A DNA stretch of 64,000 bases from the NCBI RefSeq assembly GCF_018687955.1, contig NZ_CP061309.1:863564-927563 (forward strand). The letters run 5' to 3'. This document shows positions 1 through 64,000 of this stretch, piece after piece. Numbering within the stretch: the stretch's first letter is position 1; every line of letters starts with the position of its first letter. A program made the translations under genes and the position numbers. Source of the DNA: Polynucleobacter ibericus (GTDB taxonomy: Bacteria; Pseudomonadota; Gammaproteobacteria; Burkholderiales; Burkholderiaceae). The notes below the pieces were generated by a model. That model searched no databases, had not been told where the DNA came from, and saw only the letters and a program-made list of their open reading frames with translations.

Positions 1-1
1 T

Positions 2-1669
2 AAAAAGCTCGCCTTGGAAGCAGAGGTAAATACTATTCCTGGCTATAACGAGGCAATTGATACCACTGAAGAAGCCGTCAAGATTGCGCAAGGCATTGGT
101 TATCCAGTCATGATCAAGGCATCTGCTGGCGGTGGTGGTAAGGGCTTACGAGTTGCTTTTAATGACAAAGAGGCTGCCGAAGGTTTCGCGGCTTGTAAAA
201 CTGAAGCGATGAATAGCTTTGGCGATGACCGTATCTTTATTGAGAAGTTTGTGGAAGGCCCGCGTCATATTGAAATTCAGGTATTAGGTGACTCGCACGG
301 TAATGTGGTTTATCTAAATGAACGTGATTGTTCTATACAGCGTCGTCACCAAAAAGTGATTGAAGAGGCGCCATCACCATTTATTGATCCCGCAACGCGT
401 AAAGCCATGGGCGAACAAGCAGTTGCTTTGGCAAAGGCAGTGAACTACCAATCAGCTGGTACGGTTGAGTTTGTAGTGGGTAAAGACAAGTCTTTCTATT
501 TCCTGGAGATGAATACCCGTTTACAGGTTGAGCATCCGGTAACCGAAAGCATTACTGGTCTTGACTTGGTTGAGCAAATGATTCGGGTTGCTGCTGGAGA
601 AAAGTTAGCCTTTAAGCAAGAGGATGTGAAGTTAGACGGCTGGTCTATGGAGTGCCGTATTAATGCGGATGATCCATTCCGCAACTTCCTGCCTTCAACA
701 GGACGCTTGGTTAAATACCGTCCACCAGAATCTGTAAATGGTGTGCGTGTAGATACTGGCGTGTATGAGGGTGGCGAGATTCCGATGTACTACGACTCGA
801 TGATTGCCAAGCTGATTGTGCATGGTAAAGATCGTACAGAAGCCATTGATAAAATGCGTGCAGCCTTAAATGATTTTGTCATTCGCGGCATTCATTCAAA
901 CATTCCTTTCCAGGCTGCATTGTTACAGCATCCTAGGTTCGTCAATGGTGACTTTACGACTGGCTTTATCGCCGAGGAGTATCCAGAGGGCTTTAAAAAG
1001 GATTCAGTACAACCAGCAGATCCTAAGCGTTTAGCAGCATTAGCGGCGTTCATGCGCTATCGTTACCTTGAGCATATCCAAATGATTGATGGCCAATTGG
1101 CTGGTCATGAAATGATTATTGGTAAAAAGTTTGTCGTTGTTACTGGTAAAAAAACTGGTTCAATGGATGACCCCTATGAAGTACCTATTCGGGTTGAACT
1201 AAAAGATGGTATTTATTCTGTTTATATTGATGAAGCAGACGGTGTTAGTCGTTATGACATCGTAAGCGACTGGCGTCCTGGTCAAATTTGTCTAAATGCC
1301 ACCATCAATGGCACCCATAAGATCACCGCACAAGTGGAACGTCGTGGTGTGAGATATGTATTAATCCTAGACGGAGTGCATTACGAGTGCATGGTTTTAA
1401 GCCCATTGGGTGCTGAGTTACAACGTCGCATGCCAGTGAAGCTTCCACCGGATACTTCTAAATTGGTCATGTCTCCAATGCCTGGCTTATTAACAAAAAT
1501 TGCTGTCAAGGTTGGTGAAGCGGTGACTGCCGGTCAGAAGTTGGCCTCGATTGAAGCGATGAAAATGGAAAACACATTATCTGCAATGCAAGATGGTGTG
1601 GTTGCCGAGATTTGCGCTAAAGAGGGTGATAGCTTAGCGGTGGATCAACTAATCATTCGCTTTGAATAA
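2..1669 (+). CDS. pccA: Propionyl-CoA carboxylase alpha subunit (5' end outside window)
   Basis: Biotin-dependent acyl-CoA carboxylase subunit. It carboxylates its own biotin with ATP and bicarbonate, and a partner beta subunit passes the carboxyl group to propionyl-CoA, giving methylmalonyl-CoA. The reading frame is open from the first bases of the window, so the true start lies upstream; a full protein is about 670 residues and roughly 115 are missing. Visible in order are the ATP-grasp glycine-rich loop (GGGGKG, near bases 128-145), the biotin carboxylase core with the ExNxRLQVEH signature, a BT-type linker domain, and a C-terminal biotinyl domain with EAMKM, whose biotinylated lysine is encoded at 1562-1564. 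The BT-like linker favours propionyl-CoA carboxylase over 3-methylcrotonyl-CoA carboxylase. The next gene, an epimerase-like VOC protein, fits the methylmalonyl-CoA route to succinyl-CoA. Confidence 0.93.
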
Positions 1670-1677
1670 TAGGATCG

Positions 1678-2151
1678 ATGACTATGAACACTAAGCCTTT
1701 TAAGATTCTGGGGATTCAGCAAATCGCCATCGGCGGTGAAAACAAAGATCGTCTCAAGAAGCTATGGGTTGACATGCTTGGCTTTGAATACAAGAGTACT
1801 TTTGTCTCTGAGCGTGAAAACGTCGATGAGGATATCTGTGCGATTGGCTCAGGTGCTCATGAGATTGAAGTAGATCTCATGCAGCCATTTGATATTGAAA
1901 AGAAGCCTGCCGTCCATCAAACGCCCTTAAATCACATAGGATTATGGGTGGATGACTTGCCTAAGGCTGTCGAATGGCTGAGTGCTAATGGGCTGCGTTT
2001 TGCTCCTGGAGGCATCCGTAAGGGTGCAGCTGGCTATGACATCACCTTTGTCCACCCAAAAGGAAATGATGAATTTCCAATCAGCGGGGAAGGGGTCTTA
2101 ATTGAGTTGGTTCAGGCGCCCCCGGAAGTGATTGCTGGTTTAAGTTCATAA
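1678..2151 (+). CDS. VOC-family protein, methylmalonyl-CoA epimerase-like
   Basis: A 157-residue single-chain glyoxalase/VOC protein with two beta-alpha-beta-beta-beta modules, 8 nt downstream of pccA and probably co-transcribed. The position suggests epimerisation of methylmalonyl-CoA, but function is inferred only from context. Of the four usual metal ligands, the second (E in GAHEIEVDL), third (H in LNHIGLW) and fourth (E in LIELVQ) positions are filled. The first, usually His in the opening strand, is Gln15 here. Activity may therefore differ from the classical enzyme. An AGGA at 1671-1674 lies 3 nt from the first ATG and 9 nt from a second ATG at 1684, so translation may begin at codon 3. 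Confidence 0.8.
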
Positions 2152-2196
2152 TTTGGATTACCCATTAACTAAGTAAGTAAGCAAGTAAGGCTTAAA

Positions 2197-2901
2197 GTGG
2201 CAAATATATTGGCCATCGACACCTCTTCAGCCTGGTGTTCGGTGGCTTTATCTTTAGGTGATCAAGCGCCAGAGCTAAGACATGAAGCTGTCTCAGCTGG
2301 CGCTAGCCAACTTCTTCTGCCTTGGATTGAGTCCCTTTTAAATAATGCCAATATTTCTTTAAAGGATTTAGATGTTATTGCTGTTGGTGTTGGTCCCGGT
2401 GCATTTACTGGTGTTAGATTGGGAGTTGCAGCGGTGCAGGGATTGGCGGTTGCAGCTAATCTGCCAGTTATCTCAGTGAGTAGTCTGGATGCTATTGCCG
2501 CACAACTGACAAACACCCCAGCATTTCAAAAGATAAACCCACAACATTTTGTCATTGCCGTTGATGCTCGCATGGAAGAAGTCTACTGGGCCAAATATGA
2601 AACGCAACTTAATGAACTGCCTAAACGTATTGGTGATATTCATCTGAGCAAGCCCGAGGATATCAATCTCGAGGGCGTTGAATTTCTTGCTGGTAACGCT
2701 ATTCATGCTTACGGCGAGCGTTTACCCAGTTTCACTGGTGCTCTGGACTCCGAGATCTCCATATCTGCTTTGGGTGTTTTAGAGTGCGCAAAGCAATTAT
2801 TTATAAACGGCATGCAACAGGATATTCGCCAGCTAGAGCCTTTGTATGTCCGTAATAAAGTAGCGTTAACTACTGCTGAGCGTATAGAGGCATTTAAGTA
2901 A
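2197..2901 (+). CDS. tsaB: tRNA threonylcarbamoyladenosine biosynthesis protein TsaB
   Basis: Inactive ASKHA-fold partner of TsaD. It scaffolds the TsaB-TsaD-TsaE complex that transfers the threonylcarbamoyl group to A37 of ANN-decoding tRNAs in the cytoplasm. The 234 residues include the conserved N-terminus (LAIDTSSAWCSVAL) and the GVGPGAFTGVRLG loop, and the length is normal. Translation starts at GTG with GTAAGG six bases upstream. The stop overlaps the rimI start by one base, so the two genes are translationally coupled. A short AAGT-type direct repeat lies in the leader (2171-2188). Confidence 0.95.
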   Translation: MANILAIDTSSAWCSVALSLGDQAPELRHEAVSAGASQLLLPWIESLLNNANISLKDLDVIAVGVGPGAFTGVRLGVAAVQGLAVAANLPVISVSSLDAIAAQLTNTPAFQKINPQHFVIAVDARMEEVYWAKYETQLNELPKRIGDIHLSKPEDINLEGVEFLAGNAIHAYGERLPSFTGALDSEISISALGVLECAKQLFINGMQQDIRQLEPLYVRNKVALTTAERIEAFK

Positions 2902-3431
2902 TGTCGAGCAACTCAGTGACAACGGGTGAGGCAGAGCTTTCATTCTTGCCAATGCAACCGGCAGACCTAGATGAAGTTCTTAGGATTGAGTCGGTCTCTC
3001 ATATCCACCCCTGGACCAAAGGTAATTTTTCAGATTCGCTTGCTGCTGGGCATTGGGCATATTGCATCCGTCCTCAAGCAGATCAAGCGGTAAAGGGGTC
3101 TTATTTGGACCCAGCAGTTTTATGGGCTTATTGCATCCTCTTTCCTGCGGTAGACGAGTTACATCTACTCAATATCACAGTGTCACCTCAATTACGAAAA
3201 CTGGGTTTAGGTAAGCGGATGATGGCCGCAATTGAGGGTGTAGCTGCTCAGCAGAAAATGCCGCGCATCATATTGGAAGTGAGGCCAACCAATACTTCGG
3301 CCTTGGCCCTTTATCAAAAATTAGGATATGAGCAAATTGGCGTGCGTAAGAATTACTATCCTGCAAGTCCCGAAACGGGGTCCCGTGAGGATGCGCTTGT
3401 AATGGCCAAATCGATTAAGCTAGAGCTATGA
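2901..3431 (+). CDS. rimI: Ribosomal-protein-alanine N-acetyltransferase RimI
   Basis: GNAT acetyltransferase expected to acetylate the N-terminal alanine of ribosomal protein S18. At 176 residues it is longer than E. coli RimI (148). The extra length is an N-terminal extension and a longer loop between strands 2 and 3, in which WAYCI occurs twice (residues 52-56 and 75-79). The acetyl-CoA pyrophosphate loop RKLGLGKRM (about 99-107) and the VDELHLLNITV strand are intact. It sits between tsaB and a UDG/HolD-like gene, overlapping both (1 and 4 nt), so the three form an operon. The tsaB-rimI pairing is common in proteobacteria. Confidence 0.92.
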   Translation: MSSNSVTTGEAELSFLPMQPADLDEVLRIESVSHIHPWTKGNFSDSLAAGHWAYCIRPQADQAVKGSYLDPAVLWAYCILFPAVDELHLLNITVSPQLRKLGLGKRMMAAIEGVAAQQKMPRIILEVRPTNTSALALYQKLGYEQIGVRKNYYPASPETGSREDALVMAKSIKLEL

Positions 3432-3952
3432 CTAATACAAACTCCGCTTTCTTAAAGGAAATGGGCATTACTGAATGGACCTCTCGAGATGCGGCTCAGG
3501 TCAGTGCTGAGAATTCCGTGTCCTCGAATATGCAGGCGGCCCCTATTGAAGAGCAATCACCCCAAAAAGTTAGTCATGGGATGTGGTGGTTTTTTGGTAA
3601 CGAGCCGCAGGGCGATGCGAAGCTGTTATTTCAAAACATTATTCGGGTTTTGGGGCTGGAAAAAAATGAATGGACCTGGAAAAGCGCATCTGAAAACTTA
3701 AGTCAAATATCAAGCCCTGAGCTGCCGGTGGTTGCCGTTGCATTCGGTGGTTCAGTAGCTCAAAAAATTACTGGCGAGAGAGATGCGTTGCCACAGTTAC
3801 GTGAAACGGTCTTGGCTCTGAATACTGGCAATGAGGAAGAGATCCCAGTGATTGCTTCATTTGAATTAAATCAAGTGCTCATTAAGCCGAAAGAAAAGGC
3901 CTTACTCTGGCAGGATTTATTGCTGGCTAGATCAGTACTGCAAAATAGCTAA
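3428..3952 (+). CDS. Degenerate family-4 uracil-DNA-glycosylase-like / HolD (psi)-like protein
   Basis: A 174-residue protein overlapping rimI by ATGA. The last 120 residues follow the order of a family-4 uracil-DNA glycosylase: a GxxPxG element (57-62) where GEAPG is expected, a helix like LLDxMLxxIGL (67-77), the VVAVAFGG strand (101-108), and a terminal EKALLWQDLL helix (156-165) matching the usual KRxAWEDL. The catalytic and Fe-S features are absent: there are no cysteines, and the HPxxLL motif is replaced by FELNQVL. The N-terminus (LKEMGITEWTSR) resembles the start of the E. coli DNA polymerase III psi subunit HolD, which is also linked to rimI, and the C-terminal W-containing helix fits HolD as well. 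A non-catalytic UDG-fold protein, possibly a psi-type clamp-loader subunit, is the best inference. Confidence 0.6.
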   Translation: MTNTNSAFLKEMGITEWTSRDAAQVSAENSVSSNMQAAPIEEQSPQKVSHGMWWFFGNEPQGDAKLLFQNIIRVLGLEKNEWTWKSASENLSQISSPELPVVAVAFGGSVAQKITGERDALPQLRETVLALNTGNEEEIPVIASFELNQVLIKPKEKALLWQDLLLARSVLQNS

Positions 3953-3967
3953 GAAGCTCAGACTTGC

Positions 3968-5287
3968 TTAGTGCTTGTGTTCGCCAATCAGATGCATGGA
4001 GTCATACTCAGCTTGATTTCTGGCGTGGCGCTTAATAACCAACCACATAATCAGACTCACAGCCAGACCAAATCCAATAATCACAAATTGCACCGGTACA
4101 TCTAGCCAGATCAGCAGCGAGTAGATTAATAGCATCATCAATACAGAAATATTTTCATTAAAGTTCTGTACAGCGATAGAGTGACCTGCAGACATCAAGA
4201 CGTGGCCGCGATGTTGCAATAAGGCATTCATAGGGACTACAAAATAACCTGCTAGCCAACCAACTAATATCAATAAAAAATAGGCTGGTATTAGGTTGAG
4301 AGACACCTGCAGCTTACCGATGGTAAACAGCGTTGTATTAGGTAGCATGTCTGAGTTATAGACAGCCATGATGCAGACAACGAGACCCATGGCGATGCCA
4401 TAGGGCAGCACATTCAAGGAGTTGCGCAGCGGAATGCGCCATGCAGCATAGACCGCTCCACCAGCAACACCAACGGCTGAAATGGCTTGCAAAATTGCAC
4501 CTTGAGACAGGTTCATATGCAGGGCAACTTGCGCCCACTTAATGACAATAAATTGCAGCGTAGCGCCAGCACCCCAAAACAAGGTGGTCACCGCTAAAGA
4601 AATTTGACCCAAGCGATCATTCCAAAGTGTCTTAAAGCAAATGGAAAAGTCTTTGATCAATTCAATAGGATTGGTTTTTTGTGAAACATAGCGAGCACCA
4701 GTATCTGGAATCTTGAGGTTAATGAGCGCAGCAATCACATAAATCATCATGATGATCATGATTGCCGATTCTGCAGGAGTATCAATGCCAGTATCGAAAG
4801 TGGGCATATCGAGCGCCAAAAGACTTTGGGATACGGTGCTGCTGATGAGGACGCCTCCTAAAACAGTCCCCAAAATGATCGAGCCAACAGTTAAACCTTC
4901 GATCCAGCCATTAGCCGCTACCAATTTTTCAGGGGGGAGTAGCTCAGTGAGGATGCCGTACTTGGCAGGAGAATAGGCTGCTGCCCCAAGGCCAACGATC
5001 GCATAAGACATCAGCGGGTGACTACCGAATAACATTGCCACGCAGCCAACAAACTTAATCGTATTGGTAATAAACATGACATTACCCTTGGGTCGAGAGT
5101 CTGCAAAGGCTCCGACAAAGGCTGCCAAGATTACGTAGGACAATACGAAGAACAATTTGAGCAAAGGCGTCATCCAGGCCGGCGCGTGTAGCTGGGCCAA
5201 GAGAGCAATAGCTGCAATTAGGAGAGCATTATCAGCAAGCGACGAAAAAAATTGCGCCGCCATAATGATGTAAAAGCTACGGTTCAT
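3968..5287 (-). CDS. lplT: Lysophospholipid transporter LplT (MFS)
   Basis: Inner-membrane major-facilitator protein of 439 residues with about 12 hydrophobic segments. The family flips lysophosphatidylethanolamine inward for re-acylation by Aas. The N-terminus (NRSFYIIMAAQFFSSLADNA) and the GAFADSRPKG loop between helices 2 and 3 are characteristic of LplT. No aas gene is adjacent. It is divergent from alr with about 50 bp between the starts, so the two promoters must be very close. Its 3' end converges on the UDG/HolD-like gene with 15 bp and no obvious terminator. Confidence 0.9.
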   Translation of the reverse strand: MNRSFYIIMAAQFFSSLADNALLIAAIALLAQLHAPAWMTPLLKLFFVLSYVILAAFVGAFADSRPKGNVMFITNTIKFVGCVAMLFGSHPLMSYAIVGLGAAAYSPAKYGILTELLPPEKLVAANGWIEGLTVGSIILGTVLGGVLISSTVSQSLLALDMPTFDTGIDTPAESAIMIIMMIYVIAALINLKIPDTGARYVSQKTNPIELIKDFSICFKTLWNDRLGQISLAVTTLFWGAGATLQFIVIKWAQVALHMNLSQGAILQAISAVGVAGGAVYAAWRIPLRNSLNVLPYGIAMGLVVCIMAVYNSDMLPNTTLFTIGKLQVSLNLIPAYFLLILVGWLAGYFVVPMNALLQHRGHVLMSAGHSIAVQNFNENISVLMMLLIYSLLIWLDVPVQFVIIGFGLAVSLIMWLVIKRHARNQAEYDSMHLIGEHKH

Positions 5288-5322
5288 TCGTACAATCTAG
5301 TCATTAATACAATTAAAACATG

Positions 5323-5330
5323 AAAGGAGG
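5323..5330 (+). promoter_or_regulatory. Shine-Dalgarno sequence that fixes the alr start
   Basis: AAAGGAGG lies 7 nt before the ATG at 5338. An in-frame ATG at 5320 lies upstream of this site and has no ribosome-binding sequence of its own, so the downstream start is preferred. Confidence 0.8.
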
Positions 5331-5337
5331 GGTAAAT

Positions 5338-6453
5338 ATGGGCGAATCAGCTAACAGCCTGATTAATAGACCAATTTTGGCATCTATTCATACTGCTGCC
5401 TTTCAGCATAATTTAAACCGAGTTCGGGAATTGGCGCCAGAGTCCAAGATTTGGTCTGTAATTAAAGCTAGGGCTTACGGCCATTGTTTTGATGCCGCTT
5501 TAAAAGGATTGGCGTCCACCGATGGATTTGCCTTACTGGATATACAGGATGCGGCCTGGCTGCGTGAGCATGGCTGGAAAGGTCGAATCCTGCTTTTGGA
5601 AGGGTTTTTTCATGAAAATGAGCTTAGCCTTGCTGAGGATTTAGCTTGCGACTTGGTAGTTCACTGTGATGCTCAGGTCGATTGGCTTGAACGTTTTAAA
5701 GGTAAAAACCACAAGCCATTTAATGTCTTTTTGAAGATGAACACCGGCATGAATCGCTTAGGATTTAAGCCTGATGACTATCGGACTGCATTTCATCGTT
5801 TACATGCGGCCGGCCACCACATGCACCATATGACTCATTTTGCGAATGCTGATCAGGTAGACAAACTTCCCTCTGTTGGCGCTCAGCAAGAATTATTTAA
5901 TGAAACGATCGCCGGATTAGCAGGATCTACTTCCTTGGCAAATTCCGCAGCAATTTTGTGGCATCGCAATGCCCTGGGTGATTGGGTGCGCCCCGGGATC
6001 ATGCTTTATGGTGCATCACCTACTGGGCTGCACACAGATATTGAGCACGCTAACCTTGAGGCAGTTATGCACCTGAATAGCGAAATTATTGATATACAAG
6101 AACTTCAAAAGGGCGATCGTATTGGTTATGGGGGTCGCTATGAAGCGCCAGGCGCAATGAGAATAGGCATTGTTGCCTGCGGTTATGCAGATGGCTATCC
6201 TCGTCACGCTCAGGATGGCACTCCTGTTTGGGTAGCCTCCGGCGATCATGGTGTCATTTGCCCACTTGTAGGCAGAGTTTCCATGGATATGTTGGCGATT
6301 GATTTGCGCAAAGCCCCAGATGCAACGATTGGAAGTGCCGTTCAGCTTTGGGGTGATAAGGTGCCGGTAGATGATGTGGCGCAGATGAGCGATACGATTG
6401 GTTATGAATTACTGTGTGCCGTTGCGCCCAGAGTGCCAGTTGCAATTAAATAA
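5338..6453 (+). CDS. alr: Alanine racemase
   Basis: PLP-dependent fold-III enzyme that makes D-alanine for peptidoglycan; cytoplasmic, 371 residues from the start set by the strong upstream AAAGGAGG. The PLP lysine is K43 in VIKARAYGH, where most family members have Asn at the Arg45 position. The MNTGMNRLGF motif, the second-base tyrosine region (DRIGYGGRYEA) and the C-terminal SMDM motif are present. It is divergent from lplT. A stem-loop terminator follows and is shared with bamD, which converges from the other side. Confidence 0.95.
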   Translation: MGESANSLINRPILASIHTAAFQHNLNRVRELAPESKIWSVIKARAYGHCFDAALKGLASTDGFALLDIQDAAWLREHGWKGRILLLEGFFHENELSLAEDLACDLVVHCDAQVDWLERFKGKNHKPFNVFLKMNTGMNRLGFKPDDYRTAFHRLHAAGHHMHHMTHFANADQVDKLPSVGAQQELFNETIAGLAGSTSLANSAAILWHRNALGDWVRPGIMLYGASPTGLHTDIEHANLEAVMHLNSEIIDIQELQKGDRIGYGGRYEAPGAMRIGIVACGYADGYPRHAQDGTPVWVASGDHGVICPLVGRVSMDMLAIDLRKAPDATIGSAVQLWGDKVPVDDVAQMSDTIGYELLCAVAPRVPVAIK

Positions 6454-6480
6454 ATTCATAAATTCGCAAGTCAGAAAATA

Positions 6481-6508
6481 AAAAATCCTCCAATGCGGAG
6501 GATTTTTT
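6481..6508. terminator. Bidirectional intrinsic terminator between alr and bamD
   Basis: An 11-bp perfect stem (AAAAATCCTCC with GGAGGATTTTT) closes a 5-base loop and is flanked by A and T runs, so it can end transcription of alr on the plus strand and bamD on the minus strand. Confidence 0.9.
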
Positions 6509-6540
6509 ACTAAGAATATAGTGAATCAGATTTTAAAAAA

Positions 6541-7455
6541 TTACTTATTCCAGAACTGCCACCACCTGCGCTCTTTTTTAATGCGCTGACCAGTCAACAT
6601 CATTTCGCTATCGGGGAAATTTAATTTAAAGACACGAGCTGAATCATTACTGAGTTCAACCATGCCAAGCTTCTCATAAGATTTAGTAAGGATGTAAAGC
6701 GCTTCTTCAACAGCGGGTGCGCGGTCATAGTCACGAATGACTAGCTGCGCACGATTGGCGGCGGCTAAATAGGCCCCACGCTGATAGTAAAAGCGAGCCA
6801 CGATAACATCAGCTTCTGCAAGCGAGTTGACGATATAACGCATACGATCCAAGGAGTCAGGTGCATATTTACTATTTGGAAAGCGTTCTACAACTACCTT
6901 AAAGGATTCAAATGCTTCTTTAGCTGCTTTTGGATCACGTTCACTGAGATCTTGGCCAGTGAATTTACCGAGCCATCCTAAATCATCATTAAAAGTAATG
7001 AGCCCCTTTAAGTAATAACCGTAATCTAAATTCGGACTACCTTGATGTAATTTGATGAAGCGATCAATTGCAACGAGGGCTTGAGTTTGCTCCTGAGCTT
7101 TCCAGTAACAATAAGCAGCATTAATTTGTGCCTGTTGTGAATATGGCCCAAAAGGAAAGCGTGCTTCTAATTTCTCAAAGTATTTGCCGCACTTAGCAAA
7201 GTCAGCGTCGTTGAGCTTGTCGGTAGCCTCTGAATAGAGTTTTGCCTCAGACCAAATATCGGTGTCATCTTTACTGCCATCACTACCGGCACATCCGCCC
7301 AAGAGCATCAATGCGACAATGAGGGAAAGCAGCAGAGTAAAGGAACCCCCAAGTAAATGGGCGCCCTTTTTTTGTGGTGAAGAATTCCCAGCAAGCCTTA
7401 AACTGGCGTCTGATATTACGTCGGACATAACTGAAAGGCTCTCTAAGCGTGGCAT
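6541..7455 (-). CDS. bamD: Outer-membrane assembly lipoprotein BamD
   Basis: Essential TPR lipoprotein of the BAM complex that inserts beta-barrel proteins into the outer membrane. The lipobox LLGGC places the lipidated cysteine at residue 55, unusually far in because about 30 mostly polar residues precede the hydrophobic stretch. TPR-like helices follow (for example WSEAKLYSEATDKL, FEKLEARFPFGPYS, YYLKGL). The 7455 start has AGGAG 9 nt upstream and overlaps, head to head, the GTG start of rluD. An ATG at 7428 would shorten the N-region but has no good ribosome-binding site. The bamD-rluD-pgeF neighbourhood is widespread in proteobacteria. Confidence 0.93.
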   Translation of the reverse strand: MPRLESLSVMSDVISDASLRLAGNSSPQKKGAHLLGGSFTLLLSLIVALMLLGGCAGSDGSKDDTDIWSEAKLYSEATDKLNDADFAKCGKYFEKLEARFPFGPYSQQAQINAAYCYWKAQEQTQALVAIDRFIKLHQGSPNLDYGYYLKGLITFNDDLGWLGKFTGQDLSERDPKAAKEAFESFKVVVERFPNSKYAPDSLDRMRYIVNSLAEADVIVARFYYQRGAYLAAANRAQLVIRDYDRAPAVEEALYILTKSYEKLGMVELSNDSARVFKLNFPDSEMMLTGQRIKKERRWWQFWNK

Positions 7456-8489
7456 TGCCGCAAACTCCTGATTCGAATCCCATTGATTATATCGATGATG
7501 AGGATTTCATCTCCCTAGATATCCCTTTAGAGATGGCTGGCGAGCGCTTGGACAAGGTGCTGGCAGGATCTTTGCCAGATTATTCTCGTAATCGCCTCAA
7601 AGCATGGGTTGAGGCCGGAGCCGTTATGGTTGACGGCAAGGTCACTAAAGCCCGTTATTTGCTCCATGGAGGCGAGAGTATTAAGGTGTTTCCGCAGGAA
7701 ATGCCTGAGCAATTTGCTTTTAGTCCTGAGGATATCCCTTTGGACGTGGTTTATGAGGATGATTCCATCATTGTCGTGAATAAGCCGCCGGGCTTGGTAG
7801 TTCACCCAGCGGCCGGTAATTGGTCGGGCACCCTGTTAAATGGCCTGTTATTTCAGTATCCCGAGCTAAAGCTTCTTCCTAGGGCAGGTATTGTTCATCG
7901 ACTGGATAAGGACACTTCCGGTTTAATGGTCGTAGCCAGAACATCTCAGGCTCAGACCTCCTTAGTGCGCCAGCTTCAAGAAAGAACGGTAGGGCGTCGT
8001 TATTTAGCGTGGGTGTGGGGTGAAGCTCCAAGCAAAGGAAAGGTTCTGGCTTCAGTAGGTCGCGATCAGCGAGATCGTCTGAAAATGGCGGCAGGTAGTC
8101 CGCAAGGCAAGCCTGCAGCTACCTTGTTTCGACGTTTGGCTAAAGGATTGGTTGGGGAGTCCGCTGTTGCATTATTAGAGTGCCGCCTTGAGACAGGTCG
8201 CACCCATCAAATACGAGTCCATTTGGAATCACTCGGCTTTCCCTTGGTTGGAGACCCGGTTTATCGCAAGAAAGCGCCGGGAGCAGCCAAAACCCTTTCG
8301 TTCAATCGTCAAGCTTTGCATGCCTTTGCGCTCAGTCTTCAGCATCCTGTTAAGAATGAGTTAATGACCTGGTTCCGCTTGCCACCCGAGGACCTATTCA
8401 ATTTATTGCCGCAACTGGGAATGAATGATGAAGTACTACCCAATGAGGCCGTGGTACTCGCCTCTATTGAAAACGAGTTACGTTCATGA
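7449..8489 (+). CDS. rluD: 23S rRNA pseudouridine synthase RluD
   Basis: Makes pseudouridines in helix 69 of 23S rRNA. The 346 residues comprise an N-terminal S4 RNA-binding domain (about 28-95, with ERLDKVLAG), then the RsuA/RluA catalytic domain with the invariant HRLDKDTSGLMV motif, whose Asp is the catalytic residue, and the GRTHQIRVH motif. GTG is the start codon. It is divergent from bamD, with start codons only bases apart, and overlaps pgeF by ATGA, indicating translational coupling. Confidence 0.95.
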   Translation: MALPQTPDSNPIDYIDDEDFISLDIPLEMAGERLDKVLAGSLPDYSRNRLKAWVEAGAVMVDGKVTKARYLLHGGESIKVFPQEMPEQFAFSPEDIPLDVVYEDDSIIVVNKPPGLVVHPAAGNWSGTLLNGLLFQYPELKLLPRAGIVHRLDKDTSGLMVVARTSQAQTSLVRQLQERTVGRRYLAWVWGEAPSKGKVLASVGRDQRDRLKMAAGSPQGKPAATLFRRLAKGLVGESAVALLECRLETGRTHQIRVHLESLGFPLVGDPVYRKKAPGAAKTLSFNRQALHAFALSLQHPVKNELMTWFRLPPEDLFNLLPQLGMNDEVLPNEAVVLASIENELRS

Positions 8490-9247
8490 TTTTTATCCAT
8501 CCCCAATGGGCAGCACCAATGCCAGTGAAGACTCTGGTGAGCACCCGCATCGGTGGGGTTAGTCGAGAGCCATTCGATTCCTTAAATCTTGGCGATCATG
8601 TGGGGGATGACATTAATGATATTTTGCAGAATAGGGCGATCTTCACGAAAACATTTCCAGCGGAACCCATTTGGCTGAAACAAACTCATAGCACTATAGT
8701 CAGCACCCCACAAAACAGGCAATCCAACCCCGGGGTGCCAATTTACGCAGATGCATTAGTTAGCAATATTCCTGGAGAGGTATTGGTCATCATGACTGCA
8801 GATTGCTTACCAGTCCTGTTCACTAATTCCAGTGGAACCGTGATCGGTGCTGCTCATGCTGGCTGGAGAGGGCTTTGTGCTGGCGTTTTAGAGAATACCG
8901 TCGCTGAATTGCTAAATATCGCTGACGATAAAAATCCGACTGATTTGATGGCATGGCTTGGTCCTGCCATTGGCCCTGATGCATTTGAGGTTGGCGAAGA
9001 TGTCGTTACCGCATTCGCTGATTCTGGCTTCAATATTCCAGAACACGCTTTTAAGCCTATTCCTAATTTACCTGGAAAATTTCTTGCGGATATATATTTG
9101 CTGGCAAGAGCTCGCTTAGAGGTTTGTGGCGTTAAGGCAATTTTTGGTGGCGAATATTGCACCGTTAGAGACCGGGAGCAGTTTTTCTCTTATCGTCGCG
9201 ATGGTGAAACTGGTAGATTTGCTTCTGCTATCTGGATTTCAAAATAG
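8486..9247 (+). CDS. pgeF: Purine nucleoside phosphorylase / laccase-domain protein (YfiH/PgeF family)
   Basis: Multicopper-oxidase-like DUF152 protein. E. coli YfiH has been described as a peptidoglycan editing factor, and other members as purine nucleoside phosphorylases. The 253 residues carry the family signatures LKQTHS, MTADCLPVLF and AAHAGWRGL, which supply the zinc/copper-binding Cys and His residues. The start overlaps the rluD stop, the standard pairing for this gene. Its function in this organism is inferred from family only. Confidence 0.9.
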   Translation: MIFIHPQWAAPMPVKTLVSTRIGGVSREPFDSLNLGDHVGDDINDILQNRAIFTKTFPAEPIWLKQTHSTIVSTPQNRQSNPGVPIYADALVSNIPGEVLVIMTADCLPVLFTNSSGTVIGAAHAGWRGLCAGVLENTVAELLNIADDKNPTDLMAWLGPAIGPDAFEVGEDVVTAFADSGFNIPEHAFKPIPNLPGKFLADIYLLARARLEVCGVKAIFGGEYCTVRDREQFFSYRRDGETGRFASAIWISK

Positions 9248-9363
9248 ATTAAATGTGAAAGTATGCGGGTTACTACTAGCTTATCCTTTGGGCTAGGGTA
9301 TTTGCGTATAACTCTCTAGTGCTTAAGGGCGGAGAATGTCTCTAATTAATTGAAGAGACTATT
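9248..9363 (+). promoter_or_regulatory. phaC upstream region with a hairpin over the ribosome-binding site
   Basis: This 116-bp gap must carry the pha promoter. I see no convincing -35/-10 pair. Two inverted repeats are visible: a weak CTAGC/GCTAG pair near 9280-9300, and GTCTCT (9338-9343) with AGAGAC (9354-9359). The second would pair the GAAGAG that serves as the likely Shine-Dalgarno sequence just before the phaC ATG. Confidence 0.45.
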
Positions 9364-10998
9364 ATGTTTGCAGGCATGAATACCGGTGCAACGCCATCTT
9401 TGGCACCGCACCATATGGCGTTAATTCCGCCAGAGCGCTTATCCGAAATTCAAAAAGAGTATTTCACTGAGTTAGCGCATATTGCCACCAATCCTGAGGC
9501 GATTGAGGTTAAAGATCGTCGCTTCGCAGGTAAGGCATGGCACTCATCCTGGAGCAAAGTGATTGCGGCCACCTATTTGCTGAATTCAAAGCATTTAATG
9601 GAATTAGCGAAAGCGGTTGAGACGGACGAAAAGTCAAAGCAAAAAATTCTATTTACTACTGAGCAAATGATTGATGCGCTCTCGCCATCAAACTTTATTG
9701 CCACAAATCCAGAAGTACTCGAGAGCATCATTAGCTCCCAAGGACAATCCATTCAAAAAGGGATTGTGAACTTGTTGGGTGACATGAAAAAAGGCAAGGT
9801 TTCACAAACCGATGAGTCTGCTTTTGAGGTGGGGAAAAATATCGCCACTACTGAAGGTCATGTAGTGTTTCGTAATGAATTGTTTGAGTTAATTCAATAC
9901 ACACCATTAACAGAGCAAGTATTTGAACGTCCTTATCTGATGGTGCCTCCATGCATCAACAAATACTATATTTTGGATTTGCAGCCCGATAACTCTGTCG
10001 TTCGCCATATGGTGAGCCAAGGCCATACCGTTTTCCTAGTCTCATGGAAAAATCCAGATGCATCTATGGCGCAGGTAAGTTGGGATGATTACGTTGGTAC
10101 AGGTGTAATCAAGGCAATTGATGTCGTTAAGGAAATCGGCAATACCAAGCAAATTAATATTTTGGGTTTCTGCGTAGGGGGCACCCTAACGACTTCGGCA
10201 TTGGCCGTGCTAGCCGCTAGGGATGAGCACCCGGCAGCTAGCTTGACACTGTTTACTACCTTACTTGATTTCACTAATACCGGCATTCTGGATGTCTTTA
10301 TCGATGAAGGCATGGTCGAGATGCGAGAGAACAGCATCGGCGGTAAGGGCGGAAAGTACGGCATGATGTCGGGCTTAGATTTGGGAAATACCTTTTCCTT
10401 CTTGCGTCCAAATGATTTGGTTTGGAATTACGTTGTTGAAAACTATCTCAAAGGTAATTCACCACCGCCTTTTGACTTGTTGTACTGGAATGGAGACTCA
10501 ACCAACCTACCGGGCGCGATGTATTGCTGGTATTTGCGTCACACCTACTTGCAAAATGATTTGGTGAAGCCTAACAAGGTCAAAATTTGTGGCGAGAAAA
10601 TTGATCTTGGGAAAATTAAGTGCCCAGCATATTTGTATGCCTCACAAGAGGACCATATTGTTCCTTGGCAGTCTGCCTATGAATCCACGCATATTCTCAA
10701 GGGTAAAAACCGTTTTGTTCTCGGAGCATCTGGACACATTGCAGGCGTGATTAATCCGCCCGCTAAAAATAAACGCTATTACTTTGAAAACAGCAAGATT
10801 GCAGCAAGCGCTCAAGAGTGGCTAGAAGGTGCAAAGCAAATCACCGGTAGCTGGTGGCCTGATTACACCAAATGGCTTGAGCAGTTTGGTGGCGACAAAA
10901 AACCGGCAAGCACTGTTTTTGGAAATGCGAAGTACAAAAAAATGGAGGCTGCGCCAGGCGTCTATGTCAAAGAAAAAGCAACGCCGGAACTCAAATAA
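9364..10998 (+). CDS. phaC: Class I poly(3-hydroxyalkanoate) synthase
   Basis: Polymerises 3-hydroxyacyl-CoA into storage polyester on the granule surface. The 544-residue alpha/beta-hydrolase has the PhaC lipase-like box GFCVGG with the nucleophile Cys270, the Asp430 of the SQEDHIVPW segment and the His458 of GASGHIAG. The N-terminal alpha-helical region is of class I length, and there is no PhaE partner nearby. Followed 32 nt later by phaB with a good ribosome-binding site, so the two form an operon. phaR lies downstream. Confidence 0.96.
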   Translation: MFAGMNTGATPSLAPHHMALIPPERLSEIQKEYFTELAHIATNPEAIEVKDRRFAGKAWHSSWSKVIAATYLLNSKHLMELAKAVETDEKSKQKILFTTEQMIDALSPSNFIATNPEVLESIISSQGQSIQKGIVNLLGDMKKGKVSQTDESAFEVGKNIATTEGHVVFRNELFELIQYTPLTEQVFERPYLMVPPCINKYYILDLQPDNSVVRHMVSQGHTVFLVSWKNPDASMAQVSWDDYVGTGVIKAIDVVKEIGNTKQINILGFCVGGTLTTSALAVLAARDEHPAASLTLFTTLLDFTNTGILDVFIDEGMVEMRENSIGGKGGKYGMMSGLDLGNTFSFLRPNDLVWNYVVENYLKGNSPPPFDLLYWNGDSTNLPGAMYCWYLRHTYLQNDLVKPNKVKICGEKIDLGKIKCPAYLYASQEDHIVPWQSAYESTHILKGKNRFVLGASGHIAGVINPPAKNKRYYFENSKIAASAQEWLEGAKQITGSWWPDYTKWLEQFGGDKKPASTVFGNAKYKKMEAAPGVYVKEKATPELK

Positions 10999-11030
10999 CA
11001 ATTAACGAAGGTTTTTAAAAGGGGAATGTA

Positions 11031-11771
11031 ATGTCTCAAAAAGTCGCATATGTAACTGGTGGTATGGGTGGTATTGGTACCGCTATTTGTCAACGTCTCG
11101 CTAAGGACGGCTTTAAGGTGATTGCTGGCTGTGGACCCAATTCTCCGCGCAAAGACCGCTGGCTTGGTGAGCAAAAAGCCCTCGGCTATGACTTTATCGC
11201 CTCTGAAGGTAACGTTTCCGACTGGGACAGCACTGTTGCTGCCTTTGAAAAGGTGAAGGCTGAGTTGGGTCGTGTAGACGTATTGGTAAATAACGCCGGT
11301 ATTACCCGTGACAGCGTTTTCCGCAAAATGACTCCCGATGCTTGGAAAGCCGTCATTGATACCAATCTGAACTCCTTGTTTAACGTAACGAAACAAGTGA
11401 TTGATGGCATGGTTGAAAACAACTGGGGTCGCATTATCAATATCTCATCTGTAAATGGTCAAAAAGGTCAATTTGGCCAAGCCAACTATTCCACTGCTAA
11501 GGCAGGTTTACATGGCTTTACGATGGCTTTAGCTCAAGAAGTGGCCACTAAAGGTGTAACCGTTAATACAGTTTCTCCTGGCTACATTGGTACTGATATG
11601 GTGAAAGCCATTCGTGAAGATGTCCTGGAAAAGATCGTTTCCGGTATTCCCGTTAAGCGTTTAGGCACGCCTGAAGAGATCGCTTCAATCTGTTGCTGGA
11701 TTGCTTCTGATGATGGTGGCTATGCAACTGGTGCAGACTTCTCATTAAACGGTGGTATTCATACCGGTTAA
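11031..11771 (+). CDS. phaB: Acetoacetyl-CoA reductase (NADPH)
   Basis: Short-chain dehydrogenase that reduces acetoacetyl-CoA to (R)-3-hydroxybutyryl-CoA, the PhaC monomer. The 246 residues show the nucleotide-binding TGGMGGIG motif (9-16), NNAG (87-90), and the catalytic Ser140, Tyr153 and Lys157. The sequence closely resembles Ralstonia PhaB rather than the general FabG. AAGGGGA precedes the ATG. The usual phaA gene between phaC and phaB is absent; a thiolase is found 2 kb further on. Confidence 0.95.
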   Translation: MSQKVAYVTGGMGGIGTAICQRLAKDGFKVIAGCGPNSPRKDRWLGEQKALGYDFIASEGNVSDWDSTVAAFEKVKAELGRVDVLVNNAGITRDSVFRKMTPDAWKAVIDTNLNSLFNVTKQVIDGMVENNWGRIINISSVNGQKGQFGQANYSTAKAGLHGFTMALAQEVATKGVTVNTVSPGYIGTDMVKAIREDVLEKIVSGIPVKRLGTPEEIASICCWIASDDGGYATGADFSLNGGIHTG

Positions 11772-11889
11772 TATTGCACCGCAGCATTTATTGCTGTATT
11801 TGTAGTACGCAACACAGCGTATTTACCTTTTGGCCTAACTAGGGCTAAACTACGCTGATGTTGCGATGCAGTAAAGAGTAAGGATAAAA
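11772..11889 (+). promoter_or_regulatory. phaB-phaR intergenic region with TGC-rich inverted motifs
   Basis: Two TGC/GCA-rich motifs occur: TTGCACCGCAGCA at 11774-11786, followed by TTGCTG at 11791-11796, and TTGCGATGCAG at 11861-11871, just before phaR. PhaR proteins are known to bind TGC-rich DNA and to control their own genes, so these are candidate autoregulatory sites. AAGGA lies 7 nt before the phaR ATG. Confidence 0.4.
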
Positions 11890-12450
11890 ATGGTTACCCG
11901 CGCTAAACGAGCTGGCGAAGATCGGCTCATTAAGAAATACCCGAATCGTCGTCTCTACGACACTCAAACCAGTACGTATGTCACTTTGTCAGACATTAAG
12001 AACTTGGTCATGGGAAGTGAAGTTTTCAAAGTTGTTGACGCTAAAACTGAAGAAGATTTAACGCGCAATATTTTGCTGCAAATTATTCTTGAAGAAGAAG
12101 CTGGTGGTGCACCAGTGTTCTCTACGCAAATGCTTTCTCAGATTATTCGCTTCTATGGAAATTCCATGCAAGGTTTGATGGGAAATTACCTCGAAAAGAC
12201 AATGCAATCTTTTGTGGATATTCACAACAAGCTCGGCGATCAAACTAAGGGACTTGCTGCTGGTAGCACTCCAGAGGCCTGGTCTCAAATGATGAATCTG
12301 CAAAACCCACTGATGCAAGGCTTGATGGGCAACTACATGGAGCAGAGCAAAGATCTCTTCATTAAGATGCAGGAGCAAGTGCAAGGTTCGCAAAACATCT
12401 TTGGAAACTTCCCGTTTTCACCACAGCCTAATAAAACTGAAAAAGAATAG
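11890..12450 (+). CDS. phaR: Polyhydroxyalkanoate synthesis repressor PhaR
   Basis: Repressor that binds both DNA and PHB granules and controls phasin and pha genes. The 186 residues begin with the conserved PHB-accumulation DNA-binding domain ([20 protein letters not shown], residues 13-32). A PHB-binding region follows, rich in Met and Gln and with two similar LMGNYLE/LMGNYME segments. It has its own intergenic region with TGC-rich motifs. rimO begins 2 nt after its stop. Confidence 0.95.
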
Positions 12451-12452
12451 TT

Positions 12453-13811
12453 GTGGCTGGAAAAATTGGATTTGTATCCTTAGGCTGCCCTAAGGCGCTA
12501 GTAGATTCTGAACTGATCCTGACGCAACTTAGCGCTGAAGGATACGAGACAGCCAAAGACTATTCTGGCGCGGATCTCGTTGTTGTTAACACCTGCGGTT
12601 TTATTGATTCAGCAGTTGAGGAGAGCCTCTCCGCTATTGGTGAGGCCTTAGCCGAAAACGGCAAAGTTATTGTGACTGGTTGTTTGGGTGCTAGAAAGAA
12701 TACCGATGGCAGCGATCTGATTTCCAGTATTCACCCTAAAGTCCTTGCTGTTACAGGGCCCCATGCTACTGATGAGGTCATGCAAGCGATTCATTTGCAT
12801 TTACCCAAGCCGCATGATCCATTTACAGATTTAGTACCACCAGCCGGTGTAAAACTTACACCAAAGCATTACGCTTATCTCAAAATTAGCGAGGGTTGTA
12901 ATCATCGCTGTACTTTTTGCATCATCCCGAATATGCGGGGGGATTTAGTTTCACGTCCCATAGGTGAAGTCTTGCTTGAAGCTAAGCGCCTATTTGAGTC
13001 CGGCGTAAAAGAGTTATTGGTTGTATCGCAAGATACAAGTGCCTATGGTGTGGATATTCAATATCGCACCGGCTTTTGGGATGGCAAACCAGTTAAAACT
13101 AAGATGTTCGATTTGGTGAATGCCTTAAATCAAATTGCGCGCGAGCATCAAGCTTGGGTGAGATTGCATTATGTATACCCCTATCCGCATGTGGATGATG
13201 TGCTGCCTTTAATGGCTGAATTCTCAGAGCATGGTTATGGCGTTCTTCCATACTTGGATATTCCGCTGCAACATGCCCACCCGGATGTTCTCAAGCGCAT
13301 GAAGCGTCCTGCTAGCGGTGAAAAGAATATAGAGCGCATCTTGGCATGGCGTGATGCTTGTCCCGATCTCGTGATTCGCAGCACCTTTATTGCAGGCTTT
13401 CCTGGTGAAACCGAGCAAGAGTTTGAATATCTTCTGAATTTCTTAGATGAAGCTCAAATTGATAGAGCAGGCTGTTTTGCCTACTCTCCCGTCGATGGCG
13501 CTACAGCCAATCAATTAGAAAACCCTGTTCCTGAAGAGATTCGTGAAGAGCGTCGAGCCAGATTCATGGCTAAAGCAGAAGAAATCTCTATAAAGCGACT
13601 TGCCAAAAAAGTAGGCAAGCGCATTCAGGTGATTATTGATCGAGTAGATGACCAGGGTGGAATTGGGCGCAGCATTGGTGATGCCCCCGAAATTGATGGT
13701 TTAGTGAGGGTTTTGCCGCCTAGCAAGCCTTCCAAACGCTATCGCGCCGGAGAAATCATCCGAGCAACGGTTATTGGCTCCCAAGGGCATGACCTAATAG
13801 CCGAAACTTGA
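12453..13811 (+). CDS. rimO: Ribosomal protein S12 methylthiotransferase RimO
   Basis: Radical-SAM enzyme that adds a methylthio group to Asp88 of ribosomal protein S12. The 452 residues have the N-terminal MTTase domain with cluster cysteines C12, C48 and C77, the radical-SAM motif C149xxxC153xxC156, and a C-terminal TRAM domain. The [12 protein letters not shown] start separates it from MiaB. The GTG start lies 2 nt after the phaR stop with no clear Shine-Dalgarno sequence, so it probably depends on coupling to phaR. Confidence 0.95.
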
Positions 13812-13890
13812 CGAATGCAATAAAACTGATAGTTGAATTACTTTTTAGTACTTATTTAGTGCAGTGTCAGCCCATGAATTGGGCTTAGCA

Positions 13891-13896
13891 AAGGGG
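13891..13896 (+). promoter_or_regulatory. Shine-Dalgarno sequence that fixes the thiolase start
   Basis: AAGGGG is 6 nt before the ATG at 13903. The frame is open further upstream to a GTG at 13864, but only this ATG has a ribosome-binding site and gives the usual thiolase N-terminus. Confidence 0.75.
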
Positions 13897-13902
13897 ATTG
13901 AT

Positions 13903-15087
13903 ATGAGTCGTGATGTCGTTGTCTTAAGTGCAGTTCGTTCCGCAATTGGCACCTTTAATGGTTCCCTCAGCAGCTTTGAGCCTTCTGAGCTAGGCGGCAT
14001 TGTGATGAAAGAGGCAGTTGCTCGCTCAGGTGTTGATCCAGCTTTAATTAACTACGTTACTGTGGGGAATACCATTCCAACAGATAGTCGTTATGCCTAT
14101 GTTGCTCGCGTAGCATCTATTCAGGCTGGCTTGCCAATGGAATCTGTGGCAATGGCGTTGAATCGTTTGTGTAGCTCAGGCTTGCAAGCAATTGTGACAA
14201 CTGCACAGCAAATTATGTTGGGTGATTGTGACTATGGTGTTGGTGGCGGTGTTGAGGTGATGTCACGCGGTATGTATGGATCACCAGCAATGCGTAGCGG
14301 TGCGCGCATGGGTGATACCAAAATGCTCGATTTGATGGTGGCAGTTTTGACTGACCCATTTGGTGTTGGTCATATGGGCGTCACTGCAGAAAATCTCGTA
14401 GAGAAATGGAAGCTTACCCGTGAGGAGCAAGATGCACTGGCAGTTGAGTCACATCGCCGTGCAGCAAATGCTATTAAAGAAGGTCGCTTTAAATCTCAGA
14501 TTGTTCCAATCACGATTAAAACTCGCAAGGGCGATATCGTGTTTGATACCGATGAGCATTGCAAGCCAGATACCACTATGGAAACACTTGGCAAGATGAA
14601 GGCCGTGTTCAAAAAAGAAGGCGGCTCCGTTACTGCGGGTAATGCCTCAGGCATTAACGATGGCGCCGCATTCTTTGTATTGGCTGATGCTGAAACTGCG
14701 AAGAAGGCCGGTCATAAACCGATTGCCCGTTTAGTTTCTTATGCAGTTGCTGGTGTGCCAAACCACATCATGGGTGAAGGTCCAATCCCGGCTACCAAAA
14801 TTGCTCTAGAGCGCGCAGGCCTCAAGTTAGATCAAATCGATGTGATTGAATCTAATGAAGCTTTTGCTGCTCAAGCCTTGGCGGTGACTAAAGGCTTGGG
14901 TTTAGATCCAGCTAAGACTAACGTGAATGGTGGCGCCATTGCATTGGGTCACCCAATTGGTTGCTCTGGTGCAGCAATTGCTACTAAAGCAATTCATGAG
15001 CTTCATCGCGTGCAAGGCAAATATGCATTGGTAACGATGTGTATTGGCGGTGGCCAAGGTATCGCGACTATTTTTGAGCGTCTGTAA
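13903..15087 (+). CDS. bktB: Beta-ketothiolase, BktB type (acetyl-CoA C-acyltransferase)
   Basis: Condenses two acyl-CoA units to 3-ketoacyl-CoA, the first step of PHA synthesis. The 394 residues have the nucleophile Cys90 in NRLCSSGLQ, His350 in GHPIG and Cys380 in CIGGGQG. The sequence follows Ralstonia BktB closely (VVVLSAVRSAIGTF start, NRLC rather than the PhaA pattern). BktB enzymes accept propionyl-CoA as well as acetyl-CoA. It stands behind phaR-rimO and has its own 91-bp upstream gap. Confidence 0.92.
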   Translation: MSRDVVVLSAVRSAIGTFNGSLSSFEPSELGGIVMKEAVARSGVDPALINYVTVGNTIPTDSRYAYVARVASIQAGLPMESVAMALNRLCSSGLQAIVTTAQQIMLGDCDYGVGGGVEVMSRGMYGSPAMRSGARMGDTKMLDLMVAVLTDPFGVGHMGVTAENLVEKWKLTREEQDALAVESHRRAANAIKEGRFKSQIVPITIKTRKGDIVFDTDEHCKPDTTMETLGKMKAVFKKEGGSVTAGNASGINDGAAFFVLADAETAKKAGHKPIARLVSYAVAGVPNHIMGEGPIPATKIALERAGLKLDQIDVIESNEAFAAQALAVTKGLGLDPAKTNVNGGAIALGHPIGCSGAAIATKAIHELHRVQGKYALVTMCIGGGQGIATIFERL

Positions 15088-15108
15088 GCTCTGAAATAGA
15101 TATCAAAA

Positions 15109-15130
15109 TTACCCTGATCTCTTGGGTAAA
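15109..15130. terminator. Weak stem-loop between bktB and serB
   Basis: TTACCC and GGGTAA pair across a 9-base loop. A short T run follows only in the minus-strand direction, so it would act for serB if at all. Confidence 0.3.
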
Positions 15131-15133
15131 AAC

Positions 15134-16024
15134 TTAGGAGATCAGTAGTAAAGCAGCATCTAAGCCGACTCGGTCAAAAGCCGCGTCGGCTTTTTCTTTG
15201 ACAAGAGGCTTGGCTTGATAGGCAATGCTAATTCCAGAGCCGTTCATCATGATTAAATCATTAGCGCCATCACCCATCGTGATGGAATTCGCTTTAGTGC
15301 AACCGAGGCGGGCGCAGACTGCATCTAGGTGAGCAGCCTTCGCTACGCCATCAACAATATCACCGAGGACTCTGCCGGTTAACTTGCCATCGATGATTTC
15401 AAGGGTGTTGGCTTGGGTTTGCTTAAAGCCTAATTGCTCGCGCAGCTTTTCCGTAAAGAATGTAAAGCCGCCGGAGACAAGAAGGGTATATATGCCCCGC
15501 TCGTTAGCTCCAGCCAAAAGCTCTACAGCACCTGGATTGGAGCGTAAACGCTCGCGATAAACCGAATCGAGTGCATCGGCATGGACACCCTCTAGCAGCG
15601 CAACACGCCTACGCAAGCTCTCCTTAAAGTCTTTAATTTCACCGCGCATAGTGGCTTCAGTGATTTCTGCGACTGCAGATTTTTTGCCTGTGAAATCCGC
15701 AATCTCATCTATACATTCGATATTAATTAGTGTTGAGTCCATATCCATGGCTAAAACACGAATATCTTGAGCAATGAGATCAGGTTTTAGAAAGCAGAGA
15801 TCGGTATTAAAATTTGCGGTAATGGTTCTTAGTTGCTCTCGCTGTGTGGTATCTAGATGGGCATTAGATTCAAAACGCTCGATATAGTAAGTTCCATTTC
15901 CCGCCTGTCCACCGATAGAGTGGAGCGAAATACCAAACTTCAAGGCTTGATCCTTTAAAGAAAAGATCAGTTTCTCAGCTATGGGCTCTCTGGATAGGGT
16001 TACAAGGACTTGGTGGTTGGGCAT
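15134..16024 (-). CDS. serB: Phosphoserine phosphatase
   Basis: Last step of serine synthesis, dephosphorylating L-phosphoserine; cytoplasmic HAD enzyme. The 296 residues have a regulatory ACT-like N-terminal region (about 1-75) and a HAD domain with the nucleophile motif DMDST (Asp94, Asp96), the SGGF motif and the GDGAND motif. It follows mfd on the same strand with 21 bp between them and is probably co-transcribed. Confidence 0.95.
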   Translation of the reverse strand: MPNHQVLVTLSREPIAEKLIFSLKDQALKFGISLHSIGGQAGNGTYYIERFESNAHLDTTQREQLRTITANFNTDLCFLKPDLIAQDIRVLAMDMDSTLINIECIDEIADFTGKKSAVAEITEATMRGEIKDFKESLRRRVALLEGVHADALDSVYRERLRSNPGAVELLAGANERGIYTLLVSGGFTFFTEKLREQLGFKQTQANTLEIIDGKLTGRVLGDIVDGVAKAAHLDAVCARLGCTKANSITMGDGANDLIMMNGSGISIAYQAKPLVKEKADAAFDRVGLDAALLLIS

Positions 16025-16045
16025 AACTTAATCATAATCGGATTT

Positions 16046-19000
16046 TTAGCTTACTTTTGCAGAGCTTAAGACTGCTGATTCATTCAGGCGTCGCAAGATA
16101 TTGCGAATAGCATCCAGTCGTTGCTCTAGCTTCTCAAATTCACGCTCTTTCTGCGGAAGCACCTTCAGTTTATCTTGACCATTGAGCTGAATATATTTTG
16201 AAGACTGTATTAGTTGAATAATCTTCATCGGATCAATCGGTGGATTCGGAATAAATTGAATCTGAATAGAACTAGGGGTTGCATCAATCTTTTTGATGCC
16301 AAAACCCGTCATCTCTAAACGAAGGCGATGAGTCTCATAAAAAGATTTGGCCTGATCAGGCAGGTCGCCAAAGCGATCTACTAACTCTTCTCGCAATCCC
16401 ATTAATTCTGAGAAATCATGCGTGCCAGCAAAGCGTTTGTACAAAGATAGTCGCTCATGAACATCAGGGCAATAATCTTCGGGAAGAAGGGCTGGCAACC
16501 CAAGATTAACATCGGTAGTGGCCTGCAATGGAGAGAGCAAGTCAGGCTCTTTACCACTTCGCAGTGATTTGACTGCGCGGTTCAACATCTCGGTATAAAG
16601 CTGGAAACCAATCTCATGGATTTCTCCGGACTGTTTGTCTCCCAGTACCTCACCAGCCCCGCGTATCTCTAGGTCATGCATGGCTAAGTAGAAGCCAGAG
16701 CCGAGCTCTTCCATTGCCTGAATAGCGTTCAACCTTAGTTGTGCTTGTTTGCTGAGTGCCTCAGGATCAGGAACCAGTAAATATGCATAGGCCTGGTGGT
16801 GTGAGCGTCCAACACGTCCTCGTAATTGATGTAATTGAGCTAAACCAAATTTATCTGCACGATGCATGATGATGGTATTGGCTGTGGGAACGTCAATACC
16901 GGTTTCAATAATGGTGGTACATAACAAGATATTGGTGCGCTGGGTTACAAACTCACGCATGACAGACTCCAGCTCACGCTCATGCATTTGTCCGTGGGCA
17001 ACACTAATGCGAGCCTCAGGAATCAGCTCCTGGAGTGCATGTTTACGATTCTGAATGGTTTCTACTTCGTTATGCAGGAAATAAACCTGACCACCACGTT
17101 TAATTTCACGTAGTACTGCTTCACGAATAACACCATCTCCCTCACGTCGCACAAAGGTTTTAATGGCAAGCCGCTTCTGTGGTGCTGTGGCAATAATCGA
17201 GAACTCACGTAAACCTTCCATAGCCATGCCGAGTGTTCTCGGAATTGGGGTAGCGGTTAGCGTCAGGATATCAACTTCAGCGCGCAGAGCCTTGAGGGCA
17301 TCTTTCTGGCGTACACCAAAACGATGCTCTTCATCCACAATGACTAAGCCAAGATTGGCGAACTGGGTTTCTTTAGAAAGCAGTTTATGTGTGCCAATGA
17401 TGATGTCTGCATCACCTTTTGCGATTGCTTCTAAAGCGGAATTGATTTCTTTGGTGGTTTTAAAACGTGAGAGTTCAACAATGCGCACGGGCCAATCTGC
17501 AAAGCGATCCTTCCAGGTGGCCACATGTTGTTCAGCAAGTAGAGTGGTCGGTGCCAAGATGGCTACTTGTTTACCACCCATGACTGCAACAAAACTCGCC
17601 CGCAAGGCGACCTCTGTTTTTCCAAAACCAACATCACCACAAACTAATCGATCCATTGGTGTACCGCTAGTCATATCGCCAATGACGGCTGCAATAGCAT
17701 TGGCTTGGTCTGGGGTTTCTTCAAAGCCAAAGCTTTCAGCAAATGCCGCATAGTCATGAGCTGAAAACTCAAATGCATGTCCTTTGCGTATGGCTCTTGC
17801 AGCATATAAGCCTAACAGTTCAGCAGCAGTATCCCGAATCTGTTGGGCAGCCTTACGCTTGGCCTTATCCCATTGTCCTGAGCCCAGTTGATGCAATGGG
17901 GCTGAATCGGGGTCCGAGCCAGCATAACGCGTCACCATTTGGAGCTGCTGCACGGGTACGTATAAGGTTGCTTGGCCTGCATATTGCAAATGCAAAAACT
18001 CTTCGAAAATCGGTGCTTCTTTAGGCGGCGCTAAATTGAGAAGCACTAAGCCTTGGTAACGTCCAATGCCATGTTCAGCGTGAACTACGGGATCGCCGAT
18101 CTTGAGTTCTGACAGATCCTTAAACAGCATGTCAGGGTCAGCACTCTCACTCGCTTTGCCTTTACGTCTTTGCCTTGCTGTAGTGGTGAATAGTTCTGCT
18201 TCGGTAATAACCAGCAGATTTTCAGCGGGCCAAGAAAAGCCGTTGAAAAGTGGTGCAGTAACCAGGCCAAATAAAGAATCACTCTTTATAAAATCCGCAA
18301 TACTATCGAAGCCCTCTGGCTTGAGCGGATAAAGGGGTTTGCCACCCTGTCCAGCTACCGAGTTACTCTCATCAAAGAGTTGCCGAATGGATTCTTTACG
18401 TCCCGCACTATCGCTGCAGACTAGGACACGAACTTTCTCTGATGCGACTACTTTGCGTAGAAGGTTTATCGGATCGTTATCGCGACGATGAACTGCAATA
18501 TCAGGAACAGCTAAAAATTGACTTTTCTCTGCTCCATCTTTTTCAAGTGTCAAGCGTGCATAGGATTTTGATATCGTAAAGAATTCATCAACATCTAGGA
18601 ATAACTCTTTTGGCGGCAGAATTGGACGATCCAAATCGTGCTTAAGAAACTCATAACGTGACAGCGTGTCTTTCCAAAAGCCTTTGATCGTGTCCTCAGC
18701 ATCACCAATGCTGACTAGCCATACCGGATCGCCTGAACGTGGAAAGTAGTCAAAGAGATTGGATCGCTCTTCAAAGAAAAGAGGTAGGTAGGATTCAATA
18801 CCAGCGCTGGGTATACCTAAGTTAGCGTCTTTGTAAATTGAACAGCGGCTGGGATCACCTTCAAATACTTCTCTCCAGCGGCCCCTAAATGCAGTGCGTG
18901 AGGCATCATCAAAGGGAAACTCATGTCCAGGGAGCAGGCGAACTTCTTTAACGGGATAAAGGCTGCGTTGAGTATCGGGATCAAATGCCCTAATTTGTTC

Positions 19001-19588
19001 AATCTCATCACCGAATAAATCGAGTCGGTAGGGGAGAGTTGACCCCATCGGAAATAAATCAAATAGGCCACCGCGAATACTGTATTCACCGGGTCGCATC
19101 ACGGCGCTTACGGGGTCATAGCCTGCTTGTTGAAGCTGCAGCTTTAACGCGGCTTCATTGAGCTTGTCACCTTGCCTGAAGAAAAAAGTGTGACCAGATA
19201 AAAAATTTGGCGGGCCTAATCTTTGTAGTGCGGTGGTAACGGGCACCAAAACAATGTCGCAACTGCCGTTGAGTAATTCGTAAAGAGTTGCAAGACGCTC
19301 TGAGACCAAATCCTGATGTGGTGAAAAGTGGTCGTAAGGAAGAATTTCCCAATCGGGAAGTAGTCTAGTTTTTAACTTAGGTGCAAACGCAGGAATTTCT
19401 TCTAGAAGACGTTGGGCCTCCTGTGCTTGCGCACAAAAAATGACCATGACTGAAAACTGATCCCGATAGCGTAGGGCGGTTTGGGCTATTAAAGCCGCAT
19501 CTGCAGATCCAACCAGCCCGGAAAAGGTAAAGCGCTGCCCAGCCCGAGGAGCGGGTATAGGGGGTGCTAGATTTAATGCGTCAGACAT
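16046..19588 (-). CDS. mfd: Transcription-repair coupling factor Mfd
   Basis: Removes RNA polymerase stalled at DNA damage and recruits UvrA. The 1180 residues contain the UvrB-like N-terminal module, the CarD-like RNA-polymerase-interaction domain (KIGDPVVHAEHGIGRYQGL), the RecG-like translocase with Walker A GDVGFGKTE and the DEEH box, and the C-terminal TRCF domain. Length is normal for the family. Its ATG lies only 23 bp from the proposed ispD start, so the divergent promoters overlap the coding ends. Confidence 0.97.
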   Translation of the reverse strand: MSDALNLAPPIPAPRAGQRFTFSGLVGSADAALIAQTALRYRDQFSVMVIFCAQAQEAQRLLEEIPAFAPKLKTRLLPDWEILPYDHFSPHQDLVSERLATLYELLNGSCDIVLVPVTTALQRLGPPNFLSGHTFFFRQGDKLNEAALKLQLQQAGYDPVSAVMRPGEYSIRGGLFDLFPMGSTLPYRLDLFGDEIEQIRAFDPDTQRSLYPVKEVRLLPGHEFPFDDASRTAFRGRWREVFEGDPSRCSIYKDANLGIPSAGIESYLPLFFEERSNLFDYFPRSGDPVWLVSIGDAEDTIKGFWKDTLSRYEFLKHDLDRPILPPKELFLDVDEFFTISKSYARLTLEKDGAEKSQFLAVPDIAVHRRDNDPINLLRKVVASEKVRVLVCSDSAGRKESIRQLFDESNSVAGQGGKPLYPLKPEGFDSIADFIKSDSLFGLVTAPLFNGFSWPAENLLVITEAELFTTTARQRRKGKASESADPDMLFKDLSELKIGDPVVHAEHGIGRYQGLVLLNLAPPKEAPIFEEFLHLQYAGQATLYVPVQQLQMVTRYAGSDPDSAPLHQLGSGQWDKAKRKAAQQIRDTAAELLGLYAARAIRKGHAFEFSAHDYAAFAESFGFEETPDQANAIAAVIGDMTSGTPMDRLVCGDVGFGKTEVALRASFVAVMGGKQVAILAPTTLLAEQHVATWKDRFADWPVRIVELSRFKTTKEINSALEAIAKGDADIIIGTHKLLSKETQFANLGLVIVDEEHRFGVRQKDALKALRAEVDILTLTATPIPRTLGMAMEGLREFSIIATAPQKRLAIKTFVRREGDGVIREAVLREIKRGGQVYFLHNEVETIQNRKHALQELIPEARISVAHGQMHERELESVMREFVTQRTNILLCTTIIETGIDVPTANTIIMHRADKFGLAQLHQLRGRVGRSHHQAYAYLLVPDPEALSKQAQLRLNAIQAMEELGSGFYLAMHDLEIRGAGEVLGDKQSGEIHEIGFQLYTEMLNRAVKSLRSGKEPDLLSPLQATTDVNLGLPALLPEDYCPDVHERLSLYKRFAGTHDFSELMGLREELVDRFGDLPDQAKSFYETHRLRLEMTGFGIKKIDATPSSIQIQFIPNPPIDPMKIIQLIQSSKYIQLNGQDKLKVLPQKEREFEKLEQRLDAIRNILRRLNESAVLSSAKVS

Positions 19589-19611
19589 CTGCGCTCATTA
19601 TAGAATCAGGC

Positions 19612-20361
19612 ATGGGTTCTGGAAATCAATCTAACAAGAGGTGCCACGCGCTGTTGCCAACCGCTGGTACTGGATCTCGCTTGGGCGGGGAATTGCCCAA
19701 GCAGTTTCAGCAGTTAGCAGGCAAGCCCATGGTTGCTTATGCGCTAGAGGCGTTTAAAAGCTCCACACAGATTGATTCCATATGGATTGGTGTGAGTCCT
19801 GGCTTTAAAGACAATCCCATTTTGCAGCCACTTGCCGGCATTGACGCAGCTATTCATGTGGTTCCAACGGGGGGCCCAACCAGACAAGAAACTGTGCGAA
19901 ATACCTTGTCTGCAATGATTAAGTTCGGCATTCCAGAGGATGACTGGATTTTGGTCCATGATGCAGCTAGACCCGGGATTACTCCTGCCTTAATTAATAA
20001 ACTCATTACTTCAGTACAAGCTTCTGCTGCTGGCGGTATTTTGGCTGTGCCATTGGCTGATACATTAAAGCAGGCTGATTTAGATTCGGTGATAGCAGGC
20101 AATATCCCGCATTCAGAAAGAACTATTCCACGAGATCACTTATGGCAAGCTCAGACGCCACAGATGTTTGGCTTGAAGCAATTACATGATGCGCTTGAGA
20201 GCGCTATTCGTCTTGAGGCTGATGTGACTGATGAGGCTAGTGCAATTGAATTAGCAGGAGACAGACCTTTATTGATTGAGGGAGCCGCACGCAACTTCAA
20301 AGTGACTCATCCCGCAGACTGGGAGTTAATGCAATTAATCTTAAGCCCCGGTGCAAATTGA
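19612..20361 (+). CDS. ispD: 2-C-methyl-D-erythritol 4-phosphate cytidylyltransferase
   Basis: Third step of the non-mevalonate isoprenoid pathway, transferring CMP from CTP. The 249 residues include the nucleotide-binding LPTAGTGSRLG loop with PKQF and the VHDAARP motif. I chose the ATG at 19612, which gives the expected short leader. The frame is open upstream to 19564, but an earlier start would overlap mfd head to head. No strong Shine-Dalgarno sequence supports either. ispF follows after 12 bp. Confidence 0.93.
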   Translation: MGSGNQSNKRCHALLPTAGTGSRLGGELPKQFQQLAGKPMVAYALEAFKSSTQIDSIWIGVSPGFKDNPILQPLAGIDAAIHVVPTGGPTRQETVRNTLSAMIKFGIPEDDWILVHDAARPGITPALINKLITSVQASAAGGILAVPLADTLKQADLDSVIAGNIPHSERTIPRDHLWQAQTPQMFGLKQLHDALESAIRLEADVTDEASAIELAGDRPLLIEGAARNFKVTHPADWELMQLILSPGAN

Positions 20362-20373
20362 TAAAGAACCTAT

Positions 20374-20877
20374 ATGACTCAAACTAACCCCCACATTCCC
20401 CAATTTCGTATTGGCCAGGGCTACGATGTCCATGCTTTAGTTGCGGATCGAAAGCTGATTCTTGGTGGCGTGCATGTGCCTTACGAAAAAGGCTTATTAG
20501 GCCATTCCGATGCGGATGCCTTGTTGCATGCTTTGACCGATGCCTTATTGGGGGCGGCTGGGTTAAATGATATTGGGCAGTTATTTCCAGATACCGACCC
20601 CCAATTTAAGGATATGGATAGCCGAATCTTGCTCAGAGCGGCCTTGCAAAAGGTACAGGCCGCAGGGTTTCATATTGGCAATGTGGATGCCACGATTATT
20701 TGCCAGAAGCCTAAATTAGCGGATTTTCTACCCGAAATGGTCCGTAATATCGCTACAGATTTGGCTGTAACCCCAAGCCACGTCAATCTCAAAGCGAAGA
20801 CCAACGAATCCCTGGGTCATCTAGGCAGAGGCGAGGGCGTTGCTGTCCATGCGGTAGCTTTGCTCTACAAGGCCTAA
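20374..20877 (+). CDS. ispF: 2-C-methyl-D-erythritol 2,4-cyclodiphosphate synthase
   Basis: Cyclises the product of IspE in the isoprenoid pathway; trimeric zinc enzyme. The 167 residues have the metal ligands Asp18 and His20 in GYDVH, the third ligand His52 within [11 protein letters not shown], and the C-terminal [14 protein letters not shown] segment. Adjacent to ispD as in many proteobacteria. Confidence 0.96.
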
Positions 20878-20955
20878 AAGATCCTCTAAAACCCTAGGCA
20901 TTGTAGAATTACGGTCTTTAGAGTGAAGTCTAAGCTTGGCAGTTTGCGGATATTC

Positions 20956-21042
20956 GCGAGGATGGCGAAATTGGTAGACGCACCAGGTTTAGGTCCTGAC
21001 GCCAGAAATGGTGTGGGGGTTCGAGTCCCCCTCCTCGCACCA
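20956..21042 (+). tRNA. tRNA-Leu (anticodon UAG)
   Basis: 87 nt with a perfect 7-bp acceptor stem (GCGAGGA with TCCTCGC), encoded CCA, a long class-II variable arm and GTTCGAG in the T loop. The anticodon loop TTTAGGT gives UAG, reading CUA-type leucine codons. The gene lies alone in the 220-bp gap between ispF and tig. Confidence 0.96.
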
Positions 21043-21098
21043 CAAGATTGCTACTTGGCTTGGACTTCACATTTCCAGAATTCAATTAAGAGACGAGA

Positions 21099-22436
21099 AT
21101 GGCTGTGCAGATAGAAAATTTAGGTTCACTAGACCGTAAGATGACTTTGGAATTCGCTCGTGCCGATTTGGCAAAAGCGCGTGATGCCCGTTTAGCTCAA
21201 GTTGGTAAAACCATGAAAATGGCAGGCTTCCGTCCAGGCAAGGTTCCAAAGAACATCATTGAAAAACAACACGGTATGCAAGTGGACTTTGAGCTCCAGT
21301 TTGATAAAGCCGCAGAACTCTTTTATGAGCAAGCTCAAAAGGCGGGTGTTGCTTTAGCAGGTCAACCTCGTTTAGAGCCAAAGAGTGAACTCGATGCAGA
21401 GCAGGTTGTTTTTGACGCCTTCTTTGAAGTATTGCCGGAAGTGAAGATCGGCGACTTTAGTAGTGCTGAAGTAACTAAATACACAACCGACATTGGCGAA
21501 GCTGAAATCGATCGTGCTCTAGATGTATTACGTAAGCAGCAAGTGCACTACCACACTCGCGGTGAGGCCGGTGCCCACGGTGATGGCGGTTCAAATACTG
21601 CTGCGCAAAGTGGTGACCAAGTGGTTATCGATTTTGTTGGCAAAATTGATGGCGTTGAGTTCGCTGGTGGCAAAGCAGAGAATTTTGAATTTGTATTAGG
21701 CGAAGGTCGCATGCTTCCTGAGTTTGAGGCAGCAACTTTAGGTCTCAAAGCAGGCGAGAGCAAATCATTCCCATTAGCTTTCCCCGAGGATTACCACGGT
21801 AAAGATGTTGCAGGCAAAACTGCTGAGTTCACTATTACTGTGAAGTCCGTCAATTGGCCACATCTACCAGCAGTTGATGATGCGTTTGCATTGTCTTTGG
21901 GTGTTACTGAAGGTGGCGTCGCTAAAATGCGTTCTGAAGTAAAAGAAAATTTAGATCGTGAAGTGAAGCGTCGTATTACTTCTTTGTTGAAAAATGAAGT
22001 AATGGATAAACTTAACGCTTTATGCGAACTAGATGTTCCTAAATCTTTGGTGGCGTCCGAGCAAGAACGTTTGGTTGAAAATGCACGTCAAGATTTGATG
22101 CAGCGTGGTGTTCCAAATGCAAAAGATGCGCCAATTCCTGTGGAGATCTTTGCTGAGCAAGCTACCAAGCGCGTCCGTCTTGGCTTGATCCTGAGCGAAT
22201 TGGTGAAAAAACAAAACTTGGCTGCCACTGCCGATCAAATTAAGGCTGAAATCGACGAGCAGGCTGCAACTTACGAAGATCCTAAAGAGGTAGTTCGTTG
22301 GTTCTACAGCAATCCAAGTCGCTTGAAGGATATCGAGAATCTTGTTCTTGAAGATAATGTAATCAAGTATTTCACATCACAGGCTAAAGTAAGCGACAAG
22401 GCCGTTAGCTTTGAAGAGCTCAGCAAGCTAAACTAA
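21099..22436 (+). CDS. tig: Trigger factor
   Basis: Ribosome-bound chaperone and prolyl isomerase that meets nascent chains. The 445 residues have the ribosome-binding domain with the GFRPGKVP signature (about 43-50), an FKBP-type PPIase domain (about 160-245) and the C-terminal chaperone arms. A small Gly/His-rich insertion (about 153-165) lies before the PPIase domain. It leads the tig-clpP-clpX cluster, the widespread proteostasis order. Confidence 0.96.
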   Translation: MAVQIENLGSLDRKMTLEFARADLAKARDARLAQVGKTMKMAGFRPGKVPKNIIEKQHGMQVDFELQFDKAAELFYEQAQKAGVALAGQPRLEPKSELDAEQVVFDAFFEVLPEVKIGDFSSAEVTKYTTDIGEAEIDRALDVLRKQQVHYHTRGEAGAHGDGGSNTAAQSGDQVVIDFVGKIDGVEFAGGKAENFEFVLGEGRMLPEFEAATLGLKAGESKSFPLAFPEDYHGKDVAGKTAEFTITVKSVNWPHLPAVDDAFALSLGVTEGGVAKMRSEVKENLDREVKRRITSLLKNEVMDKLNALCELDVPKSLVASEQERLVENARQDLMQRGVPNAKDAPIPVEIFAEQATKRVRLGLILSELVKKQNLAATADQIKAEIDEQAATYEDPKEVVRWFYSNPSRLKDIENLVLEDNVIKYFTSQAKVSDKAVSFEELSKLN

Positions 22437-22478
22437 GTTATTCACTAAGTCATCCATTTACCTATAAGAGGTTTCAAA

Positions 22479-23108
22479 ATGATCTACAACCATTCTCAGT
22501 CTGAAAATCTAGAACCAAAAGGCTTGGGCTTGGTTCCTATGGTGATTGAAACCTCTGGTAGAGGTGAGCGTGCTTACGACATCTACTCTAGATTGTTACG
22601 TGAGCGTGTTGTGTTTTTAGTTGGCGAAGTGAATGACCAAACTGCAAACTTGGTGATTGCGCAATTGCTATTTCTTGAGAGTGAAAATCCAGACAAAGAA
22701 ATTTCTCTGTATATCAATTCTCCTGGCGGCTCAGTATCGGCTGGCTTAGCCATCTACGACACTATGCAATTTATTAAGCCTCATGTCAGCACATTGTGCA
22801 TGGGCATGGCTGCCAGTATGGGCGCATTTTTATTATGTGCCGGCGAAAAAGGTAAGCGCTATGCATTGCCTAATTCTCGCGTCATGATTCACCAGCCATT
22901 AGGCGGTGCCCGTGGTCAAGCCTCTGATATTGAGATTCAAGCTCGTGAGATTTTGTACTTGCGTGAACGTCTTAACAAAATTTTGTCTGACCGCACTGGT
23001 CAATCGATTGAAACGATTGCTAAAGATACTGATCGTGATAACTTCATGTCAGCAGATCAAGCGCGTGAGTATGGCTTGATTGATAAGGTCATCGAGAAGC
23101 GCCCTTAA
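22479..23108 (+). CDS. clpP: ATP-dependent Clp protease proteolytic subunit
   Basis: Serine protease that forms the double-heptamer chamber used with ClpX or ClpA. The 209 residues carry the triad Ser113 (GMAASMGA), His138 (MIHQP) and Asp187 (TDRDNF). The N-terminal propeptide is of normal length. AGAGG precedes the ATG by 8 nt. Located between tig and clpX. Confidence 0.97.
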
Positions 23109-23136
23109 TCCGTATTAGAAATTTACTGAGCCCATT

Positions 23137-24498
23137 TTGAGCGATACAAACACTACTAATTCAGCAGATAAAGTTCTACATTGCTCCTTTTGTGGCAAAA
23201 GTCAGAATGAAGTTAAGAAACTCATTGCTGGCCCTTCTGTATTTATTTGCGATGAATGCATTGATCTTTGTACAGACATTATTCAGGAAGAAATTGCTAA
23301 GCTTCCTAAGGAAGAGGGCGATGATTCCTTGCCAACCCCTCATCAAATTCGTGAGAACTTAGATCAGTATGTGATTGGTCAAGATCATGCCAAGAAAACC
23401 CTTGCGGTTGCTGTTTATAACCACTACAAGCGTTTGCAGTATTTGCCTAAGCCTAAAAAGGAGAAGTTGGACAAAGACGGCAAGCCTGTAGAGGGTGCTG
23501 ATAAGAAAGAATCCAAGCTTCCAGCCAAGGCAATGGTCGATGGTGTTGAGTTGGCTAAGAGTAATATTTTGTTGATTGGACCGACCGGTTCAGGTAAAAC
23601 ATTATTAGCGCAGACATTGGCACGCATGTTGGACGTGCCATTTGTGATGGCAGATGCTACCACCTTAACTGAAGCTGGTTATGTTGGTGAAGACGTTGAA
23701 AACATCATTCAAAAATTATTACAAGCTTGCGATTACAACGTTGAAAAAGCTCAACGTGGAATTGTTTACATTGATGAGATCGATAAGATCTCCCGTAAAT
23801 CAGATAACCCATCAATTACTCGTGACGTATCTGGCGAAGGTGTCCAACAAGCATTGTTAAAGTTGGTTGAAGGTACGATGGCTTCTGTTCCACCCCAAGG
23901 TGGACGCAAGCATCCTAACCAAGACTTTCTTCAGGTCGATACAACGAATATTTTGTTTATTTGCGGCGGTGCATTTGACGGCCTCGAAAAAGTGATTCAG
24001 CAGCGCACTGCTAAAACTGGCATTGGTTTTAACGCTACCGTTCCAGGCAAAGATGATCGAGGCGTAAGTGATCTCTTAATTGAAGTGGAGCCAGAGGATT
24101 TGATTAAGTTTGGTTTGATTCCAGAGTTAATTGGTCGTTTGCCAGTAGTTGCTACTTTGGCTCAATTGGATGAAGAGGCACTGATTCAGATATTGACTGA
24201 GCCTAAAAATGCCTTGGTTAAGCAATATCAAGCTTTGCTCACCATGGAAGGTTCCGAGCTTGAAGTGCGTCGTGAAGCACTGTCTGCTATTGCTAAGAAG
24301 GCTATTGCGCGCAAAACGGGTGCTCGTGGCCTGAGATCAATTCTTGAAGGTTCTTTGATGGATGTGATGTATGACCTCCCATCCCTTAAGAATGTCCAAA
24401 AGGTCGTTATCGACGAAAGCAGCATTGCTGAAGGTGGAAAGCCGCTTTTGGTCTATAAACAAGATGCTGAACAGGCTGATTTGAGCAAAAAAGCCTAA
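23137..24498 (+). CDS. clpX: ATP-dependent Clp protease ATP-binding subunit ClpX
   Basis: AAA+ unfoldase that feeds substrates to ClpP. The 453 residues have the N-terminal zinc-binding domain (Cys16, Cys19, Cys38, Cys41), Walker A GPTGSGKT (148-155), a Walker B with DEID, and the [10 protein letters not shown] pore-region motif. The start codon is TTG, with a weak GAG 8 nt before it. A strong terminator follows directly, ending the tig-clpP-clpX unit before lon. Confidence 0.96.
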
Positions 24499-24522
24499 AT
24501 TCTTAGGGTTTTTGCTATTTTT

Positions 24523-24544
24523 GGGGCATTTTTGCCCCTTTTTT
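24523..24544 (+). terminator. Intrinsic terminator after clpX
   Basis: GGGGC pairs with GCCCC around a 6-base loop and is followed by six T residues. It separates clpX from lon. Confidence 0.88.
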
Positions 24545-24556
24545 GTCTTTTTACCC

Positions 24557-24585
24557 CTTGTTTTTCTCTAAAGTCTACCCATATA
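24557..24585 (+). promoter_or_regulatory. Candidate sigma-32 (RpoH) heat-shock promoter of lon
   Basis: CTTGTTT (24557-24563) and CCCATATA (24578-24585) are 14 bp apart. This matches the heat-shock pattern CTTGAAA-N13-15-CCCCATNT in spacing and most bases, and it lies about 100 bp upstream of lon. Confidence 0.5.
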
Positions 24586-24687
24586 GGTAGTATGCTACTC
24601 ATGAATAATGTCTGTATTTAGTGGCTAATGATTTAATTACTACTAATGATGACTTTTGAGGTTTGATTACTTTGGAGGATTTGCCCC

Positions 24688-27120
24688 ATGCCTGGCCACT
24701 TATTACTACCCTCTGAACCGATTCAACTACCTTTACTCCCTTTGCGGGATGTAGTTGTATTTCCTCATATGGTGATCCCATTGTTTGTGGGTCGTCCAAA
24801 ATCGATTAAAGCCCTAGAGGCAGCCATGGAAACTGGCAAAAACGTCCTTTTAGTAGCGCAAAAAACTGCCGCTAAGGATGAGCCTGTTATTGAAGATCTC
24901 TATGAAGTCGGCTGTATTGCCAATATTCTGCAGATGCTCAAATTGCCTGATGGCACTGTTAAAGTTTTGGTTGAGGGTGTACAACGTGCAGAAGTTAGTC
25001 AGATTGAGGATAGCCTTGGCTACTTTAACTGCGAAGCAACGCCAACACCAATCAATGCAATTGATGCGCATGAGACCGAAGCCTTGCGTCGCGCAATCAT
25101 GGCGCAGTTTGATCAATACGTAAAACTGAATAAAAAAGTACCCCAAGAGATCTTGTCTTCCTTAGGCGGTATTGATGACCCAAGTCGCTTAGCAGATACC
25201 ATCTGCGCTCATCTGCCAGTAAAGCTCGAGCAAAAGCAACGTTTGTTGGAGATGACTGATGTTGTGCAACGCTTAGAGAGCTTGCTTGCAGATCTCGAGA
25301 GTGAGATCGATATCTTGCAAGTAGAGAAGCGCATTCGTGGTCGAGTGAAGCGCCAGATGGAGAAGAGTCAGCGCGAGTACTACTTGAATGAGCAAGTCAA
25401 AGCGATTCAGAAGGAGTTGGGCGAAGGTGAGGAGGGTGCTGATCTCGAGGAACTTGAGAAACGCATTAAAGCTGCACGCATGCCGAAGGAGGCTTTAAAG
25501 AAAGCCGAGTCTGAACTTAAAAAACTCAAGCTGATGTCACCGATGTCGGCTGAGGCAACAGTTATTCGCAACTTTATTGATACCTTAGTAAATTTGCCTT
25601 GGAAGAAAAAAACCAAGATTAACAACGACCTTACTAATGCTGAAAAGGTATTGGATGAAGATCATTACGGCCTGGATAAAGTTAAAGAACGTATTTTGGA
25701 ATACCTCGCCGTTCAACAACGTGTTGACCGCGTGAAGGCTCCTATTCTTTGTTTAGTTGGCCCTCCTGGTGTTGGTAAAACATCTCTTGGTCAATCGATC
25801 GCGCGTGCTACCAATAGGAAGTTTGTACGTATGGCTTTAGGTGGTGTGCGTGATGAATCCGAGATTCGCGGTCACCGTCGTACCTATATTGGTTCGATGC
25901 CTGGAAAGATTCTGTCAAGCCTTACTAAGGTTGGTGTTCGTAATCCCTTATTCCTTTTGGATGAAGTTGACAAGATGGGTATGGACTTCCGCGGCGATCC
26001 TGCAAGTGCGCTGTTGGAGGTTTTAGATCCCGAGCAAAACCATACTTTTCAAGATCACTACGTCGAGGTTGATTTTGATCTCTCTGATGTGATGTTCGTC
26101 GCAACTTCAAACTCCTTAAATATTCCAGGTCCATTATTAGATCGTCTGGAAATCATTCGTTTGGCTGGTTATACGGAAGATGAAAAAACCAGTATTGCCA
26201 TTAATTATTTGATTCCTAAACAAATCAAGAACAATGGACTTAAAAAAGACGAGCTGAAGATCGAAGATAGCGCAGTACGCAACATGATCCGCTATTACAC
26301 CCGTGAGGCGGGTGTTCGCTCTCTAGAGCGTGAAATTAGCAAAATTTGCCGAAAAGTAGTAAAGCTTTTGCTCTTAAAGAAAGAGGCTGCACCCGTAGTA
26401 GTCAATGCAGATAATTTGGAGAAATTCCTATCGGTACGTATGTATGACTTTGGTTTGGCTGGTAAAGAAAATCAGATCGGTCAGGTAACTGGTTTGGCAT
26501 GGACTGAAGTGGGCGGAGATTTGCTTACGATTGAGGCTGCAGTAATGCCAGGCAAGGGTGTCATTACTCGCACCGGTTCCATTGGTGACGTGATGAAGGA
26601 GTCTGTTGAGGCGGCACGTACCGTGGTTCGTTCTAGAGCAAAACGCCTTGGCATAAGTGATGAGTCTTTTGAGAAGAAGGATATTCATATTCACTTCCCG
26701 GATGGTGCAACTCCTAAGGATGGTCCATCTGCTGGCATTGCAATTACAACTGCTCTCGTATCCGTCTTTACTGGAATCCCCATTCGCTCGGACGTTGCCA
26801 TGACTGGTGAAATTACTCTACGGGGAGAGGTCTTGCCAATCGGTGGATTAAAAGAAAAGCTTCTGGCAGCTCATCGCGGTGGAATTAAATTAGCTTTGAT
26901 CCCAGAAGAGAACGTCAAGGATTTGATTGATATTCCAGACAACGTCAAAAACGCGATTGAGATTATTCCAGTGCGCTGGATTGATAAAGTCCTCGAGTTA
27001 GCATTAGAACGTATGCCCGAGGCTCTGCCAGATCCTACCCCTGAAGAGCTTGCTAAAAAGGCTGCAGAAGCCAGTAAAGCAAGAGAAAAGGGCGCTTCTG
27101 TGGACGTTCTTAAGCACTGA
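24688..27120 (+). CDS. lon: ATP-dependent protease Lon
   Basis: Cytoplasmic quality-control protease. The 810 residues include the N-terminal substrate-binding LAN domain (LPLRDVVVFPHMVIP), the AAA+ module with Walker A GPPGVGKT (358-365), and the protease domain with the Ser681-Lys724 dyad (PKDGPSAG, GGLKEK). GGAGG lies 11 nt before the ATG. Transcription is independent of clpX because a terminator and a heat-shock-like promoter lie between them. Confidence 0.97.
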   Translation: MPGHLLLPSEPIQLPLLPLRDVVVFPHMVIPLFVGRPKSIKALEAAMETGKNVLLVAQKTAAKDEPVIEDLYEVGCIANILQMLKLPDGTVKVLVEGVQRAEVSQIEDSLGYFNCEATPTPINAIDAHETEALRRAIMAQFDQYVKLNKKVPQEILSSLGGIDDPSRLADTICAHLPVKLEQKQRLLEMTDVVQRLESLLADLESEIDILQVEKRIRGRVKRQMEKSQREYYLNEQVKAIQKELGEGEEGADLEELEKRIKAARMPKEALKKAESELKKLKLMSPMSAEATVIRNFIDTLVNLPWKKKTKINNDLTNAEKVLDEDHYGLDKVKERILEYLAVQQRVDRVKAPILCLVGPPGVGKTSLGQSIARATNRKFVRMALGGVRDESEIRGHRRTYIGSMPGKILSSLTKVGVRNPLFLLDEVDKMGMDFRGDPASALLEVLDPEQNHTFQDHYVEVDFDLSDVMFVATSNSLNIPGPLLDRLEIIRLAGYTEDEKTSIAINYLIPKQIKNNGLKKDELKIEDSAVRNMIRYYTREAGVRSLEREISKICRKVVKLLLLKKEAAPVVVNADNLEKFLSVRMYDFGLAGKENQIGQVTGLAWTEVGGDLLTIEAAVMPGKGVITRTGSIGDVMKESVEAARTVVRSRAKRLGISDESFEKKDIHIHFPDGATPKDGPSAGIAITTALVSVFTGIPIRSDVAMTGEITLRGEVLPIGGLKEKLLAAHRGGIKLALIPEENVKDLIDIPDNVKNAIEIIPVRWIDKVLELALERMPEALPDPTPEELAKKAAEASKAREKGASVDVLKH

Positions 27121-27137
27121 AAGTAGAGTGATTTTCT

Positions 27138-27172
27138 GCTAAATCCATCTCATCCATTGAGATCGGTTTAGC
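27138..27172 (+). terminator. Long hairpin just after lon
   Basis: GCTAAATC-C-ATCTCA pairs with TGAGAT-C-GGTTTAGC: 14 pairs including one G-T, one mismatch and a 5-6-base loop. There is no T run after it, so it is either a factor-assisted terminator or an mRNA 3'-end stabiliser. Confidence 0.5.
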
Positions 27173-27227
27173 GGGAATTTCACCCAAAAACCCGTGCTTA
27201 GGTTACAATCTCAGCTGTAATAATTTG

Positions 27228-27303
27228 GGGCGCTTAGCTCAGTTGGTAGAGCGTCTGCCTTACACGCAGAATGTCGGGAGTTCGAGCCTCTCAGCGCCCA
27301 CCA
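27228..27303 (+). tRNA. tRNA-Val (anticodon UAC)
   Basis: 76 nt with a perfect acceptor stem (GGGCGCT with AGCGCCC), encoded CCA, the TAGCTCAGTTGGTAGAGC D arm and the anticodon loop CTTACAC, giving UAC. It lies between lon and the PpiD-like gene. Confidence 0.97.
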
Positions 27304-27411
27304 AACTATTACCTTCAATACTTATTCCCCGCCTACTCTGGCATTTAATACCGAGCAGCTTCACCCCTAGTACACTCGTGTTATTGAAAATTTTTACTAG
27401 CGAACTTATAC

Positions 27412-28875
27412 ATGTTTGATATTGTCCGTAAGCACCAACGACTTTTGCAGTTTTTATTGATGCTCTTGATCGTTCCTTCTTTTGCATTCTTTGGTATTTC
27501 AAGCTATTCAAGTTTTTTAGATAAAGAGACTGATCTTGTAAAAATCAATGGCAAGCCAATTACTGCCCAAGAAGTAGACTCTGCTGCCAAACGTCAAGCT
27601 GAGCGTGTTGGCGGCAATGCGCAGATTGCGCAAAGTTTGCAGTTTAGGCAAGCAATTTTGAATGAGTTGTTGCAGCAACGTATTTTAGGTTTTGCTGTTA
27701 ACGATTTACGCTTGCAGGTTGGTAAAGAGGCGCTTATTAAGAGCCTGCAGAATATCCCCCAAATACGTGCTCTTTATAAGCAGGATGGCAGCTTTGATGA
27801 CGTGCGCTTTAAGCAACTCTTAGCTAGTAATGGCTTAAATGAAGAGCAGTTTTATGCAAGCCAGGCATTTGATTTAAAAATTAGCCAACTCGTGAATTCT
27901 GTCGCTCGTACAGAAATTGCTAATCCCAAGTTGGCTGAAATCGTTTCAACCCTTTATGAGACAGAGCGTCAAGTCCAGGCTCTACCATTTGATGCCAAAG
28001 ATTATTTATCCAAGGTAAACCCATCACAAGAAGAGCTGCAGGCATCTTATAACGCCAATGCTAAGCTATTCGAGAGCCCAGAGTACGTGGATGTTGAATA
28101 CATTGTTCTGAAGGCCGACCCAAAGGAAGATGCTAAGATTTTTAGTGAAAAAGCAGACCAATTTGCGAATATGACTTATGACCAATCAGATAGTCTCAAG
28201 CCTGCCGCAGATAAGTTAAAGCTGAATATACAAACCCAAAAAGGTATTACTCGTTCTGGTGTATCTGGTGCTGGAAAAGATCATCCATTAGCGAATCCAA
28301 AAATAGTTCAGTCTCTCTTTGGTGATGAGGCGGTAAAGAACAAACGCAATACTGAAGCAATGCAAACGGCTCCTGGCGTCTTTGTATCAGCTCGAGTAGT
28401 AGTTTTTCATCCAGCTCAAACTTTGCCCTATAAAGATGTTGCGGCGGAAGTAAAGCGTCAAGTAAGTCAGCGTATGGCTGAAAAGCTTGCTGTTAGTGCT
28501 GCGGCTGATCGTTATGTTTCATTGCAAAAAGACCCAAAGATTACCTCTGGTTTTGCTAGTCCAATTTGGGTTTCTCGCAATAAGCCTGCAAACTTAGTGG
28601 GCGGTGCCCTTGATGATGTGATGTCTGTTAATCCAGATAAATTCCCTGCAGTTGTCTCTGTTCAAAATCCAGGGGTGGGTACTATTCTGTATCGAGTGGA
28701 TCAGGTGCGCCAACCTGCTGGTGTTGATGCAAAAGTACACAAAGCTCAGGCCCAGCAGATCCAAGCTTTAGCTGCGCAATCTGAGTTTGCTGGTTTTATG
28801 GCCTATTGGCGTGATGTAGCGGGCGTTAAGGTAATCAACCCACTAAAGCCACCATCAACCGGCGCAGGCAGTTAG
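27412..28875 (+). CDS. PpiD-like SurA_N/chaperone protein lacking the parvulin domain
   Basis: Periplasmic membrane-anchored folding factor. The N-terminus (FDIVRKHQRLLQFLLMLLIVP, split by one transmembrane helix at about 12-30) and the long SurA_N-like helical region (42-225) match PpiD, which follows lon in many proteobacteria. Normal PpiD has about 620-640 residues with a parvulin PPIase domain in the middle. This protein has 487 residues and passes from EYIVLKADPKED (about 229-240) straight to the FANMTYDQSDSLKPAADKL segment that normally follows that domain. It is therefore predicted to be a chaperone without isomerase activity. No frameshift is visible. Confidence 0.85.
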   Translation: MFDIVRKHQRLLQFLLMLLIVPSFAFFGISSYSSFLDKETDLVKINGKPITAQEVDSAAKRQAERVGGNAQIAQSLQFRQAILNELLQQRILGFAVNDLRLQVGKEALIKSLQNIPQIRALYKQDGSFDDVRFKQLLASNGLNEEQFYASQAFDLKISQLVNSVARTEIANPKLAEIVSTLYETERQVQALPFDAKDYLSKVNPSQEELQASYNANAKLFESPEYVDVEYIVLKADPKEDAKIFSEKADQFANMTYDQSDSLKPAADKLKLNIQTQKGITRSGVSGAGKDHPLANPKIVQSLFGDEAVKNKRNTEAMQTAPGVFVSARVVVFHPAQTLPYKDVAAEVKRQVSQRMAEKLAVSAAADRYVSLQKDPKITSGFASPIWVSRNKPANLVGGALDDVMSVNPDKFPAVVSVQNPGVGTILYRVDQVRQPAGVDAKVHKAQAQQIQALAAQSEFAGFMAYWRDVAGVKVINPLKPPSTGAGS

Positions 28876-28879
28876 TAGC

Positions 28880-29551
28880 TTACTGATTCTTAAGAAGCGT
28901 TTGATATGGGGCCATAGCGCCCCATACGTTTTTAAAGAGTATGTTCTGAGCTTTCTCGTTAGGATGCATACGGTCAGCTTGAAAGAGAGTTAAGTCGGAT
29001 GCAACGCCTTTCAGAAAAAAAGGCAGCAGCTCAATTTGTTCTTGACGTGCGAGCTTGGGGTATAAATCCTGAAATTGCTTGGTGTATTCCTGGCCATAAT
29101 TGGGAGGTATTTGCATGCCAAACAAGAGTACCTTTGCTCCTGAATTTTTACTCAGCTGAATCATCTTGCGTAAATTTTTCTCTGACTCTTGGATTGATAG
29201 ACCTCGCAAAGCATCATTTGTCCCAAGCTCTAAGAGTACGATTCCTGGCTTCTTTTGCTCCAACAGTTTTGGCAGTCTTGATACGCCTCCAGAACTTGTT
29301 TCCCCGCTAATGCTGGCGTTAAAAACAGTCCAAGGAATTGATTCCTTATGAAGTTGATCCTCCAGAAGTCGTACCCAGCCAGCCCCACGTGTCAATCCAT
29401 ACTCTGCTGAGAGGCTGTCACCCATCACCAAAATAACGGGGTTAGTCTGAGCCTGTGTACTAAAGGGAATAAACAGGCAAAATAGGGCGGTTGCCAGTGA
29501 TATGGCTATTCGTTTTCTTCTTAAGAAGCTCAACCAAATAATTTGAATCAT
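28880..29551 (-). CDS. tesA: Arylesterase / acyl-CoA thioesterase I-like (TesA family)
   Basis: Periplasmic SGNH hydrolase that cleaves acyl esters and thioesters. The 223 residues begin with a signal peptide (positively charged RRKR, hydrophobic core to about residue 34) followed by the block I motif VMGDSLSAEYG with the nucleophile Ser, the GELGTND-like block (LELGTNDALRG), and the C-terminal DRMHPN motif with the Asp and His. It is head to head with the ABC ATPase gene, with only two bases between the start codons, the same gene pairing as E. coli tesA-ybbA. Confidence 0.92.
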   Translation of the reverse strand: MIQIIWLSFLRRKRIAISLATALFCLFIPFSTQAQTNPVILVMGDSLSAEYGLTRGAGWVRLLEDQLHKESIPWTVFNASISGETSSGGVSRLPKLLEQKKPGIVLLELGTNDALRGLSIQESEKNLRKMIQLSKNSGAKVLLFGMQIPPNYGQEYTKQFQDLYPKLARQEQIELLPFFLKGVASDLTLFQADRMHPNEKAQNILFKNVWGAMAPYQTLLKNQ

Positions 29552-29553
29552 TT

Positions 29554-30228
29554 ATGAGTATTCCGGCAAAGGTCCTTAGTGCGATACACCTAGGTAAACA
29601 AGTTTTATCTAGCGATGGATCCTTAACCATTTTGCACGACATTAGCTTTGATGTCTGCGAGGGTGAAAGCGTCGCTATCACGGGTGCTTCGGGTTCTGGA
29701 AAAAGTACGCTTCTTGGTCTTTTGGCTGGTTTAGATACGCCATCAAGCGGTCACGTCGAATTAGCCTCACAAAACCTCAATCATTTAGATGAGGATGGGC
29801 GAGCTAAGTTGAGGGGTCAAAAAGTAGGTTTTGTTTTTCAATCCTTCCAGCTACTGCCTCACTTAACAGCACTAGAAAATATTATGCTTCCAGCTCAACT
29901 AAATGGCCTGGAGATGCCTAAAGAAAATGCCTTAATATGCCTTGAGCAAGTGGGCCTTAGCGAGCGTGCCAACCATTTCCCCAAGACCCTATCTGGTGGC
30001 GAGCAACAACGGGTAGCCTTGGCTAGGGCATTCATCATGAAGCCTGCAGTGCTCTTTGCAGATGAGCCCACTGGCAGCCTAGATGAGATTAGTGGAAATA
30101 GGGTTATTGAGCTTCTTTTCGAGCTCAATCAAGCCAATCGCTCAACCCTTATTTTGGTAACCCATGACCAGGCCCTGGCTGATCGGTGCCAGCGGCAGTT
30201 ACACCTTCAAGGTGGCCGATTGGTGTAG
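29554..30228 (+). CDS. ybbA: ABC transporter ATP-binding protein (YbbA/LolD type)
   Basis: Cytoplasmic ATPase of a MacB/LolD-type transporter. The 224 residues have Walker A GASGSGKST, the signature LSGGEQQRVALARA, Walker B LFADEP and the switch His in LVTHD. In E. coli the partner permease YbbP is encoded next to it. Here purL follows directly and no permease is in the window, so the partner must be elsewhere. No clear Shine-Dalgarno sequence precedes the ATG. Confidence 0.9.
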   Translation: MSIPAKVLSAIHLGKQVLSSDGSLTILHDISFDVCEGESVAITGASGSGKSTLLGLLAGLDTPSSGHVELASQNLNHLDEDGRAKLRGQKVGFVFQSFQLLPHLTALENIMLPAQLNGLEMPKENALICLEQVGLSERANHFPKTLSGGEQQRVALARAFIMKPAVLFADEPTGSLDEISGNRVIELLFELNQANRSTLILVTHDQALADRCQRQLHLQGGRLV

Positions 30229-30249
30229 GCAAAACCTTATAATCTAGGG

Positions 30250-33200
30250 ATGTCTTTTTTCCACTTTTTACCCGGCGCTGATGCGCTTTCCCCCTTCCGC
30301 CAACAGCGACTTTTAGTCACTTTGGCGGCACAAGGGGTTGATCTTGAGTCTATCGAAGCTCAATACCTTCATTTCACATGGTCTGAGACTGAGCTTAGCC
30401 CTCAAAACCAAGATATCTTAGCCAGCTTGTTGACCTATGGGCAACCTTTTAATTCAAAAATTAACCAAGGCAAGTCTTGGTTTGGAAAAGGAAAGCAGGA
30501 AGGACAAGGCGCTATTGTCATTCCTCGATTAGGAACGGTTTCTCCTTGGGCCAGTAAGGCTACCGATATTGCACGTCAGTGTGGTTTAAATATCTTGCGT
30601 CTTGAGCGTGGTATTCAATTTGCTTGGAAGAGTAAAAAAGAGCTAACTGCTGAGCAAAAACAATTAGTAGTCACAGCAGTTCATGATCGAATGACTGAAG
30701 CTGTAATTGAATCAATCGATGCGGCAAATGCTTTGTATCAATCATTAGATGATAGGCCTTTAGCACGTATTCCTGTGATGGCCGAGGGTAGAGTGGCGCT
30801 TGATAGAGCAAATCAAGAATTGGGCCTCGCTTTATCTGATGATGAAGTGGCATATCTTGCGGAAAGCTTTGCACGTTTGCAACGCAATCCATCGGATGTC
30901 GAATTAATTATGTTTGCGCAAGCAAATAGCGAACATTGCCGACACAAGATTTTTAATTCTAGCTGGACCATTGATGGTGATGACCAAGAGCGATCTTTAT
31001 TCGCTATGATTCGCAATACGCATCAACTCCAGCCTGAAGGCACCATCGTTGCTTATTCAGATAACTCTGCAGTGATGGCTGGTTGCGAGGCGGAAACTTG
31101 GACGCCACAGGGTGATCAACATCGCTATGAAAAAGACACCCATTTAGTTCACACCTTAATGAAGGTGGAGACACACAATCACCCAACGGCAATTGCACCA
31201 TTTCCTGGCGCATCTACAGGGGCGGGTGGAGAAATTCGTGATGAGGGTGCAACAGGTGTTGGCGGCCGCCCAAAGGCAGGTTTGACTGGCTTCTCTGTCT
31301 CTAATCTCAATATACCTGGAACAGATTTTCCATGGGAAAGCCAGAAATATGGCAAACCTGAGCGTATTGCCACTCCCTTGCAAATCATGATTGATGGCCC
31401 CCTTGGTGGAGCTGCCTTTAATAATGAGTTTGGTCGTCCAATTCTCGGCGGATATTTCCGCGTCTTTGAGCAAACTTTAGACGGTACACGTCGTGGTTAT
31501 CACAAACCCATCATGATCGCTGGTGGTATTGGCAGCATTGATTCTATTCATACAGATAAAAAAGCAATTCAAGCTGGTCACTTGTTAATCCAGCTTGGTG
31601 GCCCAGGTATGCGCATCGGTATGGGTGGCGCTACCGGAAGTTCTGTATCAACAGGAACCAATACGGCTGATCTTGATTTTGATTCTGTGCAACGCGGAAA
31701 TCCAGAAATGGAGCGTCGTGCCCAGGAAGTGATTAATGCATGTCGCGCTTTAGGCAAGAGCAATCCAATTGTCTCCATTCATGATGTGGGTGCCGGTGGA
31801 TTATCGAACGCATTCCCTGAATTAGCCGATGGTGCTGGACTTGGGGCTAAATTTAAATTACGCAATGTTCCACTTGAAGAGAGTGGTATGAGTCCCGCCG
31901 AGATTTGGTGCAATGAATCTCAAGAGCGTTATGTTTTAGCAATCGATAAAAAGGACTTAGATCTCTTTAAATCTTTTTGTGAGCGGGAGCGCTGCCCATT
32001 TGCAGTGGTTGGAGAAGCAACTGCGGAGCGTCAGTTGCAATTGACTGACTCTAAGCAGCCATCTGACGCTGATGCGGCTCACCCAGTTGATATGCCTATG
32101 GAGGTATTATTAGGTAAGCCTCCTAAAATGCATCGCAATGTTACAAGGGTATCGCAAGAATTTACAGAATTAGATGTTACCGATGCCGACCTGGCGCAAT
32201 CTATTGCCTGGGTATTGCAGCAGCCTACCGTAGCAAGTAAATCATTCTTAATTACGATCGGCGATAGAACTGTTGGCGGCCTTAATGCCCGAGATCAGTT
32301 TGTTGGGCCTTGGCAGGTTCCGGTAGCTGATTGTGCTGTCACCATGATGGATTACAAAGGCTATCGTGGCGAAGCAATGTCAATGGGAGAAAGAACTCCT
32401 CTGGCGGTAATTGACGCACCCGCTGCAGCACGCATGGCAGTTGGTGAGGCAATTACCAACATCTTGGCAGCAGATATTATGAGTCTTTCAGGTGTGAAGC
32501 TTTCTGCTAACTGGATGGCAGCATGTGGCGCTCCTGGCGAAGATGCTAAGTTGTATGACTCTGTCAAAGCGATCGGCATGGAGCTATGTCCAGCGCTTGG
32601 AATTTCAATACCTGTTGGAAAAGATTCCCTGTCTATGTCTACAGCATGGCAAGATGGAAATGAAGCGAAGAAAGTAGTTGCGCCAGTTTCTTTGATTATT
32701 TCTGCTTTTGCAGCAGTGCAAGACGCTCGAAAAACTTCTACACCTTTACTGCAGTTAAAGGGTAATGATGGGTCTCTACAAGAAACTGAGCTCATTCTGA
32801 TTGATTTGGGTCGTGGCAAGAACCGCATGGCTGGAAGTATCTTGGCTCAAGTGCTTGATCAATCCGGGAAAGTAGCTCCTGATGTTGACCATCCAGAAGA
32901 TCTCAAAGCCTTTGCTACCGCCATTATTGAGTTACGTAAAGAGAATAAGCTTTTGGCCTATCACGATCGTTCGGATGGTGGTTTGCTGGCGTGCGTAGCT
33001 GAAATGGCCTTTGCTTCTCACTGCGGTATCTCATTAAATGTCGACATGATCGCCATGGATGCTGGTCAAGAGCCTGATTATGGCGATGCCAAAAACTGGG
33101 CACAACAGGTCTCTGGACGTCGTCATGAACAAACTATGCGAGCTCTTTTTAATGAAGAGTTGGGTGCAGTAATTCAGGTTCGCAAAGAAGATCGTGATGC

Positions 33201-34287
33201 TGTATTTGCCTTATTAAGAAAGTTGGGCTTAAGTGCTTATAGCCATGTCATTGGCAAGCCAAATACAAACGGTCGTATTGAAATTTGGCGTGATGCAAAA
33301 AATATATTTGCAGAGCCGCGTGAAGTGTTGCAGAAGATGTGGACCAATACGAGTTACCAAATTGCACGGTTGCGCGATAACCCAGCCTGTGCTGATAGTG
33401 AGTTTGCCCTGTTGGACAATACCTCAGATGCAGGCATGAGTCCCAAGCTTACTTTTGATGCCACTGAAGATATTGCGGCGCCTTATATTGCTAAAAATGC
33501 GCGACCTAAAGTTGCTATTTTGCGAGAACAGGGCGTTAACTCTCATGTTGAAATGGCTTATTCCGTGAATTGGGCTGGCTTTGATAGTTATGACGTTCAT
33601 ATGTCCGATTTGCTTAGTGGAAAAGCAAAGCTAGAGGACTTTAGAGGTCTGATTGCCTGTGGCGGCTTTAGCTATGGTGATGTTCTGGGTGCTGGTGAAG
33701 GCTGGGCTAAAACCATTCTCTTTAATCAACAATTGCGGGATCAGTTCTCCTCATTCTTTAATCGCCAAGATAGTTTTGCTTTGGGCGTTTGTAATGGTTG
33801 CCAAATGATGAGCAATCTCTCAGGAATCATTCCTGGCGCAGAAGCTTGGCCTAAATTTACACGCAATCAATCTGAGCAATACGAGGCGCGTTTAGTGATG
33901 GCCGAAGTAATGGCATCTCCATCGATCTTTACTCAAGGTATGGAAGGTAGCCAGATTCCAATTGCTATTGCGCACGGTGAAGGTTTTGCTAACTTTAGTC
34001 AGCAAGGAAATTTAGAGGCAATTCAAAAACAGAACTTGGCTTCATTCCGTTTTGTGGACCATCAAGGTAACCCAACTGAAACTTATCCTATGAATCCAAA
34101 TGGATCTCCAGGAGGGTTGACTGGTGTTACGACGCCTGATGGACGATTTATGGTCATGATGCCGCATCCAGAGCGTGTATTCAGAGCTGCACAAATGAGC
34201 TGGTGTCCACCTGAGTGGTTAGATACCCCTGATGGTGCTAGTCCATGGTTGCGACTGTTCCGTAATGCCCGCCGTTGGGCAAATTAA
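30250..34287 (+). CDS. purL: Phosphoribosylformylglycinamidine synthase (single-chain PurL)
   Basis: Fourth step of purine synthesis, converting FGAR, glutamine and ATP to FGAM. The 1345 residues form the large single-chain enzyme of beta/gammaproteobacteria: an N-terminal PurS-like part, two AIRS-type catalytic halves ([22 protein letters not shown]), and a C-terminal glutamine amidotransferase domain with the nucleophile Cys1181 in GVCNGCQ and the MPHPERV motif. AGGG directly abuts the ATG, which is unusually close. Confidence 0.97.
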
Positions 34288-34306
34288 GTTGTCTTCTGAG
34301 CAATTA

Positions 34307-35062
34307 ATGGAGCCGGTCACTTTTTCTGAAAGTGGTGGCATTCGCTATCTTCATTTTGGATCCGAATTAATCCAGGGCGCTATGCGTATCCGCGACCCTG
34401 ATGAGATTTACCTGGAATACAACCAGCAAATGATGGCCTGGTTACTGTTCTTGGAAACAAAACCTGGAATGCGCATTGCCCAACTAGGTCTTGGAACTGG
34501 CGCATTAACTAAGTTTCAGCATCGTTACTGTCCTGCTGTAAAGACTACCGTTGTCGAGCTGAATCCTGCGGTAATTGTTTCGGCTAGATCAATGTTTTTT
34601 ACTCCCGATGATGATCGCAAGCTTGAAACCTTGCAAACTGATGCGAAGCTTTTCGTCCAGAATAAAAAATACCTAGATCAGTTTGATGCAGTGCAAGTAG
34701 ATTTATATGATGCGATCTGTGATGGACCCGCAGCAAGCTCCTTAGATTTCTATAAGGGTTGCTTCAATATTCTCAAAGGTCCAGGAGTATTGACCGTGAA
34801 TCTCTTTTCCAGGCATAAAAGCTTTGAATTGAATCTTAAGAATATCTGCGAAGCCTTCGATAATAGAGTCCTGTTATTTCCTGAGTCTCATGATTGCAAT
34901 GTTGTTGCAATTGCATTCAAAGGTCCGAAGCTTGAGGCTGAATGGAAAGATGTTTCTAAACGCGCAAAGCTTATTCTTGAGAAGACTGGCTTACCTACTA
35001 ATCAGTGGGTTTCTGGAATTAGTCGCGAGAATGCACGTCAAGAGTCAAAACTTTCTATTTAG
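34307..35062 (+). CDS. Spermidine-synthase-like methyltransferase-fold protein
   Basis: A 251-residue protein of the polyamine aminopropyltransferase family, 19 nt after purL. The VVELNP motif and the VDLYD segment with two acidic residues correspond to conserved parts of SpeE. Two substrate-binding signatures differ: the usual GGGDGG loop reads LGLGTGA, and the YHEM motif reads YNQQM. No speD gene is near. Spermidine synthesis is thus uncertain, and this may be the divergent orphan branch of the family. The start is uncertain: the frame is open upstream to 34232, overlapping purL, and a TTG at 34289 is also possible. A strong terminator follows. Confidence 0.7.
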   Translation: MEPVTFSESGGIRYLHFGSELIQGAMRIRDPDEIYLEYNQQMMAWLLFLETKPGMRIAQLGLGTGALTKFQHRYCPAVKTTVVELNPAVIVSARSMFFTPDDDRKLETLQTDAKLFVQNKKYLDQFDAVQVDLYDAICDGPAASSLDFYKGCFNILKGPGVLTVNLFSRHKSFELNLKNICEAFDNRVLLFPESHDCNVVAIAFKGPKLEAEWKDVSKRAKLILEKTGLPTNQWVSGISRENARQESKLSI

Positions 35063-35085
35063 GTAACCTGAAATCTAGGGCAACA

Positions 35086-35113
35086 AAAAAGGCGATCGTC
35101 AGATCGCCTTTTT
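35086..35113. terminator. Bidirectional intrinsic terminator
   Basis: GGCGATC pairs with GATCGCC across the loop GTCA, with A and T runs on either side extending the stem. It serves the spermidine-synthase-like gene on the plus strand and acnB on the minus strand. Confidence 0.92.
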
Positions 35114-35118
35114 GCTTA

Positions 35119-35143
35119 GTCAGCCCCTCAAAGAGAGGCTGAC
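35119..35143 (-). terminator. Additional hairpin just downstream of acnB
   Basis: GTCAGCC-CTC pairs with GAG-GGCTGAC-type sequence (10 pairs, one mismatch, 3-base loop) 9 nt after the acnB stop. Together with the terminator beyond it, it forms the acnB 3' end. Confidence 0.5.
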
Positions 35144-35152
35144 ATGCCTAAC

Positions 35153-37738
35153 TTAGATAGTCACAGTATCAGCAACATCACTAAATGATTTGATCTTGTC
35201 AAAGTTCATGTACTTATAAACTTCGCCAGATTTAGCATTCAAGGATTCCACTTGCTCGAAATACTCTTGCGGCGTTGGTAAACGGCCTAGGAGTGCTGCA
35301 ACAGCTGAAAGTTCAGCCGAGGCAAGATACACGCGAGTATCGATACCCAAACGGTTCGGGAAGTTACGTGTTGATGTGGAGACTGCAGTAGAGCCCTTAC
35401 GGATCTGAGCTTGGTTGCCCATACAGAGTGAACAGCCTGGAGTTTCCATACGAGCGCCTGTAGCACCCAGAATGCCGTAATAGCCTTCTTCGGTCAGAAT
35501 CATTTGATCCATCTTGGTTGGAGGGGCTACCCATAGACGAGTAGGCATATCCTTTTTACCCTGAAGAACTTGACCTGCTGCGCGGAAGTGCCCGATGTTA
35601 GTCATGCAAGAACCGATAAATACCTCATCGATTTTCTCGCCAGAAACTTCAGATAGGAATTTCACGTCATCAGGATCATTTGGGCAGGCCAAGATTGGCT
35701 CTTTGATTTCGCTCATGTCGATTTCAATCACTTCGGCATAATCTGCATTTGCATCTGCCTTGAGTAAATCCGGCTTAGCGATCCAAGCTTCCATTGCTTT
35801 AATGCGACGACCTAAGGTACGCTTATCTTCGTAGCCATTTGCGATCATCCACTTCATTAATGTGATGTTAGAACGCATGTACTCGATGATTGGCTCTTTA
35901 CTTAATTGAATAGCGCAACCAGCTGCAGAACGTTCAGCAGAGGCGTCAGACAATTCAAATGCTTGCTCAACCTTCAGATCAGGTAGGCCTTCAATTTCCA
36001 GGATGCGGCCGGAGAAAACGTTCTTCTTATTCTGTTTTTCAACGGTTAACAAACCTTTTTTGATGGCATATAAAGGAATTGCATTAACCAAGTCACGCAA
36101 AGTAATGCCAGGCTGCATTTTTCCTTTGAAGCGAACCAGTACAGATTCAGGCATATCCAAGGGCATCACGCCAGTAGCGGCAGCAAATGCCACCAGTCCT
36201 GAACCAGCAGGGAAGGAGATACCGATTGGAAAGCGAGTATGACTATCGCCACCAGTACCGCAGGTATCAGGCAAGAGCAAACGATTTAACCAGCTATGAA
36301 TCACGCCATCACCTGGGCGCAATGCAACACCGCCACGGTTAGTCATAAATGCTGGTAACTCATGGTGTGTACGAATATCTACTGGTTTTGGATACGCGGA
36401 TGTATGACAGAAGGATTGCATTACCAAGTCAGCAGAGAATCCTAAGCAAGCTAAGTCTTTCAATTCATCACGAGTCATTGGACCTGTAGTATCTTGTGAG
36501 CCCACTGTAGTCATGTGTGGCTCGCAGTAAGTATCTGGGCGAACGCCTTGACCTTCTGGCAATCCACAAGCACGGCCAACCATCTTCTGAGCCAAGCTGA
36601 AACCTTTTTTGTTATCAGGAGGGCTAACGGGAATACGGAATTCAGTAGAAGCCGGCAAACCAAGTGCTGCGCGTGCTTTAGCTGTAAGACCACGGCCTAC
36701 GATTAAAGGAATGCGACCACCAGCACGAACCTCATCCAAAATAACTGGTGACTTAAGTGAGAAAGAAGCAATTTCTTTACCGTTTTTAAAGGTCTTACCT
36801 TCATACGGGCGAAGTTCAATTTCATCGCCCATATTCATATCGGAAACATCAAGCTCAATCGGCAATGCGCCAGCATCTTCCATAGTGTTGAAGAAGATTG
36901 GGGCAATTTTTGTGCCCAAGCAAACACCACCAAAGCGTTTATTTGGAACAAAAGGAATATCAACCCCAGTCCACCACAACACAGAGTTAGTAGCTGATTT
37001 ACGGGAAGAGCCAGTACCAACAACATCGCCTACATAAGCAATTTGGTTACCTTTTTTCTGCAACTCAGCGATTTGCTTCATTGGGCCACGAACACCAGTT
37101 TCATCTGGCTCAATGCCTGGACGTGGGTTCTTTAACATCACTGTGGCATGTAGCGGGATGTCAGGACGGCTCCATGCATCAGGAGCAGGGGATAGATCAT
37201 CAGTATTTGTTTCGCCAGTCACTTTAAATACAGTGAGCTTCATGCTTTCTGGAACAGCTGGACGACTTGTAAACCACTCGGCATCAGCCCAGCTCTGCAA
37301 AACAGACTTTGCATTGGCATTGCCTTTTTCGGCCATCTCTTGAACATCATGAAAGTAGTCAAACATGAGCAATGTTTTTTTCAGGGCAGCTGCAGCTGCT
37401 GCACCACATTCAGCGTCGCTCAATAACTCTACTAGCGGTTTAATGTTGTAACCGCCGAGCATGGTGCCCAACAATTCGGTGGCTTTGACTCGTGAAATTA
37501 AAGGAGATTTTTGTGTGCCTTTAGCGACCGTATCTAAAAACTCAGCTTTTACTTTTGCGGCTTCGTCAACGCCAGCAGGAACGCGGTTGGTAATTAACTC
37601 TACAAGCTCAGCCTCTTTGCCAGCTGGCGGGTTTACTAACAATTTAACTAATTCGGCAGTTTGATCTTTGGTCAAAGGCAGGGCAGGGATGCCAAGGGCT
37701 GCACGTTCGGCTACTTGGGCGTTATAGGCTTCTAACAT
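35153..37738 (-). CDS. acnB: Aconitate hydratase B
   Basis: TCA-cycle enzyme interconverting citrate and isocitrate by way of a [4Fe-4S] cluster. The 861 residues show the AcnB order: N-terminal HEAT-like domain ([20 protein letters not shown] start), the swivel domain near the N-terminus rather than the C-terminus, then the catalytic domains with cluster cysteines in GSCMTN and [10 protein letters not shown]. Length is close to E. coli AcnB (865). The promoter region carries a perfect palindrome. Monocistronic, with terminators behind it. Confidence 0.97.
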
Positions 37739-37805
37739 TGTGTTTCCTATGAGGTAAAAGTGGTCAATAGAAAGGCCAAAAGGGAATTTTCTCCCGATTC
37801 TCTAA

Positions 37806-37840
37806 ATTATAGATGTTTATTTAAGTCTTATATAAGACTT
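37806..37840 (-). promoter_or_regulatory. acnB promoter with an 18-bp palindromic operator
   Basis: AAGTCTTATATAAGACTT (37823-37840) is a perfect palindrome. On the minus strand it lies just upstream of a TATAAT box (complement of 37806-37811) and covers the expected -35 position. The arrangement suggests a dimeric regulator controlling acnB. The remaining sequence up to the next gene (37841-37934) shows nothing I can identify. Confidence 0.6.
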
Positions 37841-37934
37841 TAAACCCCCAATTTCACTCAAAAATGGAGAATTTATAAAAATATTAGGGTTTTTACGAAG
37901 AAATTCAGCTCGTAGGGCTTGATTTCTGAGTTGC

Positions 37935-38162
37935 TTACAAAACCTGCTCGTCTTTTATAGCCCAAACAAGCGCTACTACCCAGCCTATAAGAGACCAGCC
38001 TAAAAAGAGGTTCAGGGCAAAAATGGCTCCGGAATTAGCCCTTTTCTTATTAAATGCAATTGCAAATGGCAATAAATAGAAGAGTGAAAGCAGGGTGATG
38101 AGGATGGCGAATAAAAGGCGCATATGGGCAAAGGTGTTTAGTTGGACGGCTGTTCTTGGCAT
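37935..38162 (-). CDS. Small membrane protein, superinfection-immunity (Imm_superinfect) family-like
   Basis: 75 residues with two hydrophobic helices (about 15-36 and 45-69). The second contains NLFLGWSLIGWVVALVWA, the hallmark of the superinfection-immunity family first named from a phage T4 protein. The family is common in bacterial chromosomes with no known role. No phage genes are nearby. The start is uncertain: an ATG at 38123 would begin directly at the first helix. Neither start has a good ribosome-binding site. It is divergent from pyrG. Confidence 0.65.
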   Translation of the reverse strand: MPRTAVQLNTFAHMRLLFAILITLLSLFYLLPFAIAFNKKRANSGAIFALNLFLGWSLIGWVVALVWAIKDEQVL

Positions 38163-38178
38163 ATTACCGAATTTAGAA

Positions 38179-38209
38179 TTGAATTCTTGGTGTTCTATGT
38201 CGTTATAAT
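38179..38209 (+). promoter_or_regulatory. Candidate pyrG promoter
   Basis: TTGAAT (38179-38184) and TATAAT (38204-38209) are separated by 19 bp, upstream of pyrG by 25 bp. The -10 box is perfect and the spacing is long. Confidence 0.4.
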
Positions 38210-38231
38210 TACTTTTTCCAACAGAGCTTAA

Positions 38232-39896
<1,665 letters not shown>

Positions 39897-39905
39897 AGGA
39901 AGAAT

Positions 39906-42097
<2,192 letters not shown>

Positions 42098-42129
42098 GTT
42101 TGAACCAATACTGAATTAGTAAATAGTTT

Positions 42130-42435
42130 ATGCGGATCGTCATCTACTCTATGCTGGTATTGCTCATAGCAATCCAGTACCCCCTTTGGTTGGGGAAGGG
42201 TGGGTGGCTGAAGGTTTATGAGATGGAGCGCCAAGTAGAGCTTCAAGAGGCTAAAAACAGTCTTTTGGCTTTACGTAATGCAAAGCTATCAGGGGATGTA
42301 AAAGATCTCAAAGATGGCACGCGCGCGATTGAAGAGCGTGCCCGTGTTGAGCACGGTTTGATTAAAGAAGGTGAATTCTTTGTTCAGATTTTGCCGGCTG
42401 ACAAGCCTGCGACAGCGCAGCCCACAAAGCAGTAA
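42130..42435 (+). CDS. ftsB: Cell division protein FtsB
   Basis: Bitopic divisome protein that works with FtsL and FtsQ. The 101 residues have one N-terminal transmembrane helix (about 2-20), a coiled coil (about 33-75) and the EERARVEHGLIKEGEFFVQI segment typical of FtsB. Located after eno as in E. coli and many relatives. Its stop lies 2 nt from the convergent hslO stop. Confidence 0.93.
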   Translation: MRIVIYSMLVLLIAIQYPLWLGKGGWLKVYEMERQVELQEAKNSLLALRNAKLSGDVKDLKDGTRAIEERARVEHGLIKEGEFFVQILPADKPATAQPTKQ

Positions 42436-42437
42436 TC

Positions 42438-43403
42438 TTAATGGCCGCTAGATGGCGGTCTTGTCGCATCGCTTAATAAATCGGTTTTAAATACCTGCAG
42501 GCAATCGACTGCATCAAAGCGATAGGGCTTAGCGCAAAAATCACAAATCGTTTCTACTGCGCCTTGTTCCTCCAAAATGCTCTGCACTTCTTCCTCGCCA
42601 AGCATGCGCAAAATATCGGCAACCTTGGTGCGCGAGCATCGACAAGCAAAACGAATTGGTCGAGCAGGAAAACTTCGAACCCCATTCTCTGTAGACTCTT
42701 CCAAAAAGAGGCGTCTTAGGATGGTTTCTGGAGGAAGGGTGAGTAATTCTTCGTCGGTAATTGTTTCACCAAGGGTTTGAATGCGAGACCAGCCTTCAGC
42801 GGCAATCACTGGATCTAGGTGTGTATGTCCCCCAGAATTAGGCAGGCGCTGAAGTAATAGGCCGCCAACATGCGTATCGCTGGATGCCAGCCAAATACGC
42901 GTATCTAATTGTTCAGAGTTTTGCATATATAAGGCAATGGCTTGAGCAGCACTGGTCACAGGCTTGATTACTGCCCCTTGATGGTCTTGTAGTGCTACGA
43001 TCCCTTGATAGGGGGCCTGTCCAGGTTCACGATCAGCAGGGTCTAGAGTAATAACCAATCTTCCGCTGTTGCTGACATCCAATAGTTCCGCTAGGGTTGC
43101 GTCTGGGGCTATTGCGGAAGGGTCAACGGACAGCTTTACTGTCGCGCGCATGGACAAATCTGACTTACATTCCACTACAAGCAGTTGAATGGGGCCCTTA
43201 CTTTGCGCTTGAATAATGAGGGTTCCATCAAATTTCAGGCTGGCGCTCAACAGCGTGGCGGCCCCTACAAAATCACCCAGAATCCGACGTACGGCAGGGG
43301 GGTCATTGCGGCGCTCTAAAACAGCCTGCCAGGCGCTGCCAATTGAGACAATTTCCCCACGAACGGGGGCGCCATCACATATAAATACAAGTAACTCATT
43401 CAT
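42438..43403 (-). CDS. hslO: Redox-regulated chaperone Hsp33
   Basis: Holdase activated by oxidation and unfolding. 321 residues, with the C-terminal zinc switch formed by Cys254, Cys256, Cys287 and Cys290 (CxC and CxxC spaced as in the family) and the N-terminal substrate domain with the DFVGAATLLSA region. Divergent from gltX with 56 bp between starts. Confidence 0.95.
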   Translation of the reverse strand: MNELLVFICDGAPVRGEIVSIGSAWQAVLERRNDPPAVRRILGDFVGAATLLSASLKFDGTLIIQAQSKGPIQLLVVECKSDLSMRATVKLSVDPSAIAPDATLAELLDVSNSGRLVITLDPADREPGQAPYQGIVALQDHQGAVIKPVTSAAQAIALYMQNSEQLDTRIWLASSDTHVGGLLLQRLPNSGGHTHLDPVIAAEGWSRIQTLGETITDEELLTLPPETILRRLFLEESTENGVRSFPARPIRFACRCSRTKVADILRMLGEEEVQSILEEQGAVETICDFCAKPYRFDAVDCLQVFKTDLLSDATRPPSSGH

Positions 43404-43459
43404 AAGTCAAAGTATCCACGTTTTTTCAGTTTTAGTCCTAATATGCCCGACCTGAGATA

Positions 43460-44866
43460 ATGTCATTTATGCATATTCGTACACGTTTCGCCCCAAGTCC
43501 CACGGGCTTTATCCATCTGGGAAATCTTCGCAGCGCTCTCTATCCATGGGCTTTTGCGCGTCACAATAAAGGCGACTTTATCCTTCGAATAGAAGATACC
43601 GATTTAGAGCGCTCAACACAAGAGGCGGTCGATGTCATCATTGAAGGTATGGCATGGCTTGGCCTTGATCTAGACGAGGGTCCGATCTACCAAATGCAAC
43701 GCATTGATCGATATCGTGAAGTCGTAAAGCAGATGCTGGATTCAGGATTGGCTTATCCCTGCTATATGAGTGAAGAAGAACTCAATAAGTTGCGAGATCA
43801 GCAAATGGCCAATAAAGAAAAACCTCGCTACAACGGTTTATGGAGACCGGAGCCTGGCAAAACATTGCCACCCGTTCCTGAGGGTGTTAATCCTGTAATA
43901 CGCTTTAAAAATCCTATTGGTGGATCAGTAGTTTGGAATGATGCCGTTAAAGGTCAAATAGAAATTAGCAACGATGAGTTGGATGATTTAGTGATTGCAA
44001 GGCCGGATGGAACGCCTACTTATAACTTCTGCGTAGTAATTGATGACATGGATATGAACATCACCCACGTTATACGCGGTGATGACCATGTCAATAACAC
44101 ACCTCGACAAATTAATATCATGAAGGCCCTTGGCGGAATCCCGCCTGTTTACGCTCATCTGCCAACGGTCCTCAATGACTCTGGTGAAAAAATGAGTAAA
44201 CGTAATGGGGCAATGAGCGTAAGAGACTATCAAAAGGCAGGGTATCTACCTGAAGCAATTCTCAATTATCTTGCCCGACTCGGTTGGTCGCATGGCGATG
44301 CTGAAGTTTTCACCAAAGAACAATTTGTAGATTGGTTTGATTTAGAAAGCTTGGGGCGTTCACCAGCACAACATAATCCAGAAAAATTACTATGGTTAAA
44401 CCACCAATATATTCAGCATGCTGATCCTACTAAATTGGCGGCTGCGACAAAGCCATTTGCACATGAATTAGGTATCGATACTGAATCTGGTCCAGACTTT
44501 GTTCAGGTGGTAGGTTTGCTAAAGGACCGCGCCAATACCTTGATTGAAATTGCTGAAGGTGCAAAGCTGTTTTATTTACCAGCACCGGATTTAAACGCAG
44601 ATCAAATCAAAGAAAATATTGCTGAATCTGTTATCCCTGCGTTTCAAGATTTGATTGAGGCAATATCTATTGCTGAGCCAACAAAAGAGGCTTACGCTGC
44701 TGCATTTAAACAAGTCCTAGCCAAGCATCAAATCAAAATGCCGGTCTTGGCAATGCCCGTCAGATACGCTTTATTTGCCACGACACAGACCCCAGCTATT
44801 GATTCTGTATTGGTAGTTTTGGGTAAAGAGGAGGTCCTAAAGAGGCTCTCCAAGGTAATCCAGTAA
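43460..44866 (+). CDS. gltX: Glutamyl-tRNA synthetase
   Basis: Class I synthetase charging tRNA-Glu. 468 residues with the HIGH-equivalent HLGN (19-22), the KMSKR loop (244-248) and the [12 protein letters not shown] signature. Two ATG codons (43460 and 43469) are possible; a GAG stands 5 nt before the first. tRNA-Ala, tRNA-Glu and tRNA-Asp lie downstream, so the enzyme and one of its substrates are encoded close together. Confidence 0.97.
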
Positions 44867-44871
44867 GGAAT

Positions 44872-44901
44872 TTGCGCACCTGCACAAAAATAGGATAAAA
44901 T
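44872..44901 (+). promoter_or_regulatory. Candidate promoter of the tRNA cluster
   Basis: TTGCGC (44872-44877) and TAAAAT (44896-44901) are 18 bp apart, 43 bp before the first tRNA gene. Confidence 0.4.
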
Positions 44902-44944
44902 CTTGGATTGTTTTGAGTGTCTTGTAGTTTTATTGCGGGATTTC

Positions 44945-45020
<76 letters not shown>

Positions 45021-45052
45021 AGCATTTAAAATGGAAGTTAGTTGCAGTCCAG

Positions 45053-45128
45053 GTCCCCATCGTCTAGAGGCCTAGGACATCACCCTTTCACGGTGAGTAC
45101 GGGGGTTCGAATCCCCCTGGGGACGCCA
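45053..45128 (+). tRNA. tRNA-Glu (anticodon UUC)
   Basis: 76 nt with a perfect acceptor stem (GTCCCCA with TGGGGAC), discriminator G and encoded CCA. The anticodon loop CTTTCAC gives UUC. Second of three clustered tRNA genes, 32 nt after tRNA-Ala. Confidence 0.97.
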
Positions 45129-45181
45129 GATATTTTGGTAGCAGTAAAATGTAGTTTGTGATGTTTCACTCGATGTATTTT

Positions 45182-45258
45182 GGAGCGGTAGTTCAGTTGG
45201 TTAGAATATCGGCCTGTCACGCCGAGGGTCGCGGGTTCGAGTCCCGTCCGTTCCGCCA
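45182..45258 (+). tRNA. tRNA-Asp (anticodon GUC)
   Basis: 77 nt. Acceptor stem GGAGCGG with CCGTTCC (one G-U pair), discriminator G, encoded CCA. The anticodon loop CTGTCAC gives GUC. Last gene before the cluster terminator. Confidence 0.97.
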
Positions 45259-45270
45259 AGACAATTAAAA

Positions 45271-45296
45271 AGCCCCCTTAATAGGGGGCTTTTTTT
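45271..45296. terminator. Terminator of the tRNA cluster, also facing the secreted repeat protein gene
   Basis: AGCCCCCT pairs perfectly with AGGGGGCT around the loop TAAT, followed by a run of T and preceded by a run of A, so it works in both directions. Confidence 0.93.
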
Positions 45297-45314
45297 ATTC
45301 TCGAGACCTGTTAC

Positions 45315-45908
45315 TTACTTCTTCTTGGGTGTGGTGATCGATGCAGCCATTGCATCAAAATAAATCACCTTTACTTGCTCGCCTACGTTAACGTCAGCTA
45401 AAAGAGCAGGGTTCTTAACTGTTACTGTCGTGATCTTGCCGCTTGGGCCTTTCACTGAAACGAGCTTCTTCTCACGATTTACCTCAACGATATCAGCGAT
45501 GATGGTTGTTTTATTTGTAATAGTTTCAGACGGCTTCTCATCCGCCTTGGATTTAGTTACTGTATTTGTTTCAACTTTAGAGCGAACGCCGTCACTCTTG
45601 GTTTTAATTAGCTCAATAGCAACTGCTAATTCATAATTAACATTAACACGGTCACCTTTTTTGATCTGCGCAAAATTGGTAATTTCTGGGCCTGCTACGA
45701 ATTTAGTTTCGCCTTCTTTATTCTTAAAGGTAATTGTGCGAGTCTTTTTATCAATCTTTACTACCTCACCTTCATATAGTTGGTAGATGTTGTCTGTAAC
45801 TGCAGCATCAATGACAACTGGCTTAGCTGGTGCGGATTGGGCATATGCTACTGAACCTGCGAAAAGGGTGGCAATTACCAAGGCAATTGGGGCATATTTG
45901 ATATTCAT
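45315..45908 (-). CDS. Secreted protein with two repeated beta-rich domains, unknown function
   Basis: 197 residues. A clear signal peptide (MNIKYAPIALVIATLFAGSV, cleavage near AYAQ) directs it to the periplasm. The mature part has two similar units of about 55 residues (46-100 and 137-191), each reading as a strand pair (GEVVKIDKKTRTITFK / ADIVEVNREKKLVSVK), a ligand-like loop and a second half ending GDRVNVNYELAVAIEL / GEQVKVIYFDAMAASI. The units are joined by a Lys/Ser/Thr/Glu-rich linker. The pattern suggests small OB- or SH3-like barrels. I do not recognise a named function. Confidence 0.75.
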   Translation of the reverse strand: MNIKYAPIALVIATLFAGSVAYAQSAPAKPVVIDAAVTDNIYQLYEGEVVKIDKKTRTITFKNKEGETKFVAGPEITNFAQIKKGDRVNVNYELAVAIELIKTKSDGVRSKVETNTVTKSKADEKPSETITNKTTIIADIVEVNREKKLVSVKGPSGKITTVTVKNPALLADVNVGEQVKVIYFDAMAASITTPKKK

Positions 45909-46076
45909 TATTTTCCTTATCTATAAAAATCTACTTCAATCTTAGCCTATTTTTATGTGCAAAATGGGCTATTTAACCCTTTATTGCTCATATTCCAGAG
46001 TAAGACTTAAATCAATTTCTTTTGTTAATATCTTCCATCCCATTGATTTACCTGATTTTGTTTATAAGGATTTGAA

Positions 46077-46856
46077 ATGCCTCAGTTTGCTGCCAACCTT
46101 ACTATGCTCTTTAATGAATCGCCATTTATGGAGCGTTTTGAAAAAGCGGCTAAATCTGGATTTCAGGCCGTTGAATTTCTTTTTCCCTATGCTTTTGCCG
46201 CAGAGGAGATTAAACAAAAACTGGATCAAAATAAACTTCAGTTAGTTCTCCATAATTTGCCGGCTGGCGATTGGGAGGCTGGTGAACGCGGTATTGCATG
46301 CTTGCCCGATCGTGTTTCAGAATTTCAGACTGGCGTTACTAAAGCGATTGAATATGCAAAAGTACTCGGCGTTAAGAAGTTAAACTGCTTAGCCGGAAAA
46401 ATTCCTGCCAATGTTGATGCCGAGTTGTTAAGAAAAACATTCGTAGCAAATCTTCGCTATGCAGCTGCTGAACTCAAAAAAGAAAATATTAAGCTTCTCA
46501 TTGAGCCAATCAATACATTTGATATTCCCGGATTTTATTTGTCTAAAACGCAACAGGCAATTGATGTAATCAATGAAGTTGGCTCAGATAATTTGTATAT
46601 TCAATACGATATTTATCACGCCCAAAGAATGGAGGGGGAGCTTTGCAAAACCCTGGAAGCAAATCTTTCCAAAATCGCTCACATTCAGCTTGCAGATAAT
46701 CCGGGTCGTAATGAGCCTGGTACTGGTGAAATCAACTACACACACCTATTTAAATTTATTGACCGAATAGGTTATCAAGGTTGGATTGGCTGTGAATATA
46801 AGCCAGCATCAACTACCGAGGCCGGTTTAGGTTGGATTAAAGATCTGAATAACTAA
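46077..46856 (+). CDS. hyi: Hydroxypyruvate isomerase
   Basis: Interconverts hydroxypyruvate and tartronate semialdehyde in glyoxylate use; TIM-barrel xylose-isomerase-like fold. The 259 residues show the PQFAANLTMLF start, IEPINTFDIPGF and the YDIYHAQRMEG metal/substrate motif, and the GEINY segment, all typical of Hyi. glxR follows 27 nt later. Glyoxylate carboligase (gcl), which would supply the substrate, is not in this window. The 168-bp gap upstream shows no obvious motif apart from an A/T-rich stretch. Confidence 0.93.
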   Translation: MPQFAANLTMLFNESPFMERFEKAAKSGFQAVEFLFPYAFAAEEIKQKLDQNKLQLVLHNLPAGDWEAGERGIACLPDRVSEFQTGVTKAIEYAKVLGVKKLNCLAGKIPANVDAELLRKTFVANLRYAAAELKKENIKLLIEPINTFDIPGFYLSKTQQAIDVINEVGSDNLYIQYDIYHAQRMEGELCKTLEANLSKIAHIQLADNPGRNEPGTGEINYTHLFKFIDRIGYQGWIGCEYKPASTTEAGLGWIKDLNN

Positions 46857-46883
46857 ATAACTTAATAAAAATACGGAGATATG

Positions 46884-47783
46884 ATGAGTGACAAACTTAA
46901 GCTCGGTTTTGTTGGACTAGGAATTATGGGTGCCCCAATGGCCGGTCACTTGGTGACTGCTGGCCATGAAGTGTTTATTAATACACGCAGCAAGGTACCT
47001 GAGGGTCTAGTATCTTCTACGGCTATTCAATGCTCCTCACCACAAGAGGTCGCAAGTAAGGCTGACATTATTTTTACCATGGTTCCTGATACGCCTGATG
47101 TAGAGAAAGTATTGTTTGGTGATCAAGGCATTGCTGCCGGCCTGAGCAAAGGAAAGATCGTGGTGGATATGAGCTCTATATCCCCAATTGCAACTAAAGA
47201 GTTTGCAAAGAAATTAAATGCCATCGGTTGCGATTATCTTGATGCCCCTGTATCAGGTGGAGAGCTAGGCGCAAAAAATGCAACCCTCTCCATCATGGTT
47301 GGTGGCGATGAGAAAATATTTGAGAAGGTAAAACCTGTATTTGAGCTGATGGGTAAAAATATTAACCTCGTAGGCGGCAATGGTGATGGCCAAACTGCAA
47401 AGGTGGCTAACCAGATTATTGTTGCTTTAAATATTGAGGCTGTAGCAGAGGCACTCTTGTTTGCCGCAAAAGCCGGAGCTGATCCTGCAAAAGTCCGTCA
47501 AGCTTTGATGGGAGGATTTGCCAGCTCAAAAATTTTGGAAGTGCATGGCGAACGAATGGTGAAGCGTACATTTGATCCTGGCTTCAGAATTGAGTTGCAT
47601 CAAAAAGACCTCAATCTTGCCCTGAGTAGCGCTAGAGCCCTTGGTGTCTCTTTGCCAAATACCGCAACTGCACAGGAATTATTTAACTCCTGTTCAGCTC
47701 ATGGTGGTAAAGCCTGGGATCACTCCGCCATGGTAAAAGCCTTGGAGAAGTTGGCTAATTTCGAAATTGGACAAAAGGCCTAA
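46884..47783 (+). CDS. glxR: 2-hydroxy-3-oxopropionate (tartronate semialdehyde) reductase
   Basis: Beta-hydroxyacid dehydrogenase reducing tartronate semialdehyde to D-glycerate. 299 residues with the nucleotide-binding GFVGLGIMGAPMAGHL motif, the substrate motif DAPVSGGELGA and the catalytic Lys in GQTAKVANQI. Two adjacent ATGs occur; GGAG is 5 nt from the second (46884), which I chose, and only 2 nt from the first. Confidence 0.92.
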   Translation: MSDKLKLGFVGLGIMGAPMAGHLVTAGHEVFINTRSKVPEGLVSSTAIQCSSPQEVASKADIIFTMVPDTPDVEKVLFGDQGIAAGLSKGKIVVDMSSISPIATKEFAKKLNAIGCDYLDAPVSGGELGAKNATLSIMVGGDEKIFEKVKPVFELMGKNINLVGGNGDGQTAKVANQIIVALNIEAVAEALLFAAKAGADPAKVRQALMGGFASSKILEVHGERMVKRTFDPGFRIELHQKDLNLALSSARALGVSLPNTATAQELFNSCSAHGGKAWDHSAMVKALEKLANFEIGQKA

Positions 47784-47791
47784 GTCATTTT

Positions 47792-48379
47792 ATGTCATCA
47801 ACTTTAGTGGTTTATCTTCATGGCTTTCGCTCTTCACCAAGATCAAGCAAGGCGGTAATGACGGGCGAGGCTATAAAAGCATTGTCTACATTGGACGAGC
47901 GGGTTGAATGGTATTGCCCCCAGCTCTTAGCGTCACCAAAAGCTAGTATGGATTTGGTGGTCAAGTACATTGAAGAATCAAAGCATGATCGATTGGTAGT
48001 GATCGGCTCATCATTAGGCGGCTACTATACAAATTATCTGGCAGAAAAATATGACTGCAAGGCTGTTGCATTGAATCCTGCAGTTAGAGCGCCTAAGGAG
48101 TTGGCTTCGCATGTTGGCATGCTTACTTCATACGATACCGATGAGCCTTATGATTTTCGTCCAGAATATATAGACGAACTCAAGTCGTTTCAGGTTGAAA
48201 AGATCACCAATCCTGGGCGTTACTTTTTGTTGGCCGCAAAAGGCGACGAACTTTTGGATTGGCGCGAAATGGTTGATTTTTACAAAGGCGCCGAACAATT
48301 AGTGCTTGAGGGCGGTGATCATGGCATTGCTGATTACCCGGCGTATTTGCCCACAGTCTTAAAGTTCATCAATTTGTAG
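47792..48379 (+). CDS. YqiA/UPF0227-family esterase
   Basis: A 195-residue alpha/beta hydrolase. The start VVYLHGFRSSPRSSKA, the nucleophile elbow GSSLGGYY and the final GGDHGI with the His match YqiA, a small esterase active on short acyl esters in vitro. Natural substrate unknown. It follows glxR by 8 nt and is probably in the same transcript, but a functional link with glyoxylate metabolism is not established. Confidence 0.87.
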   Translation: MSSTLVVYLHGFRSSPRSSKAVMTGEAIKALSTLDERVEWYCPQLLASPKASMDLVVKYIEESKHDRLVVIGSSLGGYYTNYLAEKYDCKAVALNPAVRAPKELASHVGMLTSYDTDEPYDFRPEYIDELKSFQVEKITNPGRYFLLAAKGDELLDWREMVDFYKGAEQLVLEGGDHGIADYPAYLPTVLKFINL

Positions 48380-48394
48380 TGGATTGATTGGCGC

Positions 48395-48418
48395 TAACTT
48401 CTTCTGTAAGATAAGTTA
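48395..48418 (+). repeat. Inverted repeat upstream of the HNH gene
   Basis: TAACTT-CTT pairs with AAG-(AT)-AAGTTA around the loop CTGT in the 80-bp gap between the esterase and HNH genes. No T run follows, so it could be an operator or a weak 3' structure. Confidence 0.35.
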
Positions 48419-48459
48419 AATAGCCATCCCTAACAGGGGTTGCTTAGAAAGGAGAGATT

Positions 48460-49029
48460 GTGCTGAGCATCTTGAAATTAGACGCAGGTGGAATTCCCCA
48501 GGGCTGGGTAAATGCAGAGGAGGCCACTAAACAATATGCCGATAGTAGTGTGTTGTGGACACTAGGCGACCCTATCTTCCAAATGCGCGGCGGCATTTCT
48601 CGTGCTACTGGAAAACAATCTCTCATTGAACTTCACTCGATTATTGCTGTGAAGGGTAGCGCCAAGATTAACCTTTTTGATGTAGTACCCGTTATTACCA
48701 AGCATAAGCTTTTTAAACGTGACCGCGGTCTTTGCGCTTATTGCGGCGACGTCATTCATGAGAACCAAGCCGAGGCTGAGCACATCATTCCCAATAGTCG
48801 TGGCGGTAAATATAGCTGGATGAATTTAGTGATCTCATGTCGACCATGCAATCAACGCAAGGGTAATCGAACGCCAGAGCAAGCTGGAATGGCATTGCTT
48901 TACACACCTTATTTACCGAGCCTCTATGAAGACATGATTCTCAAAGGCCGAAATATTCTGGCAGATCAAATGGACTTCCTGGCTGCAAATCTTCCTAAAA
49001 ATAGTCGTCTTCTTGAGAGTCTGCCCTGA
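48460..49029 (+). CDS. HNH endonuclease-domain protein
   Basis: 189 residues. The C-terminal half is a zinc-bound HNH domain: CxxC at 92-95, the EH pair at 107-108, Asn122 and CxxCN at 127-131. The N-terminal 80 residues have no motif I recognise. Proteins of this build are found as stand-alone chromosomal genes in many Burkholderiales, with no known target. The GTG start has AGGAGA 4 nt upstream. No phage or restriction genes are near. The 3' end may overlap the start of the DUF3108 gene. Confidence 0.85.
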   Translation: MLSILKLDAGGIPQGWVNAEEATKQYADSSVLWTLGDPIFQMRGGISRATGKQSLIELHSIIAVKGSAKINLFDVVPVITKHKLFKRDRGLCAYCGDVIHENQAEAEHIIPNSRGGKYSWMNLVISCRPCNQRKGNRTPEQAGMALLYTPYLPSLYEDMILKGRNILADQMDFLAANLPKNSRLLESLP

Positions 49030-49100
49030 GCCTGAATCTAGGGCGGGGTCACTTTTTTCATCCGCCTAAGACTAACTCCTTCAGAATCCTTATCGCGGCA

Positions 49101-50030
49101 TTGCTGCTATCAATAGCGGGGCATCTCGTCTTATTTTTTGGTCTACCTTTTTTCTCTTTTTCTGAGCCACCACCCATTGCGGATGACTTAATCATTAGGA
49201 CTGAATTAAAGGCTGAACCCCCCAAAAAAATTCAGATGGCCAATGCCGCAAAGAAGACTCCTAAAAAAAGTACATCGAGTAATCTTGCAGATGACCTTAA
49301 ATCGAATATTGATGGACAGCAGGGTGGCTCTAATAATCAATCGGGAGTAGCTTTTAAATTACCAGAGTCCGGAATTATTTATTACGACTCTTATGTCGAC
49401 GGTCAAAAATACCAAACTGGTGAAATTGATTGGATTGTTGAAGGCAATAATTACCGTCTTTATATCAACATTCCCTATGCATTTGTCGGTCCGTTTGTTT
49501 TTGAATCGCGTGGAACTGTGGATGCCTATGGAATTGCTCCTAGCATCTATTGGACCCAACGTGGTACTAAGCCCCCACGCTATTCTCGTTTTGACCGCAA
49601 TGAAAAAGGGGAGGGGCAGATGTTCTTTTCTGAGAAGCCTGAACATACTCCAGCGATACTGCCAGGCACTCAAGATCGTTTTAGCCTGCTGTTTCAGTTG
49701 GCGTCATTGCTCAATGGGGATAGCAAAATAGATGAAGCGGGCTCTATTCGCGCCATCCCAGTTGTGGATTACAACACCTTGGAAATGTGGAACTTTAAGA
49801 GTTATGGTGAGAAAGAATCAGAAGACGTGCCCAGTCTTGGAAAATCAGTTAGCCGCCATTACGCTTTGATGCAGCGGGAGAATGACCCATATAAGCGTCA
49901 AGTTGATATATGGCTTTCCAAAGACTTGGAGTGGCTTCCTGGTCGCATTCGGTCGCTTGAGTCCAATGGTAGGGTACTTGAGCTTGTTTTCAAGCAGAAG
50001 AGCCCGATACCAGCTGGAATGAGACCCTAA
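49101..50030 (+). CDS. DUF3108 periplasmic/membrane-anchored protein
   Basis: 309 residues from the first usable standard start (TTG), which has no ribosome-binding site. The frame is open and protein-like for 25 further codons, back to a CTG that overlaps the HNH stop (CTGA) with GAGAG 6 nt before it. Starting there would complete the hydrophobic N-terminal anchor. After the anchor come a Lys/Pro-rich linker (about 25-55, TonB-like in composition) and a DUF3108 beta-rich domain (about 83-309; YYDSYVDGQKYQTGEIDW near its start). Function of the family is unknown. Its stop is 2 nt from the convergent channel gene. Confidence 0.8.
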   Translation: MLLSIAGHLVLFFGLPFFSFSEPPPIADDLIIRTELKAEPPKKIQMANAAKKTPKKSTSSNLADDLKSNIDGQQGGSNNQSGVAFKLPESGIIYYDSYVDGQKYQTGEIDWIVEGNNYRLYINIPYAFVGPFVFESRGTVDAYGIAPSIYWTQRGTKPPRYSRFDRNEKGEGQMFFSEKPEHTPAILPGTQDRFSLLFQLASLLNGDSKIDEAGSIRAIPVVDYNTLEMWNFKSYGEKESEDVPSLGKSVSRHYALMQRENDPYKRQVDIWLSKDLEWLPGRIRSLESNGRVLELVFKQKSPIPAGMRP

Positions 50031-50032
50031 GT

Positions 50033-50560
50033 TTAAAAGCCAGAGCCAGACTTTGGGTTTTGATTGTTATGGCCCAATAGTGCGCCCATCATTGAGTACA
50101 GCGCTGCTCCCGACATGGATACAGCAAAAATACCGCTAAAGGAAATAATGATTGGCAAGATTCTCCAATGCTCAGGGAGCGTGTAATTACCGTAGCCTAC
50201 AGTTGTATACATTTCACCGGCAAAATAAAAGGTTTGCGGATTGGTCGGAAATACTTTTAAAGCCACGCAGATATATGCCCAAAGTACGATTTCACCTAAA
50301 TGGCTGGCAATGACAAGCAGGATTGCGATGAAGTAGGATAGAAAGCTACCTCCGTACACTCGCTTTCTAGTCATCAAGCGATCAATTGCATGAAATGCTC
50401 CTGCGATAGCGAGTACAGCAACTCCATGAATTGCAAGCATTCCGCAAGCAAAAATTAAAACTTCCCAAATCTGGCTATTGCCCATGTCGGCATTAATCTG
50501 ACTGAATAGGGTGCCGAAGCTTGGCAAACTGGCATTGCGATATAAGTCTAGAAGTAACAT
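50033..50560 (-). CDS. Two-pore-type potassium channel family protein
   Basis: 175 residues, inner membrane. An N-terminal helix (about 33-56) is followed by a classical 2TM-pore unit: helix 75-100, pore loop with the selectivity filter TVGYGN (120-125) preceded by FYFAGEMYT, and helix 133-160. There is no RCK or cyclic-nucleotide domain, and the tail is short. The gene next to it encodes a paralogue without the filter. It is predicted to conduct K+. The physiological role is unknown. Confidence 0.82.
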   Translation of the reverse strand: MLLLDLYRNASLPSFGTLFSQINADMGNSQIWEVLIFACGMLAIHGVAVLAIAGAFHAIDRLMTRKRVYGGSFLSYFIAILLVIASHLGEIVLWAYICVALKVFPTNPQTFYFAGEMYTTVGYGNYTLPEHWRILPIIISFSGIFAVSMSGAALYSMMGALLGHNNQNPKSGSGF

Positions 50561-50606
50561 GTCATTAAATAAGAAGTTGGCTCAATTGGAGTCTATTGGC
50601 ATGAAA

Positions 50607-51122
50607 TTAAGAGGTTTGATTATTATTTTTAACAGGGTCGGTAAAGGTGCAGATCAAAAGACTATATAAAGCTGCTCCAGATATAGCCACAGCGAAAAGG
50701 CCCGAAAAAGAGATCAAGATCGGCAACATACGCCATTGCGAGCTAAGAACGTAAATGGGGTCATTGTGATCAAGGTTTGTGTACATCTCACCAGCAAAAT
50801 AAAAGGTGTTTAGGATGCTCGAGTACACCTCAACACTAACCATCGCATAGGTCCAAATGAAAATATCAATGAGGTGGCTAAAAAGGATTAGCAGCACTAC
50901 GGTGAAATAGACTAGGCCATCAATCTTCTTATTTCTAAAGTTGCTATATCTTTTATTAAAGGCATGAAAGCAGCTCATGATGATCAGAATTAAGACGCCA
51001 TGAACAAGCACAACCAACACGGCAATAAAACTCATCAGCCTGATTCCAAAATTAGTCAGGCTGCCTGTAATTTCACTCAGGATGTAATAGACGTTGGGTA
51101 GGGAGTTAAGGAAGTCTGGCAT
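50607..51122 (-). CDS. Channel paralogue with a lost selectivity filter
   Basis: 171 residues from the ATG chosen here; a TTG at 51158 would add 12 residues, and neither has a good ribosome-binding site. It aligns along its length with the channel gene downstream: VHGVLILII..CFHAFN, FSHLIDIFIWTYA, FYFAGEMYT, then WRMLPILISFSGLFAVAISGAALYSL. Between FYFAGEMYT and WR the paralogue has the TVGYGN filter; this protein has NLDHND plus two extra residues. The pore would not select K+ in the usual way, so it may be a regulatory or non-conducting partner. Confidence 0.78.
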   Translation of the reverse strand: MPDFLNSLPNVYYILSEITGSLTNFGIRLMSFIAVLVVLVHGVLILIIMSCFHAFNKRYSNFRNKKIDGLVYFTVVLLILFSHLIDIFIWTYAMVSVEVYSSILNTFYFAGEMYTNLDHNDPIYVLSSQWRMLPILISFSGLFAVAISGAALYSLLICTFTDPVKNNNQTS

Positions 51123-51201
51123 AAGCGAATTTGTATTGATGTTTAATGAGTGACTCAAATATCTTATTTGACATAATAATGATTATACGCAGATAGAGAT
51201 A

Positions 51202-51897
51202 TTAAGGTTTCGAGGTCTCAAGACTCTTTGGGCGGATATATTGTTGCTTATAAAGCCTTTGCCAACGTGAACTTAAGCCCTCTGCAATCCATGGTTTCTC
51301 ATAAATATAAGCAATATCAATAGCAGTAAAACCTTGATCATTCCGTAATTTGAGATCGGCGCCTTTATCCAGCAATAGCTTGATCAGCGTTTCATTGCCG
51401 CCTAAAACGGCCATCATTAACGGCGTTGTATTACTCGGACTCAAAGAATCAATAATTGCTCCGTTAGCAATGAGATATTGAGCAACCTCTAGCTGACCCT
51501 TTGAGCAAGCGTAATGTAATGGCGTCCAGCCTATATGGTTAATTTGCGCCTTATTTTGCACAACCAGCGTCTTAACCAGCCCTAAATCGCCTTCAATTGA
51601 GGCAATCATGAGGGGTGTCTCACCGAACTTATTGGATATATCTACATCAGTTGCCTTATTGGCGAGCAAATAAGAAATAACGGCATCTGACTTATCTCTA
51701 ATAGCTAGATTGAGCATTAGCTCACCCTTAGGATCAAGGATGTTAGGACTAACGCCCTGCGAAATGAGGGTTTTAATGGTTGAAACATCATTAAATTTAG
51801 CTGCTTTTGCGAACTCAGCAATTTGCACATCGGACTGTGCAAGTGCCGCTCCATTTAGAGTTAAAAAAATGGTAAATATATTAAATAACTTTCTCAT
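51202..51897 (-). CDS. Secreted ankyrin-repeat protein
   Basis: 231 residues. A signal peptide (about 1-20, ending ALAQ) is followed by five to six ankyrin repeats (for example GETPLMIASIEGDLGLVKTL, GWTPLHYACSKGQLEVAQYL, NTTPLMMAVLGGNETLIKLL), then a charged tail with Arg and Lys. Predicted periplasmic protein-binding scaffold. Its ATG overlaps the tatD stop (ATGA), so it is translationally coupled to tatD. The two channel genes follow on the same strand. The target is unknown. Confidence 0.87.
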   Translation of the reverse strand: MRKLFNIFTIFLTLNGAALAQSDVQIAEFAKAAKFNDVSTIKTLISQGVSPNILDPKGELMLNLAIRDKSDAVISYLLANKATDVDISNKFGETPLMIASIEGDLGLVKTLVVQNKAQINHIGWTPLHYACSKGQLEVAQYLIANGAIIDSLSPSNTTPLMMAVLGGNETLIKLLLDKGADLKLRNDQGFTAIDIAYIYEKPWIAEGLSSRWQRLYKQQYIRPKSLETSKP

Positions 51898-52685
51898 ATT
51901 ACGGATCTATCTATATGAAAACATTCATAAAAATTACTGGTAGTATGACTAGCCAGGTCCTCAAGAGGAACGCCTTTTAGGTCAGCTATAAATTCACCTA
52001 CCTTGGAAACCCATGCAGGCTCATTAATCTTGCCGCGATAAGGAATCGGAGCTAAGTAAGGCGAATCTGTCTCAATCAGCATGCGCTCCAAAGGCACCTG
52101 CTTGCAGGTTTCCTGAAGCTCCTTAGCACTCTTAAAGGTCACAATTCCGGAAAAGGAGATAAAAAATCCCATTTCCATGGCTGCTTTTGCAACTTCATAA
52201 GACTCAGTAAAGCAATGCATCACACCGCCAATTTGCTGAGCACCCTCCTCTTTAAGGATTTTGATGGTGTCATCAGAGGATGAGCGGGTGTGGATTATCA
52301 ATGGTTTCTTTGCAGCAATCGAAGCTCTAATATGGGTTCTAAAGCGCTCTCGTTGCCATTCCATGGACTCATAACTGCGATCCCCCATTCGATAGTAATC
52401 AAGCCCCGTCTCGCCAATAGCGACAATTTTGGGATGCTGTAGAGCGGTCTCAACTAAAAACTCTAGGGTTGGTTCGGGGGTGTCTTCATAATCAGGGTGA
52501 ACACCCACTGAAGCAAAGAGGTTGGGATGATTTTGCGCTAGCTTTAAGACATTTGGAAAGTCCGGCAAATCAACCGATACGCATAAAGCATGACTCACCT
52601 TGGCGGATTCCATGTTATTCAAGACCTCAGGTAGGCGGGCTTGAAATTCTGGGAAGTCTAGATGGCAATGGGAGTCTATAAACAT
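51894..52685 (-). CDS. tatD: TatD-family metal-dependent hydrolase
   Basis: Amidohydrolase-fold DNase/hydrolase of the YcfH type. The 263 residues have the metal ligands in DSHCHLDF, the Glu of GETGLDYY, His in IIHTRSS, His in MHCFTES and the Asp of IETDSPYL. Located after holB, the standard mltG-tmk-holB-tatD order. Confidence 0.95.
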   Translation of the reverse strand: MFIDSHCHLDFPEFQARLPEVLNNMESAKVSHALCVSVDLPDFPNVLKLAQNHPNLFASVGVHPDYEDTPEPTLEFLVETALQHPKIVAIGETGLDYYRMGDRSYESMEWQRERFRTHIRASIAAKKPLIIHTRSSSDDTIKILKEEGAQQIGGVMHCFTESYEVAKAAMEMGFFISFSGIVTFKSAKELQETCKQVPLERMLIETDSPYLAPIPYRGKINEPAWVSKVGEFIADLKGVPLEDLASHTTSNFYECFHIDRSVI

Positions 52686-52716
52686 GACTCGCTATTTTAG
52701 ACTGCCTAAGCTGTTT

Positions 52717-53838
52717 TTAGGCTTTAAAGATCTGCTGATATTGGGAAAGTAATGCCTCCAACTGAATTCTGTTGGCCAGGGGGTGGTTTTCATGACGGCG
52801 TGCTTGAACCAGGGACTTCCAAAATTGCAGCATTCTTTCAATATTCACCATTTTTGATAAGCCCTGAAGGGTCGCCAAATGCTTAGGGTAGTAACGTGGA
52901 ATGCCGCCCTGAGTTACTGACTGCAGATCCGAAGCCCAGCGCTGCATACTGGCTAATAAAAAGGAATATTGAGCTTTATGAGTTTTTTCAGCGGTATCGA
53001 GCCAATTGATTCTGATACCTTGGGCCATTGATTGCAGTAAGTAGCGAGATGCTTGAATTGAGATGCTTAATTCATCCTTATCATCTTTATTGTGTCTAGC
53101 AATCAGGGAATCAAGAACCAAAAACGGCGCCCCGCCCTGTTCATCATAGACGGTCTCAATGTCTGCATCACTCATTTTTAGACCGCTAATGTTGTTCAAT
53201 TGAGTTTTCAGCCAAGCCAATCCCTGCGCTCGATCAGGTCGAGGTGCAGTCAATAAGCGGCACCGTGAACGAATGGTTGGCAAAACACGATCAACTCGAT
53301 CGGCAAGCAATATAAAAATAGTATTTGCAGGTGGCTCCTCTAATGACTTCAGTAAAGTATTGGCGGAGTCTGAACGCAGCATTTCTAAGGGGTAAATCAA
53401 AATTACACGATTGCCGCCACGATGCGATCCAATGGAAAGATTTTCAATCGCATGACGAGTTTCTTCAATTGAAATATTTTTCTTTTCCTTTTTCTCGCTA
53501 GATTCACTGTCATCATCACGAGCTGCCTTACCCTTTTTCGGTGAGTCATCACCCTCATAATCGGCATGAGGTAAAAGTTTGCGATGGGTTTCAGGTACGA
53601 GTGGGATAAAGTCAGGATGATTGCCGGTATTGAACCAGTGACACGCCTCACATTGGTTGCATGGTTTTACAGCAGAGCTAGTATTTTCACAAAGAAGCGC
53701 CTTAGCAAGCTCGATAGAAAACGCAAACTTACCTATTCCAGACTGGCCATGCAACAAAATAGCATTGGGAAAGTTAGCAAGGTCTAGGCCTTCCCATAGA
53801 GGCTCAAGCCATGGCGCTATAGAAGTTTCTTGAATCAC
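52717..53838 (-). CDS. holB: DNA polymerase III delta' subunit
   Basis: Clamp-loader stator subunit. The 373 residues have a modified P-loop (HGQSGIGKF), the zinc-binding cysteines (CNQCEACHW plus an upstream Cys), the SRCR motif and a C-terminal collar domain. A Lys/Glu/Asp-rich insertion (about 95-120) lies between the zinc region and helix 4. The start codon is GTG, placed directly after the tmk stop. Confidence 0.93.
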   Translation of the reverse strand: MIQETSIAPWLEPLWEGLDLANFPNAILLHGQSGIGKFAFSIELAKALLCENTSSAVKPCNQCEACHWFNTGNHPDFIPLVPETHRKLLPHADYEGDDSPKKGKAARDDDSESSEKKEKKNISIEETRHAIENLSIGSHRGGNRVILIYPLEMLRSDSANTLLKSLEEPPANTIFILLADRVDRVLPTIRSRCRLLTAPRPDRAQGLAWLKTQLNNISGLKMSDADIETVYDEQGGAPFLVLDSLIARHNKDDKDELSISIQASRYLLQSMAQGIRINWLDTAEKTHKAQYSFLLASMQRWASDLQSVTQGGIPRYYPKHLATLQGLSKMVNIERMLQFWKSLVQARRHENHPLANRIQLEALLSQYQQIFKA

Positions 53839-54477
53839 TTACAGTGCGATCTGAATCAGTTTCAGCCCTTCCCAGATGCGCTCTGGGGTTTGGGTTGCAT
53901 CTACTAAGTGGAAGCGTTTGGGATCAGCTTTAGCTCGACGCAAGTATTCTTGCCGAACTCTTTCGAAAAAGTTCAAATCCATCTGTTCAAATTTATCTGG
54001 CGCACGAACTTTTGAGCGGCGAGACTCTGCAATCTCACCAGGTAAGTCAAACAAGATTGTTAAGTTAGGCTGCAGGATTGAGTGATCAGCGCGACCTTGA
54101 ACCCAACGCTCCAAATCATTTAACTTGCTCAAACTCAAGCCACGCCCCCCGCCTTGATAGGCAAAACTGGCATCCGTAAAGCGATCAGAGATCACTATCT
54201 TGCCTGCCAAAAGTGCTGGTTCGATTACTTGAGCAATATGTTCTCGCCGTGCCGCAAACATTAATAACGCTTCTGTCTCTAAATTCATGGGCGCATCTAA
54301 TAGTAGATTGCGCAGTTGCTCACCAAGAACTGTACCTCCAGGCTCTCGAGTCAAGACTACTTCCGTATTGGGATAGCGTTCTTGCATGAGATTTCGGAAT
54401 GCATCTACGTGTGTACTCTTACCTGCGCCATCGATACCTTCGAAGCTGATGAAATATCCGTTGTGTGCTGATGTCAT
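53839..54477 (-). CDS. tmk: Thymidylate kinase
   Basis: Phosphorylates dTMP to dTDP. 212 residues with the P-loop [10 protein letters not shown] (about 11-20), the DR(Y/F) motif ([18 protein letters not shown]) and a LID region with Arg residues. The stop is immediately followed by the holB GTG, indicating tight translational coupling. Confidence 0.96.
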
Positions 54478-54489
54478 ATAAAAATGAAT

Positions 54490-55563
54490 TTAGTTGGCGC
54501 TATTCTTAGGGGCAATCTTGCGTTGATATCGATCTACTGCTGTCTCATGCTCTTTTAAACTTTGAGAAAAATGACTACTTCCATCTCCTTTAGCTACAAA
54601 GAATAAAGCATTACTTTTGGCGGGATGCGCGGCAGCCAAAATAGACTCTTTACTTGGCATTGCTATAGGGCTAGGGGGTAATCCTTTATGCATATAGGTA
54701 TTGTAGGCAGTGTCTTTACGTAAATCTGCTTTACGCAAGTTGCCATCAAATTTAGGCCCTATCCCATAAATAACCGTAGGATCGGTTTGAAGTGGCATTC
54801 CTTTATTCAGGCGGTTAATAAATACAGACGCTACCAGATCCCGATCACTTGACCGCCCTGTCTCTTTCTCAATTATCGAGCCCAGTATTAATAACTCATA
54901 GGGAGTTTTTAATGGGAGTGCTGCCTCCTTTTGATCCCATACTTGCGTTAATTGCTTTTGCATTGCTTGCGCAGCTCTACGATATATATTGACATCGGGC
55001 TCATCCGGATCAAATACATACGTATCCGGGAGGAAAATGCCTTCATCACTCGGATAGCTAAGATTCAGGGCCTGCAGTAACTCTTTGCTACTCATGCCCT
55101 TGGTTTGGTGGATCAGGGAGGGATGAGTATCAAACATTTTCCGCACTTGCCAAATAGTCATTCCCGGAATAATTGCAATACTTTCTCTTACGCGATCACC
55201 ACGCGCAATTTGAAGCAAAATCTTTCCAAGGCTCGCCCCGCTTGGAAGCAGGTAAGTACCCGGCTTTAATTTGGATCCAATCAATAAACTTCTAGCGGCT
55301 ACTTGTAGGACAAAGGAATTAACCGATATGCCTTGATCGCTTAGTTGATTAGCAATGCTTGATAGACTGGATTGGGGATTAATCTTGGCTTTGTATTGGT
55401 CTGCATTGTCAACATTAGACTGACTGGGAACCACTGGATATAGAAAAATACCAGCATAAAACGCACCTAAGGCGAATACAAAAACGATAAGCCAATACTT
55501 CAGACCTCGATCTTTAGACTTTTTCCTTGAAAACAGTGACCTGCTCTGAATTTTTCTGCTCAT
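54490..55563 (-). CDS. mltG: Endolytic transglycosylase MltG
   Basis: Cleaves nascent peptidoglycan glycan strands and sets their length. The 357 residues have a positively charged cytoplasmic head, one transmembrane helix (about 22-44), a LysM-like segment, and the YceG catalytic domain with the catalytic Glu232 in SIIEKETG and the QTDPTVIYG motif. Begins the mltG-tmk-holB-tatD-ankyrin series. Its ATG is 20 bp from that of the divergent ygfZ. Confidence 0.95.
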   Translation of the reverse strand: MSRKIQSRSLFSRKKSKDRGLKYWLIVFVFALGAFYAGIFLYPVVPSQSNVDNADQYKAKINPQSSLSSIANQLSDQGISVNSFVLQVAARSLLIGSKLKPGTYLLPSGASLGKILLQIARGDRVRESIAIIPGMTIWQVRKMFDTHPSLIHQTKGMSSKELLQALNLSYPSDEGIFLPDTYVFDPDEPDVNIYRRAAQAMQKQLTQVWDQKEAALPLKTPYELLILGSIIEKETGRSSDRDLVASVFINRLNKGMPLQTDPTVIYGIGPKFDGNLRKADLRKDTAYNTYMHKGLPPSPIAMPSKESILAAAHPAKSNALFFVAKGDGSSHFSQSLKEHETAVDRYQRKIAPKNSAN

Positions 55564-55583
55564 CAGGCTATGATAAAAGGGTC

Positions 55584-56591
55584 ATGACAAATACTTCTCA
55601 AATTCAGAAAAATTGGCTGAATAACCCTTCCTCCCTTCCCTGCAATTTGTCGCAATGGGGCTTAATTCTGGTCGAGGGGCCTGACGCTGCCAGCTTTTTA
55701 CAAAACCAAGTAACAAATTCTGTCCTTGGGCTAAAACGTACCTTTCCTGGGGCTATGGCACAGGGCTTTTCTGCGGCTAGGTTGATAGGCTATTGCAGCC
55801 CTAAAGGTAGGCTTTTGGCCAGTGCTTGGATTGGCCTATTTCCTAGTGACGAGAAAGCTGAAGATCGCTTTGCTCTATTTATCTCCAAGGATATCGCTGC
55901 CTCTACTGCCAAGCGTTTGTCCATGTATGTGTTGCGCTCCAAAGCTAAAGTTATTGATCTTTCGGCGGAGTGGACTGTTTCTGCTTTGTATGGCTCGGAT
56001 CAACAGATTTCTAATTACAAGTTAGATAACAGCTACATTTCATTGCGCATGCCAGATGTTTTAGTGAACGATCAATCTATTGCTCGTCTATTAATAGCAT
56101 CCCCTGGTAATAATGCTTTCAACACGGATGATTCTAAGGATTCATTTGACGCCTGGAATGAGCTCGAGGTTCTGAGTGCTATTCCACGCATTGTTCAGGC
56201 AACACAAGAACAGTTTGTGCCGCAAATGATTAATTTCGAGTCTGTTGCTGGTGTTGATTTTAAAAAAGGCTGTTACCCGGGGCAAGAAATCGTTGCCCGC
56301 AGCCAATATCGTGGAGCCATTAAGAGACGCCTTCATCTTGCCCACTTCAATAACGATGGCCTGAATATTAGCGAAGCCATGCCCGGAGCGGAACTTTTCC
56401 ACTCAAAAGATCCAAGCCAGCCTGCTGGAATGGTGGTTTTATCGGCACTCAATCCTGGCGCCCCAGAACAAATTGATCTGCAAGTCGAGTGCAAACTTGA
56501 GGCGCTTTTAGATGGTGAAATTCATCTTGGTAGCACTGAAGGACCTGTGTTAAAAATAGACCCATTGCCTTACCCATTAATAGAAATTTAA
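55584..56591 (+). CDS. ygfZ: tRNA-modifying/iron-sulphur repair protein YgfZ
   Basis: Folate-binding protein (GcvT-like fold) that supports MiaB and other Fe-S enzymes. 335 residues with the signature KKGCYPGQE (227-235, Cys230). AAAGGG lies 4-9 nt before the chosen ATG. The frame is open upstream to 55527 but would overlap mltG, and no conserved residues are there. Confidence 0.92.
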   Translation: MTNTSQIQKNWLNNPSSLPCNLSQWGLILVEGPDAASFLQNQVTNSVLGLKRTFPGAMAQGFSAARLIGYCSPKGRLLASAWIGLFPSDEKAEDRFALFISKDIAASTAKRLSMYVLRSKAKVIDLSAEWTVSALYGSDQQISNYKLDNSYISLRMPDVLVNDQSIARLLIASPGNNAFNTDDSKDSFDAWNELEVLSAIPRIVQATQEQFVPQMINFESVAGVDFKKGCYPGQEIVARSQYRGAIKRRLHLAHFNNDGLNISEAMPGAELFHSKDPSQPAGMVVLSALNPGAPEQIDLQVECKLEALLDGEIHLGSTEGPVLKIDPLPYPLIEI

Positions 56592-56598
56592 TTTTTTT

Positions 56599-57456
56599 AT
56601 GTGCCTTGTTCTTTTCGCCTGGAATTCTCACCCAGATTACTCTTTAGTAGTAGCAGCGAATCGTGACGAATTTTATGAGAGAGATACCGAAGGTGTTTCA
56701 TGGTGGCCTGAACATCCTCATGTATTAGCAGGTAGAGATCGGGCTGATGTATTGGGTAGTCCTGGCACATGGCTTGGATTTACTAAGACGGGAAAATTTG
56801 CAGCCTTAACTAATGTTAGGGCCCCAAGTGAAAAAAATCCGGATTCTAGAACTCGAGGTGAGCTTTCTTTATCCTATCTCACCAGCAAAGATAGGCCTGC
56901 CCAATTTATTCAAGATAACGCAAAACGTTTTCAGCAATACAACGGCTTTAATCTTTTGATGGCAGATCTGAGCAATCCTGAAAATGCTGAAATGCACTGG
57001 GTAAGCAACCGCATGATGATGGGTCAAAATATCCGTCCGCGTAAGATTTTTCCACAGCAAGCCCTAGAGCCTGGAGTATATGGACTATCCAATGCCATGC
57101 TGGACACTCCATGGCCTAAAGTGAACCATCGCATTGCTGCATTTGCGCAAACTCTAGCTATGGATCAAGGTCAGCTCAAGAATGCAGATCAGTACTTAAA
57201 ACTATTGGCTGATACGCATCATGCCAGCGATAACGAGCTTCCTAATACTGGGGTGAGCAAAGAATGGGAAAAAGCCCTTTCACCTGCGTTTATTAAAACG
57301 GCTTCCTATGGAACGCGCTCAAGCACGATTTTGAGAGTGCGTAAGGATGGACAGTTTGAACTAGTGGAGCGCCGCTTTGATGCTTCTGGGGCTATAGGTC
57401 ACGACGTTGTAACAGGCGTACTGAGTTCGGCTTCTGACTCCAATTTATCTGTTTAG
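56599..57456 (+). CDS. NRDE/TANGO2-family protein
   Basis: 285 residues. It starts MCLVLFAW with a Cys at position 2 that could become an N-terminal nucleophile after Met removal, followed by the family motif ANRDEFYER, the SWWP motif, GTWLGF and LTNVR. Family members (TANGO2) are linked to haem movement in eukaryotes; the bacterial role is unclear. It follows ygfZ by 7 nt, with no clear ribosome-binding site, only T-rich sequence. The stop codon overlaps that of the convergent thioesterase gene. Confidence 0.85.
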   Translation: MCLVLFAWNSHPDYSLVVAANRDEFYERDTEGVSWWPEHPHVLAGRDRADVLGSPGTWLGFTKTGKFAALTNVRAPSEKNPDSRTRGELSLSYLTSKDRPAQFIQDNAKRFQQYNGFNLLMADLSNPENAEMHWVSNRMMMGQNIRPRKIFPQQALEPGVYGLSNAMLDTPWPKVNHRIAAFAQTLAMDQGQLKNADQYLKLLADTHHASDNELPNTGVSKEWEKALSPAFIKTASYGTRSSTILRVRKDGQFELVERRFDASGAIGHDVVTGVLSSASDSNLSV

Positions 57457-57941
57457 TCTTGCTCAGAACGACCATCGTCGTTCACAACGCGTTCACCATC
57501 TGCATTACGCGCAGCTAAACGCTTAATGTATTTAAAGGTACCGGTAGCCATACAGCAAATTTCACCCTGATCGTTGTATAGCTTGGCTTCACAAAAGGCC
57601 ATTGTTGCCGTTCTACGCACCGTGTCTGCTTTTACCCTAAGAACACCGGTTGCGGCTTGCATAAAGTTATTTTTCATTTCAATGGTGACAACACTGCGAT
57701 CACTGGGATCGCCTGATCGCGCAGCAACTGCCATAGCAACGTCCATCAGAGTCAACAGAACCCCACCATGAGCTACTTCCCAGGTATTGTTATGCTCGGG
57801 TTTGAGGGCAAGCAAAATCTCGCCTTTACCCATTTCGGCGCTTAAGCATCGAACACCAAGAAGCTTTAAAAAGGGAACGTTTAGCTCTTCGCCTAAATTG
57901 GCAAGCTGGGTCTGCGGATTAATTTGGACTTGTTTGTTCAT
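57453..57941 (-). CDS. PaaI-type hotdog thioesterase
   Basis: 162 residues, single hotdog domain. The EHNNTWEVAHGGVLLTLMDVAMAVAA segment (HGG and the acidic Asp) and SVVTIEMKNNFMQAATG match PaaI/YigI thioesterases that release acyl or aryl-acyl groups from CoA. The substrate cannot be assigned. Divergent from selO, with a 53-bp gap for both promoters. Confidence 0.85.
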   Translation of the reverse strand: MNKQVQINPQTQLANLGEELNVPFLKLLGVRCLSAEMGKGEILLALKPEHNNTWEVAHGGVLLTLMDVAMAVAARSGDPSDRSVVTIEMKNNFMQAATGVLRVKADTVRRTATMAFCEAKLYNDQGEICCMATGTFKYIKRLAARNADGERVVNDDGRSEQD

Positions 57942-57994
57942 GGGTTAATTTTAGAGGCATGTACGCGATTTAGGAAATACTCCTAGAATAGCTT

Positions 57995-59461
57995 ATGGCC
58001 TTTACTTTAAGCGGCGATGACGTCTGTCAAGCAACCCTTCCGACCCCAATACCCGCACCCTACTGGGTTGCATTTTCCCCCTCATCTGCGAAGTTAGTGA
58101 ATATCCCTCTGGATGATTTCAGTCTCCCTATTGATCAAACCTGGCTTGAAGTTTTAGCGGGCAATCAGCTCAATACAAAAGATCATCAATTCTCTAATCC
58201 GATTTCAACTGCCTATAGCGGGCATCAATTTGGAGTGTGGGCAGGTCAACTGGGAGATGGTCGTGCGATATTGCTCGGAGATATAGCCGGGCAGGAACTG
58301 CAGCTTAAAGGTGCAGGTAAAACTCATTTCTCACGTATGGGTGATGGACGTGCAGTTCTTCGCTCCTCAATTAGGGAGTTCTTATGTAGCGAAGCAATGT
58401 ATGCACTAGGAATTCCGACAACCAGAGCGTTATCCATTGTTGGCTCTGATTTACCGGTAAGGCGTGAAACCATGGAGACGGCTGCCGTTTGCTCTCGCCT
58501 TGCGCCAAGCTTTATTCGGGTTGGTCACTTTGAGCATTTTGCTGCACTTCAAAATCATGAAAGACTTCAAGAGCTAGCCGATTCGCTTATCAAATTGCAT
58601 TACCCAGAGGCTCTGAATGCCGAAGACCCCTATTTGGATCTATTTAAAAGAATTTGCGAGCGTAACGCAAAATTAGTCGCACAGTGGCAGTCCGTTGGCT
58701 TTTGCCATGGTGTTCTCAATAGCGACAATATCAGCGTATTGGGATTAACAATTGACTATGGCCCTTTCGGATTTTTAGATCAATTTCAGATCGATCATAT
58801 TTGTAACCATAGTGATCAAGGCGGGCGCTATGCCTATCATCGCCAACCACAAATCATGCATTGGAATATGGCATGCCTAGCAAGTTCAATGATTCCCCTG
58901 CTGGAGTTGCGCTCCGATGAAAAACAAGCTCAAGAACAACTTCGATCAGCGTTGGAGACCTTTCCAGTAATTTACGCACAAGCATGGCAAGAACTATTTC
59001 GCAAGAAACTAGGATTTATCACTGCTCAAGAGGGTGACATACCCTTAATTGAACGCTTGTTGCAGGCCATGCATGACTCAAGAGTCGATTTCACAAGCTT
59101 CTTTCGCAGGCTTGGCGATTTGAAGGTTGATGAACCAATTGAGAAAAATTCATTACGCGATGACTTTATCGATCGAGAGCTAATTGATCGGTGGTTCGCT
59201 GACTATGCAGCGCGTTTACGGAGTGAGTCTAGTGATGATTCATTGCGGCAACAATTAATGAATCAAGTGAACCCAAAATATATTTTGAGAAATCATCTTG
59301 CTCAGATCGCTATAGAGAAAGCCCAGAAAAAAGATTTTTCTGAAGTCAGAAAACTCCTCAACATATTCAGCAGACCTTTTGATGAGCAGCCTGAACATGA
59401 GTCGTATGCATTGGCGCCGCCTCCAAATTTGCATGCTGTTGAAGTCAGTTGTTCCTCATAA
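57995..59461 (+). CDS. selO: Protein adenylyltransferase SelO (cysteine form)
   Basis: Pseudokinase-fold enzyme that transfers AMP to Ser, Thr or Tyr of proteins and is tied to redox stress. 488 residues, close to the 478 of E. coli YdiU. Visible are GQLGDGRA, QLKGAGKTHFSRMGDGRAVLRS-type nucleotide-binding stretch, the HGVLNSDNIS and LTIDYGPFGFLD motifs that hold the metal and catalytic Asp, and the C-terminal SCSS with Cys where eukaryotes use selenocysteine. msrB follows, another redox-repair gene. No good Shine-Dalgarno sequence. Confidence 0.93.
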   Translation: MAFTLSGDDVCQATLPTPIPAPYWVAFSPSSAKLVNIPLDDFSLPIDQTWLEVLAGNQLNTKDHQFSNPISTAYSGHQFGVWAGQLGDGRAILLGDIAGQELQLKGAGKTHFSRMGDGRAVLRSSIREFLCSEAMYALGIPTTRALSIVGSDLPVRRETMETAAVCSRLAPSFIRVGHFEHFAALQNHERLQELADSLIKLHYPEALNAEDPYLDLFKRICERNAKLVAQWQSVGFCHGVLNSDNISVLGLTIDYGPFGFLDQFQIDHICNHSDQGGRYAYHRQPQIMHWNMACLASSMIPLLELRSDEKQAQEQLRSALETFPVIYAQAWQELFRKKLGFITAQEGDIPLIERLLQAMHDSRVDFTSFFRRLGDLKVDEPIEKNSLRDDFIDRELIDRWFADYAARLRSESSDDSLRQQLMNQVNPKYILRNHLAQIAIEKAQKKDFSEVRKLLNIFSRPFDEQPEHESYALAPPPNLHAVEVSCSS

Positions 59462-59498
59462 TTTTGTGGCTGTATAAATTAGTTTATTGAGAGTAAAA

Positions 59499-59912
59499 AT
59501 GAAAAAAACAGATCAAGAATATAAAGAATCTTTAAGTGAAATTGAATATCGTGTCACACGAGAAGCTGCAACTGAGCGCCCTTTTACCGGAAAATATTGG
59601 GATCACTGGGATAAGGGACGCTACCAATGTGTTTGTTGCGGGACGCCCCTCTTTTTATCGGAGACCAAGTTTGATGCTGGATGTGGATGGCCCAGCTATA
59701 ACGCTCCAGAGATTGAGTCTTCCATCAAGGAAGTGAAAGATACGACCCACGGCATGATTCGGACTGAGGTTCGCTGTGCCAATTGTGATGCCCATTTGGG
59801 GCATGTATTTGAAGATGGCCCTATGCCAACTGGATTACGCTACTGCATTAACTCTGCATCCTTGAATTTTGAACCCAGTAGCAATGCCACCCCAACAAAA
59901 ACTGAGGAATAA
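59499..59912 (+). CDS. msrB: Peptide-methionine (R)-S-oxide reductase
   Basis: Repairs methionine-R-sulphoxide. 137 residues from the ATG that has GAGAG 6 nt before it. The zinc cysteines are C44, C47, C93 and C96; catalytic Cys116 lies in RYCINS; resolving Cys62 lies in GCGWPSY. Lies 37 nt after selO and is probably co-transcribed. Confidence 0.95.
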
Positions 59913-59935
59913 GCAAATAGCTGGATAATCCTTTT

Positions 59936-60484
59936 ATGAAATTTTTATTTGACCTATTTCCTATCATCTTATTTTTTATCGCCTTTAAATTTGGCGATAT
60001 CTATACAGCGACGATAGTGGCGATGGTAGCCACTATTGGACAGATTCTTTGGGTTTACTACCGCCACCGTAAAATCGACGCCATGCAATGGGTCAGTTTA
60101 GTGATGATTCTGGTGTTTGGTAGCCTCACTATCTTCCTGCATGACAAAACATTTATTCAGTTAAAGCCTACTGCCCTATATTGGCTCTTTTCTGGCGCCC
60201 TATTCGTTAGTGCTCAGTTCTTTCAAAAGAACTGGATACAAGTACTAATGGGTAAACAGGTAACCCTGAAAGCTAAAAGTGCCCCCTCTGTATGGCATAC
60301 CCTGAACAAGGCCTGGGCACTTTTCTTTTTCTTCATGGGCGCCTTGAATCTTTACATTGCTTTTGAATTCTCAGAAGAAACCTGGGTCAACTTTAAGTTA
60401 TTTGGCAGTACAGGCTTGTTGTTAGTATTTGTCATTGCTCAAGGAGTTTGGCTCTCCAAGCATATGGAGCATCCAAGCGAATGA
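59936..60484 (+). CDS. yciB: Inner membrane-spanning protein YciB (septation protein A)
   Basis: 182 residues with five predicted membrane helices. The start KFLFDLFPIILFFIAFK, the PTALYWLFSG stretch and the VWHTLNKAWALFF segment are diagnostic. Family members take part in envelope integrity and septation. The stop overlaps the bolA ATG (ATGA). Confidence 0.94.
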   Translation: MKFLFDLFPIILFFIAFKFGDIYTATIVAMVATIGQILWVYYRHRKIDAMQWVSLVMILVFGSLTIFLHDKTFIQLKPTALYWLFSGALFVSAQFFQKNWIQVLMGKQVTLKAKSAPSVWHTLNKAWALFFFFMGALNLYIAFEFSEETWVNFKLFGSTGLLLVFVIAQGVWLSKHMEHPSE

Positions 60485-60765
60485 GCATTAATCAACAACG
60501 GATAGCTGCTTTTGATGAAGACTTGCGCAAATCTTTTCAGATCCATGCTTTAAAGATTGAAGATGAAAGCCATCTTCATGCAGGGCATGCTGGAGCAGCT
60601 AGCGGCGGTGGCCACTTTCGACTGGAGATTGTTGCTCCAGAATTTAAGGGTTTAAACCTAGTGGCTCGCCATAGAGCGGTTTATGCCGCCCTAAACCGGC
60701 ATATTCCCAAGGAAATACACGCCCTGACTATTTCTGCCCTCTCCCCAGACGAGATTGACAGCTAA
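60481..60765 (+). CDS. bolA: BolA-family protein
   Basis: 94 residues. Single BolA/KH-like domain with ALKIEDESHLHAGH and GGGHFRLEIV. Family members pair with monothiol glutaredoxins and influence morphology and iron handling. The start at the yciB stop (ATGA) gives the right N-terminus; an earlier in-frame GTG-type start would extend into yciB without support. Confidence 0.93.
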   Translation: MSINQQRIAAFDEDLRKSFQIHALKIEDESHLHAGHAGAASGGGHFRLEIVAPEFKGLNLVARHRAVYAALNRHIPKEIHALTISALSPDEIDS

Positions 60766-60810
60766 GGCTACTTTAAAATATACCTATCTTTTTATTAACT
60801 ATCAAAAACT

Positions 60811-61605
60811 ATGCTTAATACACGTCAGATTTTCACTATCAGCATTTTGGGCGCCGCCCTCCTTTCCACAAATGGCATGGCACAAAATGCAGTCATTGTG
60901 AATGGCAAATCCATTCCAAAAGCCCAGTTGGATAAGTTGGTACAACGATCTGGCCAGCCTGATAATCCTCAGGTACGTGATCAAGCACGTGAAATGCTGG
61001 TTACTCGTGAGTTAATTTTGCAAGAAGCTGACAAGCGTGGCGTTATTCAGAAGGCAATAGTTCGCGAGCAATTAGAGCAAGCTAAAGTAGGCGTTTTGGT
61101 TGCCGCTGTATTTGAAGACTATGTTGAAAAAGAAGGTGTTGCTGAGGCTGACTTAAAGGCTGCTTATGAATCAGTAAAAGCGCAATACACTGGTAAGGAA
61201 TATCACGTTGAGCATATCTTGGTAGAAAAAGAAGCTGATGCCAAAGCGATCATTGCCCAATTAAAGGCTAGTGCAAAATTTGAAGATATTGCTAAAGCTA
61301 AATCCATTGATCCTGGATCAGCAAAAAATGGTGGCGATCTTGGTTGGGTAAGCGATAAAGCGCTAGTGCCTGAATTTTCTAAGGCTATGGTGCAACTCAA
61401 GAATGGTCAAATCACTGACAAACCCGTTAAATCACAGTTTGGCTGGCACATCATTAAGACGGTTGACTCTCGCGACGTTAAAGCGCCAAGCATGGAAGAG
61501 TTGAAAGACCAGTTAAAACAAATGATCATGTCTGATAAAGAGTGGCAAAAAGCTAAATTCGCAGAGATGATGCAAAAACTGCGTACAAAAGCGAAGATTC
61601 AATAA
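60811..61605 (+). CDS. Periplasmic parvulin-type peptidyl-prolyl isomerase
   Basis: 264 residues. A signal peptide (about 1-24, ending NGMAQ) is followed by a short SurA_N-like helical region (25-125) and one parvulin domain (about 130-225) with EYHVEHILV, the GGDLGWVS motif and FGWHIIK. Similar to PrsA/PpiC-like PPIases that follow yciB-bolA in Burkholderiales. It may supply the isomerase activity that the PpiD-like protein lacks. Converges on the MFS gene 15 bp away. Confidence 0.93.
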   Translation: MLNTRQIFTISILGAALLSTNGMAQNAVIVNGKSIPKAQLDKLVQRSGQPDNPQVRDQAREMLVTRELILQEADKRGVIQKAIVREQLEQAKVGVLVAAVFEDYVEKEGVAEADLKAAYESVKAQYTGKEYHVEHILVEKEADAKAIIAQLKASAKFEDIAKAKSIDPGSAKNGGDLGWVSDKALVPEFSKAMVQLKNGQITDKPVKSQFGWHIIKTVDSRDVKAPSMEELKDQLKQMIMSDKEWQKAKFAEMMQKLRTKAKIQ

Positions 61606-61620
61606 GAGAAATTTATCGCT

Positions 61621-62778
61621 TTATTTGGCGGGGTAATGGCGGGGCCTGAGTTTTTGGATTGCCATACCCGCCAGTCCGCATGCAAACGCGGACATAACAA
61701 ATACATCTCTAGGTTGAGATACTTCCCATATCCAGCCTGCACATAATCCACCCAGTGTTCCACCTAGTCCGTAAGAGATAGTTGCCATTAAGGCCTGACC
61801 TCTTGCTTGTAATGGACCAGTAAACCAACGTTGCAATAATTTTGTGGCAGCACTATGGTGGGCTGCAAAGGTACCGGCATGCATGAGTTGCGCCACGATC
61901 AACACTGAGGTGATCGGCAAAAATGCAATCAACACAAATCGAATCACGCCGACTCCAAAGGCAGCTTGTAATATCACTTCAGCGTCAAGTCTACTCAAAA
62001 CCTTGCTTTGGTAATAAAAGAAAACTACTTCAGCCAAGACCCCTAGAGCCCAGAAGAGTCCAATTTGCAATTTATCGTAACCAAGGTCAGCAAGATAGAG
62101 AGAATAAAAAACATATAACGCTGCATGCGCAAAGATCATAAAGAATCCAGACACCAAGAACCAGCGAACATCTGGATTGAAGAGCACAACCAATAGCTCC
62201 CCTTTTACCATCTTGCGACGCTCCATTTTGGGTTCATGCAAGCAAAAAGTAATGAGTGCCAAAGCCATTAAAACTATGGTGCCAACAATGGGGTATAGCT
62301 CAATACTCTTACGCTGAAATAATTCTCCAGCAGCAAGAACCATGGCAATAAAACCGATAGAGCCCCATAGTCGTAAACGTCCGTAACGTTTATCAAAGGA
62401 ATTATCTTTATATAACGCATGGATGGTGGCAGATTCACCCAGAGGCATTAAGCTGCTAAGGATGGTGTGTAAGACAAACATCCAGATAAAAAATCCAATA
62501 TAGCTCTGCAAAAAATAGATACACAAGAAAACAATTGCAGCTAGGCAAGCGCAAAAGCGAATGATGCTAATGCGATTGGATAGATAGTCTGATAACCACC
62601 CCCAAGAGAAGGGTCCAATAATTCGCGTGACTTGCAACATGGACATTAATGCTGCAATCTCAATGACGCTAAAGCCTCTTTCCAAAAAGAAAAGGCTTGC
62701 ATATGGGGATACCAGCCCAACATATGCAAAATATAAAAAGAAAAAGGACCCGAAGGCCCAGCGAAGCGAAGGCGTCAT
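61621..62778 (-). CDS. MFS transporter, HcaT/LacY-like (3-phenylpropionate transporter family)
   Basis: 385 residues with about 12 membrane helices, of the MFS_1-like family. The N-terminus (RWAFGSFFFLYFAYVGLVSPYA) and the WGWLSDYL loop between helices 2 and 3 match HcaT. The substrate cannot be deduced. It follows aroC on the same strand with 12 bp between them. Confidence 0.83.
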   Translation of the reverse strand: MTPSLRWAFGSFFFLYFAYVGLVSPYASLFFLERGFSVIEIAALMSMLQVTRIIGPFSWGWLSDYLSNRISIIRFCACLAAIVFLCIYFLQSYIGFFIWMFVLHTILSSLMPLGESATIHALYKDNSFDKRYGRLRLWGSIGFIAMVLAAGELFQRKSIELYPIVGTIVLMALALITFCLHEPKMERRKMVKGELLVVLFNPDVRWFLVSGFFMIFAHAALYVFYSLYLADLGYDKLQIGLFWALGVLAEVVFFYYQSKVLSRLDAEVILQAAFGVGVIRFVLIAFLPITSVLIVAQLMHAGTFAAHHSAATKLLQRWFTGPLQARGQALMATISYGLGGTLGGLCAGWIWEVSQPRDVFVMSAFACGLAGMAIQKLRPRHYPAK

Positions 62779-62790
62779 CTAATAGACCAA

Positions 62791-63903
62791 TTAATCGCGA
62801 TAGGCGCCTGGTTGAGCGGCTGGAATGGATGCACTTACAGGCACATCAGCACACTGTGCGCGATGACGTAAGGCATGGTCCATCAGAACAAGTGCCAGCA
62901 TTGCTTCGGCTATTGGAGTGGCGCGAATGCCGACGCAGGGGTCATGTCGACCTTTTGTTTGGACGGTAATAGGTTTTCCATCCAAGTCAATTGATTGCTT
63001 TGGGCTCATAATGCTCGAGGTCGGCTTGATTGCAATCGAGACGCGGATATCTTGACCGCTACTAATGCCGCCAAGAGTGCCGCCTGAGTTGTTCGTTCCA
63101 AAGCCATCAGGGTGAAGTTCGTCGCCATGCTCGCTACCACGTTGGGATACAGACTTGAAGCCAGCGCCAATCTCAACGCCCTTTACCGCATTGATACCCA
63201 TCATCGCGTGTGCAATATCCGCATCCAATTTATCGAACAAAGGCTCACCTAGTCCCGCAGGAACATTGCGAGCACGAACCTCTATACGCGCACCACAGGA
63301 GTCCCCTGCTTTACGCAACTCATCCATGTAAGTCTCAAGCTGAGGGATGATTTCTGCATTTGCAGCAAAGAATGGATTCTTTTCAATTTGAGCAAGATCT
63401 TGAAATGGAATTGCAAGATCTCCCAACTGACTCATATAGCCATAAAATTCGGTGCCGTACTTCTCGTGCAGCCATTTTTTAGCAATTGCTGCTGCAGCAA
63501 CTACTGGTGCAGTTAAACGTGCAGATGAACGACCTCCACCACGGGGATCGCGAATTCCATATTTACTTTGATAGGCGTAATCAGCATGTCCAGGTCGGAA
63601 CGTCTGCAAAATATCGCCGTAGTCTTGACTCCGTTGATCGGTATTGCGAATCAACAAAGCAATTGGTGTTCCAGTGGTTTTGCCTTCGAATACCCCGGAA
63701 AGGATCTCGACTTTATCCTCTTCCTTGCGCTGTGTAACATGACGAGATGTACCGGGTTTGCGGCGATCCAAATCTAACTGGATGTCAGACTCGGAGAGAT
63801 TCATACCTGGCGGGCAACCATCAACAACCGCTCCGATTGCGGGACCGTGGGATTCACCAAAAGTGGTGACAGTAAAAAGAAGGCCTAATGTATTTCCTGA
63901 CAT
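62791..63903 (-). CDS. aroC: Chorismate synthase
   Basis: Last step of the shikimate pathway, eliminating phosphate from EPSP with reduced FMN. 370 residues with the [18 protein letters not shown] start, the [12 protein letters not shown] region and the [12 protein letters not shown] motif. Normal length. The MFS gene lies behind it. Confidence 0.96.
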
Positions 63904-63945
63904 ACCAACATTATGTCATTTGTCGGAAAATGAGGCTAGAACAGC

Positions 63946-64000
63946 TCAGGAAGGCGCTTTTTCGGTGTCTTCCGGCCAATCCCGGATATAGGCCTTCAAC
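63946..64000 (-). CDS. 3' end of an unidentified gene
   Basis: The minus strand keeps an open frame from the window edge to a TGA at 63946-63948, giving the C-terminus LKAYIRDWPEDTEKAPS. It lies upstream of aroC in the same direction with a 42-bp gap. Too short to name. Confidence 0.45.
   Translation of the reverse strand, partial: LKAYIRDWPEDTEKAPS

Follow-up and report, generated by a model that had tools for sequence, protein, structure and literature searches.

A filter-rewritten paralogue of a potassium-channel-like protein is conserved under purifying selection in Polynucleobacter

Can a potassium channel whose selectivity filter has been replaced still be a working protein, and if so, of what kind? 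The question is raised by a pair of adjoining genes in a 64,000-nt stretch of the Polynucleobacter ibericus chromosome, referred to here as the window. A preliminary description of this DNA held that two adjacent minus-strand genes encode related membrane proteins, and this reading stands: both reading frames are open at the positions it gave, and the products align in BLASTP over 163 columns with 40% identity and 61% positives (E 4e-33), a similarity far above chance, in addition to which the motif that distinguishes the upstream protein is repeated in 13 genomes. We refer to the filterless protein as NLD and to its intact neighbour as FIL; with three others, they make up the five members of the family in the host genome.

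50607..51122, minus strand: NLD, filterless channel-fold paralogue, 171 aa (open reading frame, BLASTP, 13 orthologues)
50760..50777, minus strand: NLD codons N116-L117-D118-H119-N120-D121, replacing a TVGYGD filter (invariant in 13/13)
50033..50560, minus strand: FIL, intact potassium-channel-like paralogue, 175 aa, Ion_trans_2 (Pfam match, model pLDDT 81)
50186..50203, minus strand: FIL filter codons TVGYGN, residues 120-125 (translation of the open reading frame)

The alignment bears out what had been noted of the filter, namely TVGYGN at residues 120-125 of the downstream gene and NLDHND with two extra residues in the upstream one. FIL reads FYFAGEMYT-TVGYGN--Y and NLD reads FYFAGEMYT-NLDHNDPIY, such that no filter position of the six is the same and NLDHND is followed by two additional residues, P122 and one more. 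The motif, within MYTNLDHNDP, is invariant in all 13 orthologues, among which its codons vary synonymously only. The intact paralogues have the second filter glycine in 116 of 117 cases and G(Y/F/L)G in 115 of 117. Consistent differences between NLD and the intact group form one cluster in the filter (N116, L117, D118, N120 and the inserted P122) and another in the inner helix (L142, A146, I147, L155), whereas both groups have GEMY in the pore helix, the glycine of the inner helix and two membrane histidines. The histidines (H45 and H87 in FIL), one in TM1 and one in TM2, are invariant in all family members aligned.

FIL belongs to the Pfam family Ion_trans_2 (PF07885, E 9.6e-8, above the curated cut-off). 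Its structural model (pLDDT 81) comprises an N-terminal membrane helix (TM1, residues 29-65), a second membrane helix (TM2, 71-100), a pore helix (109-120) and an inner helix (TM3, 135-166), and its best Foldseek matches include the pores of KcsA, TREK2 and NaK, at high probability but with E-values above 0.1, none of them significant; a family profile matches KcsA and TRAAK (E about 0.002). NLD itself matched no Pfam family at E up to 1, and a profile search with it against PDB gave no credible match. Its AlphaFold2 model (pLDDT 58, pTM 0.38) has the helix order of FIL (low-confidence boundaries: TM1 about residues 25-59, TM2 65-96, pore helix 103-115, TM3 132-160) but is too weak for the shape of the loop, and a fold search with it was uninformative. 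NLD is, however, homologous over the whole pore domain to FIL, a bona fide Ion_trans_2 member, and shares with FIL and its relatives in the class the pore helix, the inner helix, the histidines corresponding to H45 and H87 and the length. What sets it apart, besides the missing Pfam match, is the six replaced and two added residues: none of the 13 orthologues has a TxG(Y/F)G selectivity filter. With 171 aa, three membrane helices and no C-terminal (cytoplasmic Kir) domain, it falls outside the KirBac/NirBac family; it does combine a K+-channel scaffold and a conserved core with a non-canonical filter, as NirBac and NaKTs do.

In the wider family across the class, the filter is mostly T(T/S)LG(Y/F)GD or a near variant. 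Within the genus, a further paralogue with the filter TAMGFMED (SGSTYTAMGFMEDILP; locus L004 1390-1935, G000:C1 about 570.5 kb, also L246-L275) is conserved through most members, mostly at 73-93% identity where found, and a third paralogue (L005) has TVGFVQD. At the FIL position itself, genome G056 (L206 2628-3119) carries TVGTTS and genome G130 (L174 2656-3189) TLAFGS, which appear to be further, independent filter changes. Non-canonical filters are thus a recurrent feature of the family within these genomes, with NLD as the most radical case.

The preliminary description had asked whether the filterless form always lies next to an intact one. Twelve of the 13 genomes have a G(Y/F/L)G channel directly after NLD, with 1-64 bases between the genes (1 base in four genomes), and NLD and FIL are probably co-transcribed. 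The exception is G102 (AP-Melu-500A-A1; L036 / L008), in which FIL is cleanly deleted between an intact NLD and DUF3108, with no close FIL elsewhere in that genome; NLD is thus not strictly dependent on its partner. The partners are of two types, about 43-50% identical to each other: type A (TVGFGS, TVGFGG, TLGLGS) occurs in nine NLD genomes and three genomes without NLD, and type B (TVGYGN, TVGYGD, TVGFGK) in three NLD genomes and most others. NLD and its partner diverge in step, more closely than the flanking genes account for (partial r 0.64, with 0 of 5000 permutations as high), a correlation that may reflect shared inheritance only. The idea that NLD compensates for a lost terminal D of the partner's GYGD was rejected, as the same position also varies widely without NLD.

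Coordination of K+ by backbone carbonyls depends, in K+ channels, on the glycines of the TVGYG filter. NLD has D and N in their place and would not be expected to form such a filter. The reading that we favour, at about even chances, is that NLD is a subunit without K+ selectivity that probably conducts cations, either by itself or together with FIL. One replacement, in the last common ancestor of the clade, would have turned the filter of a K+ channel into the acidic loop T-N-L-D-H-N-D-P, giving a functional, selected subunit of a presumably tetrameric P-loop channel, in which the helices of the K+-channel sister (membrane, pore and inner) are retained. The topology of K+ channels, together with a basic loop joining TM1 to TM2, predicts a periplasmic filter loop; D118, at the position of the first glycine, and D121 would then form rings of side-chain carboxylates, two per subunit, at the outer mouth. 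The invariance of both carboxylates and of a histidine, on a scaffold that is itself conserved, suggests a mouth lined by side chains that attracts cations. NLD would most probably work as a cation pathway without K+ selectivity, perhaps one that binds divalent ions, and could do so alone or in tetramers shared with the neighbouring G(Y/F/L)G paralogue. The more specific proposal, a natural NLD-FIL tetramer in which the glycine-free acidic NLDHND filter makes a K+ channel divalent-permeable or divalent-gated, is a long shot, and the NLD-only genome G102 argues against a strictly mixed channel.

NirBac and NaKTs are bacterial precedents for non-selective channels with rewritten filters. The available part of the NirBac report (PMC4607889) describes bacterial K+-channel relatives, few in number of known sequences, in which the P-loop filter is rewritten, to TTGTD (NirBac2.1) or to unrelated loops, with the rest conserved, and which give non-selective Na+ flux in liposomes. 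As described there, they resemble NLD in the rewritten filter on a conserved K+-channel scaffold but differ in belonging to the Kir family, in their cytoplasmic domain and in their filter sequences, and that part of the report mentions no adjacent intact paralogue. NaKTs of Tsukamurella, a non-selective cation channel, binds Ca2+ in its non-canonical filter (PMC5052707). NaKTs and NaK (TVGDG) share with NLD a 2TM-type pore and a non-canonical filter, but LPMGNGPLSP of NaKTs and TVGDGN of NaK keep glycines, whereas NLDHND has none, and NLD is longer by one membrane helix at its N-terminus. With CavMr (TLEGWVD) and the engineered CavAb (PMC7041947), the likeness lies in acidic filter side chains and is an analogy in working only: these proteins belong to the voltage-sensor family, no sequence relation to NLD has been shown, and the NLD loop contains no W. 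For a filter of the glycine-free acidic type, no counterpart was found, and no paper on Polynucleobacter potassium channels with a relevant title or abstract came to light.

The main rival to this cation-conducting subunit, less probable yet serious, is that NLD is a non-conducting regulatory or silencing subunit of FIL tetramers, its loop plugging the pore or serving as a divalent-binding gate. Eukaryotic KvS, CNG beta and AtKC1 are silent or modifier K+-channel subunits that alter a related pore-forming subunit; their assemblies are demonstrated, whereas an NLD-FIL association is suggested here by gene adjacency and correlated divergence only. Besides that correlation and the intact paralogue alongside in 12 of 13 genomes, the tight spacing (1-64 bases) and the conserved membrane segments fit a silencing role. 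The retention of NLD in G102 after clean loss of the partner does not fit it, nor does the strong difference in partner type between NLD genomes, and it is not obvious why a plug alone should require all six residues to be invariant. We regard as unlikely, though possible, that NLD is no channel at all, its scaffold now serving a sensor or chaperone that binds metal through the DHND loop: Asp, His and Asn are typical metal ligands, NLD has no Pfam channel match and it persists in G102 without a partner, but its pore helix, the glycine of its inner helix and both membrane histidines show the same conservation as in the channels.

The favoured reading, a non-K+-selective channel subunit, takes NLD to be a functional gene. 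NLD orthologues were found in 13 of 186 Polynucleobacter genomes, the host included, and the orthologues of the 12 other genomes show 59-73% identity; those further matches in the genus that were read belong to the intact group or to more distant paralogues. A peptide-pattern scan of 84,980 species, one genome each, returned 11 loci, each of them from Polynucleobacter or from a relative in that set; at the DNA level, the NLDHND pattern did not occur in any of the other 24 genera sampled within the family; and an NLD profile run on 300 genomes of the order matched Polynucleobacter and one other genus only, where the filter is SLGNGD. As far as searched, then, the change to NLDHND is confined to Polynucleobacter. 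A viral origin was considered and dropped, a scan of viral contigs having returned no relative. In a quick tree with SH-aLRT support and no bootstrap, NLD forms one clade apart from all intact channels (SH-aLRT 98).

Within the genus, the gene is patchy. About nine in ten genomes with an intact channel are without it, and 7 changes are required to fit its distribution to the tree built from flanking genes. Between sister genomes the gene is either there or cleanly missing, as in G139 (with NLD) and G003 (without), whose FIL proteins are 87% and DUF3108 proteins 94% identical, or G024 (with) and G016 (without), with FIL 93% identical. The conservation of the filterless form is therefore of two kinds: where present, its motif is invariant; from most close relatives, it is missing. 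Such absence had been named beforehand as a sign of a decaying duplicate, and the 13 of 186 do point that way, but the dN/dS result overrides it. In codon models, omega is 0.046 (GY) or 0.053 (MG) for NLD, compared with 0.070-0.075 for the partner channels of those genomes and 0.044-0.047 when computed on one set of intact type B channels. NLD is more conserved than its partner in 51 of 55 genome pairs; in the three type B-B pairs the partner is the more conserved. NLD is under purifying selection, as the preliminary description had proposed from the intact frame. A duplicate of an intact channel gene decaying in frame by chance is thus extremely improbable: the patchy occurrence would suit it, but decay is excluded by an omega of about 0.05 together with an invariant motif showing synonymous codon changes only, and neither the single old clade (98% SH-aLRT) nor the stronger conservation relative to the partner agrees with it. 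The patchiness reflects a functional gene repeatedly gained or lost, whether by loss alone or by recombinational exchange. That NLDHND is an ordinary K+ filter misread through a sequencing or frame error, a reading for which no evidence was found, is excluded by its recurrence in 13 genomes and again among isolate genomes of a second collection.

Two features upstream of NLD bear on its start and its neighbourhood.

51166..51193, minus strand: predicted dif site TCTGCGTATAATCATTATTATGTCAAAT, between the ankyrin gene and NLD, at the replication terminus (conservation, XerD arm, GC skew)
51202..51897, minus strand: ankyrin-repeat protein with a signal-peptide-like N-terminus, neighbour of NLD

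By position and sequence, 51166-51193 is the predicted chromosome dimer resolution site dif. The 28-bp, non-coding element has an 11-6-11 layout with a conserved XerD arm, TTATGTCAAAT, identical to that of the Burkholderia mallei dif (PMC2731167); the stretch of 26 bases that starts at TGCG hardly varies and is conserved in 112/112 loci, within variable surrounding DNA. GC skew, sampled round the chromosome from 20-kb stretches, is about +0.06 before the site and about -0.06 after it, and the replication terminus lies within the window, at this change of sign. The spacer element TGCGTATAATCATTATTATGTCAAATAAG, which has no second copy in the genome when up to 3 mismatches are allowed, had also been considered as a -10 box with a Fur/PerR-like operator, a candidate rejected because the element is the dif site.

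The start of the upstream gene at TTG 51158, as first described, is unlikely. This codon lies 8 bases past dif, and, because dif is just upstream and most orthologues begin at the equivalent methionine (the exceptions being G024, where a contig end cuts the gene, and G064, with a leucine codon there), ATG 51122 is most likely the start. About 100 genomes share the gene order tatD - ankyrin - dif - [NLD] - FIL - DUF3108 (convergent) - HNH. The ankyrin gene is indeed upstream on the same strand, with dif in between, but a functional link to the channels is unsupported: in twelve genomes without a detected channel, the ankyrin gene is present in all twelve (one shortened) and a dif-like site lies beside it in eleven. 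Since channel-less genomes keep ankyrin next to dif, the adjacency is best explained by position at the terminus. In channel-less Polynucleobacter lineages (L234-L244), other genes fill the slot next to dif, in most of them a short protein of about 140 aa followed by a lactoylglutathione-lyase-like gene.

Rewritten K+-channel filters were previously known from few bacterial sequences; that of NLD has become fixed in numerous species, where purifying selection on the gene is strong and an intact sister lies alongside. Natural genomes carrying both forms, the intact one only or the rewritten one only make the Polynucleobacter set suitable for studying how K+ pores are converted, and for asking if mixed channels exist in bacteria, in very small proteins of about 170 aa.
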